A DNA stretch of 64,000 bases, taken from NCBI GenBank assembly GCA_021399445.1, contig JAJTUQ010000001.1:2604001-2668000 (forward strand). Reading direction: 5' to 3'. The DNA is from Xylogone sp. PMI_703. Taxonomy: Eukaryota > Ascomycota > Leotiomycetes. Every line of letters starts with the position of its first letter. Position 1 is the first letter of the stretch. A model generated the notes under the pieces. The model did no database searches. It saw nothing but the letters and a program-made list of their open reading frames with translations, and was not told where the DNA came from. Shown here piece after piece: positions 1 to 64,000 of the stretch. Made by a program: the position numbers and the translations under genes.

Positions 1-230
1 GTTAAGGTTGATAGGTAGGAGATGTGATTGTGGCAAAGTCTTTCGCGAGCGACACCATTTATGATGGTGGCTATAAGAGAACCGAGAAAAATGGTAATTG
101 CAAGGGCAAGAAATGAGCTTCTGAGATAGAATGGAGGCTTTGGTGGTTCGGTGGCGAGATCCTCGGGTTTGTCGCTGTCAGATGTGGAAGTTTGGAGCTT
201 CCGGTATAACCACTTTGGCTTTTGATACAT
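1..230 (-). CDS. UstYa/DUF3328-family protein, N-terminal part (cut by window edge)
   Basis: The reading frame opens with an ATG at 230-228 and runs to the window edge without a stop, giving 76 complete codons. It has a short basic, proline-rich cytosolic N-terminus, then one membrane span (about residues 42-60, LALAITIFLGSLIATII). This is followed by a luminal Cys-x2-His-x-Ser-Tyr pattern (CHNHISYLST). That order (short tail, single span, then a Cys/His 'C..H.S.Y' motif) is how UstYa/DUF3328 proteins start. These are fungal enzymes that oxidatively cyclise RiPP core peptides in the secretory pathway. The catalytic HxxHC motifs would lie outside the window, so function cannot be confirmed. 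It sits in the same AT-rich block as the other UstYa-like copies and the peptide precursors. Family assignment rests on pattern recognition and is reasonably but not fully secure. Confidence 0.62.
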   Translation of the reverse strand, partial: MYQKPKWLYRKLQTSTSDSDKPEDLATEPPKPPFYLRSSFLALAITIFLGSLIATIINGVARERLCHNHISYLSTL

Positions 231-2142
231 GAATACAGTAACGAATACTGCGAGTAGATGATATTTCCCCAATAGAGAAACCTATAAAGCTAGGTGTTGG
301 TTATCTATACTACAACCTACCCCTTCAGAATAATGAATGGGATCGATTTGCGAGTCTGTAATAAGAACACTGGGAAAGATCGCGAGATGGGGAAGGAATG
401 GGTGGAGGAGGTAAGGGAAGTGTGTAAATTTGCGAGGTAGGGCAAGCACCTTAGAAAAACGAGGAGGAAGTCACAGTACAGCCGTGCTGTTAGGTGGCCG
501 GGAGAAAGGGACCCCATGGCGTGGGACCCTTTGGACTCCTTCGTATACAGAACTAGGGAAAACATGCACACCAGGGCATTCCATCTTCGCCAAGAATATC
601 ACAAATGCTGAAAGCAGGGCCATACCCGCATCACCGTTGAAGTAAGATGCGGCATGGTTGAATGTACATGATAGAATACAGGGGCCCACATATGTTATGA
701 TAGATGCCATTTCTGACTTAAGGTGGAGAAACAGTAGATTAGTAAACATACATCCTTAATCTGTCCAAGGACGAAGATTCACCTTCTTTATACGGAAATC
801 CGGAACAGGAACTTAAAGTAAGGATGGGTGGAGAATAAGCTAAGCCTTATATAGCATACAGTAATGAGACGGGGCCAGAGTTATCACTTGTAATGGTACA
901 GTATGGCCCGGTCTAGAACAAGGGATTACCTACTATGGTCTCTACAATTAGATAATCCACCGAAAATAACAGAATACATGCCGATGATACCAATTATGTA
1001 GTCAGGACTTGGCAGCAACATCTTAATGGTACTAAACCTAACCAAGCAACTGAAAGGCCAGAGGTAGGCAACTACAACCCAGGTATGAGAGTTGTATACT
1101 TATATAAAACATGCAAAATTAAGAGCTAGAAGGGATTTCCTTGGAACGCTGCCTAAATTAATTTTGAAGTCAGCAAATCTCTAGATTAGAGCTAGATCAA
1201 TCGGACTGATATTCAAGAATCGGAGCATCAAAGTTAGTAGTGAGATGAATCCTCCTGTCATGTTTGATCCAGTTAAAGTACGGTCTCTAGATTCTATATC
1301 TACACAATCACTCTAATTTTATACACTTCTTCTGCCGTATTAACCATGTATGTTCATTCCTTCGGGCGTATTATTACTAACCTGATGCAGGTCAGTTCAT
1401 TATCTCAGTAGCTCGTATCTTTTGCAAGTATGCGTTGGGTTAAAGTTAGGCTGGTATTCTTGTCTAATCTGGTTGTACCGGAAGCCAATAATACCAATGT
1501 CGTCATGACAGGTTAACACTTGGCGGAGGTAGTCTATACAGTGATTTCTATACGTATCAGTAATTGCCCGCGGATATGATGTAAGACTTGGAGAGGAGTA
1601 GGGAGAGAGTACACACCACTATGGTTTACCTTATTTATGTGTTTTTCTAACCACGGTTCCCGAGGTGAGATCCTTGGAAGACCAATAACGGATCTAGTTG
1701 CTTGTTTAACACCATAGTCGGGTTCCTTGACATGAATTCCTATATTCCGCGCTCCTCTATGTCTGTCTAATGTACTCTAAAATGGGTAGCAAGTATTCCA
1801 CATTCCTACAATATCAGCACTAGTAGGACTCCTAATATAATGCCTATTACTATTGGTACAGCCTCCACCTTGCATTAGCTTCGGGTGTACCCCCTCCCCT
1901 AGGTGCTTATCCGGAATGCAAGGACCTCGGCCCAGTGAGCTTAGGGAAGTACTCCCGCAAGTAACTTAACGTGAATATATAATTATGTTATTTAACGCAT
2001 CCTAACAACATCGCTGCAACATGCGTCAAGGTGAACGTGGGGCTAGACAACCCTATCATACCCTATTCCAACTTCTCAATTAAAGCCTCCTTCAAATCCC
2101 GCAGTCCGAATACCGATACTTCTTCACCCAGTCATACAATGC
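231..2142. other. No recognisable gene; AT-rich spacer
   Basis: Only short open frames (all below about 95 codons) are present on either strand and none matches a family I recognise. Base composition is AT-rich and stop-dense, as in repeat-induced decay. The first few hundred bases contain the promoter side of the left-edge UstYa-like gene. Confidence 0.5.
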
Positions 2143-2409
2143 CTAATAGCCTTGACACTGATGCAGATTCTCATAGCCATCTACTTCGTGAAACCCTGCC
2201 TCGAATAGTCCTAGTGTGTTATCCGCTGCACACATAATGCTCTGTCGTAGATAGGCAAAGCAGCGCATCGTGCGCATCTCACTTTCCACATTACTGTCAG
2301 GAGTGGCGCAGTACCCATGATGGAGGAGGTATAGACAAGGAAGCTGGTCGAAAGTAGTATTTACCCGTTCCATTTGTGTCCGTTTCACCGACGCCCAGGG
2401 GCACCTCAC
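2143..2409 (-). pseudogene. UstYa/DUF3328 C-terminal remnant with all four motif histidines replaced
   Basis: An open frame of 88 codons matches the C-terminal half of a UstYa/DUF3328 protein. The tracts TFDQLPCLYLLHHGY and RCFAYLRQSIMCAADNTL, followed by a terminal HQC, are hallmarks of the family. The family normally carries two HxxHC motifs. Here the first reads DQLPC (2335-2349) and the second RTMRC (2260-2274), so both cysteines remain but all four histidines are gone. No N-terminal tail, membrane span or upstream exon can be joined to it; its first codons only partly fit the family. It is therefore either a decayed fragment or a non-catalytic relative. Loss of exactly the four metal or catalytic histidines, while the surroundings stay conserved, is odd. 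Upstream sequence at 2410-3500 shows no coding signal that I can trust. Confidence 0.7.
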
Positions 2410-3501
2410 CCGCCGTTCCCAACTTCTCCAGACTTACAAATCCTTTGCCCTCTTATGTAGCACGAGTGATCAGTATAGGATTAACAGATCTACGCTGGAG
2501 TGGTCAAATATGGTAGATACTTGGTATCAGATCTGCCCAAGCCGGAAATTAAAAGCTGTTTTGTCATTCAAACCCCGGATGCTAAACTTTCTGCGTGTTC
2601 TGGGTAGTTTGGAAGGCAATTTCTTAGCTCCATGAGGCTCCCAGCTTATTTAGCTACTCTTGCTTACGTGTACACTCAAATATACAATATATAGCCCGGT
2701 AGGTTGATAAAACTGCAGGTACTGAGTCAAGCTCGTTATTCAGGGCAGGTGGCTAAGGTACAGCAGGTACATATAAGTGGTTAATTGAGGTCGCAGAAAA
2801 GGAGACGGAAAATATTGTCGTTATACGAATATACGAATATACGATAATGTAACCCTATCGCAGATTCTTGACTCTAGTTATCTCCCTCCGGAATGATGCA
2901 ACTCAAACACCAAAATTAGACTCGATGTCATGGTAGGTATTTGCGAGTGCTCAGTGGATTCCGATAACAGCCGCAAAAGCCTTATTCCTTTCTTTGGGTA
3001 TCACTTTTCTGGTAAAATTATTCAAATCCCGAAGATTGAAAGGATTATAACTCTTGAGTCATTTTCTGGCATTTTAGGCGCTACGTATTTTACCTCCTGC
3101 CAGGGTGCTTCGTATAATAGCACGCATGGTCAGTCACTGCTTATACCTATTACAGTCATGATTATTTGTGATTGTAGATTCTAGTCCATGATTTATACGT
3201 ACTTTATACGTTCCCCTCCTGCGGACCCTAACACATATGATTTGAATCAAGAAAAACACTAGCTACAGAACGACAACATTCTGCTCTAAATAAAACCTTG
3301 ACATCACGAATTCGCTCAACCAGCGTTACTAATTCCGTCATCTCTCTCTGTTACTAGAAACTCCCGTATCCACATGGAGTAAACTGTCTCCCAATATGCG
3401 TACTTACCGGGTCATTACCCAGCCACTCTCCCTCCGTAATACCATCTCGCAATGCATTGTATTGTTACAAGCTGCGAGATAGCTATCCGAGGTCAACCCC
3501 C
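2410..3501. other. No recognisable gene
   Basis: AT-rich spacer with short random frames only. A short direct repeat of tatacgaa units lies at about 2822-2845. Missing 5' exons of the 2143-2409 remnant would be expected here, but I could not identify them. Confidence 0.45.
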
Positions 3502-4038
3502 TCATGAGCGCGGGATGCATTTGCGCCATTGAAACGTACAGTGCACATCATGGAACTCCACGATACCCAGGCGTCAAAGCTTCCCGTTCGTATATCGTCC
3601 ATCAAGATCAGCTCCCCTTGACCTATCTCTCCGTAGTACGCAGTGTACCATTTGAAGCCACGCGCCGTTTCGAACTCGGCAGTCAGCTCATGGTCGTAGC
3701 ATGCTGGGTCCACTCAGATAAAGCTCATAGTATCAAAATGGAGCCGAGTGATTTGGCTTCGGGGACCGATGATCTACAGCTATAGAAGAAGTCTTTGGAT
3801 TGCCAGACTTGGTTAGTGGATGTGACCGGGGCGGTGGATAGTTTTGCTGTGAGAAGGTAGAGGACGACGCCGGAGCAGGTAAACAATACGAGTGTAAGTC
3901 AGGAGATGGGCAGATTCACCGGCAATAATCGCCATTTGTAACCTAGGGGGTTCTTTTGACGATGAGACTGCTGCTCTTCTTCCTCCTATGAGATCTGCAT
4001 GTCGTGTAAAAAGAGTATTTTTCCGTCTCCAGCTGCAT
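3502..4038 (-). pseudogene. Decayed membrane-anchored protein of the UstYa-like 'C-x-x-S…EA…CYDxEL…HC' family
   Basis: Pieces in different frames line up, in order, with a fungal secondary-metabolite membrane family. They are: a basic N-terminus from an ATG at 4038-4036; a hydrophobic span (LTLVLFTCSGVVLYLL); a luminal YSCRSSVPEAKSLG block; a VDPACYDHELTAEFE block; and a C-terminal EFHDVHCTFQWRK block carrying the HxxHC-like motif. The frame is broken at several places: a stop before the span, a stop inside it (PIS then TGA), and a TGA at 3714-3716 where the family has tryptophan. There are also frame changes before the Phe-Asp and before the His-Cys block. It is not translatable as it stands. 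Proteins of this pattern often sit beside UstYa genes, which fits the neighbouring remnants. The exact family name is my inference from the motif pattern. Confidence 0.6.
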
Positions 4039-5894
4039 AGTGTAATCGGACTCGATACCAATTAATGATTGTGAGCTCTTCATTTCAGATTATCCAGTTA
4101 GCGGGCTTGGAATGTTAAGTTTGAATCAGATTATAAAGGACTATTGATAGTTAGGTAATAGTAATCATACCTTCACCGACATTAATATGTTATGGTGATG
4201 GTGATATTTAAGGTAAACATGCAGTGAAAGACAATAAGTTTGGACATGAAGTATAGCTGAACAAAGCAAAATCACTACTCTCAATGTAAAATAAGGAAGT
4301 GGAATGGAAATGAACTGGGTGCCGAGAACATATCTGGCATAAGAGAGGAGAAACCTACCTCTCGGACGCACATACAGTAGTTAATCGTCAGGCCCTTGCC
4401 AGCTCGTCGCTCAATTACTCCCTGATCACCCCAATATATTTCTCATCCGCAACACCGTTACACTCGCTCGCAGATCACAGCCACCTCAGTCAATACTTTT
4501 ATTCTGAAGCCCCTACATGAATTAATTATATTACCACGCATAATACGAATACTGCTCACGCTCAAATTTAAGCCTGCCACATTAATATTTCTATGTGCTC
4601 TGACGAGACTTACAGGAAAGTTACCTAGCGTGTATGAGGTATCACGAACCATCCTGCATAGGTAAGAGACTCGTACCTGGCATACGCAAACAATTGTCCG
4701 CTTAACATGGTTTAAGGGGACTAGATTGAAAAGCGCAGGAGTTGTTTGCACCTTCCACTATACATTATTGCTCATCATTGTACAGTATGATGTCTGATAA
4801 AGCTATGATGACGCACACCGCTCGGTCCTACAGCTGTTTAATTGTAACCAAAGCCCCCTCATATTATACTTATCTAGATTAAGTAATTCGAAGGACCTAC
4901 AGTGAGGTCATGTTCATTTTGGGATGGATAACATGGTTGTATTGTCCGTGTCATTTGAAATTAGAACCCATGAGAAGGGTTATTGCCACTGTGATGCCAT
5001 AGTGAAACTATCTGGTCATTGCCTACTTGGGAATGATAGATCCATATATTTACAAAACTATTCCTAAAATAACCGTCTGAGCTACGAATCCCCTACTTCA
5101 AATGAAGAAGTCCTTGGCCCGAAGCTGTGCGTATTTACATAGCCTCGATAGCGTGAAGAGCCCATCCGTGTGTATATGTTATGGTAAATACAAAATATTA
5201 GCCAAGTACAATTCACGGTTTTAGTATTTCTATTTTAACAATATAGAGACAAACTATTTGTGTAAATCAGTAATGCAAATAGATACAAGGTCATAAGGAC
5301 TTTGTATCACTGTTACACACGCCATTATACGAACAAGGTAGACCGAGGCTTAATTCCCTGTGAGGAAATGACCGGTTTCCGAAGGCATAGTCTAAGGCCA
5401 ACAACCGAATATCCGGAGATATAAAGCACTCCATTATGCCTATGTATATAGCTCTACTTGACCACTATTCTCTGACTTTTACTCTTCGGTTCGACTAGTC
5501 TTAGCTATACGAGTAATTAGATGCTACGTTGCCATTCTTTATAACCAATACCCTGTAAAATAGAATTATGATAAACTAGTAACTAGTACAACAGCGAATG
5601 GAAGTTGCAAGCATCATAGACTGTCTGTAGAATGATTACTTTGAAACACATGACAGGATGACAGGGAAATGTACGTAAAACGTTATAACGTTACAGCGTA
5701 GACCAAATCGGACAAAATACATCAGCCTGCGGCCGAACAGAACTTCTAAGCTTATATACCAGCTGCTTATCCCTCATCCCTTACTACTTCCTAAGCATTC
5801 ATCCCCAATAGTCATCTTTACTTTCGCCACTTGAGCCTGTCTACTTACTTCAAAATCTAACCCTCAGAGTCCCAACTAGCATATCAGCAGCAAC
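4039..5894. other. No recognisable gene; AT-rich spacer
   Basis: Stop-rich AT-rich DNA. The open frames at 4165-4371 and 4458-4751 (minus strand) have no recognisable domain. The last about 100 bases, pyrimidine-rich with CA-rich stretches, look like a normal fungal promoter and leader for the secreted peptide gene that follows. Confidence 0.45.
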
Positions 5895-6107
5895 ATGAAG
5901 TACTCTATTATACTCTCCCTCGCTCTGTTGAATATTGCACTTGGTGTGCCATTAGCCTCAAAACGCGAGGTTGGCGTCGTTAGCTTCCGAGGTGCATACA
6001 ACGATGAAGACAAGCGTGCTGTAAGCTTCGAGCGCGGAATCAATGAGCCTAATGAGGTCGGCCAGAGCTCAAGGCTCTTGCGATTTGAGAACATGCCACC
6101 ATGTTGA
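5895..6107 (+). CDS. Small secreted protein with Kex2 sites; possible decayed RiPP precursor
   Basis: The ATG at 5895 opens a 70-residue protein with a clear signal peptide (MKYSIILSLALLNIALG, cleavage near Gly-Val-Pro). Two dibasic LysArg sites follow (ASKR and EDKR). The segments after them resemble each other: VVSFRGAYND and AVSFERGINE. A third related segment (reading VGFQGAYK) lies after the stop, at about 6112-6135, in another frame. It could be reached by an intron from the GTAAGC after the second KR to the CAG at about 6122, or it may be lost through decay. Kex2-processed repeat proteins are precursors of dikaritin-type RiPPs, and Gly-Ala-Tyr would be a fitting core because tyrosine is a common cyclisation residue. 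The alternative is an ordinary small secreted effector-like protein. Expression and exact 3' end are uncertain. Confidence 0.55.
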   Translation: MKYSIILSLALLNIALGVPLASKREVGVVSFRGAYNDEDKRAVSFERGINEPNEVGQSSRLLRFENMPPC

Positions 6108-8870
6108 TAGGGTTGGCTTTCAGGGCGCTTACAAGGGAGGTAGGAGGTTTCTGTGAGTCTGGTTGTGGATCTCGGACGAAATACCTAGGGTAAAGCAGCT
6201 AAGGGGGCTGGTAAACAGAAGAAGGAAAGAATATCGGGAATATGGTTACGTTTTGATATGTTTCGGTAAACTCAGTGATATAGAAGCTTGTTTATCCTTT
6301 GGCCTAGTTGTTGAATGTTAGTTGCTACCTGATGCTGGCATCTGCCTGAGTACAAACTTCTTGAGCATCCACTTTAATGATTCACTTAGATGTTAACCTT
6401 TCCTGTACCCCTTCTCGGCACTAATCTGGTAATATCCTCCAAATCAATGCTCCTATCGTCATCTGCACGGATTCGGAGTCGTTGTATGAAAGTCTGGTTA
6501 AATTGGGAACGACGAACGAGAGACGATTGACGGTAGACGTTATGTAATTGACAGCGGCCCACGAGAGACGTGATGCGATCGGGGATTCCCACAGGAAGTA
6601 TTCCTTTTCAGGGAAGCGGTTATTTGTGAGAAGTTTTAAGTTCAAGGAAATGAGTTGTTTCCTTATTATACAACTCACTACAAGAAGAATTAGAAGTTAT
6701 CACTAGTCTGTGTCAGCATCCCATTGGCCATAACACTCTATAATCTTATATTTTATCACAGCGGATGGTTTATATTACAATAAGTCAGACATACAGTGAA
6801 TTAACATGAAACCAATTCATTCTCAATTCACCCAATTTTTCCAAACCAGTACCACAATTCACCTAATTCACCATCCAAGAAATCCCATGCCTTACAAAAT
6901 TCTGCGTTCTCCCAACCTCAACCCGTGAAGTAGTTTCAAGCATTCTTTTCAGTGTCTGCATAAGTTTTGTCTTCGAGAAGTCATGTCTTCCAGCCCAGGA
7001 GTCTAGACAGATGCGATAAAAGGCTAGGATCGATGGCGAGTCACGGTGAAACAAAAGGAAGATGATCATACGAGACATTGTTGTCATTATCTCCTCTCAT
7101 CCTCACTCCGATTTCTGTTGCTGGTATTGTCGTTGTCGAAATACTTATAGCTCATTCTCGCTACTAGGGTCCGCGCTAGTGCAGTGAACTTTGTTATTGC
7201 TGGATATATATGTAGAGATTGAGCGGCCTAAACGTTCTTCGTCTAAGAAGTTATGCACACCTGTTCCCGTTGATTTTCAGTTCAGTCTTCAAAAGATTTC
7301 AACAAAAAAAACCCCCCTTTTAACAGAATTTCGATTAAGATAGTAAGAGCGAGGTCGTACCTATCGCTTCCAAAGCTTGGCCACTAACAGACCTAGTAGG
7401 CTAGCTCTTTCTCTCATCTCAATCATAGCCGCATTTCTCGCACCATAGACCTTCATCATTGCAGCTATGGGGGCAATCGATTCGTTTGCCATTTCCCTTT
7501 GTACATCTCGGATTGCCGCGTCCATTGTTTGGTAGAATAATCCACTCTCGTCACGATATCATGGGGCCATCCATCGGTCCCATATTACCATCGTACCATT
7601 CAAGCCCAGGAAAACAGTGCTGCAAGATGTATTCCAAAGCTTTTTGATTCTTCTTAGATAAAACTCTTCGATTTTTGATGTGAATAGATAACCTGATTCT
7701 TGGAACTGATATAGATGTTCTGCCAAATCTTTAATATCCGGAGGTATGAGTAAAACAGTGAGTTAAGCCTGAATTTCAGCTTTTCATTGATGATTCAGGA
7801 CTGATGAGAATAAGGGCAGCGGTTTGAGTCGTGAGATGTAAAAGATGTATCCATTATTACCAATTTTCAGAAGAAAAAAAAAAACAATTGGTCTACTTGG
7901 TACCCTTCAGGCCTATGAAGATGGTGTTAGAAGTAGCCGATTGATTGACTGATGGCACGGATGAAATTATCCATCATTACTAATTTGGTAAAGTCAGTGT
8001 AGTTCTTGTAGTTCTTGTCATTCTTGTAGTTCTTGTCAGGTTTGATCAAGATGTTCCATATTTCTATGAATATTTACCTGTCTAGATCTCTATCTGGGTG
8101 TTTAGCATCTTCTTCCCTCCTTTGATTTGATCTGCTTTAAGTGGTTATCCAGGGTGATTTTAAATACTGCCTGCGCATGGGACCCTAGTTCTAGATATCA
8201 AGCATTTTTCTTCGTGACGTCCCTGATTTCTCGCCTTATAAGATCATTCTGCTTTGATGTAGAAGTGGGGCAAGTATCGAAGAAAGGGAGTACTCCAGAT
8301 TGGGGTTGGAAAACACCACAAAATCCTGGCGAAAGTGAATGCATTCCCGGTTGATGACTACTGACAGTATTTACGTGCTCAGCTGATACCAAAATGGAAT
8401 CTAAGTGAATCACCGCTTTGAATACTTTTTATGAGACTAGTATTTCAAATCAAAATAGTTTCCATTTCTCTATGCCGATCGCCATAAAATCCTCCATTCT
8501 ATGCCTGCCTGCCGCAACCTATTCAGCCCAGTTTCCCATATCCCGTCTCTGGGGAATCAAAATAACAAGTATGAGCGTAAAACAAAAGAGAAGCACGTAG
8601 AAACGAAAATAAAATGATGGCCTGATGAGACTTCAGAATGAAATGAGACGCGAAATATGGTGGCGAAGTAACGCCGGTGCGATGGGTATCGTGTCGGTGA
8701 CCTCGTGAGGAACTTTTTTCAGTGGTCATGTGTGAATGAATGGAGAGGAGAGCAGAAAAAGAAGAGAATGGAAAGAGAGCCCGAAATAGATTTCCCTTCC
8801 AGCTGCGGCTGCAGACTAACAACCACCAATGCTCAACGCTGAATGCCCAACCTTCCCAATCAAGAACAGC
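6108..8870. other. No recognisable gene; AT-rich spacer and 3' flank of the perilipin gene
   Basis: Short frames on the minus strand at 6386-6678 and 6863-7087 look slightly protein-like but match nothing I know. The remainder is stop-rich. About 8420-8870 lies just beyond the stop of the perilipin-like gene and probably includes its 3' UTR. Confidence 0.45.
7998..8039. repeat. Imperfect short tandem repeat (gtagttctt unit)
   Basis: About four and a half imperfect copies of a 9-base unit (gtagttctt, with one gtcattctt variant) stand head to tail in otherwise non-coding DNA. Confidence 0.75.
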
Positions 8871-9621
8871 TTAATTTGCTGGCTTCTCTGGCGCAGACTC
8901 CTTCACCGCAGCCTCAGCTTGCTCCTTCTTCTTTGATAAGAAAGCCGAAGCATAGTTGAGCAAATCCCCGGTGATTCCCAAGCCGGTTGCGAGGAGAGCT
9001 TTTCCCTGGCCGAAGAGACCCTCATCTCCAACCCTCTTGACTTCGGAGTTATACTTGTTCAGGACGTACTCTTTGCCTTCATTTCCCTTCTTAAGTGGGA
9101 AGAAGACAATGCTCTTGCCCTCGGAGTAGAGCTCCTCGGTAGGTTTCTTGATCTGTGGGAAGCGACTGTCAATTGTGGAGAGAGTGTGATCACCAAAGCT
9201 GTCGGCTCTCTGCAGATAAGGCGAGATGTATTGGTATGGGGTATGGAGGTATGGGGCGAATGGCTTGCTGATGCGCTCGTAGCTCTGGGATGTGAGGTCG
9301 ATAGACTTGCGGCCGTATGGGTTGGCCTTGAAGGTCGAGATGGAGTCGTGGACTATTGGGTAGGATGTGAGGTGCTGTAGTAGCTGTTAGCATATCCGCA
9401 CACGAGCAATCAGGTAGCATTGGGGATGGTAGAGAGCAGTGATCTAAAATAGAGATATATGTATGTGTGTGTATGTATATCGGAGAACGTACGTGCAAGA
9501 AGGCGGACGAGGAAGTCTCGCCGTTAACCTGGGCCGCCATTTGGGATTGGGGTTGAGATGAGGAGTTGACAGGCGTGGTGGAGGATGGAGTGGACTCGTT
9601 GGATGGGTCGGCGTGTGGCAT
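8871..9621 (-). CDS. CAP20/perilipin-like lipid-droplet protein
   Basis: Two exons, 9621-9493 and 9374-8871, joined across a 118-nt GT-AG intron, encode about 210 residues. The second exon begins HLTSYPIVHDSISTFKANPYG and continues with the helical segment typical of the fungal CAP20/MPL1 perilipin family, ending in a Lys/Ala-rich tail. Known members coat lipid droplets and control lipid breakdown; in several plant and insect pathogens they are needed for appressorium turgor. The start at 9621 is the first ATG of the exon; a second in-frame ATG (MAAQVNGE, residue 29) gives a protein closer to the usual family length and could be the true start. The gene stands alone in a GC-balanced island between AT-rich blocks and shows no damage. 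No direct link to the RiPP remnants is evident. Confidence 0.87.
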
Positions 9622-12600
9622 CAAGAGATCTAGAAGGTGAGCCGCGTTTTCTGTCAGCTACTAGTTCGAGTGATTGATTAATTGATTGCTAGCTGTCTTG
9701 GAAGAAGCAGCAACCATGGCATCTGCGCACGAGACCCTTTGCAGGCGGCACGGATTGAGATGGCACAGGGTGAAGGAAGAACAACTTACAGCTCTCTGGA
9801 CCACGGCAAGCTGCGTGGAGATGATCGTGGGACAAGGCTTGGGTCGAGATGCGAAGAGTGATCAGGTGAGCTTGCTGGAAGCAGGTCTCACAAGAAGAAT
9901 TCCGTCTACAGCAAGGCCTTGCAGCGGTAGATATTTGAAGAGCGGCGTTGAATACGACAGGACGTCTTACGGCTGATGGCTTCTCAACAGAAAAAATGGA
10001 GTTGTAAGGGTTGCGATGGGAGAGAACAGGCAGAGGGAGGAGAGGGGGACGGGAGGAGTGAGGAGGTGTGGGAGGGTTTTTAAGAGAGGAAGAAGCAGCA
10101 GCTCTGATGTAAGGGAAGAAGCTTGGGCGCTGCGGGAAGCGTGGGCGGTGATTGGCCAAGAGGGGAGGCGGTGCGCCACAGGGCAAATCTAGGTGTTTCT
10201 GACATGTGCAACTCGTTGTTTCTCGCGTTCGCTTTTCTTCGCTCTTTCACTCATAAGATGCTCCTTTTGCCTCTTTGCGCCTTTGTCGTATGGGATCGTA
10301 TTATTTGCTGTTACGCTACTGTAATCTGCCTGCTCTACCTGGGCCTGGGCCACTACACTACAGTACTGGCCGCGCATGCGACGGGCAATGAGAGCGCGGA
10401 ACCAGCATCCCGGGTCCATCTGCCCGATCGGATCTGCGACAAGTGTTTCTGCTGTCTTAGTCAAGCACCTTAATTTGGTCATCTATATCTCTCTTCTTTT
10501 CTTTATACATCCAAGCTTACTTTGTTAGTACAGTAGCAGAAGGTGTTAGATAAGAGCATGAAAGAATGGGAAGAGGTATGAGCATGAGACCGAGCTCAAG
10601 CTTGAGCAATAGCATCAGCAACGGTAGTGCCCCGCTCTGAATCACCTCAGGACAGCGCCTGGTCCTTGCGCCGCCCGCTCAAGCTTTCCCGTTGCCAGCT
10701 GCACAGCACAAAGCAATGAGAACAGCAGCAGTAGATGGTCACTCACTGCTATTATTATTACAACTACTATAATACAATACCCCTATTATTTATTTGCATG
10801 CTGCAGAGTATTTATATTTGTCCAAAGTGCATCTGCAGCACGGGATTAATTATTGGATGCAGCTTCTGAACAGAGAAATCAACCCCACTAAGGCAGGCGA
10901 ACCCTTGTGGCTCAAGTTGCAGAGACCCACCTGTGCTGTTTCCCTTTGACATGTGAAAGTCGGCTGCGTCATCTTGTGTACAGTACTGGCATCCTCTTTC
11001 ACGTGCAAGGCAATCAATCGCCTCAGTCCAATTCAATTCAATTCAATTCATACTCAATCTTCTCGCGATCAGCATATCTTTGAATTAATACCAGAGTAAA
11101 GGAGCTACAGTACTCTCCAGCTTCAAGAGTTGCATGCGGCAATTATGTGCACTACCAGAGGCACGAAGGCGGCAGGGCAAATGGGCGAGAATCCCGTCCT
11201 CTGGCCAATGGCCAGCCCGCTTGTGCCGGGTCCTTCGGATGCCTTTCTACAATGCATGTCCAGAAAAGCTGCCTCCAACCAATAATGCATCCACGGAAGC
11301 GCGTCACGACAATAGAAATCAAGGAAATCGCACCCTCGACTGCTTTCTATCGCTGTTGCGCAGCTGTCGCGGTTCGCATCTTGCAGCTGCCAACAGCCAA
11401 CTGCGACGGTAGCAGGGAGATGGAATTCTCGCAAGCATCGCACAGGATCAATGGTGCTGTTGCAGCAGTGCAGCCTGCAGCCTCGCACGGCCGCTTCTGC
11501 TACCTGGAAATCACCACTGATAAGACGAGTAGAGCACACGAACCCCTCAGGATCGATAGGACGGCAGCATACCGTGTCAGCAACACCAGAACACCGTGTT
11601 CGACTCCCCAGCAAGCATTGCTCCCAGCGCGAGAACAAATCAGAGATCGGGCGGGATTCGGCAGATATCCCAAGCACAATTGGATACGAGTTCTGAGATG
11701 TTACATTGGCGGTGGAGTGACGCTGCATAGAAATGATTGATATCGAATTGACAGACGGGATTTGTCAACTACTCAGATGCTGGACTGGTTGTGCTGCCGT
11801 GACTGCTACAGTACAGACGGGGCGCTCACGACAAAGAGATAGCTAGTTCCCTCGATTCCAAAAGATTCTCTTATCACGCAATGGACACGCCAAGCTGCTT
11901 GGGGCTCCAGCGCTCTCGATGAGGATTCTGAGCCACCTCTTGCCCGTCCAGCGCCCAGTCATCCTCGCGTTCCCGATGCCCTCATACCGGCCCAGCAAAG
12001 CACCATCTCTCTTCCGTCGTCGCAATCTTCACCCGCGCTACAGCAGTGCACTGCGAACGGACCGTCCGGGCCTCGCTCCGGCTCGAGTATCCTTTCCTCA
12101 TGAAGCATCGATCGAAAGAGCCCCCAAGCCGCTAGGTCCCTCGAAACTCCTTCCTAACTCCTTCCTCCCCTTTCTCGTTTGGTGCCATCACTGCGCTATC
12201 TGCTGCCCCACCATCGCCCACGGTCCGGCACCAGCCACACTACCGCCCAGGGGCCACAGCTTTGAACGTCGCTTGCATGTGAAAGTGGCGGGTGCGGCAC
12301 CCGATCATCACCACACTCTCAACGTTTTGCGCATTCAGCGATAAGAGCCTGGTTCCTAGGCACTCTCGGTCTGAAACGGGCAGGTGGACGCGCCCAACAA
12401 TTCAGGTACAAAATCGATGTATATCTCTCAATACCTTCTCTTATCTCAATTCTCATTACTAATGAAACGACTCTAGCGACCTGTCTTTTGGCATGCTTCT
12501 GCTTGGATGAAGACAATGGTGTCGAAGTCTTTGCGCCGACGAGCCTCCCTGGTCGAGTAATGGGGCAACATGCCACCATCCTAATAAATTCAAGGCTGAG

Positions 12601-12900
12601 CATGTGAAATGTGCTCACCATTTGCAATCTCGTGGGGCTGGAAATATCTCCGACCAGATCATCCCAACCTAGGCGTGGCGTTCATCTCATGTCACCGGAC
12701 GTATCAACTACGAAGGAGTACCTCATCAGCCACCCATGTCCCCACCACGCATGAACACACAACTCGGTACCTCTACCGACAGGCGCATCGCAATACAGGC
12801 TCAATAGGGGTGTAACACAACACGGGCATCCATATGTCTTTGATCCTCGGGATGGCAATCTTTCCTTCTCATCATCCTCTAGGCACTATCTACCGCGGCT
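9622..12900. other. Long non-coding region upstream of the perilipin-like gene
   Basis: This stretch is GC-balanced, unlike its neighbours, yet contains no frame with a recognisable domain. Overlapping open frames on both strands (for example 11123-11740) look like chance frames. It contains pyrimidine-rich tracts and several copies of a TACAGTAC motif (about 10358, 10979, 11106, 11808). It may be an extended promoter, long leader or non-coding transcript region of the divergent or downstream gene. Confidence 0.4.
11031..11050. repeat. Microsatellite, four attca units
   Basis: Four perfect head-to-tail copies of the 5-base unit attca, in non-coding DNA. Confidence 0.9.
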
Positions 12901-14098
12901 TTCACTCCTGACTCGATTGATCTAACATAGTATTACATACGCTAAGTTTATCTTTCATACTTCTTAAGTCACATTCTCTTTGCTCTACGATAATCACATG
13001 ATCCTAAATGGGTTATGCTCACTCAAAGGCTAAGTACCTTCTTAAATTAAAACATGACTCGATTATCTCATACTAATAATATGATAGCATGCTTATGATA
13101 AGTTAATTAACCCCCACGACAAAAAATATTAGTTTACTAGTTTCAGATGCTTGTGACAAGTAAGCTGCAAAAATTTCGATACATATATATCCACATTCAA
13201 ATATCTCGTTCTGTACTATTCTCTAGAATGCGTTTAAACTCCTGCCCCCAAGAGGACAGGAAGGCGTTGTTCAATTAAATTAAAGAAATACTCATCTAGA
13301 ACTATGAACACTCGAGTTGCAGGCTTTTAAATACTGACCGGTCCACTGCGGTAAGATGTTTGATATCTCCTCTGACGAAGATATCTTCCTTAGCTTTCCA
13401 CTGCAAAAAGCGTTATTTAGCAGTACTGTTTGGTTCTCTTAGATGGGTCTGACGATGAACGTATATCGATGTAAATATCTTCTGAGACAACCTACCAGAC
13501 GAATATATGTTTTAAGCTTTTGCAGTATAACAAGGAAGCTGAGTTTGTATTCGCTGCGATCTTGTCTTATGGTGTTGTTATTCCCGGAGACGTCACTCCG
13601 CGTCTCGGTGTTGTCCCTTGTTGATAAAGGATATCCACGGTATGTTTTTGAAGCTTTTAAGGTAATGTTGAGTTTTTCGAATTTGCGCTGGAGATGGTCT
13701 TCGAAGGTTCAGCTCGCAACTATCACGGCATCTATATATGCTCTACTGAATAGATATGAATCAAAAGAACGGATATTCAAGAAACTCATGAATAGGCTTA
13801 TACATAGCTGAGTTTGCAGGCCTTATAGGCTACAAACTACAGGCTACCCGGTACAGCGATAAGTATACTGTATACCTTACGTGATAATACAGCTGTTTAC
13901 AAATAAATCTGATTGAAGTATCAAGTTGTGGATGTATTTTGTAGTACACGTGTCAAGTTGACAGTGTAATAAACTGACGGTAAATTAGTGTACGGATTGG
14001 TCTATACGTTAATCGCCTTGAAGATTGATGTATGGAATGGCCCATTAGCCAATGGTACGATTGTCGTATGAGACAGAACATTATGTATTCAACTACCA
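12901..14098. other. No recognisable gene; AT-rich spacer
   Basis: Composition drops sharply to AT-rich at about 12.9 kb. One 122-codon plus-strand frame (13443-13811) has no recognisable motif and no clear start context, so it is not called. The segment lies downstream of the UstYa-like gene that ends at 14099. Confidence 0.4.
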
Positions 14099-15032
14099 CT
14101 ATAGATTACCAGGATTGCCCGTACGATTCACACCAGCGTGCTCGTTCGTCCACGCCTTAACGTCTTCAAAGCTTTTACACATGTGGCGCGATCCCCACGG
14201 AATGGAGATGCTATTTCCAGGTGAGGAGTGGTCGCCTTCCAACGTGGTGTCAGCTTGACACATGATCCCCTGCCGTAGATAGTCAAAGCAATGTGCTATA
14301 TGATGTTGGTCCGCGGAGGGATAAACCGCTTCTTCGAAATTCGTATTCGAGTATGCGAGTAGAATATTAGACTTTTCTATGGCATTAACAAATTAATGAA
14401 ATTGTAGATTATATGCTGGATACATACCAGACAGTGCAGTTGATGAAACACGGTTATCATATACGAAGACGACGATGCTTCTGAATCTGGCATCTCAACG
14501 TTATATGGTCTGCCAATAATGTATTTCTCCGGCTCCGATATTGTAACCATGCCTCTTCCATAAGCTGTGATTTTATGTTAACATAACCATCTTTTCAGCA
14601 CTGGCGTGGAAGATTGACGTACCTGGAGCCATAGATATCCAATTGGCTAGGATCTGCTTTAGGAGCGTAGCATTGGTAAACATGTGCTCTTCGCTAAAAG
14701 TGAAATCATTCATGAAAACTGTCGTTTGCATAGAGACTGTAGGGTGCATCAAAGTCTCAGTAAATACATATTCTTGATAAAACAAAGGTATAGAGTAACT
14801 GACATTCTGGAACTGGAGTCGGGATTGTCGTTTTGTGATCTGGCCCCCTGGCGGGCGATTTTGATGCAACAAGTAAAAGTATCGTGATTGCCATCAGGAT
14901 TTCGAGTCCTGACCTGGCAAAACTGTTGCAATACTTCACCCATGGTGGACGATGTTTAGACTGTGGATAACGGAGATCTTCATCGCTATATGAATCAAGC
15001 TTCGCATAAAGGGCCTGCTCTTCTTCCGCCAT
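14099..15032 (-). CDS. UstYa/DUF3328-family RiPP-cyclising oxidase, near-complete, one frame problem
   Basis: The ATG at 15032-15030 starts a cytosolic tail (LYAKLDSYSDEDL), a single span (LEILMAITILLLVA) and a luminal IPTPVPE motif. Exons then join at 14623/14564 (58-nt intron, GTACGT) and 14428/14371 (56-nt intron, GTATGT). Both HxxHC motifs are intact: HQLHC at 14445-14431 and HIAHC at 14302-14288. Between them are the usual YGRGMVTI block and, after them, CFDYLRQGIMCQADTTLEG; the stop is TAG at 14101-14099. UstYa proteins oxidatively cyclise core peptides of dikaritin RiPPs. Just after PVPE the frame shifts by one: the next homologous block (FQNVSYSIPLFYQEYVF) is in another frame. A 58-nt intron (14870-14813) would rescue it, but its donor GTTGCA is weak and it would remove the conserved PVPE spacer. 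A true frameshift is therefore at least as likely. The peptide precursor lies 1.5 kb away. Confidence 0.8.
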
Positions 15033-16489
15033 CTTCCGTCATCGAGCAGGTACTGCAAGTGTTTAGGGCCGTATATAGCTCTGGGACACATATAACTTTG
15101 TACCGAGTTTACTAAAGTTTGATATTCTCTATCGGTATATTTCTGTTATAAAAAAGAGAACATTAAGAAAAGTAGCCCTCACACTCGGTCAAATTTTCGC
15201 GGATTATTTTGCAAGAGGAATAGGAAAAACATAATACACCAAGGAAGTGATAGGATTCCGATTATTGAAACATCCGAACTTACACACCCCGAATCGAATT
15301 CTGCTTACATGTGTGCTCGGACCGAAAATTTAATTGTTGCCCCATACATTACAAGAGTTAACTTACTACAATTGTAATATAGATGTAATATACGGAAGTT
15401 CCGAAAGCGCTTCCGTAGATTCGACTTCCGTAGAACGCGTTATAATTCTACTTTGTGGCTAGAAATAGCACACCTAAACTAGATGAAACATTTAACATAT
15501 AATTTTACTACCTCATGCTCAATAATCATTACAGTATACACTGCCTGTCTCCTTACTGTGTACTGTGTAAATGTAAGTTGGTGGGTCTATAAGCCGCAAG
15601 GGCACACAACCAATCGAAACTGACGGAATCCTCTATCAAGTCTAAATTGAGATGCCGCCCTACCCGACGTACACATGGGGGAGTGCATGCTTATAACGAT
15701 ATTTGTGATAATGATACTGTTTTTAGTTGCTGTTGCCATAATACAATGAAATTAAGTCGCCCCGATGGATCTAGTGACTTCTTTATCCAGTTCATCAATG
15801 CTTCGCGGCTTCGTCAAAGGTAGGGAGTATTCAATCCGACTAATATATCAAGAAGCTTGGCAACTTCGACTACGACAAAATCCTAACAGCAAAAACTTCA
15901 AGTCTATGAGATCGGCTGAGTTCGAAATCTGCTAATTAATGGTTCTGTAGTGCTTATTATATTCTCACTCTGATCTGACTGCATAGTGCTAGTTAGATGT
16001 TACCATTGTCCGGAGTAGCTCAGTATTTCGTTCATTTGCTGAGGTTCGGCGCCGACTCTCAGGATAATTCAAGAAGCTAGAGAGTTACGCTAGTATTGAG
16101 GTCGATTGCTTGTGCTCCGATTAATCTATTATCCCCTTGTCAATTTTATCCGCTTCGCAAGAACGGGGTTTCGACCAATAGTATAACTGGGATCTGTAGA
16201 ACTGTCACTTACCAGAGGCTAAATTCATTAACCAAAACACCAAGTACATACCGGGAACCTCTCTTCTTCCTGTATTCTATTTCGTAACATTCGGGATTTG
16301 CCCTTCTAAGATTCTAGTTATTGTTCAATCCATGTGTCAGTCTTGCTAAGCTATACCTGTATTTTAGTAATCCTTAATGGCAAGAGCAAATATATAAACC
16401 ACACAGCAGCACTCATATTTCCATTCTATCAAAGATACCTTCCATCTAGTAAACTTGAACTACTTTCTTGATCCGTTACATCCACCAAG
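15033..16489. other. No gene; divergent promoter region between the UstYa-like gene and the peptide precursor
   Basis: AT-rich DNA without recognisable coding frames separates two genes pointing away from each other (minus at 15032, plus at 16490). The last about 100 bases contain a TATA-like tatataaacc (16390-16399) and a CA-rich leader ending caccaag just before the ATG, typical of a working fungal promoter. Confidence 0.5.
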
Positions 16490-16892
16490 ATGAAGACTAC
16501 TACTATTGTTCCACTTATTGCGGCTTTTTTCGCACTCACTAATGCCGCACCTCTGAGTCCACCTGTAAGAATACGCCTAGACGTACCATGAAGTTGAGAT
16601 TAGCTAACTTGATTCAGCAGTCAATTGCCCGTGATGTAGGTAAAAAGTATTTGACGTTCACACAGATTTCTTACAGATTTAACAGGTGAGCTCCTCCATT
16701 GAAATGAGAGCCGGAGAAACCATTGAAGCGGGAGCCGATTGGAAGGCAAAGAGAGAGGTTGAGGCAGGCTCTGATTGGAAGAGAGAGGTTGAGGCAGGAG
16801 CTGATTGGAAGGTAAAGAGAGAAATTGAGGCGGAGCCGACTGGAAGGCAAAGAGAGAGGTTGAGGCAGGAGCCGATTGGTAAACACTGTTGA
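16490..16892 (+). CDS. Kex2-processed repeat precursor peptide (candidate dikaritin/RiPP precursor)
   Basis: Three exons (16490-16564, 16618-16635, 16686-16892) give about 99 residues; intron 1 has a GTAAGA donor and a CTAAC branch site. The N-terminus is a signal peptide (MKTTTIVPLIAAFFALTNAA). The last exon holds tandem units with the form EV-E-A-G-(A/S)-D-W-K ending in LysArg or Lys-x-LysArg, three in frame. The DNA continues for two more units, but a single-base deletion near 16830 (gaggcggag where the other units have gaggcaggag) throws them out of frame. In the original frame the last unit would stop right after Trp. Secretion signal plus identical units between Kex2 sites is the hallmark of fungal KEP/RiPP precursors such as those of ustiloxin and epichloecyclin. 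The core here contains Trp, not Tyr. A UstYa-like gene is divergently placed 1.5 kb away. A mating-pheromone precursor is the main alternative, but the repeats lack its usual Trp-Cys core. Confidence 0.78.
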
Positions 16893-17479
16893 GACTCTTA
16901 AGACTCTTGAGTCTGTATTTTAACACTGTCTTGTCTGGCTGTTCCAGTAAAATTTCTCTTTCTATATCGTCTAGCTGACGAGTAGAACTTCATAAAGCCA
17001 CGCGGTACATGACTTCATACTATTTTGGGCCCAAACTAGGTGATGAGGAGCTTTGTGACTTTTCATTTATAATACAAAACGTGCTACAAATTTATTTCCT
17101 GCGCACAACCCCGAGCTAAGTTAGAAGAAGTTTCTAAGTTCAAATCATAGTATAATTGGCCCTCAACATAATTTAGATCACTACAGTTGACCGACGTGAT
17201 ACTCTACCGTTGACTGAATCTCCACTAGCTCAGAAACCATTAATCTTTGGTCTTTATTCATCACCAAATTTTCAAGCAAGAAAGACTTAAGCACTTTATA
17301 AATAAATACATCACAATATAGTCACATAATATAATACTAGAACCTAAGCTTTAGTTTCTTATACTCGTATCCTCTGACCGCGAGGATACGGAGTAGTGAG
17401 CCTATAACCTTAGGCCCTACCGGCTTAAGCTTCTTGCTTTTGTGACTAGGACTAACGGCTGTAGGTTGTTGACATAGTA
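16893..17479. other. 3' flank of the precursor gene; otherwise no feature
   Basis: AT-rich non-coding sequence. About 17395-17460 contains a GC-richer patch with ggccctaccggc-type palindromic motifs similar to those inside the inverted-repeat element at 26 kb. Confidence 0.4.
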
Positions 17480-17640
17480 CAGCTCATAACTACAGTATAG
17501 TATAGACTATAATTGCAGTATTATATTTATAGTTATCCTACAATTCAACTAATTATAAGTTATTCAGACGCGTGATCCTCTTCACTGTATCTGTGGTATA
17601 TTCTATTATTTAGTAATGATTGTATTGTGGTCACTTCCAA
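17480..17640. mobile_element. Relic right end of the 26-kb inverted-repeat element family
   Basis: The AT-rich run ending ttatttagtaatgattgtattgtggtcac (about 17607-17636) resembles the right end of the element at 26004-26799 (tatttaatgattaattg then tcgttgtgg). The match is degenerate and the limits are approximate. Confidence 0.35.
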
Positions 17641-17649
17641 TACCAATAA

Positions 17650-17870
17650 GGCTAACTTGACGGGTCGCCCTCCAGTACATTAGCATCCTCGCATCTTAGC
17701 CGAAGCGCGCTCCTCAGTCCCTCTCGGTAGGCTGCATTGCATCCTGGCCAACACTCCCCGAAGAGAGCCACGTTCGCAGAGCCTTTATCCAACCACCGAA
17801 GCTGATGCCGCTGAACGCGCTGGTGAGAATACCAGATGACCAACGACGTGCAGGTCGGGTTGCAAAAGCT
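17650..17870. other. GC-rich island between two transposon-end relics
   Basis: About 220 bases are clearly richer in G+C than the DNA on both sides. The minus strand carries a 63-codon frame (17843-17652) with no recognisable domain. It may be a surviving piece of host gene DNA trapped between two element ends. Confidence 0.4.
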
Positions 17871-17929
17871 TCCCTTTCAATGATTAATAGTTTCTAAGCT
17901 AGTGGAGATTTAGTCAACCATACTACACT

Positions 17930-18230
17930 CGCTTCACAACGACTATCAATTAATCATTAGATATTACTGATTCACCAAACCTCTACATATTCAACTATTC
18001 TGTATATATATAATTACTTTATAATAGTTAGATTGTATTATAATTCATCCAAACGTAACTAGCTCAAAACAAAGAGGTAATTGACGGCCAAAGATAGTCA
18101 GCAAGTATGCCCCAGGCTACGACCTTCGGCCCTACGGGTTTCGGCCCTGCAGGCTTCAGGCCTTCAATCTTCGGCCCTAACAGCTTAATATCCAGACTGT
18201 TAACCAGTCACCGTCAAATTATCAGTAAGT
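17930..18230. mobile_element. Relic left end of the 26-kb inverted-repeat element family
   Basis: From about 17933 the sequence follows the left part of the element at 26004 in the same order: cacaacgact, caattaatcattag, tttaccaaac-like, then ggtaattgacggccaaag. It then reaches ggccctacggg palindromic units that replace the tandem repeat. Mutations are many; the terminal inverted repeat itself is eroded. Confidence 0.5.
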
Positions 18231-18414
18231 TGAACTCCGCAAATCTAACATCAACAGCTTCGATGCTCAATCCCTAAAACCATCAATAGGATATTTGGAC
18301 TCCGAAGATGGAGATATTTTATGCGTAGCGATCGTTTTCGGCCGACAGCGAAGCCAACTTGGTGTTGATAAACACGGACATCGCAAGATGCTCCATTGAT
18401 GGAATTATATGATT

Positions 18415-20471
18415 CTATTCCCGATTAGGAGAGATCTCATGGAGAATCGGCTTCTGGTTCAATATCTCAGAGCGCTCAAAGCTGACCAGCATCACATTTT
18501 GTGTTTCTGCATTCCATAGAATATTTACTGGCCGCACATCCCCATGCTTTACACTGTAACCCAAGATCCTTCTTTCTGCCCTTCTAGTCTCTATTGCCAT
18601 ATCTTGTCCCACGGCTAACATTGAATCCACGTGTGCCTATTCGCCACCCCATGACATTAGTAGCATATGAATTATTCTAACATTGAAGTCGAGAAAGTAA
18701 GGACGGATGAGCGGGATGTTGCCAAGGTAGACTGGTACGAGTTCTCCTTGCACATCATCCAGACGTTGGTAGACCAAACTTTCTCGCATCAGCTCTGCTT
18801 CAAACGCCATCACAGTTCCCTTTGCAACGAAAGTATATTCATGTGATTCCAGAGTCAATCTGAACAAAGCACTGCGGGAGCCTTGCTTGCCGAGTGGCTC
18901 ACATCCGTCAGGGTTTTCAGCAAGTTGGCGTATAATAAGCCTCGCAAGAGATTTCTGCTCAATGGCGTGGTGGCTGCCAGCTCCATGGACACGATATGTA
19001 TTGGCGTTTGGACAGGTGTGGTCCAAGGGACGCCCTCGTACGAGCCCCAGGAGACAGGCTTGTGTGCAGTATTGTCGATGGCGAACATCACTTCCTTTTT
19101 CAGCCACCGATGAAGTCTTCATGGAATACGTCTGTTTCATATCAGATCGGCGGGTACAATCCATCCGTTTATTTAGGTCTCCTCCTCTAAAGAGATCCGT
19201 CGTAGGATCGCTTCATAGTCGATCTCTGCCTTATAAGCAGTCTCGAGTGTCTCATTTTGCCATTTTTGGCTACGAGGCTTCGACTCCAGCGCCATCAAGC
19301 AGAACGATAATGTTTGGGATACTGCAGTGTGACAAAGGGAGATTGTGGAATTGCTGTGTACTTCGGCTTCGATGTTTGGTTCTGTAAGGTGATAGTAAAG
19401 AGTATGCGGCTCATTCTTTCTCACTTGAAGGAAAACGTCAGCTTCTCCCGTGCTCAATTTGCTATACTCGAGGCCGTTTTCAATCATATATGCATATGTT
19501 TGCCTTAGAGCTGCTATAGTCAGCCATTCAGAGTCATATACAAACTTCTCATCTGGATCTGTTGGCATTATAATCGAATTGATGACATCCTCCGGAACAT
19601 TCATGGAGCTTCTGTCTGCTCGCAGAAGCCCAGCCCTTAGGTTAAGGACTGGCATCTGGTAAGAAGGTCTATATTCCATGATCATACAGAGACTCTTTGT
19701 GCCATCTATATCCTTGTATACCCAGATCTGACTAGCGTTCTTAGGTATCGGATTTGAGCTGGAAGCCTGCTGCCTATGCGAGATACGACGATTTTTCAAA
19801 CTTTGTTGAACTTCTTCATTGCTATCGCTGCCTGTGTTTACATGTTTCTCGAAAAACATTCCATCTCCCAGCTTGAATGCATAGCAGGCATCCCTTTTCT
19901 TTTGAAGATGAGAAATAATTTTGCTGACCGGTCGCTCAATAGCCAAGCGTTGATAAGTCTCCAAGTCTCCCTCACTTGCGAGGGGTTGGTCACAGAGGGC
20001 TTGTCCTAGGTCCTCTAAGAGTTGAATCGAGCTAAAACATTCTTTGTCAGGAGATATATATCCATAAACCTTTTCAAAGACCTGTTGTTGTAGAAGTGGG
20101 AAGGCTTTCCATGGCTTCAAGAAAGTTGGACACGGTTCGTACTTAGTACTGTTAATAGAGCCTTGTATACTAAGGCTTCTGTCCGTTTGGATACGTAATG
20201 GTTTCGAGAGAAGCACATGACAATTGCGTATATACTCTTCAAATGTTGTACGCCTCGTTTTCTTTTCCGCTTCTCGTCGATTCCGGTGTGCTTCTCTAGC
20301 GCGCCTTCGTGCTAGCTCAGCTCTTTCGGTCGCTGCCTACGCCCGACTTCGTTCCAGATCTACTCTGTCACTGGCATCTTGCGCTCGTAGTCGTTCTATT
20401 TCTGCTTGTGCAAGTGCTTCCTTCAAAAGCTGTTCTAGGCGTGCAACATCCGACTGGTGACTTGATGCCAT
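18415..20471 (-). pseudogene. Decayed fungal protein-kinase-like gene (coiled-coil N-terminus, pseudokinase C-terminus)
   Basis: The sequence follows a lineage-expanded fungal family from start to end. The ATG at 20471 begins a coiled-coil rich in Glu/Arg/Ala. Next comes the block CPTFLKPWKAFPLLQQQVFE with LASEGDLETYQRLA (20216-19173), then YCTQACLLGLVRGRPLD and a kinase-like lobe with HMLLMSWGGE and HGDVRPVNILWN. Three breaks are visible: TAG at 20339-20337, a frame change at about 19180, and TAG at 18639-18637. Both stops lie where glutamine or arginine codons would fit. CAG to TAG is the CpA-to-TpA change made by repeat-induced point mutation. The usual Asp of the metal-binding DFE/DFG position is Ser (VSFERSE), so even the ancestral protein may have been catalytically weak. 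RIP decay fits a gene from a multicopy family in an AT-rich block. Confidence 0.78.
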
Positions 20472-22035
20472 GTTTTGATGAGAAGATGGTTTACGGGTGT
20501 GAAGGTCATTAGAACCGCTATTACCAGGGCAACCACAAACACGGATAACTCGCCAAAGATCAATCCAATCAAAGAGATGATTGGGAGCTCATTAGGCTGT
20601 CGGTAAAATTCCTGTACATCCTATGCTCCGGATTTTGAGGTGGCTATTGTTGAGATTTATGTAGCAGGTAATCTGATGACTCATCCCAATTACGGATAAG
20701 GGTGGTAAAGATGGAATATACGGCTTTTGAGCCTTTACCAGTATTCTTAGCTAAGCTAGTTACAACTTCTTGCGAGCCATATTGGTATTGTCCGTCATTG
20801 TCCGTCATTGATAACTGGTCAACTCTCCATATGAGAGGCTACAAGCGTTCTGGTGAGTGGTGGTTCTCCGCCACCCGTCACAGATGCGATTGCAGACAAT
20901 CATCTAAGCTACTTCATTATACAACCCCGTTGACATATCCCAAATGCAGAGTCAGGAATGGTACGAAGATATAATACAATTTCATCAGCACGCCAAGACC
21001 GGAGAAAGTGCCATATATATGTCTTTAATGTACCAAATCTTCTACCCATTCACCACTCCATTCACTGGACTTTAATTAATAGAACAATATGAACAATAAT
21101 CTCAAATTCACTCATGAACCTTTCAATCAATATTCAACGCCAACTTCGATTCAAATTTTCAAATAGAAGATGTTCCGCTACACGAATTACATCAGCGAAG
21201 CTTCGTAACACAATGCCCGGAGGAGAGTTAGGAGAGACCAACACCCACTCCAGACACTCCGATGCAGGATGCAGGTCAAGCAAGTGCACCTCCATCAGGC
21301 TTCGCGAAGACTATTAACAGATCAAAAGAGGTGAGGAAACGAAGGGCTGTGAGGAAACCATCTGTAAACACCACAGAGCTCAGATAGCTGGCGCTCTGAT
21401 CCATGTTCTGCCATTCTTGCATCATCTTTACGAAACATCGTCTGTACCCTCCTAACGCATTTTGTATTTATGGCTATCAATACAGTTTTGTCGTTGTCAA
21501 TTTTTCTTCTGTCACTTATATTAGGTATATTTCTACAGTTCATCTTCATAAAATCTGTAATATATAGCTTGACTCCTTGTTGTCTGCCACTCCATCCGAA
21601 TTCCCCGTAGTCGAGAATCGTGCAGATTCTTGTGCTGTCGCCTTTGGTGGCTTTTGGAAGATGTACCCAAAGCTGGTGGCTAATGCTTTACCTTGCGTGT
21701 GGGTAACTCCGGATCTGCTGTCTAATTCACTGATGTGGATTGAGCTGTATTAATTTTATGATACCAGAATACCCTATTTGTATCAAGGATTTAGTTTTGT
21801 ATATTCACTTACATATGAACCACCAGACCAAGCAACAAAATATTCTAGGTTTTTACATCTATGTTATAATATAGCCATAACTTCATGATTTGCAGCTCAT
21901 CAAATAACCTTACTTAAGTACTTTTGTCTTACGCATACGGAGTGGTCCGCAAGATATATTTAAAAGTCAATAAACTCCCTGCTATCATCCTCTTGAAAAG
22001 TACGCCACATATGAGTTAAGATACTAGTAAGCTCT
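20472..22035. other. No recognisable gene; AT-rich spacer
   Basis: Short frames only (20702-20974, 21114-21317, 21322-21549), none with a recognisable domain. It covers the promoter side of the decayed kinase-like gene and the 3' flank of the SRPK-like kinase. Confidence 0.45.
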
Positions 22036-23550
22036 TCATTCCAGCAGCTTTCGCATTCTCTGAACCTCGGGAAGCCCCCACTTCCTCATCCATGCCGACC
22101 CCGAAACTTCCTTCGCTGTAAGTCTCTCCTCGGGCTTCAGCCGCATCATACTCCTCAGCATATTAGACAAATCGACATTCTCTCCATCCGTAAGCTCTTC
22201 CATCTCCTCCCCTCTCCTCGCTTTATTGATAGATGAGTCAAACCGCTCCGCCCATGGTTGACTTGCATAATCTTTTCGTACGCCTTCTTCATCAAACCAC
22301 CTGGAGCGACCATCCCATTTCTGCCACCACTCATCAGGTAGTTTACCAAACACATCCACATGCTCCTTAACCATCCAGTCCCTAGGTGGGATCCATATCT
22401 CGAATAATGGCCGCTGGCCCATAATCTCAAAGATGGCACACCCAAGAGTCCAGATATCAGAGGGGAAAAGAACGGGTTCCTTGGAACGAAAATAGATCTC
22501 TGGCGGAACCAATATACCAGGCGTTTTTGAATAATAGCGTGAAGTGACCGACGGTAGGAATGCCTCTCCAAAGTCAGTGAGGAGAATACTGGCTTCAGAT
22601 AAGGGAACTTTATCACATTCTTTCCCTAACCAAACCGGCGGGATGCCATGGAGTGGCACGCCTTTCGGGAGGGGCCCCTGGTCAACCCGCTCAACGGTTT
22701 CGTAGTTCGGAGAACCGTACTTCTCATATAATTGGTCAGTGGAAAGAGTGTCTATGCCTTTTGGGAGACGGAGCAAGACGTTTCCAAGATGAAGATCTGA
22801 AGAGATATCAGCAACTATTAAAACGTAACTTATGTGGAGACTATTCCTCATTCACAGAGACTCAATATACGTACCGGAATGGACAATCCCCTGAGAATGT
22901 AGATATTCAATGGCGAGAATAAGTTGAGCAGCAATAGCACGTGCTGTAGGTAGCTGAAAGATTCTTTTAGTCGATGCATCTTTAGCATCAGACAGGCTCA
23001 TCCTGGCTGGTTCCAACACCAAACATCGATGTTTCCCATTCGGCCCTTTAATAGAGAACTCATCCTGCACTAAATGTATCATTTGCTTTCCTGGATGTCC
23101 ACCATTATCTGAATCCGTTACCACCCGCAGTAGTTGTAAGATGTCTTTTTCATGTGAGTCACTGTCAGCGACGATGATCTTGACACCAGCATATCTATGC
23201 TTCTTTTCATCTCGGGCTAGCCAAATCGTGGAGAAAGATCCAAAGCCAAGCTTATGCACTATACGATATCGATCGTGTAGATAGTCTCCAATTTTTACAG
23301 TATGATAACCACCTGGGCCATATCGCTTGAGGTGTTCAACATTCTCCAGAGGCATGTATTGGAATTCAAAATGTTTATGAGGCTTATTTCCAGTAGATGT
23401 GCTTTTCTTGTGATTTAGCGCTGTGAATGATCTTCTGTGGCATAATGGGATCCAAGATGTAACAGGATGGAGGCTGGATGTAAGTATGGAGAAACGGCGT
23501 GGGTGGTTCAGCCATCGGATAGGGAAGGAGGATGGGAGATATCTCGCCAT
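22036..23550 (-). CDS. SRPK-like serine/threonine protein kinase
   Basis: Two exons (23550-22875 and 22796-22036) joined by a 78-nt intron give about 478 residues. The kinase core is complete: glycine loop LGFGSFSTIW (about 101-110), lysine in AGVKIIV (about 124), catalytic loop HSDLHLGN created exactly across the splice junction, DFGEA, and the PPEI activation-segment end. The large insert before DFG, with NYETVERV and PLHGIPPVWLG, is typical of fungal SRPK-type kinases that phosphorylate SR-rich proteins. This branch is widely expanded and often strain-variable. The first ATG of the frame is at 23550. The first 50 residues are rich in Arg, Ser and Leu with few acidic residues (ARYLPSSFPIRWLNHPRRFS), like a mitochondrial presequence, which is unusual for SRPKs. 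No disabling change is seen although the gene sits among decayed sequence. Confidence 0.88.
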
Positions 23551-24551
23551 TGTAAGGAGCACATCGATGAGGATACTCAAATGTTATCTCCAAAACTATT
23601 TAGGCTGAAGACAGAATCTCATAAATATGCCGCCATGTAGGATCGAGACCAGTCAAAGTGAAACCAAAGGGGACAGAAATAATGCGATTGCTGATAAGAG
23701 CCCACGTCGCTCCCAAAGTCGACGCACGCTTAACACTTGAATAAATTAAAGCGTCAAATACTCAAACAATCTCACAATATCACTGAATCAGTAGTTCTTA
23801 TTTCACATATCATACATGGTTAAAGAGAAGTTGGGAACATAGACCTGGGCAACGCAATACGTCATATCAAAGATTAGCGAAGTTTACCCAGCAGACACCC
23901 TGATTTATTATCCCGTGCCCCCTCCCCCCTTTTTCCTGTGGATTATTGGGGTCAACTTCTGCAGGGCGCTCCAAAGCTGCAACCGTGTAAATTAAATACG
24001 GCAACATAACCAGAAATATGCAAAGTTTGCTGCTACGCACAGCAAACTACCGGATACCTACTGTGGTACCAAACAATGAAAACTTGAAACCCACAACGGA
24101 GCTCACAAAATTTAGGAATAAGAGAGCGTTGAAAGGTTGATCAATATCAGTGCCCTGGATTATATTTACAACACTTTTATCAAGAATGTCAAGAATCGCA
24201 AGCGCTGCTTGTTTAGACGCACTGTAAACGGGTAGAAACTAGCTAAAAAATAATGGTGTAATATCCTACAGCGGCATGTATCCTCGGTCTTGACTTATTG
24301 TCATATGACTAGCACATGACTTCGTTGCCTATTCTAGCTTTCTTTCACCTTGTACTATTGCAGCTCTACGTACAACTTCATACCAATAAAAAGTTGTTGA
24401 CCTCTATTGCTTCCTTCCAACAGGTTATACGCTCCGGTTGCAATATCGGGAGTTCCATCCATTCCCTCCATTTTGTCAATTAATTTGTCACGCCATTCAC
24501 TCCAGTCGTTGTATTTATTGTTCGCCTCGCATCTTCGTTCTCACCATCAAG
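23551..24551. other. Spacer with possible Copia LTR end and primer-binding site
   Basis: No host gene is visible. Just before the gag-like ORF the sequence ttccaaca is followed by ggttatacgctcc (24422-24434). This resembles the 3' end of a Copia LTR (…CAACA) followed by a primer-binding site starting GGTTAT. The LTR's 5' limit and its partner copy cannot be identified by eye. Confidence 0.35.
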
Positions 24552-25163
24552 ATGTCAGACGATCCCGGCTTGGTCTTCCTTCCCAAGGACCAGCGTTTGA
24601 GGGGACCAGAGAACTACGATTTATGGAGTTCAAGAGTCAAGACTTTGCTCATGTCAAAGGGTTTAGAGGACCAGATTTCAGATTCATGCGAAGCACCTCA
24701 ACCCATATCCACGGCCGACAACGAGCTCGTTCCCAATCCTGAGGCTAAAGCCTGGAGGCAGACAGACGGCAAAGCTCTCATGTGTATCCAGTGCAACATC
24801 GACGACAAAGCCATACAGCTAATCCGCGATTGTCACACTGCTAGAGAAGCATGGAAGACTCTCCGAGATCAGTATCAAGGAAAATGCCGCAGTTTACAAT
24901 TGAAGTATATGTTTGAGATATTCACTGTGGAGAGATGGGAGGTCAAGACTACACGCGCATTTATCGATGCTTTCAAAACCGCCATAGCCAATCTTCACAG
25001 CGTCGAAGGCGACAATATGGACTTGTTTTACCAATTTGCATTTATCAGAGCCTTGGAAGATGATTATCCCGCTTGGGCAGAGCGTCAGCGAGCTCCTAGC
25101 GGAACGGAGAAACGTCCTAGTCTTCAAGATCTCATGAATGATGTCGCTGCGAGATACCTCTAG
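24552..25163 (+). CDS. Copia-type retrotransposon gag-like ORF (UBN2-like), truncated
   Basis: The ATG at 24552 opens 203 residues starting MSDDPGLVFLPKDQRLRGPE, then NYDLWSSRVKTLLMSKGL and AREAWKTLRDQYQGKCRSLQLKYMF (not contiguous). These are the landmarks of Ty1/Copia gag proteins of the UBN2/DUF4219 type, which form the particle shell. The family normally continues with a CCHC zinc knuckle, protease, integrase and reverse transcriptase. None is present; the frame ends abruptly at TAG 25161-25163, where antisense HNH-domain sequence begins. This is therefore a fragment of an element, possibly co-opted but more likely dead. Unlike its AT-rich surroundings it is intact over 200 codons and does not look RIP-mutated, so insertion may be recent or the ORF may be under selection. 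Confidence 0.75.
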   Translation: MSDDPGLVFLPKDQRLRGPENYDLWSSRVKTLLMSKGLEDQISDSCEAPQPISTADNELVPNPEAKAWRQTDGKALMCIQCNIDDKAIQLIRDCHTAREAWKTLRDQYQGKCRSLQLKYMFEIFTVERWEVKTTRAFIDAFKTAIANLHSVEGDNMDLFYQFAFIRALEDDYPAWAERQRAPSGTEKRPSLQDLMNDVAARYL

Positions 25164-25448
25164 TTTCTCGAACTCTTCTGTTTCCATGGAGAACAAATTG
25201 CCATCTGCATCTTTGGCGTTGTCTTCTCCTATACGTTTTGCCGCATCTTTATGATTGGATCTACGTGATACGACACAACGAAAATGCTCGCGGATAAGAC
25301 AATTACCTTGGAGAGTTGATATTCGATATGGTGTACCGGCCAACCCTTGGGATCCTCCCTGCACTTGTTGAATTGCCGAATGATACGCAGGAGAGGATTG
25401 GGGAGTTTTCCCGATGGAGGCTTTTACTGTAGACACAGGCGTTAGCAT
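25150..25448 (-). pseudogene. HNH-endonuclease domain fragment
   Basis: Read on the minus strand, the sequence contains CLIREHFRCVVSRR followed by a helix with HKDAAKRIG, an Asp/Glu-rich turn and FEKLEVS. This is the typical start of a fungal HNH endonuclease domain (HNH_2 type), in which LEVAHI and the second His/Asn half should follow. Here the match ends at about 25150, exactly where the Copia gag-like ORF on the other strand ends. The domain is therefore cut before its catalytic half. Whether the gene's 5' part continues above 25448 is not clear. The call rests on motif memory, not a search. Confidence 0.55.
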
Positions 25449-26003
25449 AGAGACATTAATCTGCTCCTAATGCATATTCGGTTGACAAGTTAAAGACGCC
25501 CATAGAGAGATTATTCATGACGGGAGAGTGGTGATGAGGTTGATGGATTGTCGGAATCGAATCTGCGCGAAGAATATGGCGATAACGATGTCATTGTTGT
25601 AATGAGGATTCTATAGGATAGACGTCAATCCTACCCCTTATCTCAAAGCCAAGTTATCGTAGACCTATCGTATGAAGGCTATCTTCCGTTTGAAATTATT
25701 CTAGGCTCATCCCGGAAACTCCCAGCAGATCTCAGTCACAGCGTTTGTTGATCGAGTTACGAAACCGGCATAGAGAGGGTTGATAGTATCAACGCTGTAT
25801 GTGTGTCCTATTCTATAAAGATATGAAAGACGACATACCCGCACCGGTAGCTCCATTTAACATGAAATGTTTGAACCAATATACCTCCCAAGATGTATTG
25901 AGACTCCCATCCTTCTAGAACAGTATGCACTATATACATCACATTAACCTGTTAGATAACACATATAAGTCACATTATTGCTCAGACTCAGCTAGACATA
26001 CGA
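25449..26003. other. No recognisable gene
   Basis: AT-rich spacer between the HNH fragment and the inverted-repeat element; possible 5' remains of the HNH gene, but no convincing exon. Confidence 0.4.
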
Positions 26004-26799
26004 TACGGCTGGCCCGGGTGCCACTCGCGCCACAACGACTAACAATTAATTATTACGAATTATCGATTTACCAAACTTCCGCATATTTAGCTATTTACTA
26101 TAGATTCAGCGATAATCATGATATTTAAGCTGTATAATAATTTATTCGATCATAACTTGCCAAGAGAAGGAGGTGATTGACAGCCAAAGCTCGTCGGTAT
26201 GAAGTATAGGCGCTACAGGGCATTGCTTACAGGCTTAAACCCTACAAGGTGTCGCTTACAGGGCCTTGGGCCTGTAAGCGTGCTAGAAGGAGCCAACGGC
26301 CGTAGGGCGTTGGCGATACGGTACAGCCCATACAGTACGGTACAGCCCATACAGTACGGTACAGCCCATACAGTACGGTACAGCCCATACAGTACGGTAC
26401 AGCCCATACAGTACGGTACAGCCCATACAGTACGGTACAGCCCATACAGTACGGTACAGCCCATACAGTACGGTACAGCCCATACAGTACGGTACAGCCC
26501 ATACAGTACGGTACAGCCCATACAGTACGGTACAGCCCATACAGTAGGCCTAAAGCCCTATAACCGAAGCCTGGTAGGGCCTCGGTGCCTTAGGCCGACC
26601 ATAGGCCGACAAGCTTTAAAAGCTAACTATCCTTTTATTTTGAGTTGGTTATAAGTAACTTAATTTCCATACAGTCTAGCTATTATAAGGTAACTAAATA
26701 TATGGAAATTTGTTGAATATACTGACGTTTGGTAAATTAATAATATTTAATGATTAATTGAAAATCGTTGTGGCGCGAGTGGCACCTGGGCCAGCCGTA
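26004..26799. mobile_element. Non-autonomous DNA transposon (MITE-like) with terminal inverted repeats and TA duplication
   Basis: The ends are inverted copies of each other. The left, from 26006, reads CGGCTGGCCCGGGTGCCACT and the right, read on the minus strand from 26797, reads CGGCTGGCCCAGGTGCCACT, continuing CGCGCCACAACGA on both. Similarity goes on, with gaps, through an AT-rich subterminal zone (tttaccaaac on both sides). Each end is flanked by TA (26004-26005 and 26798-26799), the target duplication of Tc1/mariner/pogo-type elements. There is no transposase frame; the centre holds a 12-copy tandem repeat and GC-rich ggccgtagggc-type palindromes. It must depend on an enzyme encoded elsewhere. 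Two degraded relatives lie at about 17.5-18.2 kb. Confidence 0.8.
26317..26544. repeat. Twelve perfect tandem copies of a 19-bp unit
   Basis: The unit tacggtacagcccatacag is repeated exactly twelve times (228 bp) without a single difference. The unit length is not a multiple of three, so the open frames that run through it on both strands are by-products of the repeat, not genes. Perfect identity amid degraded DNA suggests very recent expansion or ongoing homogenisation, and copy number is probably variable between strains. Confidence 0.97.
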
Positions 26800-26927
26800 T
26801 ACGAGCTTCCCTCAAGATATCAAAATACTTTTCTCATCTCATTCCAAGTATCAAAATCTAACCAAGATGTACATCGCTCAAACTTGCAGAACCACAACAC
26901 ATTTCCTCCTCTGCACTATATTACCCA

Positions 26928-27795
26928 CTAAACCTCATCAGCAGTCGTCAATTCCCCAAACACAGCATCGTAGATAGCCTTTCCCACACCCGTTGCACTA
27001 GCAGGATTCTGCCCCGTAATCAATCTTCCACCCCTCGCGACAACCACCTTCTCCCCCCATGGCTTATCAGCCTTGACGAACTTCCCACCACTCGCCCGGT
27101 TCAATTCGTCCTCGAGAGAGAATGGCATGTATTTAGTCTTGTCTACAGCGTCCTCTTCAGCATTGGAGAACCCAGTGACGGGTTGGCCGCTGATCAAGTA
27201 TTCGCCGGAGGGGAGCTTGACAGAAGCGAGTGCAGCCGGGCCATGGCAAACTGCGGCAATGATCTTGTTGTGGGAATAGAACTCGTTGATTAGCTTATGA
27301 GAGGTCTCATCAATTGCTAAATCGAACATTGCTAGATATACGTCAGTAAGTGTTGTCCCGTTGTCTATTTCATAACGAGAATGAATGGGAAAGCCTTACG
27401 TCCATGTCCACCCACGAAGAAGATCCCCTCGTAGTCCTTGGCGTGGCCTAGCAATGTCTCCAACTTCACGGTATTCTGCCACACATCTTTGTGCTTGTTC
27501 AAGAAGGTCACACTCGGTTTATCCTCCTTGAAGGCCTCTACAGAGCTAGGGTCAAGTGGCGCCTCGCCGCCCTTTGGTGAGGCGACGGTGATGTCGAAGT
27601 GATCGGCCAATTCGAAGTAAGGGTGTGCGAGCTCGGGCTAGAAGAGAATTGACATTGTCAGTCAAAGATCGGACCAATACAGGTATGAAAATAAGAGTGA
27701 TCAGAGGAATAACATACCAAATACCACCCAGTCTTCTCCCCCGAGTTGCCCATGTCCTCATGCGACGTCAAAACGAACAGGAACTTTGGCGCCAT
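26928..27795 (-). CDS. DJ-1/PfpI family protein, Hsp31/glyoxalase III-like
   Basis: Three exons (27795-27718, 27637-27400, 27331-26928) give about 239 residues, close to the usual size of fungal Hsp31/Glx3 proteins. The start MAPKFLFVLTSHEDMGNSGE, the GGHGP loop rebuilt across the second splice, the nucleophile elbow AAVCHGPAAL (Cys near residue 134) and LITGQNPASA near the end are characteristic. Members convert methylglyoxal to D-lactate without glutathione and act as stress chaperones. Catalytic Cys and the adjacent His are present. Introns are 80 and 68 nt with GTATGT and GTAAGG donors. The gene marks the left border of the GC-balanced compartment and lies only about 130 bp from the inverted-repeat element, which sits on its 3' side. 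Confidence 0.9.
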
Positions 27796-29254
27796 ATTGA
27801 TTCCTCTGTTTCCTTTCTTCTCTATCTTCAATCTCCAATGAAGCTACTATGATAACTAATAAACAGTCAGCCTACATCTCGTGAAAAGAAAATCTCACAC
27901 CTAAAGAGCTCTCTCACACTCGAATGACAAACCTTCGTTACTTCAGAAGTACACTCTCACAAATCTCAATACCTCAATTATATCAAATCAATCTTAAACA
28001 AAATCCCAATCTCACAATCGAATCGGATTGAATTGGATTTAAATTGAATCAATCAATCACTAACAGCGGTAAATACAAGCTACAAGTAAAAGAAGAAGGG
28101 AAGAAAAGGAAGCTCTTAAGAAGAAAACTAGTTACCCCCCTCCACAGTATACCCGCCTCAAAAAAATCACCTGAGGATCCCACGAAGATTCTTCTAACGA
28201 GTTTACCGAACGTAATCCACCTCTTTTCTTCCTTTCTTCTCTCTTCTTCTGTAGTTGTGGCCCCACTAACCTGTGTGACGTCACGGACTCTTAAAACCCC
28301 CCATTACGGACCGTTTTTTGCGTAACCAACACGCGCAACGGCGGAGCGCAAGATGCGATTGCTGGTTTGGGATTAGTGCCCGGTTTTGGCATATCTTCCG
28401 AGGACGAATTATTGGTAAGTGTAAGTGTTAATATGAATATAGAAGTGACTTTACAGTGGTAAACTATTGCATTGCTCTTGTGTTACCATCGTGAGGCTGT
28501 AATGGATGAACAGATACTGTAGCTTGGGTCGCTTAGATCGCTTACGGTAGTAGGTAGCACTGCTCCTTCAATACATTCAATAAGACACTTAGAAATCAAA
28601 GAGTAAGGAATAGTTTCATCTTCGGATCCAAGAACTAGTAACCTTTTATTCTCTCCTCATTATCATTATTCGTTACTTTGTATAGCTTTGGTCTATTATC
28701 TTTTAATGCATGTAAGATCCTCAGATCCTCCCAAACTCCAATCCCAATGCCAACACGAAACCCAACGCCAATACCAACTTTTAATTTCCCTTCCGTAACT
28801 CCATGATAGCACCAAAGGACCATAGTATTCCCGGGCATCACAAAGGAGAGCCGGTGCAGCATGTAGCATGTGGTGATGCAGGAGTATATCTCTACCCAGT
28901 CACTACCCTCTACTCCCACATAAAGCACAAAACCTCCCAACTAACAAAAACTGTTGCAGTCGTGTGTGTGTGATTCGAAAGTCGAATCATGGATAAAGAG
29001 CCATCGAAATTCAAAAGACAAATGAAAACTCTGAAGAGAACGACTGATAAGACCGAAGGTCTCTTCCCGTTTTCAATACAGGACAGGTTGGTGATACCCC
29101 TCCCAGACGCCTTAAATTCCGATGATAACTCCGTTTCCAATCCCTTCAAATGCAGATAATGAGAGTGTGGTAATACACATTCCCATCTATGAGTGATGGT
29201 AGGCTTTGTGATATAGTGAAAAAGTCGAAAAATGCTTCTGCCGTGCTATCCGCT
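27796..29254. other. Non-coding region between the glyoxalase-like and coiled-coil genes
   Basis: The first about 400 bases are the promoter side of the DJ-1-like gene, with CA- and CT-rich leader sequence. The rest is the 3' flank of the coiled-coil gene. The frame at 28635-28940 (minus) has no recognisable domain. Confidence 0.45.
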
Positions 29255-31837
29255 CTACCTTCGGATACTACCCATTCGCCCAAACCACCTCTTTGCTCCG
29301 CTAGCCTTGACAATGCCAGTGCCAGCAATTTCATCTTCTTCTGCATTTGTAGGGCTGATGTGACCCCCTACATCAATGCTTCCCGCCCTTCTCCTGCTGC
29401 CTACTTTGGGGTCACTTGCGCCATCGCCGCCAAATGCTGAAACAAATCCCCGGATGCCCTTCTCCTTTTCATTCCCCTTTCCTCCTGGAGACGTAGGTCC
29501 CGTTGCTCCGGCCAATGTGTTTCCTCGTGCTCTCTTGATGGGAGGTGGTGTAGCTCTTGCTGAGCTACCCTCGCTCTCTACCACGCTCTGACTTCGCCTA
29601 GCCTCGCTCTCTCGTCGTTCATTCCGTAGCTGTGAGGATCTCGACCCGCCGTTGTTATTCAATTGAGCTTGCTGCTGTTGCGGGCTAGGCTGTGGTGGTT
29701 CACTACCCATCCTGCCAAGGATCCGGTGCTTCAGACTGAAGGTTTTAGTATCACGTGGGGTACTAACTGGGGATGAGTTAACTGCTGTCGGAGAGTGTAA
29801 CATGGGCGAGTTTGTAATCGAGGTCTTTCGTAGTTTGGTAGTGGCTGAGAGAGATGATCGGCGATCCGGGAGTTCCAGGCGAGGAGATTTATTAAGATTA
29901 TTGTTTTGATTTTCGGTTTCTTCATAGTAACTTCGATAGTGACCTTTGGGATTGGACCTTGGGCTTGCAAGCACGGTGTCATCACTTCGAGGCTCCATGG
30001 AAGTGGCTCTTTCAACTGCAAGATATCTAGGCTGCCGAGGGTGAGGAGGAAGTTTAGGAGAGGTAGGTTCACGTTCAGGGTTGAACGTATCCTTACCCCA
30101 CCCCTCATTCATCGTGAAGAATTCCGGGGTAATAGCTCTCCTGGTGTAAGGACGATGCGAGGTTGGTTCATTGTCTTCCGTATACTCTTCATGTATCTCA
30201 TCATCCCAGCCATCTCTTCTACTAACAATTGTTCCAGCGCTCTTTGGCCGCGCAATAAGTGCCGACTGCAACGCCTCATGCCTATCTCTAGAGTTCGGGA
30301 AGCTCAAGACATGACCATGCGACGTTCGGTCCATATTCTCCTGTGTGTAGCTTTCATTGGAATTTTGCCGATGTCTCAACATGCTGCTGTGTGCGGTATC
30401 AGGAGTTGGCGGGAGTCCCCGAGCAAAGTCGAAGGCGCCTTTATTATCCAGGGTGTAAAACCTTGGGTGCTCTGCGGAGACCACCCTGCTCGGCCTGGCT
30501 CTCTCGCTGGTATTGCTCCTAGAGGGTCCTCTCAGTTGACTATGAATAGCAGAAGCTGTGAGATCCTGGGACTGCTCCAACTTTTTCCTTAAACGGTCAA
30601 AGCGTTGCAATGGCGAGGTGGTCTCGATAGATGGGAGAACAACATCGTAGTGACTCTTAAGAATGGCAGCCCGTCCTTGGGAAGCCCGTGGTGTAGCATG
30701 AACAGGAGGACTAGACTGGATCCATTCTTCTACGGAGGCTGACTTTCGATCTAATGATTGCCGTGGTAGTAAGTCATCATCATCTTCCTCGTCAAGGGCC
30801 GCCGCGGCACGCTTGTCACCGTAGACGCTCAGGAAAGAGCTCTCACTGAGCACACTTAATCGCGGGCTGTTGCATCCATCAGCAGTAGCAGCACCATCTT
30901 CAGCAAGCTTCGGCAAGGTAGAATCACTGGTACTGCGCGTGTTTGGTTGTGTCAAGTACAAGCTTCGCAGAGCCTCAGCTCCCTCACTCTTATCCGAAAG
31001 AAAAGATGGCATTCTTGCGAGCGCTCGTGCAGGCCTGACAGGTTGCTCCTGCTTTGGTTGCTCCGGTATACTCAAAGACACCTTTGGTATCTCGTCAATG
31101 CCCTTGAAACTAAAGTACCCAGTCTGGCCAAAATTTCTTGCGAGCTCTCGCTCTCGCTTCAATTGCTTTATTTCTTCCTCTAGGTCGCAAATGATACTGA
31201 CAGCCTCTTCTACAGCCTGATCACGCTTCTCTAGCTCAGCGACTAACTCTTCATTTACCTCCGTCTGAGCTGCTAGATCTTTCTCTAGGGCATCTAGCCG
31301 CGCCTCCAGGGTCTCCTGTCGCTGCCGACGATGGTACAGCTCCAGCTTGAGGTCAAAATTCTGCTTGTGTAGCGTAGAAACTTGCTGGTAACAATGTTAG
31401 CCGTGGAATTGTATATCATGGCTCATACTCAAAAGCCATTGCTTGAGAGGAAGACGTACCTCTTCCATTTGTTTAACTCCCATGCCTTTCTTAGAAGATG
31501 AGCTGCCCGTCCCACCTGAATTGGGGCGCGCCTCATCGTTCCCGCGGGTTCCCCTCACGGGAGAACTCTGTGCCTCTCTCAACGCCATTGCCTCCTCTTG
31601 CATCTTGCTCCTTCGTCGGGCACTCTCTACTTTCCTCTCTCTGATGCGTTCGTGCAGTAAACTCGCGCCAGGTCCTCCCGAGTCCCGTCGCGCGTTGTGA
31701 TTCTCCGAACGCGACGGCAAGTTGACCGTGGAGCTGTTGGTGCTCGAGGTCTGGGGCGTCATCCTGCTGTGGCCAGAAGCACTAGATTCGGGACGCGGAG
31801 GGCGAAATCGCCTTGAAGAATACGTGTGCTCGTCCAT
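29255..31837 (-). CDS. Centrosomin-motif (Cnn_1N-like) coiled-coil protein
   Basis: Two exons (31837-31460 and 31384-29255) across a 75-nt intron encode about 835 residues. Residues 1-126 are Ser/Arg-rich and disordered. Exon 2 opens with QVSTLHKQNFDLKLELYHRR, the centrosomin N-terminal motif, followed by a coiled coil to about residue 215. Proteins with this motif recruit gamma-tubulin complexes to spindle pole bodies or other microtubule-organising centres (fungal Mto1/ApsB and Pcp1 groups). The remaining about 600 residues are Ser/Pro-rich and disordered, ending in a basic tail KRWFGRMGSIRR. It is shorter and less coiled than classical Mto1 or Pcp1, so it may be a distinct septal or microtubule-organising-centre relative. 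The start is the first ATG of the exon, with a normal leader. Confidence 0.72.
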
Positions 31838-33739
31838 GTTATTATCTTTTTTTTATGTATTACCTACCGAGTTTTCACCAAAAGGAAAAGGTTTCGCGAT
31901 TGCTTTTTCTTTGGGGGCGCGCTCTCTCCAGCTCGCTCTTTGAAAGTCAGACACCACGAGTAGCGAAGTAGGCAGAAAGCAAAACTACCATTGGGGGTTT
32001 GTATAGGCAGCCTATGGAACGCGCGAATTGCTCTGGCGCATGAGATTTTCGCGGGCAGAGTGGTGCGGTGAGAGCAGTGCAGGTAGGTCTCCAAGCTGTG
32101 GTGGTATTTGTGTGGAGTACAAGTAATGCACTGAGACGTAGGGCAATGCCGTCGGTCAATTGGGGAATGGACAAGCCAAGGTCGAGCCGTCTCCCAGTCG
32201 CTGATCGAGGAGAGCAGAGCTGGATCAAATAGAGCAAGAGGTGCTCTATGGAAGTCGGATGGTTTGCAGGTTATGCAGTTGTGGGTGGAATTGGCGCGTG
32301 GATTGTGTCGTCAGATCACGCATTTCTCGGTTTGTTTTGATTGTGGGTGCGGAGCGCTATGCAAGCAATGCAGATGGAGCTCTCTCTGCACGCGAGGCTA
32401 AAAGAGAATAATCTCCCAAGTGCTCAGGGGCCAGCCAGCGAACCGCAACTGCAACGGATGGTGGATATGGTGTTTGTGCTGAGATGATGAGCGAAAAGGG
32501 GAAGAGGGAAAGAGGAGGAAGACGGACAGCGAGATAAGATACCGCGGACTTCCGTACCTTTCGCAGGGGAAAGCGAGGCTGGGAGTGTTTTGCGCTGCGC
32601 ACGGCACTTCTGCGCCCATTTCTCTCTTTCGCGCGTTGCAGCAGGAAGCAGTGAAGCAACCCACAGGGCTGTCAGCGCCAACGCCAGGGGCAAATGCACC
32701 GCGGACAGGCACAAAGTGAGGGGCTCTGGGCACGCCGTTTCACACCTGTCGCCCCAATCACGCACATCTCATTGCCCATCAGTGAGCTCATCGCAGCAGA
32801 GGAGCATCATAGCTATGAGGTACAGTATCGTCATCACCATCAACTCGAACACAGCAATCAAATAATTACAGTACAGTAGTCATGGCCATTAGAAAGGCCT
32901 AGCGGAGAGTGTTTAATTACCGCAGCGGGCACTTGGTGGAGGCCAGAGAGGCCAGAAAGGCCACTCCCGAGGGCCTCTCCCGCATTGGCCTTCTCACTCC
33001 TTACGCGCTTCTTCCTCTTCCTCCCTCTCAAGCACATTCCAGACCGTGTCTCAAGCAGAAGAGAACAGGAAAGAAACAGAAAACCGGAAACAAAAGGTCA
33101 AAGAATATGCATTGCGCACAATGCATAAAGCAAGGACATCCCACACCATTGCTTTGCTTCCTTCTCTGCACTCCTTCTGCACAAATCCAGCCCTGAGCCC
33201 CGTTCTTTGTGCGCACAATCCCCCTTGCATACGTGCTTGGAGGTCTGATCTCATCTCGTCACATCTCTCACATTGGCGCATAACCACTGACATAATTCAT
33301 AACCGTAGGCCTCAGGCATCAAATCTCTTAGGTCAAGCGTAAGCGTCAGCGCGGGCCGCATTTCTCGCCTTCGCCCCGGACCCTTCCTCCATTCAGCTAG
33401 AAGGCGCTTGCACACTTGTTCACCCAACAACCCCCCCATTTTAACAGTGGATACAACTATCATCCACAATTTATCACGTATATCCATGCAAATCATGGGT
33501 GACGGACCATCGCGTTTTCTTGTTATGTTTTTCTTTGCTCTGTTCACTGGGCGTGTTCTAACTCCAGTAATCAGCAAATAGAGGATGGATGTTTGGAATG
33601 AGTGTCAAGTCTGGTAGGTGATACTTTATTTCTATTACATATATATTATATATCCGTATACTACCTCCGAATTTATTTATTTCTATGCATGCTACTCATG
33701 TATGCATATATATACACATATATATCTGTATATCCTACG
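31838..33739. other. Promoter region of the coiled-coil gene; otherwise non-coding
   Basis: No recognisable coding frame. It includes the promoter and leader of the gene starting at 31837 and the 3' flank of the DUF1992 gene. A TACAGTACAGTA motif is at 32868-32879. The many short frames at 32.4-33.5 kb overlap on both strands and look random. Confidence 0.45.
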
Positions 33740-35618
33740 CTATGCTCTCTCCTTGGAAAACAGATCGTTCCAGAATTCCTTAAACCCATACAGTGGCTTC
33801 TTGCTATCATACACGGCGACGCTGTCCGTCGCTCCCAGTCTCTCGAGAACACCACCTCCGGGACGATTGCCCAAATTCGCCGTCACGTCCTTCGCGGGCC
33901 GCGATGCTCGCTCCTTGATTGCTTGCGCCAGTTGAGGCGCCACATCTGCATAGCATGCTTTCAGCTCCCGCTCCAGTGAGAAGTAGGATTTCTTAGCTAG
34001 ATCCGGCGCTTGCAGATTGTAGGACCGCGTCAGGTTGTTGAGATTCGTAATGGCGAGCTGTAGGTAGGACATCTCAGCAGCCTCCCACTCCGGCAAGCGA
34101 AAGGGTGGTGGCAGCGGGGTTGGTGGAGGAGAGCTTGCTACCTCTGCTTCCGGGCCAGCTTCACCAATAGAGTCTGCAGTTGCTGTTGTCATAGTTATAG
34201 GCGCAGTAGTACCATCCACGGCTGGCTTAGAACTCAAATTGTTGATTTCCAGTGGTATCTTTACAAGTTGCGCATCACCCGCTGCCGAGGATGGTGACGG
34301 CGCCTCCTGGGTAATCTTGACCATGACAGGATCTTCAGTCACATTGGTAGGCACGGAAATCTCTTCCACAGCTCGTTTCTTCGGATTATACAAGCGCTCG
34401 GCTTCAGCATACCGTTCTGCTCGTTGCATCTGCTCCTCAAGACTGCCGCCTCGGCTTGCAATAGTCCTAGCCGCTATGCGTTTCCAGTCGTTGCGTAATC
34501 GGGCACGGAAGTTATTGGCTGTTCTAACTAGTTCCTGCTGCTTCTCAATCCATGGAGGAACTATATCTTGTCTTTTAATCATCTTGTTCATTATGTATTC
34601 GGTCTGTAGTCAAATTAGCATACCAATGCGCGTCATTAGACTATTGTTAAAAGCATACCGTATCAATGAACGGATTATCCGCTCTAGTATCTCTCTGAAT
34701 AGCTTTTCCACGGGGAATGTTCTACATTGGAAAGATCAGTATGCATATCAAAAGTTACATCTGCACAATCCATGCACATACCTTGAATTGTCCCCGGGCA
34801 ATCGCATCTTCAATCCTTTCATTAGCCAACCCCGCCAATCCTCGAAACGTAGTCGGCATCGCTCTAGCTGCAGGTTTGAATCTATCCCTCAGCTCCTTCT
34901 TCCACGCCTCCCTCTCACTCTCGGACATCTCATTGCTCTTCATCCCCGCATATATAGAGCTCTTGTCCCTCGCATTAGCCAATCTCTGTCCAGCAGACAT
35001 CTTCGGTTCCCTATTCAATCGAAGGTCCACCACCGGCGATGGAATCTTAGCTGGTCCACGAAGACCTGGCTTCAATGGCTTTACCGCGTCATCAAGCATG
35101 CGAAGAACAGTGTCTTCCGGAGCTTCCCCGCCATCCCAAGGCCGCGAGACCGCGATGTCTCTAGATCCACGTGCTACATGAGTACCGAGATTTGCCTCCG
35201 CAAAGGCAGCTGCGTTTTCGGACTTGAATTGCTGTGCTTTAACTCTTTCCAATAACCGCTCTTTTAACTCATCTGAGAATCCCACTTCTTCCACGGCCTT
35301 TATACCAGCGCGTCCGCCTTCGATCATAGCTTCCTCCGTTGCCTCTGCGAGTCGGCGTGACATTGCGCCCATTTCAGGCTCATCATTGTCACGTTGTTTC
35401 GGTGTTCCCTTATTAGCGGATCGATCCTTCTCTTGTCCCTGCGATTCATCCCCTTCTACGACGTGAGGGTGTCTGTCGTGAGAATTATCGAGCTGTGGCG
35501 ATTGCTGGGAGAATCGCCGCAAAGCAGTCCTCTTCGCCGATTGCAGCGCATGATGGCGTCTTGAGACTCGCAGACAGCGAGTGCAGGTATATGTGACTTG
35601 AGGGTATGTTCCAGGCAT
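33740..35618 (-). CDS. DUF1992 protein, DNAJC28-like, probably mitochondrial
   Basis: Three exons (35618-34782, 34721-34659, 34603-33740) with 60- and 55-nt introns give about 587 residues. The N-terminus is rich in Arg, Ser and Gln with a CxxC and no acidic residues until about residue 50, which fits mitochondrial import. The DUF1992 core spans the splices: LANERIEDAIARGQFKNIP, then a Gly-Lys, Pro-Phe-Ile-Asp-Thr, and IMNKMIKRQDIVPPWIEKQ. This is the conserved domain of DnaJ homologue subfamily C member 28; the J domain itself is absent, as in most fungal forms. The C-terminal end KPLYGFKEFWNDLFSKE is also conserved-looking. The middle (residues about 380-470) is low-complexity Pro/Ala/Thr. 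Function of the family is poorly known. Confidence 0.88.
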
Positions 35619-36183
35619 ATAGGAGGAGAGGATTTTGTGTAGTCAATTACTGACGCCTCCGTTTTGAGATGGTGATGTAGAAAAGTTGAAGTCAGACCCC
35701 TGCAGCCAGACGCCTTGTGGTGCGCCGATAGGCGATAAGATAAGAAGTAAATCCGATAGGGGCGAGGGGTAATATATGCGTGCGGAATCAGTCCTTGAAA
35801 CAATGGTAGATCGACTGTGGAATATTTTGAGATTGGCTATAGAGGGATATATAGCATTATATTTGATTTATTCAGTATAAATAGTATTTAGAATCTTATA
35901 AGTGGTCCTAATTTTTTTAATATATTTCTTATAATTTTATCTCTCAAGATGAAAATATCCCCCACTTATCCGTATTGTTCCATGGTAGTTATAAGTCTTG
36001 AATAATTGTCGTTACTTACACCGAATCTTATCTATATGTTTTATCTCATCTTGTAGACCTATACGCTGTTCCAAGTACCTCCTTCACAACACTATTTCCT
36101 CTTCTTGTTAAATGCTGGTTAATTACCTCATCACAAAGCCATAGCACTCAAATTCCACGTCGGTAACTTATCCGTATATCACA
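35619..36183. other. Shared promoter between the DUF1992 gene and the dehydrogenase
   Basis: The two genes point away from each other across 565 bp. The middle (35.8-36.0 kb) is strongly AT-rich; no coding frame is supported. Confidence 0.6.
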
Positions 36184-37450
36184 ATGGCTTCAACTGAGAG
36201 AAATAAGCTCTTCGATGTTTCTGGGAGAGTTGCTGTTGTGACAGGAGGCGGTAGCGGGATAGGTCTCATGATAGCAAAAGTAACTACTCTTTGTCCTAGT
36301 ATTTCTGAGGAGAAATACACAAATTGACTATACGAACAATTTTCTAATTTGACTGAACCAGGGCCTCATTAGCAACGGTGCAAAGGTATATATATTTGCC
36401 CTTCCAAGCGACCCTCTCAGTGAAGTTGAGAAATCCTTAAATGAACTCGGGGCCTCATCCGGTGGTAGTGCTATATGGTACGTATGTTGTTCACTTCTTT
36501 ATGAAATCACTTATTCTTTTCTTTCTTTCTTTATTTCAGAGATGTAGTTCTCAAAAGTTTAGAGACATGATAAGAGTCAGTCTCTAGAAACATACTTTCA
36601 GTCCTCACTCTCCACCTTCCTCCTATAGCAAATACTCACCCCCAAACTCAAACAGCTTCCCCACAGATCTCTCCACAAAAGAAGGCATCCAAGTCGCCTC
36701 ATCCAAGCTCCGAGAAACCGAATCCCACATCGACATCCTAATCTCCAATGCCGGCATCCGTCGCGACCCCTCCATCTCCTGCAACCCCCTAACCGCCTCC
36801 CTCTCGGAGCTCCAAACCTCCCTCCTCTCAAGCACCTACGACGACTGGCTTTCCTCCTTCAAGATCAACACCATGGCGCATTACTTCCTCTCCGTCTCTC
36901 TTCTCGATTTGCTATCTGCAGCAGGAGAGAGGATCATGCCAGATGGCCGGAAGGGGAGGGATCATGGATGTGGGGTTGTGGTCGTAACGAGTAGCATTGC
37001 GTCGTTGCATAATGCTACGAATGTGGATATGATGAGTTATGCGAGTACGAAAGCGGCAACGGATCATTTGGTGAAATTGCTGGCTGCTAAGTTTGCGAGG
37101 TGGTATGTTAGAGTTTGTGGAATCAATCCTGGTTGTAAGTTTCTCTTCATGATTCCACCCCCCTTTTCTTCTACCGGAGCTGTTGCCTCCCTCACTCTAA
37201 TAGGTCCCATAGCTGGACGTAATACTAAATGTTTGTAGTCGTCCCTAGCAGGATGAACCCGATGGGCTCAGGATCGGATGCTGATATATTCGGGGATTTG
37301 GTTCAGAAGGTCCCTGCAAAGAGAGCTGGCGAGGATAATGATTTGGCCGGAGTGGTGTTGTTCTTATGCTCCAAAGCGGGAGCCTACGTTGATGGGACAT
37401 CAGTAGTCGTCGACGGCGGCCGAATTCTGTTTGCTAATGGGCAGGTATGA
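36184..37450 (+). CDS. Short-chain dehydrogenase/reductase (SDR)
   Basis: Four exons (36184-36279, 36362-36477, 36656-37134, 37239-37450) give 300 residues. The Rossmann nucleotide motif TGGGSGIG, the NAG motif (ISNAGIRR), the catalytic Ser in VVVTSSIAS and the YASTK active site are all present in order. The C-terminal VVDGGRILFANGQV is typical of classical SDRs resembling RhlG-type 3-oxoacyl reductases. These use NADP(H) to reduce a keto group; the natural substrate cannot be told from sequence. Intron 2 is long (178 nt). The nearer acceptor cttccccacag would create a stop, so the acceptor ending at 36655 is chosen, which restores the frame. It is not next to other biosynthetic genes. Confidence 0.85.
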
Positions 37451-37662
37451 GAAGTTATGCAATAAGTCAGTTAGGCCTACCATTTACGTACGGAGAAAAT
37501 AATATGAGCGCAGCGACATAGCTTTCTGGGACATCAGTTCATAAAAATATGCTCCGAATACACCCCATCAATCATGAATAATGTACACTAACCATTCCAA
37601 ACATGCATCCGAATATGCAACTATTAATACAAAGCCGATCGTTCATTTCCAACATACCCGCA

Positions 37663-40600
37663 TTATCTCGTACTCTCCCCTTCAACACCCTGCATTTCAG
37701 CATGATGAACCTCCACAAGTTCCCCGTCATCCTCGTTATCCTTTTTCTCAATGTCACCATCATGTCCAACATGCACAACTTCGTCCTCATCATCGTCCTC
37801 TAGACTGGTTCTCCTCTTGGCCTCGGTCGTGACACTCAGTCGTCGTTTCCCTTGGCCATTTCCGAGTCCATTACCTGAGAGGCTGCCACTACCAAACACT
37901 TCATCATCTGAATCGCTGTCTGAACCCTATCCTCTGAATCAGCATAGGCACTCTTATAGCACTAACCATGAAAGTAGGTGGAGAAATAGTAGAATACTTA
38001 CGTTTTTATCAAGATCATTAAATGTCATTGCCTGAGCATATCTTCCGCTCCCATCATCTTCTACCTCTAGATCCCCTATTGCAAAATCTCCATCCTCGTC
38101 ATCATCCTCATCGGCAGCAAATGGGTTGAGGTTCTTATCAGCCTTGCCTGAAGCTACTCCATTTTCTGCATTTGCTTCTTGATTCTGTTTGAGCGCCAGG
38201 CGAGCCGCGAGCTGACGACGTGCTCGTGAAGGCGGGATATTAAGTGCTGGTGGAGGCGGAGGAGGGAGTGATGGAGGTGCAAGATCAGTCTCATTAATTC
38301 CAAGGGTCGTGGACGATGTCGAGAGGTAGCGCGAGAACTAAAATTGCACACATTTGGTAAGCATGAATTCCCTATCACATGTTCTAAATCGCGTGACACT
38401 TATTTTCCACGCAGAACACCATCACTTCAAGAGTAGAAAAAAATGCGTTTCAAAGGGGATCTCTTGGATCGCCCAATGAATGGAAGTATCTTCAAAAACA
38501 ATTTCTATAAACCTAAGAGCTACTCGACGCGGACTTCATCCCTGGGAAACAAGGGGATCTCGCTATCCAGCTGCTCCAAGTACGCATAATCGACCTCGTC
38601 ATCGTTGAAATTATCAAGATTGGGGGCAGGAGGAAGGGAAGAACCCACTTCATGACCACCGTTACTCCTGGATATATCATCTTCGTTATCTTCGTCCATT
38701 TCGTCATCATCTTCGTCACTTGAGCTTCCGAAGCCACTCAGAAGGGTTCCGCCACTTAACGTGAAGCCGCCACCAGAATTTCCGTTTCCAGAAGCTAGAT
38801 CTATGCTGTCAAGACCTGTAGAACCGTTAAGTCCTGCTTCAATAAGGGCAGACGAAGCTCCCCCAAAGCTAGCCGCGTTGACGGCATTCATAACTGCTTG
38901 TCGTGGGCCCACTGACATATCAGGTCTAACACCTCCCAGAATAGCATTGTCCCTCTCTCGCGTCTCGGCAAGGGTAACTTCTACATATGTGATCCATTCC
39001 CCGTTCATGACCTTTTCGAGCACAGAATCGGAAAGTAACTCTGGTGGATGTCTCTCGGTAAACTTTACGACCTCTTCTGCAATGAGTGTAAGGTGTCCCA
39101 TGTAGCCCAGACGCATCTTCTCCTTTGCTTCAGTCTCGTCGCTTTTCTTTTGCCCATCAACAATGCGCATAGTAATATTCCCTGTCTCAAATAGATCAAT
39201 AGCTAAGGTACGGTTGTAACCGCGGTCCATGGGGCCGTTAAAAACCTGCTGTACGACATCGTATACTACATTATGCAAGAAATTGTTCCAAGGGAATCGG
39301 AAAAAGAAGTCCTACTTGAATTAGATTAAGCTATGGTGAGAAACGCATAATTGACTTACCAGGATGGTGGGGACAACTTTATACTCCACAAACTGCATCT
39401 TAAGATAGTCTCCAACAACTGGGGTGATGGGACCCTCCTCCGGTTGTTGAGCGCGATCCTCAGCATCACGCATCAAAACCGAGTTCGCCATATCACCGGC
39501 TTCACCCATAGTTGTATCAAGGCTCTCCTCGTTGGAATTCGGCTGGGTAGCCTGTGAAGCTTCTGGTTCTGCTTGCTGAGTCTCAGTCTTCTTGGCAAAA
39601 AGAGGTGCAGGTTTATCTTCAGGGTGTGGAAGTGACTCTAGTGGCTCCTGTAAAGCTGGTAACTCTGAGTTGGGTGGAACCTCCTTGGCGAGAAGCTTTT
39701 CGGGATCCTCAGATTCCTGAGACGATTCGACGGTTTCAGATTTCTTCTCTAATGCAGACGCCTCAGAGATAACGCTATTAGACATATCGTTACTATCCTT
39801 ATCAGACGGTTGTGGAGAAGTCATCTTAGTATCTTCACTCTCGATACCGAAAGAATCAAGTGTCTGGGAGAGCTCTTTAGTGGGGGAGAGAGGTGTAGAA
39901 ACATTTTCCGGCTCTGTTAGTTGCTCGCTCGGCTTCAAATCAGAGCCAGCATTCAACCTTGGGGAGCTCAAGGGTTCATCAACAAACTCATCATCATCCT
40001 TTTCAACAAAAGAAAGAGGCGTGAGAGATTTTACAGGAGTAAAGCTATTGTCTTCTCCTTCCAACTTCTCTTCAAAGTCATCTTTCGTGTCATCACCAAG
40101 ATCTGCAGAATGTGTAACTTCCTCAAAGCCATCATCATCTGAAGCATTCTGTACCTCAAGCTTTCGTGCTCCATCTTGTGTCCCAAGGCGAGTTTGCGTT
40201 GAAGATCTCATAGTCAAATCATCATCCATTCCGCGGAGTGACTCGTTCGATGGTATGCCAAGCTTGCCCTCCGCTCTCAGTCGCTCGCGCTCTTGATCTC
40301 GAGCCTTGATGAACTCCTCGCTTCCAATTTCGTTAAGAAGTCCCATATTACTGCAGTGCAATAGTTCTGCCATGAGTTCACAGGTCTTAAACCGATCAAA
40401 ACCAAGAGGTTCAATCTTAGCTCCAAAAGCAGCCTTCAACTCCTTTTTCTGGATAGTTCCTTCAGTAGCGGTACTATTTGTGCCAAGAATAAGGTGCATA
40501 AAATCTGGAACATGCTCAGCAAATAATCGAAGAAGAGTACCCAGGTAAATGGGATCGTGGCTGGTGGGGACCGCGTTTGCCTCGGTTCCAACATCGGGGT

Positions 40601-41605
40601 CATAATCAGAGTTATTCTTGCGAATAACCTCGATAACAATACCGACTCCTACAGTCAGAGGGTTTCCACCCTTAAGCATATCAGAAATAAGCTTCTCGAC
40701 ACAAGGCTTTGATACTAGTTGTCTTGTTAACTCATTCGGACCGATACACGACTGCTCATTCTGAGAAGCATTTGCTGAAATAGTAATGATTGCCTTCAAA
40801 AAGTCACCTGCTGAAGTCTGTGTAGACCATGAGTGCTCTGGTGACAAGAAAGATAGTAGAATCGGCATCAGATCCTGTGAATGAAGCCACTGTAGTATCA
40901 TATTAGTATGGGAAACTTTTCTAGAACTCCTTCCAGAATATTTCTTACGTCAACAATCCCTTGACCGCCCTCCACCTTTTCAAGGCTTATGATCTTCAAA
41001 AGTAGATCCATAATCATTGGCGAATCCACATGCTGTAACATATTCTTTACCGCTCCATCAATTGACTTGAAGAGCTCCAACATTTCCTCCGTTTTCTTAT
41101 CAAACATTGATTCATTGACTTTCGTGAAGTAGCTTGCTTGGAGTGGATCCAGCGGGGGAGGAAGCTTCAAAAAGCCCCAGAACTTGCGGAGAAGAACTTG
41201 ATTCTCCATCAACGCCTCACAAATGGACCAGTTATCCGAGGAAAGCACCTCGGCAGAAACATACGCATATCGATTGCGCTTCTTCTCTTTCTCGTCTTCA
41301 TCATCTTCTCCAGTATCATTAGACCTAGAGTAAGAGAACCTGTCTTTCAATTCGTCATCATCATCGTCATCATCTACAGCCCCTGTCTCGGAGGAGATTG
41401 GCTTCAGCTTGGGCGCCACTACATATTCCAGCAGCTTTTCCAAGATGACATCCTCGCGCAGGTATTCAATGAGCTTCGTGTTATGCTGCTTGAGCTCCTG
41501 TATCAGATCGCTCTCGTCGAGCAGCTCCTCAAGCGTGACATCAGGCTTATCGAGGAGCGTATCAATAGTTGAGATGTTGGCGTAGCCACCAAACCGCCAG
41601 AACAT
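37663..41605 (-). CDS. SAPS-domain protein, Sit4/PP6 phosphatase regulatory subunit
   Basis: The ATG at 41605 starts MFWRFGGYANISTIDTLLDK, the signature of Sit4-associated (SAPS) proteins. Exons 41605-40949, 40889-39360 and 39311-38520 join with 59- and 48-nt introns and give 992 residues to a TAG at 38522-38520. Conserved blocks include ENQVLLRKFWGFL and FRFPWNNFLHNVVYDVV. An acidic region lies in the middle and GSSSDEDDDEMDEDNEDD near the end. SAPS proteins bind the PP2A-like phosphatase Sit4/PP6 and steer its use in G1 progression and nutrient signalling. Beyond the stop, coding-like sequence continues in frame-compatible pieces (38337-38002 and 37926-37663), rich in Pro and then acidic with NPFAADEDDDED, as expected for a SAPS C-terminus. 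The junction linking them to the main frame is unclear; a weak donor within the codons before the stop (GTCCGC or GTCGAG) would work. Confidence 0.87.
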
Positions 41606-42933
41606 TTTCAGTTACGTGATTGCTGTCGATCGCCCCTGGCAATACGACAGTCTGTGATGGTGACAGGAGTGGGTATCGCGGATATAATGTGTCCGAACGG
41701 TGGTCATGCGAAATCCGTATAGAAATGCGTTATAAGTCGCGAAGATAGTGTTCAAAAGTGCTTTTCGAAGGCCTCTGGGCAAATGGCGTTTAAAGGGTAT
41801 CTCATCAAAAAATAATGGGTTCCAGAGATCTAGATTGAAAAACCTGTCCTGGCTAGGCGTCTATCGTTGTACTCGTAATGGTTTTTCGGAGGGGGTCATG
41901 CAATAAGGCTGTGAGCAGAGTTGAGGAATCAGCAATGCGATCCAAAGAGGCTCACGGACTTAAGGTGCTGGCAGAAGATGCCTAGCTTTGGGCGCAGCCC
42001 AGCCAGGCTATCATTCAAAAGCAGGCGGGGAAGATAATTGAGGGGCATACAAAGAGTCGCCTTTGTTTATAAAGATGCGTACGGTCGCAGACACAGGACG
42101 TGTGTGTGGGACAAATATTAAGAGGTCGAAGCTTCGGAGGCCGTAATATGAGGTTCGAAATCTGTGTTGGGCAGTCACGCTACCTCCACAGAGCGACCGA
42201 AGATTAGAATGAGTCGGCGAATGGACGCGATGAAGCCGGGTATCAAAAGAAGAACAAGGACAAAGGAAGTAGAATTACAGCGTTGGAGGCACAGTCGATG
42301 AGGAATGATGGATCCAACGTTCGTGAAGTGTTTTGTTTCGATGTGTATGCTTGAGACTTGGCCGTCCCGGATGGTTTGCTGATATGGCCTGGGTTAGGTT
42401 TGCGTACCCCTGCCGGGTTCTGCGGTCATTACGCTATGTAGCACGGGCTTCCCCTTTACTGTGGTTTCTTAAATTAGTGAGCTTCACGTACTGCGCACGC
42501 TCAGCAGTGTGGTCGGAGGGAAGAGTCGAGGATAGATATCCTGGTATAGCATAAGAGTAAAGTATATCTGGGTAAGTATTGAGTTTCTACAGTATGGTTC
42601 CTCCCTTTTCTCTCCTGCTTTCTATCAATCTGATATCGGTGTACCTCCGCAAAGTACCTCCGTAGCTGGAAGAGTCCAAAAGCAGGGCAGAGAACCTAGA
42701 CCCCATCTATACCCGGAAAACATGTTTGCCACGTGATTGCTAACCGAGATCGGTACATTCATCAACTCGGGCGTGCGTCCAATGACGACGGAGGGCTTCG
42801 GTGCGCCCGCAGCCTTACGTTGCACGGGCTTCAGAGCCATCCCCAGATATTTCTTATCGACGGGGACCGTTCACCTCCACAACAACTCTCTTCCAACTGC
42901 TATCCATTGGCTCTCAAGCCCAATTAGGTCAAC
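41606..42933. other. Divergent promoter region between SAPS and Vps60 genes
   Basis: About 1.3 kb without supported coding frames separates two genes pointing away from each other. Frames at 42333-42554 and 42625-42983 overlap on both strands and show no domain. Confidence 0.55.
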
Positions 42934-43649
42934 ATGAACCGGCTCTTCGGTGCAAAGAGCTCGGCTCCAAAGCCAAATCTTAACCAAGCCATTTCCAACG
43001 TAAGATGATCCAGCCCCATTACCGTCATCATATTGTCCCTCACCTTATCAACTAACATGTCCCCTCCTTTCAGGTCGATGAGCGAGTGGCCTCCATAGAC
43101 GTCAAGCTAGCCAGCATAAATGCCGAGCTCCAGGCCTACCAGACGAAGCTCTCCAAGATGCGCGACGGTCCCGGAAAGACCGCCATCAAGCAAAAAGCGC
43201 TGAAAGTCCTCCAGCGCCGCAAAATGTACGAGGGCCAGCGCGACCAGCTGCAGCAGCAGGTCTGGAACATGGAGCAGGCGGGCATGATGACGGAGAATCT
43301 CAAGAACGTCATGACGACGGTGGAGGCGATGAAGCAGACCAATAAGACGCTGAAGCAGCAGTATGGCAAGATCAACATTGACAAGATCGAGCGCATGCAG
43401 GACGAGATGGCTGATCTCATGGATATTGGAAATGATATTCAGGAGAGCATCAGCCGGTCCTATGATATCCCCGACGACGTTGATGAGGCAGAGCTGGATG
43501 CTGAGTTGGAAGCTTTGGGAGAGGAGGTCGAGCTTGAAGGGCCTTCGGGGGAAAGTATCCCTAGTTTTATGCAGGATGAGGTGCTGCCCGAATTCATCGA
43601 TGATGCACCGCAGAAGGCTGAGGATAAGGTGAAAGAGGCAGCCGGATAG
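42934..43649 (+). CDS. vps60: Vps60/CHMP5-type ESCRT-III protein (Snf7 family)
   Basis: Two exons (42934-42999 and 43074-43649), with the intron after residue 22, give 213 residues. The start MNRLFGAKSSAPKPNLNQAI is diagnostic for Vps60/Mos10, whose members begin MNR-L/I-FG. A basic first helix with KALKVLQRRKMYEGQRDQL, a long coiled hairpin, and an acidic C-terminus with DDVDEAELDAELEALGEE follow. This is the standard Snf7 layout, with a closing acidic arm and a MIT-interacting helix. The protein assembles on endosomes, binds Vta1 and regulates the Vps4 ATPase in multivesicular body sorting. Length and structure are normal; no defects. The symbol follows the yeast name. Confidence 0.93.
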
Positions 43650-43838
43650 ATTACTGTATTAATCACTCTCTGAAGCCGTATGATGACTTCAACGAATGAG
43701 CGGGTTTTGGCGTCGGGGGGTTATTTGTAGAATGCACATACATATCGTACGTGGCAGTTTCGTAATCGGCGTTCATATTTACTGTTATATGTCATGATAG
43801 CATGTCTAATAGAAAAGTTACCAGATCTACACTAGCAG

Positions 43839-44931
43839 TTACCCCTGTTTTATACCCAGCCTATCAGAGCCCATCTCCTGCTCCGACACATTCACAACCA
43901 TCTCTACACCACCTCTTGCTTTGATTGCATTCTTCCCTATCAATAGTCCTGGATGGACAATATTGAATAATACAATAACACCCAGCATCAAAACAGAGTC
44001 GAAGATGTACAAGAAGTACTCGTGTCTCTGAAATACACTATCGTTGCCCGTGCTGAACTCGACAACTCGGAAAATGGATCTGACAAAAATGAGAGCACTG
44101 GCTCCGTACAGCGTATACATATACTTCCTCCAGCCTAGCCCATTCTCCATTTCTAAAGAGGCAGGCGTAGGATTCCTCTTGATGCGGAGGTGAAATACGC
44201 CACCCACACCTACGAAGATACCAAAGAAGATGATTTGGACGAGGAGTCCTGCAACAACCATGTGCATCCCGGATTCCATGGTTGATGCATTTGCCATGAG
44301 ACCGCCTCCGCCTCCTTGGATCGAAAAGGAGAGACAATCACCAACAACGAAGATTTTGGTGAGCCAGCGGGGTGATATTGGCGCGAGGTGTCTAGCGTCG
44401 GTTCGCAGAATCAGACGGCCTAGGATCATGTAGATGCTAGCTGCAAAGAGAGCAGGGGCTATGAGAAGGAGTATTGATTGCATAAAGAACTGTCCCAGGG
44501 CGAACGTATTGTTGTGGCCTAGAGTACGACCAATATAACCTAAAGCCTCAACTATTTCAAGGATAGAACCTTCATATCAGCTATAACTAGATTAGACGGT
44601 AGGATGGGTAATCCTAGGAAGAGTGTAAACGGATAGGATAGGCTGAATAAAGAGTAAAGGCAACCCACAGATGCCACCGATGATCAGTGGAATAAAATAG
44701 TAGGTTCGCCGCTTCCATGCTTGGTAGCTATGGAGGGCCGTGGAGAGGGAGAAGCAAACAATAAAGATAATGGCTGCTGGGAGAGAAGGATTGTATCTGG
44801 TGAATACCAGCATAAGTCAGTTTCGCTGCCAATACATAACTAATCAAACTGGATATGTATAAAATGGGATGCCACAACCTGTAGAGAACATAATCATCAG
44901 GATTATAGTCATCTCGCTGGTTTAGTTTCAT
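43839..44931 (-). CDS. RTA1-family multi-span membrane protein
   Basis: Three exons (44931-44879, 44796-44669, 44551-43839) give 297 residues. The second splice (donor GTGGGT) rebuilds GGI-F-EALGYIGR, the most conserved segment of the RTA1 family, preceded by YNPSLPAAIIFIVCFSLST. Further landmarks are FVVGDCLSFSIQGGGGG and FRVVEFSTG. About seven membrane spans are expected. RTA1-like proteins (Rta1, Rsb1, Pug1) are linked to lipid translocation, resistance to 7-aminocholesterol or sphingoid bases, and heme handling; substrate is unknown here. The gene is convergent with Vps60 (190 bp apart) and divergent from the Zn2Cys6 regulator, whose relatives control sterol genes. A functional pairing is possible but only an inference from position. 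Confidence 0.9.
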
Positions 44932-45552
44932 TATAATGACGCGTATTCAAATATCATCGATGATTAGAAGAGACGGACATGAGCTGCTCAAGATGGAGAG
45001 TCATCTAGAAAACAGCCGCCAGGAGAAGAGAGAAGTTAAAAGAGCATCAACAGCTCAACAGAGAAGGTGGCTATTGCCATGCACCTACCAACAACACATC
45101 CGGCGTGCTAGATGTGGCTTCCGTCTATAGCGCAACGCCATCTTTGCACGCATGTGTTTATTGATGAGATACTCCTCAATCATGCAACAACATCCACGAG
45201 AATGAAGATGGTGAAGCTCATGAAATGCCCAGACCCCTTCCGGCACTTCTCTTTCCCCTCGTGCTCGCTTCGTCGCTTCGTCGCTTCCGCCGCGATGTGA
45301 CTGGCTGGACACTCGACGCGGCCAACGCTTGATTACCCCCAAGCAGATCTCGGACAGGGCGCGTTCTCATTTGGTCGCCGGGCTCAGCGGTGTCTCCATC
45401 CAAGCACACAACCCGCCAAAGCCGCCAGGAACCCGTTCCGAACAGCAAAGCAGAGACCCTTCAGTACGACAGACGACCATACCGGTGGGAAGGTCTGGGC
45501 CTCATCCGTGGTGGACGTACGGCGTGGTACCAAGCAAAGCAAACCAGAGAGC
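44932..45552. promoter_or_regulatory. Divergent intergenic region between RTA1-like and Zn2Cys6 genes
   Basis: About 620 bp lie between two oppositely oriented start codons. The half near the regulator gene is GC-richer, with a long leader-like stretch. No specific operator can be assigned; a shared control region is plausible. Confidence 0.45.
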
Positions 45553-47370
45553 ATGGCAGACAGCAACAGCTCCGGCAGTTCGCCGGCCGATGCCCTGGCT
45601 GCTAGTGCTGGAGCTGGAGCTGCTAATGACAATGCTAATACTGCTAATGCTCCTCCCACTCAGGCCCAGCTTCTCAATACTAATAACCCTAATCTTCCAA
45701 CTGCTGCATCACAGCCGGTGGTCAAACCTCGCAGGCCCCATCACAAGAGTCGCACTGGCTGCATTCAGTGCAAGCAGCGCAAAATCAAGGTGAGCACGCC
45801 TTCTCTGTTGTTGCAGTGTAACTGCTTTGGCACTTTACTTGCCCCCCCTTGCATTGATGAATTGCCTTTTGTGGGCTTGTCTTTACCAGGCTTACTCTGC
45901 TGTGGTGCCCTCTGTGTTGCTCTGTCACGACCCAGGATGACAGCTGCGACCCCCTGACTGTACTTTTCCAATCCACTGTTGTTTGTCTTATTAGCCACAA
46001 TGTTATCGTTCGTATTTACCCTCTGGTTTCTCTTCTTATGTCGCATAGCTGTTGGAGACTTTGCATGATTCTAGGGTGGACAACTCTCCTCAATCGTGGC
46101 AATGGCCACTGCTTTCGCGACAAATCTCCATTGGAGACCTAAACATTAACCAGAGATCCCTCCGCTGATATACTTGCTACTTACAAAGTGCGACGAGACC
46201 AAACCAACCTGCAACAAGTGTGATCACTACGGTACAGCATGCTCTTACCTCCAGACCCACCCTCTGCACAGAGGTCTCACCCACGTAGACAACACTGCAG
46301 CACAGCAGAACCCAACTCCAGCTCCTAACCCCATTGGATCCAATCTTTCAGGAGGGCCGGGGCAGCTCTACGCAAACCAATCACCAAATTTCAGCCTACT
46401 CGACCTCGAAATTCTGCACTTCTGGACATCGACCAGCGCATTTGAATTCCTCGACTTCCCTTCGGGGGCGAGGGTCTTCCAGGTCAACTTCGTCCAGGAA
46501 GCCATCAACTATCCCTTTCTCATGTATGAGATATTGTCACTCTCAGCTCTTCACCTTGCCTATCTGCGACCGGATCGAGCCTCCATCTACAGGAACATAG
46601 CGACCAGTCATCATGCCACCGCTCTCTCCCTCGGCCAGGCTGAACTGCGTGGCATCAGCTCCGAAAACTGTCACGCCTGTTTCGCCTTCTCTACCATGAT
46701 CTACATCCATGCCTGGGCCTCCCAAGGTGCCGAAGGTGCTTCCAACCTCTTCTTCCGCTCCGAGTCCCTTGATGACGTTGGCATCCAGATAGTGAAGCTA
46801 CACCGTGGTGCCTTGGCCGTCATCGACGGCAACATCTTCCAATTAGTCATAAATGGTCCTCTGGGACCCTTACTTGAGGCCTGGCGCGACTTCGACAAGA
46901 TGAAAGGTAGCCAGCCGCCTCTCCCCCCTGATGAGCAACGCCACCTAGAAGCCCTGGCTGAAGCTTGGAATGCACGCTCTGCAAGACAGCTCCCACTGCC
47001 CTTACCGCACATAGAAATCCTAGAAAAGACTCTATTCACGCTGAAAATGGTGTTCAGTCTATCAGCTTACAACCGCGAAATCAGCAGTCTTTCGTCAGCT
47101 ATTTCCTGGTTGACCATGATTCCAGACGAATTTATTGCCTTGGTGGAGCAGAAGATTCCGGAGGCATTGTTACTAGTGGCAACATACTGCGTCTTGCTCA
47201 AACGTGTGGAGTATATGTGGTGGGTAAAAGGCAAGTCGAGGTACCTTTTAGAGAGGGTCTTAGCCGAGCTGGGACAAGGGTGGGAAAGATGGACTTATTG
47301 GCCCATCGAAGAAGTTCTGCGTCCCGTTCAGGGAACTCAGGGAACTCTAGGACCAAATAGCTGGGTATGA
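45553..47370 (+). CDS. Zn2Cys6 transcription factor, Upc2/sterol-regulator-like
   Basis: Exons 45553-45789 and 46189-47370 give about 472 residues. The binuclear zinc cluster is complete, C-x2-C-x6-C-x6-C-x2-C-x6-C, beginning GCIQCKQRKIK and ending CDHYGTACSY. The intron splits it between the second and third parts. After a linker comes FSLLDLEILHFWTSTSAFEF and a helical C-terminal domain, the layout of the Upc2/Ecm22-like group, in which the C-terminus senses sterol. Many fungal paralogues of this group have other, unknown targets. The intron is 399 nt, far longer than the others here; its ends are GTGAGC and ACAAAG. The in-frame ATG at 45553 is preferred. The N-terminal 60 residues are Ala/Asn-rich and disordered. 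The gene stands divergent to the RTA1-family gene. Confidence 0.87.
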
Positions 47371-48380
47371 GTGAGGCCCCGGCCGAGCGTAGACTGAGAA
47401 AAGCGCTACGTATCCATGGACAGTTCGAAAATCTTACGGAAGAGGAATAATTTTCGAATCAGCTGGGGGATTATGGGGAGACAAGTTCCCCGTTACGTCT
47501 ACGATTATCATATAATGAGGAAGAAGCCAAGGGGAAAAAGTTTGGGTTATAAAAGTAATGAAATCTGAAGAAGATTTCCGTGATATGATATAGCAAGGAG
47601 AAAGAAACTGTAAAAGTCAATTATGGGAAACTTTGGGATTGTGTATTGATTAGAGAACTGGAGTATATAGAATAGTAATCTTCCCTTTTTTCCATGGAAG
47701 CTTTATATATATAAAAATGCATTGACACTTGAAAGGATCTTCTCTACAGTTTCCTCTCGTCTGTAGACTGATATAAAAGAAAATTACTGGTTCGGACACA
47801 GCACTTGATATAACAAAGAGAATGCACGGGACGAGTTTCACTCACATGTAATAAGAACCATAGATCACTCTCAGTATATGCATTGTTCCTGGGGATTTCA
47901 ATTATATTACAATTCCAAGACCTTTCAAGGCCGGCGGCTATAGAGCACGCTAACACGAGCCTCGACTTTTCAAAGGAGTAAGGGAACTAACTGTATAACA
48001 CAAAATAATAGGACTGCAAGTGACGACCCTGAGAGCGCCGTAATGGTAACACGGTCAGGTCAACTCGGGTCAGGTCTAAAGCAAGGAAAGGGTTGTTGGC
48101 CTGGTAATGGTGGGTTTCATGTCACTGCATTACCGGGAGAGACGTAGAGCCTTAGCAGCATGAACTCTTTTGACATTTGGTATCTATCTTTTTGTTGAGT
48201 TTCTGGAAAAGAAAGGAATACTTTTTGGGTGCGTAATAGGTTTTCTCCCATTATATATGCATAGTTTTAGCAAGAAAGAGGTATATATCCAATAATATTT
48301 ATATGCTCGAAGCGAGCTCTAATAAGATCCAGAGTCCTGGGTAGCCGACTGTACCATTTCATTTTAGAATTACAAGCCTC
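47371..48380. other. Non-coding region between convergent genes
   Basis: The 3' flanks of the Zn2Cys6 gene and the TFIP11-like gene meet here. AT-rich, with no supported frame. Confidence 0.55.
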
Positions 48381-51122
48381 TCATTTAACATTGTACCATG
48401 CCATCTCTAATAACGCGTCCCTAGCATCCTCGTTCTCCCAATTGATTAGAATATCCGCCCCCTTCTTTGTAATAGCATACAAGTTATCCCCCTTAAAGTA
48501 CACCAACGTACCATTCTTGCCGTTTCCAGCTGCTGTAATACGAAACAAAGGTCCTGCAGCGTGAAGGACTTTCTTCTCCGGCAAGAACTGAAGATCGTTT
48601 TCGATGCACCAGTCGTCCAGTTTGTTTCTGATTGTAAGAGGCTCTTCAACGGTCGGGGCAGCCTGCCTCGCTGGAGTCGGCGGAGCAGACGGTGCCGCGG
48701 AGGAATCTTCGGGTACAGGGTGCTGCAATAACGACGGAGCTGGTAGATCAGTCTTGACTTTGGCACCAAGATCGAGAGCCTGTTCAATCATTTCGTGACC
48801 CTTTTCAAACTCCTTTTGGATAGATGGGAGATCCTTAATAATATCAGGAAAGACTTCGTCGCGCCACCACTCAAACCATTGGCCAATCTCCTCATTTGGT
48901 CCTACAACCGTGAGCCATTGGTATAGAACGTTGTGCCACATTGGGAAAACGGTATCAACAATAACTTGTGCTACGACACGAGGCTTAAGGATATCCTGCC
49001 ATGCGAAGATTCCTTGTAATGCCGCCATGTAGGGTGATTGATCATTAGGATCAACCTGGAAGTGTCGTTCATCCCGCAAGAATCTTGCCATGCTAGGTAA
49101 TACATGGTTCATAATTAGCGGCGTCCATTGATCATTACTGGAGCTTGGGCGGAGAACATCCTTCCATCGCTCGAAACCTGGAATAACGCCTCGACTGAAA
49201 TCCCAGTGATCGATGAGCTGTCGGAATTTCCTCTTCACATCACTAACTAAACCAGTAGAGCTCTTGGGGTCAGCGTGGTGAGCTGGAAGATACTGCAACC
49301 AGGGAAACAGCCAAAAATGTGGGAGGTCGCTCTTGTGGTGTTTCCTTGGCTTCCACGCGGAAACAGCTTCATCCAGCTTTGTAATAACAGTCTGTTCAAG
49401 GATTTGCGAGAGAACAAAAGGTGGGATTAGTCCTTCCCAGACATCTAAAAGCGTCTGTAATGGTGCGGGGTTATGTACGTCCCAATCTCGATTTATCGCT
49501 GAGACAACTTTCGGGAATACCACTTTGTATATCATACTTTCGTAAGGCGTCGTAGACTTGAACCGACTTCGATGCAAGTCATGGGAAAACTCACTGCCAC
49601 TCTTCATAACAGCCTTATTATCGGATGTTGCTCCGATAACATGACGAATGTTAGATAACGCAGGTGCTATTCCATTGAGCTTGGGCTCTTCCAGGGGTTG
49701 CCAGCCTTCGGCAGCCTGTCGTAAAAATGGATACACGGCAGCCACCGCGATATTCGAAAGCTCGGTACTAATCGACGACAAATCAAGGCTCTCTGCATCT
49801 GTTAGAGCTTCGATTACTGGGTCCCATTGTCCATTCTTAGCAGCATCAGATATTCCTTGTACAGTATCTGAAAAAGCTTTCATCTGATCAAACTGGCGCT
49901 GCTTCTCTTCCAGCTCCTGGCGTTCTTGGATTATCTGCATTTCAACATACGCTTTTCGTTCCTCCAAATTCTTCCACTCTTCAACAAACGCTGATAGATC
50001 GTTTTGAGCTCTCCGTGCTAGTTTTCTGTTTTCGGCTTGTTCAACCGTCTCCATACCAGCTGTTGGCGTCAGAAGTCCAGATGTCGAGGTTAGCAGCCGC
50101 TGGCCCGGGCCTGTCATATCAAGAATGGGTGCGAATGCATCGGGAATTTGTAAACCGGGTGCTGCTTTCTGCATTTCTTCAACAGTGCGGAATTTAGGCT
50201 TAGGAGCTCTTCTCGGTGTGCTTGTTCCACTATCTGTCCCACTCGTCTTTTGTTTTCGCCGCTGCTTCTTCCTCTCCTCATCTGAATCTTCGTATACTTC
50301 GCCTCTTAATTTTGCTTGACGCTTCTCCTCTTCTTTCTCCTGCTTAGTCTTCTCTGCAACAGCTCCAAGTCCCACACCTTGTGGTCGCAGTTGTACCTCA
50401 ATAACTCCACTTCGACCTTGCCCCTCCTTTCCTAGACCTTGTCCCTCTTTGTAACCCATCTTTGCCATCATTCTTGCAGCGAATGAATTAGCATTGGGCG
50501 CACCTCCCTTCCCACGTCCCTTGGTAGAAGTTGGGGTTGAGAAAGCACTAGGTCGAGAAATCCGGGGAGTAGATATTTCTTGTTCTTGAACTTTGAGGAC
50601 CGGGACATTTGCGGAAGATGGTACGAAACCTCGTCCTAAAGGAGTTGCGCCTTTTTGAAAAGATATCGGTTTGCTCGGTGCGGGGCTTTGAAAGCCCAAC
50701 CCTTTTGCACCAAGCCCAAGTCCAGCTCGAAAATCATAGGCTTGTTCTTCATCCTCATCAGCTTGCATCTCCAGATCCTGAGCTTCATCATCATCTCGCG
50801 TAGTCGTTTCCTGCTCTTCATCTTCTTCCTCATCCTCATCTGATTGGGTGTGTCCCTTGGGTACAAAGGACATGCCTTTTTGCCTCAAGTTCTTCTGCTT
50901 CCATCTTCTCCCTGGGCCTTCATCTTCACTCTCTGATCCAAAAATTCCAAGCGCAGCACTTTCTTTCGCATCGCGGCCAGTTCGTCGCCGTTTACGAGGG
51001 TTATAATCTGCAAATTCATCTGCATTCGGATCAGCTGAAGGGTGCAAGAAATCATCATTCTCATCGCCTGAAGAATCCGAGGAAGAACCCTCTCTTGCAA
51101 AAGCATACATGCTGGATGACAT
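48381..51122 (-). CDS. G-patch splicing factor, TFIP11/Ntr1 (Spp382) homologue
   Basis: A single uninterrupted frame of 913 residues. The N-terminal 130 residues are acidic and disordered with a basic KRRRTGR patch. The G-patch lies at about 210-255 (ARMMAKMGYKEGQGLGKEGQ). A coiled coil at about 360-420 contains QIIQERQELEEKQRQFDQM. The rest is the GCFC-type helical domain with SRGVIPGFERWKDVL and a conserved C-terminus ending with NWENEDARDALLEMAWYNV. Human TFIP11 and yeast Ntr1 use the G-patch to activate the DEAH helicase Prp43 and release the intron-lariat spliceosome. Length and domain order match the family; nuclear. The ATG at 51122 is the first in frame; a second Met at residue 5 is also possible. 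No introns, unusual among neighbours but common for this gene type. Confidence 0.92.
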   Translation of the reverse strand: MSSSMYAFAREGSSSDSSGDENDDFLHPSADPNADEFADYNPRKRRRTGRDAKESAALGIFGSESEDEGPGRRWKQKNLRQKGMSFVPKGHTQSDEDEEEDEEQETTTRDDDEAQDLEMQADEDEEQAYDFRAGLGLGAKGLGFQSPAPSKPISFQKGATPLGRGFVPSSANVPVLKVQEQEISTPRISRPSAFSTPTSTKGRGKGGAPNANSFAARMMAKMGYKEGQGLGKEGQGRSGVIEVQLRPQGVGLGAVAEKTKQEKEEEKRQAKLRGEVYEDSDEERKKQRRKQKTSGTDSGTSTPRRAPKPKFRTVEEMQKAAPGLQIPDAFAPILDMTGPGQRLLTSTSGLLTPTAGMETVEQAENRKLARRAQNDLSAFVEEWKNLEERKAYVEMQIIQERQELEEKQRQFDQMKAFSDTVQGISDAAKNGQWDPVIEALTDAESLDLSSISTELSNIAVAAVYPFLRQAAEGWQPLEEPKLNGIAPALSNIRHVIGATSDNKAVMKSGSEFSHDLHRSRFKSTTPYESMIYKVVFPKVVSAINRDWDVHNPAPLQTLLDVWEGLIPPFVLSQILEQTVITKLDEAVSAWKPRKHHKSDLPHFWLFPWLQYLPAHHADPKSSTGLVSDVKRKFRQLIDHWDFSRGVIPGFERWKDVLRPSSSNDQWTPLIMNHVLPSMARFLRDERHFQVDPNDQSPYMAALQGIFAWQDILKPRVVAQVIVDTVFPMWHNVLYQWLTVVGPNEEIGQWFEWWRDEVFPDIIKDLPSIQKEFEKGHEMIEQALDLGAKVKTDLPAPSLLQHPVPEDSSAAPSAPPTPARQAAPTVEEPLTIRNKLDDWCIENDLQFLPEKKVLHAAGPLFRITAAGNGKNGTLVYFKGDNLYAITKKGADILINWENEDARDALLEMAWYNVK

Positions 51123-52346
51123 TTTGTCCCGAAAGAGGCGTCTCGCGAGGAGATGATAATTCTACATCAAGCCCGTCATAAATCTGTATGCGATTACTGA
51201 TCCCTGCAGGCTTGACGGGTAGGCTAACCTTAATTTATGTCACGTGCTAAATCCACAATATGACTTAGACCTCAGTAAACAAATACGGAACAGTAAGTTA
51301 ATGTACTGAATTCCACTTGGATGAAAATATTGGCCTATTTATTGATGAATTTAAAGTTAGTTAATCTGGTCTAGTGTGGATGGGCAATTGAAGGCACAAA
51401 TGCACGGCATTCAATCATATGCTCATAACCATGACTTTCGGCTCTCCAGGTGCTTCATATTCTAGCGGTTTGATCATTTTCAGGAGATAGGAGCTCTCAT
51501 CCATCGAATGAGGCGAGGCATATTGTACTCAATCTACATGACCTCGAGTAGTCTTGACAATAGTATTCCGTAGACATCTGCCAAATCCGAAGCGTTTCTT
51601 CCCGACTTGCCAGGTTCAGTTCACCTGTCGCCAGGTACAAATATCAATCACCGAACATGCAGGTAGCAAGTACACTATCCAATGTTAAAATTTGAATATT
51701 TATAATTGTAAGGCTGAATGCTGGGAGCACAACCCATTTCGAGGATATCTCAGGTCGCTCTAATTATCTCGTGCACATTTTCGTCATTGCCATGTTAAGC
51801 CATACCCCTGACCATATCAGAGCACGCGCCGACTGACGCATTCTGCAGGGGTATCACTGTAGTTACCGGTTAAGCAAATTTAACGACGACATCAACAACA
51901 CATTGCATATCGAAGATAGACCCAACGACACTCTGCAAAAGCAAGCAGACGAACGGTATCGGGTATTTCGAGACCATATATTGTCAATATTGGAACCCGA
52001 CCAGCATAATATTCTCAGGGACCTGTCTCGCTGGAGGAACCGGGCAATACACGATATTCGCGCATCAGATTTGCGCCCCTCTATTGGTACGCAACACCCA
52101 ACCTTATCAACAGAGAAATTCTCCTATAGGAATTCCGGATTCATATTCTCTTGTATTCTTGCCCATTCATCCCCTTAGAGTCAGCCCATCTCTTGTGAGA
52201 TCGTGGCGAATCCCCTCCTCCACCTCTTTGTCTCCCGTCAGGCATCAAATCATTCCTGCACTTCAACACACGTCGCAAGCTAACCTTATATACGACAGAC
52301 CAAGACTCGCATCCGATATTTGTTACACTAATTGGAATCAACCATT
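51123..52346. other. Divergent promoter region between TFIP11-like and Stu2-like genes
   Basis: About 1.2 kb between two start codons facing away from each other. A 91-codon plus-strand frame at 51903-52178 has some protein-like composition but no recognisable domain and no clear start, so it is left uncalled; it may lie in the leader of the Stu2-like gene. Confidence 0.5.
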
Positions 52347-55256
52347 ATGGGGGACCAGGAGGAGGACTACAGTTCCTTACCGTTGACGGATAGATGGGTG
52401 CACAAGGTGATTCACCAAGCCTTGAACAGTCGCTTTTTGCAGCTAGACTAACATCTTCTTGTCTTAAAAGATATGGAAAGTCCGAAAAAGCGCGTACGAG
52501 GATGCCGCAAAACAATTTGAGCGCACAGCAGATGAAAGCGACCCGGCATTCAGGCCATTCTTACAAGATCCAGGATTATGGAAGGGTGCGGTAGCAGATT
52601 CAAACGTTGCTGCGCAACAAGAAGGTATCGCAGCATTATGTGCATTCCTCAAATTTGGTGGCCGCGATCAATGCACTAGGTAAGTTTGCTTTGGTATAAA
52701 AATAAGCCTCAGCTACTAACATGGATTCTCCAGAACGAGAGGTCAAACAATCACACCTCTGGTGGAGAAGGGTCTATCATCAACGAGAGCTGCAACCAAA
52801 GCCTCTGCCCTGGAAGCTATTCTACTGTATATAGAGTTGGATGTCCCAGGGCCTATTATCGAAGATCTCCTTCCCGCTCTCTCGAATAAACAGCCAAAAA
52901 TCGTAGCTGCAACACTTGCGGCATTGACAGCCATTTTTCACAACTACGGCTGCAAAACAGCTGACCCAAAACCAGTGCTGAAAATATTACCGAAACCTTT
53001 TGGCCATGCAGACAAAAATGTTCGTGCTGAAGCAACCAATTTGGCAATTGAGTTTTACCGGTGGTTAAGGGAAGCTATGAAACCTATGTTCTGGGGAGAC
53101 CTCAAACCAACGCAGCAGACTGAAATGGAGGCACAATTTGAGAAGATTAAATCAGAACCAGCACCAAAACAAGAACGGTTCCTTCGATCACAGCAAGAGC
53201 AAATGGCTCGAGCACCACCTCCCGGAGAAGATGGTGCGGAAGAAGGGGAGGAGGAAGGTGGAGATGATGCAGTTGAGATTGATGCATTTGATCTCGCAGA
53301 ACCTCAAGAAGTCCTAAGTAAAGTACCAGGGAATTTCTCTGAGCAGTTAGCGTCATCGAAATGGAAAGAACGAAAAGAAGCCGTAGATGCTTTATACATC
53401 ATCATAAACGTTCCAAGGGTGAAAGATGGCGATTACGGCGAGATTGTCAGAGGGCTAGCCAAGTGCATGAAAGATGCAAATATCGCTGTTGTCACTCAAG
53501 CTGCCCAGTGTATTGAGGTTCTTGCTAAAGCATTGCGCAAGTCTTTCGCAAAATACCGATCAATTGTGACAGGCCCAATCATGGAGCGACTCAAAGAGAA
53601 GAAAGCCTCAGTTGCAGACGCCCTCGGGGCAGCATTAGACCAGGTCTTTCTTGCAACTAGCCTATCAGAATGCTTAGAAGAAGTACTAGAATTCTTAAAG
53701 CACAAGAACCCACAAGTCAAAGAGGGCACAATGAAGTTCTTAGTCAGATGCCTGAGGACTACCAGAGATGCTCCAACAAAACAGGAAGTTGCTTCAATTG
53801 CAGAGTCAGCGAAGAAGTTACTTTCGGAATCCAGTGAGATTCTACGATCTGGTGGTGCTGAAATCTTAGGTACGGTTATGAAGATTATGGGTGAGCGTGC
53901 TATGAACCCCTACCTTGAAGGTCTAGACGACATTAGGAAGGCCAAGATAAAGGAATTCTTTGATACTGCTGAGGTTAAAGCCAAAGACAAACCAAAGGCA
54001 CCTCCGCCTGCAGCTCCTCGTGCTGCGCCAGCAGGTGGGCCCAAAAAGCCAGCCACAAAAAAACCAGCGGGAGCTCCAGCAAAGAAGGCACCTCCAGCAG
54101 CAGCCCCAGCACAGGAAACATTACCACCACAGCCAACAGCAAAGAGCGCCCCAGCTTCAAAATTGGGTTCCAAGCCCGCACCAATTGCAACCACAGCAGC
54201 AGGTGGTTTGAAAGCGCCCTTGAAACGAGCATTACCTGGTCCAGGTGGTGCTGCACCACCATCCGGTCTTGTATCACCTCGACGAGCAGTAGCACAAGCT
54301 CCTCCACCAGTGGAAGAAATTGCCCCACCCCAACCTCAGCCTCCCCGTTTAGGTCTTGGACGCGGTCTGGCTGGCCGCTCACTTGCCAAACCAGGAGCAC
54401 CAGCTGCTCCGCCAACAAGTCTCTCCATGTCGCCGCCTCCTGATTCTGGGCTAACAGCATTGGAACGAGCCGAACTTGAAGAGCTCCGTCTTGACAAGGA
54501 ACGTCTCACTCGCCAAACGGAGGAACTACGTCAAGAACGCTCGCGGTTAAACTCAGAGGTACAGGAACTCAAGAACCAAAATGCACAGCTTATCGAAGAT
54601 CATACTAGAGACGTCTTATCGATCAAGGCCAAGGAGACACAATTAGTCCGGGCCAGGTCAGATTGCGAGGCGGCTGAGGCAATGTGTGGGCAGCTACGGA
54701 GAGAAATGGAAAGACTAAAACGAGCATTAACTGCAGCCGAGCGAGTCAACAGTCCGCCAGCGATATTAACAAGCCCAACTCGAGATATCAATGGGGATGA
54801 CATATATCGTGACCATGGCCTCTATGGCGGGGCAGGAGATATGACCAGGTCAAATTCGAATCCCCGCTCCCGCATGGCTTACAGCTCAACTCTTGGGGAT
54901 GAGAAAGAAAATGGTGGCGACCACTTGACAAGCCATTATGGACGCAGCAAGCTAAGTCCTAGTATAGAGAGGAGTGGGAGGACCAGTGCCGCAAGTAATA
55001 GTGGAAGAGACAGTCCTGCCAGTGATCTTTACAGGAGTGACAGGCTACGACCAGGAAGTGGTATGGATGGAAATAGAAGTGAGGCCAGCGCGCAGGGTGT
55101 GGAGAGCTGGAAACGAGCTGCTGAGGTTACCAGTGCACTGAAAGCGAAGATAGAACTGATGAAGGTAGTGTTCATTCACTTTACTCACGACTAAGTTAAA
55201 CCTCTACTAATATTCAACAGGCAAAACAGGCCAGACAAGGCATATCCCGTTCATGA
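52347..55256 (+). CDS. XMAP215/Stu2/Alp14-type microtubule polymerase
   Basis: Four exons (52347-52406, 52471-52679, 52734-55164, 55221-55256) encode 911 residues. Exon 1 gives MGDQEEDYSSLPLTDRWVHK. Two TOG domains of HEAT repeats follow, at about 10-230 (with RTRGQTITPLVEKGLSSTRA) and about 285-510 (with SSKWKERKEAVDALYIII and MGERAMNPYLEGLDDIRKAK). A basic Ala/Pro/Lys linker at about 510-660 binds the microtubule lattice. A coiled coil at about 665-750 (ELEELRLDKERLTRQTEELR) should form the dimer, as in other two-TOG fungal members. TOG domains deliver tubulin to plus ends and kinetochores. The last exon adds a 12-codon tail (AKQARQGISRS). Length is in the range of yeast Stu2 and fission-yeast Alp14. 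No defects. Confidence 0.93.
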
Positions 55257-58200
55257 AGGGGGTCTCCATTCCTTAACTAAGATGTTGTAATACAGTATTA
55301 CATGAAAGCATTTCAGGCGAACAGTGATTACGGGTTGGGAATTGATATCCATTTCTGTTTTGGGAGGTAGGGGGTCTGGCCACACATCGTTGCTTGTCCG
55401 GGGATTAGGACATGGGAATTTTTAACTTTAACAACCGCAACACACGAATATTACAATATATTCATAATTAATATTGAACGCGAATGAGCTAGGACGGAGT
55501 TAAATGCAATTAATTGTGTGACACTCGTATTTCAATCCATTGGACAATTTTAATCTAGACAGTAAAGGACTACTTGTACATGCAGCAGCAGTAGCGGCAG
55601 GCGTAATACGAGCGCCATATGCACAAGTTTACGGTCCTGTGTAACATTACCCGTATGCTCGACTACGTGTTTCTTGCCTATGGCATCTCGACCCTGCGCA
55701 CACCCATGCCTTGTGTAATGGGACCCAGCATGACGTCTGCCAAAGGAAAGGGGGAGGAGCACGGCATGCACGTCATGCAAGGAGTTTGGTGATAGCTGAG
55801 TAATGTGACACGCCAGTTTTGTGTGATGTCTGATGCCAGTGGTTTTCTCGGTTTCTTACGCAAGGAGAGATTGCATGGTATAGTATGCAAGAAGTACCTG
55901 TTACAAGAAAGAGAACAAAGAGAGGGAGCGTAACTTAAAAAAAAGGCCTGGCCCGTCAGAGAAAACGTAATGGAGCCTTATTTTCATCTTTTCTTTTTAT
56001 TACAGGATGTTCGGAAGGGGCACAATGGAGAGAAGCAAGAGAGCTACACAGCAAACTAACTGTAATTGTTTAGTCCTCGGTGGGAAGAAAAGAGGAAATC
56101 CGGAAAAAGGAAAATATGGCATGTTCCAAACCCATGGTAACGAGGAAAATCAAGAAAGAGAGAAAAATGACTCCCTTTCCCCTCTGGATATCGCAACCAT
56201 TACGGTAAATATTCCAGCCAATTGCCAAAATCGAATAATATCAACCACAAGCCTCAAGGTAGCAATAGAGTGCCACCAACGAAAATCAATAGATAAATGG
56301 AAAAAACGACTTACCATTCAACATACCTTACCTTTCACTGGAATAGGAAAGTAAAATCTACTCACGCCTCACTCACACACACAGAAGCAGGCACACACAC
56401 ATATCATCTTCCACCCCTCACCTCATCCCCAAAGTTCTGGACCCAGACCCAGAACCACAACCACAACCACAGCCAGAGGGCGCCATCGCCATCCATCGCC
56501 CAGCCACTGCCACTGCAGAACCAAGGAAATTAAATTCCGCAAGGCGCAACGATCCGAGGGCTCAGGGCCCAGGGCGGGGGGGAAGTTCGAAGGCGATCCC
56601 CGCGCGGCGTCGAAGTGCCTCGATTCGAAATACAGGGTCCCTGTGTGTCCTGAGCTTTTTGCTGGGTTCCTCGATTCTTGCATCTGAGGCTTGCGCCGGG
56701 GAAGAGGGATCCGGTAGCTATGCGCATGAGTGGCTTGGATTCGTACTGTAACTCGATCGAAGGGATCTGAGCGGTCTGACCTGTCGATGTACAAGTGAAG
56801 TAGGGGAACATTAGGATACGGATGGGGGCCGGGCAGAGGGTTCTAGATCTGCTGGTTTATTTTTGTTATCGGTTGAAGGGGTTTGGGTGGTTTGTAGATG
56901 GATTGGTTGGTCGGTTGGAGAAGGCGATGTGTGGAGAAGGGATCGGATCTAACAGGTCGGCTTAAGGCTAGCCCCCGGAAGAAATATTGGAGAGGGCGCA
57001 GCGGCCTAGAGAGCTTGGTACAGTACAACGCAACTGTAGATTGGCGATTTCTTGGTGTTTAATTTTTGCTTTCTTCAGAGCATATCGCGGTTCCAGCGGT
57101 TAACTGGATTTTTTTCTTGGGAACCATCAGCTTCTGCAGAGGCCTTCGTTATTTTGATCTCCAGGGGCTGTCATGACCGCCGGCTGCGCAATGCAGGACA
57201 ATCAAAGTCACGGTGCCATTGCCATACAGCCGGTGACTGCAGGACTGCTTTGCTCAACCATTCATCTCGGACCAACTGTCTTCTCAACTGCGACTCTGTA
57301 GGGAACTCGTAAGCTGTAGGTGGTATTCTGAAGGTGTCATTACCTTTATGAGTCTATCATTTGTCATTCTGTCCACATACCGTCCACCATCAACCACAAT
57401 ATCCCATAAAGTCATCCTCGCTTTGCTTACGTTGAAAAGAGGTAGAATTGCTGGGATGAAAGGGGTTGCTAGCTATTCAAACCATAGACGGAAGCTCCCG
57501 TGTCAGCCCAATCCTCCACAGAGTAGCCTTCGGTACTAGACCCCAGCTTTTGACGCATAAGATCATAGGGCTGGCTATTGCTTTTGCTCCATGTTCTCGG
57601 CTTCGCCTCTTGGTTTTTGTTTTTTGCTGGTACGCGATGGCTTAGAAAAAGGAAATCCGTCCCAAGTGACCTGATGCTACGAGGATGAACCCTTCACTCA
57701 GGTGAGACATTAAAAAAAGGTAAAAATGTGAGATATGAAATAGCCCGTAAGAGGTAGGTTGCATTGTTGATTTATTCGTTCCAGCTAATATCAGATTATC
57801 AGCTTTAAAACCGGAGTAACATAGCGTCATAGGTTAAGAAGTACCTATTCCTCACTTTGGCTGAACGAGGCCCTCGGCACTATACCGAGAATGGAAGATC
57901 AGATAAGCACCTGTAGAACGAGTTGGACCAGAGCGTCCCGTGTGCTAATGCGCCGATCGACAGGATCTAGGCCTTGTCCTCATTGAAGCTATGAGAGAAG
58001 AGAAGAGAGTGAAGAGAGTGAAGAGAAAAAAGATGGAGTATGAGGAGCCTATGAAAATGCTTGAGATACGAAGGTACCTGGAAACAGGATTCCAAATCGG
58101 CTCGATCTGCCCCTGGTAACAAATAAGAGGGCGTTTTCAATGGGAGAACGCAACCAGTAAGAAAATTCAAAATTCCAAAAGATCGAATTTCACAACCGGG

Positions 58201-61200
58201 CAATTAAAAAACTTACCCATCCACCACGACAACCGTGCCGCGTATAAAGGCGGATGGTACAGTACAGTACCAGTACAGTGCAATGATCTATATCATAAAT
58301 GGGGCGGAGGTAGCAGAAATGATGAATAATATAAAAAAGGAACATGGACCGTAACGACCAGCCATCGCAATAGGCTCGCAAACAGGGTCCCCTTTTGGGA
58401 CCTTTTGTGCAACAGGAGGTTGTTGCTCCAGTGTCCATGCACAAGAGCCAGTCATCCAGCAACATAATTAGCGGTAGTTTCTTTTGTACGGTAGTTTTAG
58501 ATAGACAGCCCAGACAGGCCCGCTCGTTTCAACACTTTCGATCGTTTTACTTCTTCTCTCCCGCGTGTCTCATTATCAACCGGTCTTTTCTTTTCCTACC
58601 TGCACGACCGGGCCGAAGATGACGACTTCGAACGGCCCGAGGTGCGTGTTTTGGAATTCTCTGCCACCGGGCGCTTAGATGGAGTGGTGTCTCTTCTCTG
58701 GCTTGGAGGGGCCGCGATTAGATGCCTTTTAGTGTCGCGTGTTTCCGTGTTTCTGATTATTCCAGGCTCCATCTCCGTGTCGGAATCGATCCGCTTCCCC
58801 CCTCCACCAGCTACCGCCGAACCGGCCTATAACCCGATTGTATTATGCCTTCTCGGTACAAGCAGGACCCCAATAATCAATTGCATGAGAAATGACGTAC
58901 AGTCTCTTTCTCTCGCCGTATCTTTCCCCATGAAAGAGGTCCAAGGGAAGATGGCCCCAACAGCATGAAGCATGATGACCAGCGTTGTGTCCCAATCTCC
59001 GAGTGTAAAAAAGTACTGGTTGAGGACCGGAAACGTGAGGGGAAATGGCCTCGGGAGTCTCATTCATTGGTTACATCAACTCTTCAGGCAAAGCACTGGG
59101 AAACTGCGGTCGTTCTCAGACAACATGAAAAAAGGGTGCAATTTACGGCGATTCTCCCCCAGTTCTCGTATTTCCAATCCAGCAGAACCAGGGAGTGCGG
59201 CAGTAATCACCGAGTCAGTAAGGTGGTTCGCCCAAAGCCCCCAGGAGAAAGAGACCCGGGAGGATGTTGCAGCTGGCCAGTGATCCGTCTCTCTCCGCGC
59301 ATCCCCGCGCCTGCTCCGTCATTGTCCTTTCGTGTGTCAGCATCAAAAGGAAAGAAAGCATCGTTCCAGACCCCAGCAGGCCAGGAAATGAAACTGCGAT
59401 CCGCGATTTTTCATTGGAGGGACCGAACTCTGGGGTGATATTGCATTTTTTTATGCCCCCCTCTCGCGGCGTGCTGCTAAAGAGATCTGCTGGTTTTAGC
59501 AGGTTGGTCGGTTTCTTTTTTAATGTCGGGGTAATTCAGAGGGGAACGCTGTATGTGGTTCGGCGTGGTGAGGTGGTGTTTGCAACGGTGGTTGAACGGT
59601 GGTTGTGGTGGTTGCTGTAGTTGGGGTAACCGTGTCGCGGCTTTGGACGGTTTTGGAGCGCATCTGCGGCGCCGAGTGGGTTTTGTTGCTCACCGATCTC
59701 CGATGGCTCCTTCCCTCGGTCACCCCATCTCGCCCATCCAACCGCCGCAGCCAGGACCAGCCCAGACTAAGGATCTCGTCTCCTTCCTCTTGGAAAGCGC
59801 GCACGGAATGGAACTGCAAATCGTTCCATTAACCAGATGTTTTGTATCCAGCACGGAGTACAGTTCATGCTCATGCCCTCATGTTCTCATGCTCCCCATC
59901 ATGATCGGTGACGGGAGTCCAACTGCAACAGGAATGCTGTTCGCACAACGCAGCAGAGCCTGGAAGTGAGTTTCCGTCAGATGTGACACTCCTAACCAGC
60001 AAAAAGAAAATACTGAGGTACCTCCCCATACAACAACACGCACATGACCATCTCTAAAGGGATCTGCTGTACATCGCAGGACTCCAGCGCATAGGACTCC
60101 AGTGAACAGAGGGCGGTACCACTGTCCCTGCACCAACGGATCAGTTGCTGCCTCTACAGCAGCTACAGCAGGTACTTGGATGTACAGTTACTCTTTTTTC
60201 TCTGAGAATACGACCAATCCAGGATAGCTCTGATCATCCACACCTCCCTCTGCACTCGTTTTGGGGCAGAGAGGAAAAGCAAACATACTCCGTACTTCTT
60301 ATTTCGTACAATCAAAAGAGAAGATACGGACGTACACCATGCCACACTGGGGATGGGGGATTTGCGAAGCAGCAGCTGCCAATCAGGGGGCCCACGAGGG
60401 AGACCACGACAATACGACCTGTCATTCTGCACCGTTGAACCCAGAACCCGGTGCTGCTGCACTGCAACGCTTTGAGAGGGCAAGACAAGATGCAGTGATG
60501 GCGATGGCAGATGGCGTTTGTCAGCGTTATAAAATTCACCGATGCTTCTCTCATTGGGCCTCGGCCCCTGTGGCCAAGGAGAGAAAGTCTGGATGAGGCG
60601 TCTGAGAGTCTCACTCTCGGTGCAATGTCAAGAGCGCCTCCAAAGCCTAAGGGGATTGCACCGAAAGTGTGCGAGCGAGCCGTCCAGAGTATTCATTCGT
60701 TAAGGGTAATACTTGTTTGCAGGACGGCACGGGGCAATGTAGACAGCACAACAGTAATTGACAAGTATGGAGGTATGAGGAATGTGCAGTCCAGCGCTGT
60801 ACAGCAACACTACAGTACAGTGTACACGGCAGTACCAAAGATGCTGTACCCACGAGCCCTGTGTGGCTGGCGAGTCTTGCTGGGTTGCTTTGGAAGAGCC
60901 GGATCGGAAGCGAGTCGCGGCGTTCCGGCGTTCTCGGGGACCACTGCTTGTGCTGGAGTGTTCCTGTCCGCTGGGAGCCGTTGACTGCTGTGTGCTATGG
61001 CACGGAATTGCGCGGAGGATCATGTCGCGTTCCGTCGGGGAGACCAGCACCATACAACAATCAAACACCATTGTCCTCGGGGAGGGAGCTCTCCTGTGCT
61101 CGTCTGCTTCCTCCTGAACCGTCTGCCTGGGAGCCCAGCCCGACCCCGACAGCGAACAAAGGATGCGCTGGAGGACCGTCAAAGTCTCTACACCACCCAT

Positions 61201-64000
61201 TCACCATCTGCTGCCACACAGCCCAATTGTTAGGATTCGCTGTAACTACAGTAGAGGCTACTGTCTACCACCACCACCATACTGCACACTACGGTTAGTA
61301 CGGACAGCCAGTGTCCAGCAGCCCAGAACGCGGACCGCTCCACCACCAGACTCGGTAAGGCCCAGCGGAACAGAAGAAGCCCAGACTAAGTTACCCCCGG
61401 CGATGGCCCGCCGCGGCGGCAGCACGGCAAGGCACGACGGCTCACTGGTAACTGCGACCCTTACTTGCATCTGCCAGCCCTCGGAGCGTGGGCCAATGAG
61501 AAAATTTGAAAGTAAAAATGGTAAATTAAATTGTGTCGATTGCTGTACCCTGGCAGCAAGGCCATATCGGGAATACCATCAGGGTTGCAGAGAAGGCTTG
61601 CTGCAGCAAAGGGGGCAGGTTGAGATGTTACATGTCACTTCTGGTACTCTGCCCGGGGTGCGGCGGGCTGGGGTGCTGAATCGGCGTCCCATCTGTGCTC
61701 TGCGTGAGCGACACTCTGGTGTGCCCCGTGCCCCGTGGGTCCGGTCCCACCGGTCCCCTCCACAGGGCATGCAGTCAGCGCGACCTGCGGACGGGGTTGC
61801 TTGATAGCCTGGAAAAGACAGCACCCAATTCTCCTGTCCGGCCCCTGGGGTGCTGCTGCCACTCAAAAGTCCAGCACAGCACAAACCCACCTTCCCAGAC
61901 AGTCGGTGTCAATGTGGGTTCAACTTTGTGTGGACGAGGGTTTGCGACGGTGACATGTGTCGATGTACCTTCTTCTCCTGTCCTAAGCGTGTGCATTCTC
62001 CTTCCAGCTGATATGTCCTCATGATACAGTATTCCTTGATTGATAAACTCATATAGAAAGGGGGGGTTCGGAGCTTCCATCTTGGATTCCGATGTTCGGT
62101 GCTGCACCTTCCCAGGTGTGGTGCTCTCCCAATGTCTGTGCCGCTCAACGTGAGCTGTATGAGATGTGCAATGTGCAATGTGCCTGCGTATCTGCGTGTC
62201 TGCGATGCAGGCTCTGCTCCCGCATAAGTTAATTTATTCTTGACGTGCAGCAGTCTGTGTGATGCACTGCACGCGTTGCGCATCACTCATTATTCATCCG
62301 TCAATTTTCTTGTGACGTTATTTGGGAGATTGACCTGCAAGCGGCCTCTCCGGCCGTAGGAACCCTTCTTGGGATTGTACCAGGGGATTCGCGCAGAGCG
62401 AGAAATATCTCAATTGAATCGCAGAGCTAATTTTGGATTTTGAAACTCAGGGTCCAGGTGGCACTGAAACCGACCCAAATCCAGACTGCCTTCTCTCTAG
62501 CTTCTGGGCGCCATATTTGTTAAGCAATGGATAGCGAGCCGATTCAGTTCAATATGCCGTATTCTCTCTGTCGAGGAGAGTCGAAGGAAGGCAGAAAGTA
62601 ATCAACTCACCCACACAACTAAGAGTTGCTGGCAATGGAAGTGCAGTTCCCGACCGATTGGTTGCAGAGGTTGATGAGGAAGCAGCACATGTTTGAGAGG
62701 AGCCAAGTCAAGAGGTGAGAAAGCGCCGCGGGTGTCTCGACAAATCGAAAAATGAATCAAGAAAAAGGTGAGAGAAAATACAAAAAGAGTAAACGAGAGA
62801 AAAAGAAAAAACAAGGAAACAGACTTGCAAGTGGAGTCTCGAGCAGGCATTCCAGAAGAGAGCGGGAATGCTGATGTGGACGCGAATACCACCTACCTCG
62901 AGTATGGGAGAATGCTATTGTGCCATGACGGTATTGTGGTTGTGTGATGATGGGAAGTGGAAGTGGAAAAGCACACACCACGGTTTAATACACGGCACGC
63001 GGATGCGGGTGCGGGTAATTAGCTGGTACCAGTAAGCTGAGCGGCAGCACTCTGCACTGAACTGTGTAGAAAGCTAAACCGCAAAATTAAATAATCCGCC
63101 AAATAGGAAGAGGTGATTTATCTGTGGCTATTTTGGTTTTGACACGGCCTGAGATGCTTTGCCTGCGTAGTACTGCAAATATACAGTGACATATACTATG
63201 ATGGATTACGCAAGCCGGAATCGAGGACTGAGAGGAAAAACTCTGCTGGAGGGGGAATACCGCAGCATGCAGGATGCATGTACCGCATAGTAAGAAACCG
63301 CAAGAACTGCTGCTGCTGCGTTAGCCAGAGCCAGCCACAATGAGGAAATCGGAGACACTTCTGTAGACTGCACACCCTCTCGAGATACTGGTGTGTGGTC
63401 TTCTGTGCGGTCTAGATGGATAAGATGCCCAGCTGTTCGCATTATTCCCACCGCTCCCTCAGGCAAGAAACTGGCGGGACCGAGGTCGAGACAGTGACAT
63501 CGCCATCCACGAGACTTGACTTCGAGCCTTCTACGTCGTTCCCATTTAGGTAAACGCTCACTTTCTCCGTGGCTTGCAGGGCTGGGGCCAAGCTGGTGGC
63601 TGATAAGGTTGCAAATGTCTCGGTAGATGAGCTGACTTGGCCCAGGCGAGAGTGGACGATTGACGAAGATGGCGAACGAAGGTGATGATCCGAATCTTGG
63701 GAGAGAGATCCAAAAGGTGGCTTGCACACTCCTTTCTTTTACTGTGGTATGAAGCTACAGTACCAGCACCCTGGGCAATTCGACACGAGGGGTTAATATC
63801 GAAGCAGGTTCCGTAGAATGCACGAAGCGCTGGCTTCATACCGTAGGGCGGTGGATGCAACTGATGGGTCAGATTTTCGACATGGAACCCCCCCAAGAAA
63901 AAAAAGATGGCGCTTGTTTCGGCGCGATTTCTTCAGGATGACATTTTTTGATGAAGAAAAATATACGACTGGTGGGGATTACGTCGTATTGGAGATCTTG
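55257..64000. other. 8.7-kb tract without recognisable genes
   Basis: Many short frames occur on both strands, often overlapping one another, but none shows a family motif, a plausible start or a consistent splice pattern. Composition is balanced, not AT-rich, so this is not a RIP-decayed block. It has CA/CT-rich simple stretches (for example 56370-56520), purine-rich runs (62750-62820) and TACAGTAC-type motifs (57018, 58256-58281, 60810-60826, 61246, 63753). The likeliest reading is long promoter and leader regions, or non-coding transcripts, belonging to a gene beyond the right edge. Confidence 0.4.

Follow-up and report, generated by a model that had tools for sequence, protein, structure and literature searches.

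The closest described systems are the dikaritin RiPPs (ustiloxin, phomopsin, asperipin-2a, epichloecyclin and victorin). As defined in the accessible part of PMC10512285, their precursors combine a signal peptide with Kex2-separated repeats and are encoded beside UstYa/DUF3328 genes. In CctR, one of the DUF3328 enzymes, the site that binds copper is HxxHC(x)nHxxHC, according to the accessible text of PMC12435403. Fungal RiPP searches of this kind have been anchored on PF11807 (PMC7329392 and PMC9632046, in the portions available). The survey of precursors with Kex2-separated repeats (KEPs) in PMC7329392 used Pfam 32.0 at 1E-5, and its accessible part lists 6120 of 7878 KEPs without DUF3328. 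By the same part, 65.6% of the repeat sequences of KEPs accompanied by DUF3328 contain tyrosine, which we take as a usual and not a defining residue.

We analysed a stretch of 64,000 nucleotides from Xylogone sp. PMI_703, hereafter the window, which contains the following features.

1..227, minus strand: N-terminal part of a sister-family gene (see below); the rest lies in the left flank, the whole gene being C1:2603532-2604227
1406..1591, minus strand: UstYa (PF11807) remnant, only the second-motif region, flanking frames broken; E 6.8e-13
2119..2409, minus strand: UstYa (PF11807) remnant with one in-frame stop within the PF11807 match; E 1.9e-6
3486..3713 and 3505..3573, minus strand: sister-family gene remnant in two frames; E 0.0086 for 3505-3573, the longer piece assigned by eye
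5895..6107, plus strand: short secreted-looking open reading frame with two KR sites
14099..15032, minus strand: UstYa/DUF3328 gene with HQLHC and HIAHC motifs and a PF11807 match
16490..16892, plus strand: KEP gene; an exon for the signal peptide, followed by QSIARDV and by repeats E[VI]EAG[AS]DWK with dibasic ends
16723..16879, plus strand: 36-bp tandem repeat array, part of the KEP gene

Like a dikaritin precursor, the KEP of the window is secreted and has near-identical repeats separated by Kex2 sites, which bears out its first description as a secreted peptide with such sites. There are five copies, three of them full and in frame, and the frame breaks within copy 4, by a true break or an assembly error. 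The UstYa gene lies 2.4 kb away, start to start, and is divergently transcribed (PF11807 match at 14138-14323, minus strand, E 4.2e-16). Its two later introns were read by eye as GT..AG, and no canonical donor preserving the transmembrane helix was found for the join of exons 1 and 2. The locus differs from the dikaritin systems in its alpha-factor-like KR-(EA/EP)n spacers, in cores that end in D[WF], in a window core that has tryptophan and no tyrosine, in the frame break of the window copy, and in the company of a second HxxHC family without a Pfam model. We consider it probable that the window holds what is left of a dikaritin-type cassette whose Kex2-released peptides are modified both by UstYa and by this second family, a distant UstYa branch invisible to Pfam.

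We refer to the second family as the sister family. Tracing the parts of the window led to it, and it was then found beside such precursors elsewhere in the genome. Its member at the left edge is a single open frame encoding 231 aa, predicted to be membrane-anchored, with two HxxHC motifs. This protein matched no Pfam domain at E<=10, and NCBIfam gave only weak rows, none close to the cut-off. In an AlphaFold model of middling confidence (mean pLDDT 67.8, pTM 0.54; one model of one member), helix 38-65 is the putative transmembrane helix and the motifs lie on helices 167-186 and 198-213. A fold search of the PDB with this model gave 28 rows at E<=10 and none at E<=0.001. By sequence, no solved structure was retrieved for the sister protein or for one UstYa, and the UstYa profile returned one chance-level row (E 0.18).

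The relation to UstYa was visible at the level of profiles. The modelled sister protein would share with UstYa/DUF3328 copper enzymes (CctR, AprY, ApnU) a putative transmembrane helix and two HxxHC helices, the motifs about 30 residues apart. Sister proteins differ from these enzymes by an additional Cys-rich N-terminal signature, CGxSxxEAxxxGCxFD...W...C, absent from the four UstYa proteins aligned, and by the lack of a DYLRQ-like stretch after the second motif (alignment, by eye). When 24 distinct members were scanned with PF11807, six had E<0.01 and none exceeded the gathering cut-off of 25 bits, the best match reaching 24.0 bits (E 4.1e-5, profile positions 5-178). Conversely, the sister-family HMM matches a true UstYa protein (E 8e-5). 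The profile-profile score was 32.7, against at most 18.3 for 100 column shuffles and 12.0 for the reversed profile, with a low HHalign probability (9.7 in one run, 33.8 in another). From these comparisons, the sister family is likely a distant, Pfam-invisible UstYa branch of putative copper enzymes. No earlier description of it was found in the literature searched, where supplements and most subscription papers were out of reach.

The components of the window recur in the genome. The KEP has three paralogues, with cores QFSNKDW, QYRNADW and QFRNTDF (consensus Q[FY][RS]N[AKT]D[WF]), in which an aromatic residue stands near both ends and tyrosine is present in one and replaced by phenylalanine in two. 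The window KEP matches that at C3 (E 0.019, 45%; E 0.47 in the reverse direction), and the latter matches the two others (70-71%, E 2.5e-25 and 4.4e-24). All four precursors have an AAP-containing signal peptide followed by a frame change or modelled intron, S[IA]A and the repeats. The nearest PF11807 match lies, start to start, 2.4 kb from the KEP in the window, 3.2 kb at C3, 4.0 kb at C1:8.78 and 4.9 kb at C21; the nearest sister-family match lies at 17.0, 3.9, 7.7 and 7.9 kb, respectively. Two of these loci (window and C3) were found with UstYa as the starting point. Among the three places retrieved by the precursor search alone (C1:8.78, C21:2.83 and C1:422597), two are accompanied by both partners and the third by none. 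The KEP at C20:1.06 Mb has a UstYa and no sister match within 300 kb. Across the genome, 31 of the 41 sister matches have a PF11807 match no further than 10 kb away, where random placement gave a mean of 1.1 and a maximum of 5 (2000 draws, eight contigs). Overall, a recurrent three-part RiPP cassette, made of a KEP, at least one UstYa/DUF3328 oxidase and at least one sister member, seems the better account of these loci, the window copy being a degenerating one. The window UstYa gives no support to joint duplication with the precursor, its closest paralogue (59%) being elsewhere, at C21:5205429. Since that locus has no sister match within 20 kb, the set was not simply co-duplicated.

If the cassette works as its parts suggest, the precursor would enter the secretory pathway and be cleaved by Kex2 after KR; a Ste13-like dipeptidyl peptidase would remove the EA/EP spacers and a carboxypeptidase the trailing basic residues. 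In the secretory lumen, membrane-anchored enzymes of the UstYa and sister families would each hold a two-copper HxxHC...HxxHC site and would oxidise or cross-link the core, to judge from motif identity with the enzyme of the CctR paper. The copy in the window probably no longer yields the ancestral product, because its core has shrunk to (E)AG[AS]DW, with GADW in place of the longer cores of the paralogues, and because the precursor frame is broken.

It is also possible, if somewhat unlikely, that the window holds two remnants unrelated to each other, one being the KEP with its UstYa at 14-17 kb and the other a conserved sister gene at the left edge, accompanied by old UstYa remains. The halves could be independent because 17 kb separate the window sister gene from the KEP, with decayed genes or featureless DNA between them. 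Moreover, the sister gene appears to be maintained amid decaying neighbours, since identity to its closest relatives elsewhere is 70% and 66%. The halves are linked only in that the three components recur together at other places in the genome, and this speaks against two remnants: at each of the three other loci with paralogous precursors, no more than 8 kb separates the precursor from a PF11807 match and from a sister match. A different objection concerns the precursor itself. Precursors of the alpha-factor type, which Kex2 and Ste13 process, are characterised by KR-(EA)n spacers, and all four paralogues have EA, EP or EV spacers after KR. They might thus be pheromone-like, releasing a linear peptide with UstYa nearby by accident. 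The accessible part of PMC6339444 adds that Ste13 processing is not predicted for the ustiloxin and phomopsin precursors. We regard this reading as quite improbable, because a PF11807 match stands no more than 5 kb from each of the four paralogues (two of them having been found via UstYa), because their cores differ from one another, and because KEPs annotated as mating factors or pheromones lack accompanying DUF3328 genes with three exceptions (PMC7329392, accessible part).

The sister family could, in turn, be non-catalytic or structural and merely co-occur with UstYa in secondary-metabolite compartments. Its private N-terminal signature fits this, as does one copy (L013:5306-6070) that lost one histidine from each HxxHC motif. 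Yet both motifs are kept in 25 of the 26 members read, and 17/17 aligned sequences show no change at any of the four motif histidines or at the two cysteines. P450s, which served as a control, are not co-localised with UstYa: among 92 scored out of 367 candidates, one has a PF11807 match at 10 kb or less and six at 20 kb or less. We regard a non-catalytic role as improbable.

The putative copper enzymes of the sister branch may extend beyond UstYa loci. At C20:0.22 Mb, a nine-copy KEP (C20:218956) stands between two sister-family genes with no PF11807 match within 270 kb. It resembles the KEPs without DUF3328 of PMC7329392 (accessible part), except for these flanking genes, which a Pfam-based survey does not count. 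It is conceivable, if not quite probable, that this second two-HxxHC branch is a general KEP partner, working alongside UstYa at many loci and in its absence at others. A family with the same copper motif, the same address and no Pfam model above cut-off would then reveal RiPP loci missed by PF11807-anchored rules, and some of the 78% of KEPs counted without a cyclisation factor would turn out to give modified peptides. The recurrent KR-(EA/EP)n family is intermediate between pheromone-type and dikaritin-type precursors, and UstYa is rarely reported there. At an orphan sister locus (L041, one of two examined), no KEP was found in 9 kb. Further sister loci distant from UstYa are C1:2444509, C1:3469794, C19:864381, C20:737918 and C22:3668072. 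We attribute a weak two-site repeat call with KK-type sites at L027 to chance; if it is counted, the association between KEPs and the sister family becomes weaker.

The preliminary description of the window, a partly decayed dikaritin-type locus, framed 14.1-16.9 kb correctly and needs revision further left. Of its three UstYa/DUF3328-like items, PF11807 recovered the gene at 14099-15032 and the remnant at 2143-2409, whose readable frame lacks both HxxHC motifs; positions 1-230 gave no Pfam match and begin the sister protein instead. The "related membrane-anchored pseudogene" at 3502-4038 is indeed a remnant, of the sister family and not of a UstYa kin recognised by Pfam. The reading frame at 5895-6107, proposed as a second precursor, has the KR sites and secreted look, but neither repeats nor relatives; the proposal is not supported, and the frame is at most a putative part of the locus. 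An intact CAP20-like gene between the halves was not found among ten reading frames tested, and RIP as the cause of decay was not supported. One search with three candidates found no relatives of the window precursor in other organisms, only the genome's own model matching. The UstYa remnant at 1406-1591 had been overlooked.

We searched the genome of the source, a filamentous ascomycete placed in Leotiomycetes (50.1 Mb, 25 contigs; the window is C1:2604001-2668000), with the profile of the UstYa family (PF11807). This gave 108 exon matches, which merge at 20 kb into 48 UstYa loci, and three of the matches lie inside the window:

1406-1591, minus strand: UstYa (PF11807) match, a fragment with broken surroundings
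2119-2355, minus strand: UstYa (PF11807) match, a fragment with broken surroundings
14138-14323, minus strand: UstYa (PF11807) match, an exon of the 14-kb gene

The preliminary description had proposed UstYa genes or remnants at 14099-15032, 2143-2409 and 1-230. The search recovered the first two, the latter as a fragment, and added the match at 1406-1591. In the 14-kb gene, HQLHC and HIAHC each have an exon of their own, with GT..AG introns read by eye; no canonical donor between exons 1 and 2 preserves the membrane helix. The item at 1-230 has to be reassigned: the gene at 1-227 extends into the left flank as a single 231-codon frame, whose product matches no Pfam domain at E<=10 and no NCBIfam model at E<=1. 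It belongs to what we call the sister family, putatively membrane-anchored proteins with two HxxHC motifs.

In a large protein collection, the window sister protein matched five proteins, itself included; its nearest relatives share 70% and 66% identity with it, and the last of the five is from Pyrenula. A 12-member profile retrieved 17 proteins from Xylogone, Pestalotiopsis, Neopestalotiopsis, Polychaeton, Stictis, Colletotrichum and unnamed sources, all of them ‘hypothetical’, ‘uncharacterized’ or unnamed and without a precomputed Pfam domain. Invariant in an alignment of 17 sequences are C95, G96, A102, C107, D110, W116, C121, D143, H170, H173, C174, H200, H203 and C204. Both HxxHC motifs occur in 24/24 members of a wider set that left out two copies from locus L013, and in 25/26 once these were added: the copy at L013:5306-6070 reads YLVHC and HTKNC, neither motif intact, and the other keeps both.

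Sister genes tend to lie beside UstYa genes. Three merged queries gave 41 matches in the genome (the window gene included, a few broken by stops; about 14 examined as sequence), of which 25 lie within 5 kb of a PF11807 match, 31 within 10 kb and 33 within 20 kb, leaving eight farther than 20 kb from any. Random placement on eight contigs predicts 1.1 at 10 kb (maximum 5 in 2000 draws), and among P450 controls (92 scored of 367 candidate matches) one lies within 10 kb and six within 20 kb. Seen from the other side, a sister lies no more than 20 kb away at 18 of the 48 UstYa loci, and 30 lack one at that distance. Four sister and two UstYa matches and a Kex2-repeat precursor (KEP) of DFAEPLLGEDVSKR type crowd into about 12 kb at C1:1007794-1019921, where one sister copy has degenerate motifs.

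We then compared KEP occurrence at 16 UstYa loci, chosen by working through the contigs in order (C1 to C12) and fetched at about 10-20 kb each. KEP-like repeats were present at 4/7 loci with a sister within 20 kb (the window, L013, L016/17 and L021), or 5/7 if the KEP at C1:8.78 Mb, 0.4-0.7 kb beyond the fetched piece, is counted, and in these stretches at 0/9 loci without one (Fisher exact test, one-sided, 0.019 or 0.005; 0.077 and 0.024 if a weak repeat in L027 is counted as a KEP). The KEP at L016:8068-8598 (plus strand, C1:8104 kb) has eight copies of QTTGDKSPKYEDYEVSKR, in a cluster of four UstYa and four sister matches, and its core EDY resembles those of ustiloxin and phomopsin. Shorter stretches of about 3.5 kb gave one KEP without a sister, with [AGE]RDTDNVASY[QE]WKK-type repeats (L002:236-631, minus strand, C20:1058 kb), which adjoins two UstYa matches and has no sister match within 300 kb; at this length the sister loci L004, L005 and L037 showed no KEP. 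To test the KEP-sister link away from UstYa, we fetched a sister locus without a PF11807 match within 270 kb, and found a nine-copy KEP (KTQSAPFRVEAENVKR type, L040:2457-3005) flanked by two sister genes. A second such locus, L041, had no KEP in 9 kb (KEP at 1/2 loci examined). Chance occurrence of a KEP in two 10-kb stretches would be unlikely by our own arithmetic, since a survey reporting 7878 KEPs in 1461 strains (PMC7329392) implies about five per strain, under a differing definition. Control DNA (window 17-64 kb, L010 and L012; 67 kb) contained none. In total there are nine KEP-like arrays. A PF11807 match lies within 5 kb of seven of them, and a sister within 17 kb of seven; eight have one partner or both, and one has neither. 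These counts are biased because 6/9 were found by inspecting UstYa or sister loci. The three located by precursor search have both partners in two cases and neither in one.

The peptide with Kex2 sites described at 16490-16892 is indeed a KEP: a signal peptide and QSIARDV precede repeats ending in DWK and a dibasic site, three in frame, with a frame break within the fourth of five. The database model (F5884DRAFT_892884) continues beyond the break in a shifted frame. Searching the genome with the unbroken part returned the gene, the last copies of its own array and, on contig C3, a weak match (E 0.47). Used as the query in turn, the C3 precursor matched C1:8783333 (70% identity, E 2.5e-25), C21:2829926 (71%, E 4.4e-24), the window KEP (45%, E 0.019) and, weakly, a DWKR repeat at C1:422597 (E 0.003). 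The cores are:

C3: QFSNKDW, six copies
C1:8.78 Mb: QYRNADW, six copies
C21: QFRN[TD/TN]F, eight copies
window: (E)AG[AS]DW

The last repeat of each of the three paralogues ends in D[WF], followed by the stop. All four KEPs share an AAP-containing signal peptide and S[IA]A shortly before the first repeat; the frame change between them falls in modelled introns in the window (database entry) and inferred introns in the others. Around the weak match (L044, C1:422400-422900, minus strand), GGGGSTGSNPDWKR-type repeats lie in an open frame more than 390 kb from every UstYa or sister match.

On our reading, the window holds a worn copy of a cassette of KEP, UstYa and sister genes, and three better-preserved forms of its precursor are found elsewhere in the genome. 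We regard the cassette as a dikaritin variant. All of its chemistry we infer. The KR-(EA/EP)n spacers suggest Kex2 cleavage followed by dipeptidyl-peptidase trimming, as in alpha-factor precursors. The aromatic residues bracketing the paralogue cores would be plausible UstYa-type cross-link sites; the window core keeps only one of them. The alpha-factor-like spacers set these KEPs apart from ustiloxin and phomopsin precursors, for which such trimming is not predicted in the relevant passages of PMC6339444. Passages of PMC7329392, PMC6339444, PMC12435403, PMC12871659, PMC9632046, PMC10512285 and PMC12048977 contain no description of the sister family. The 1461-strain survey (PMC7329392) called neighbours with Pfam 32.0 at 1E-5, which would have missed this family.

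Left of the window (L009, C1:2594001-2604000) lie pieces of an FAD-binding monooxygenase (PF01494; 8459-8818, minus strand), a Zn2Cys6 regulator (3859-4236, minus) and an MFS transporter (468-1493, plus), which may be additional parts of the old cluster. Beside the KEP and sisters of L040, positions 6453-7567 (plus) hold a CDH-cyt/DOMON-like exon (E 1.1e-5, 25.7 bits, just under the cut-off) and after it a b561-like membrane frame, recognized by eye; this unit might donate electrons to copper oxidases. At window positions 26317-26546, a 19-bp unit (TACGGTACAGCCCATACAG) is repeated perfectly in tandem (12.1 copies, 100% match).
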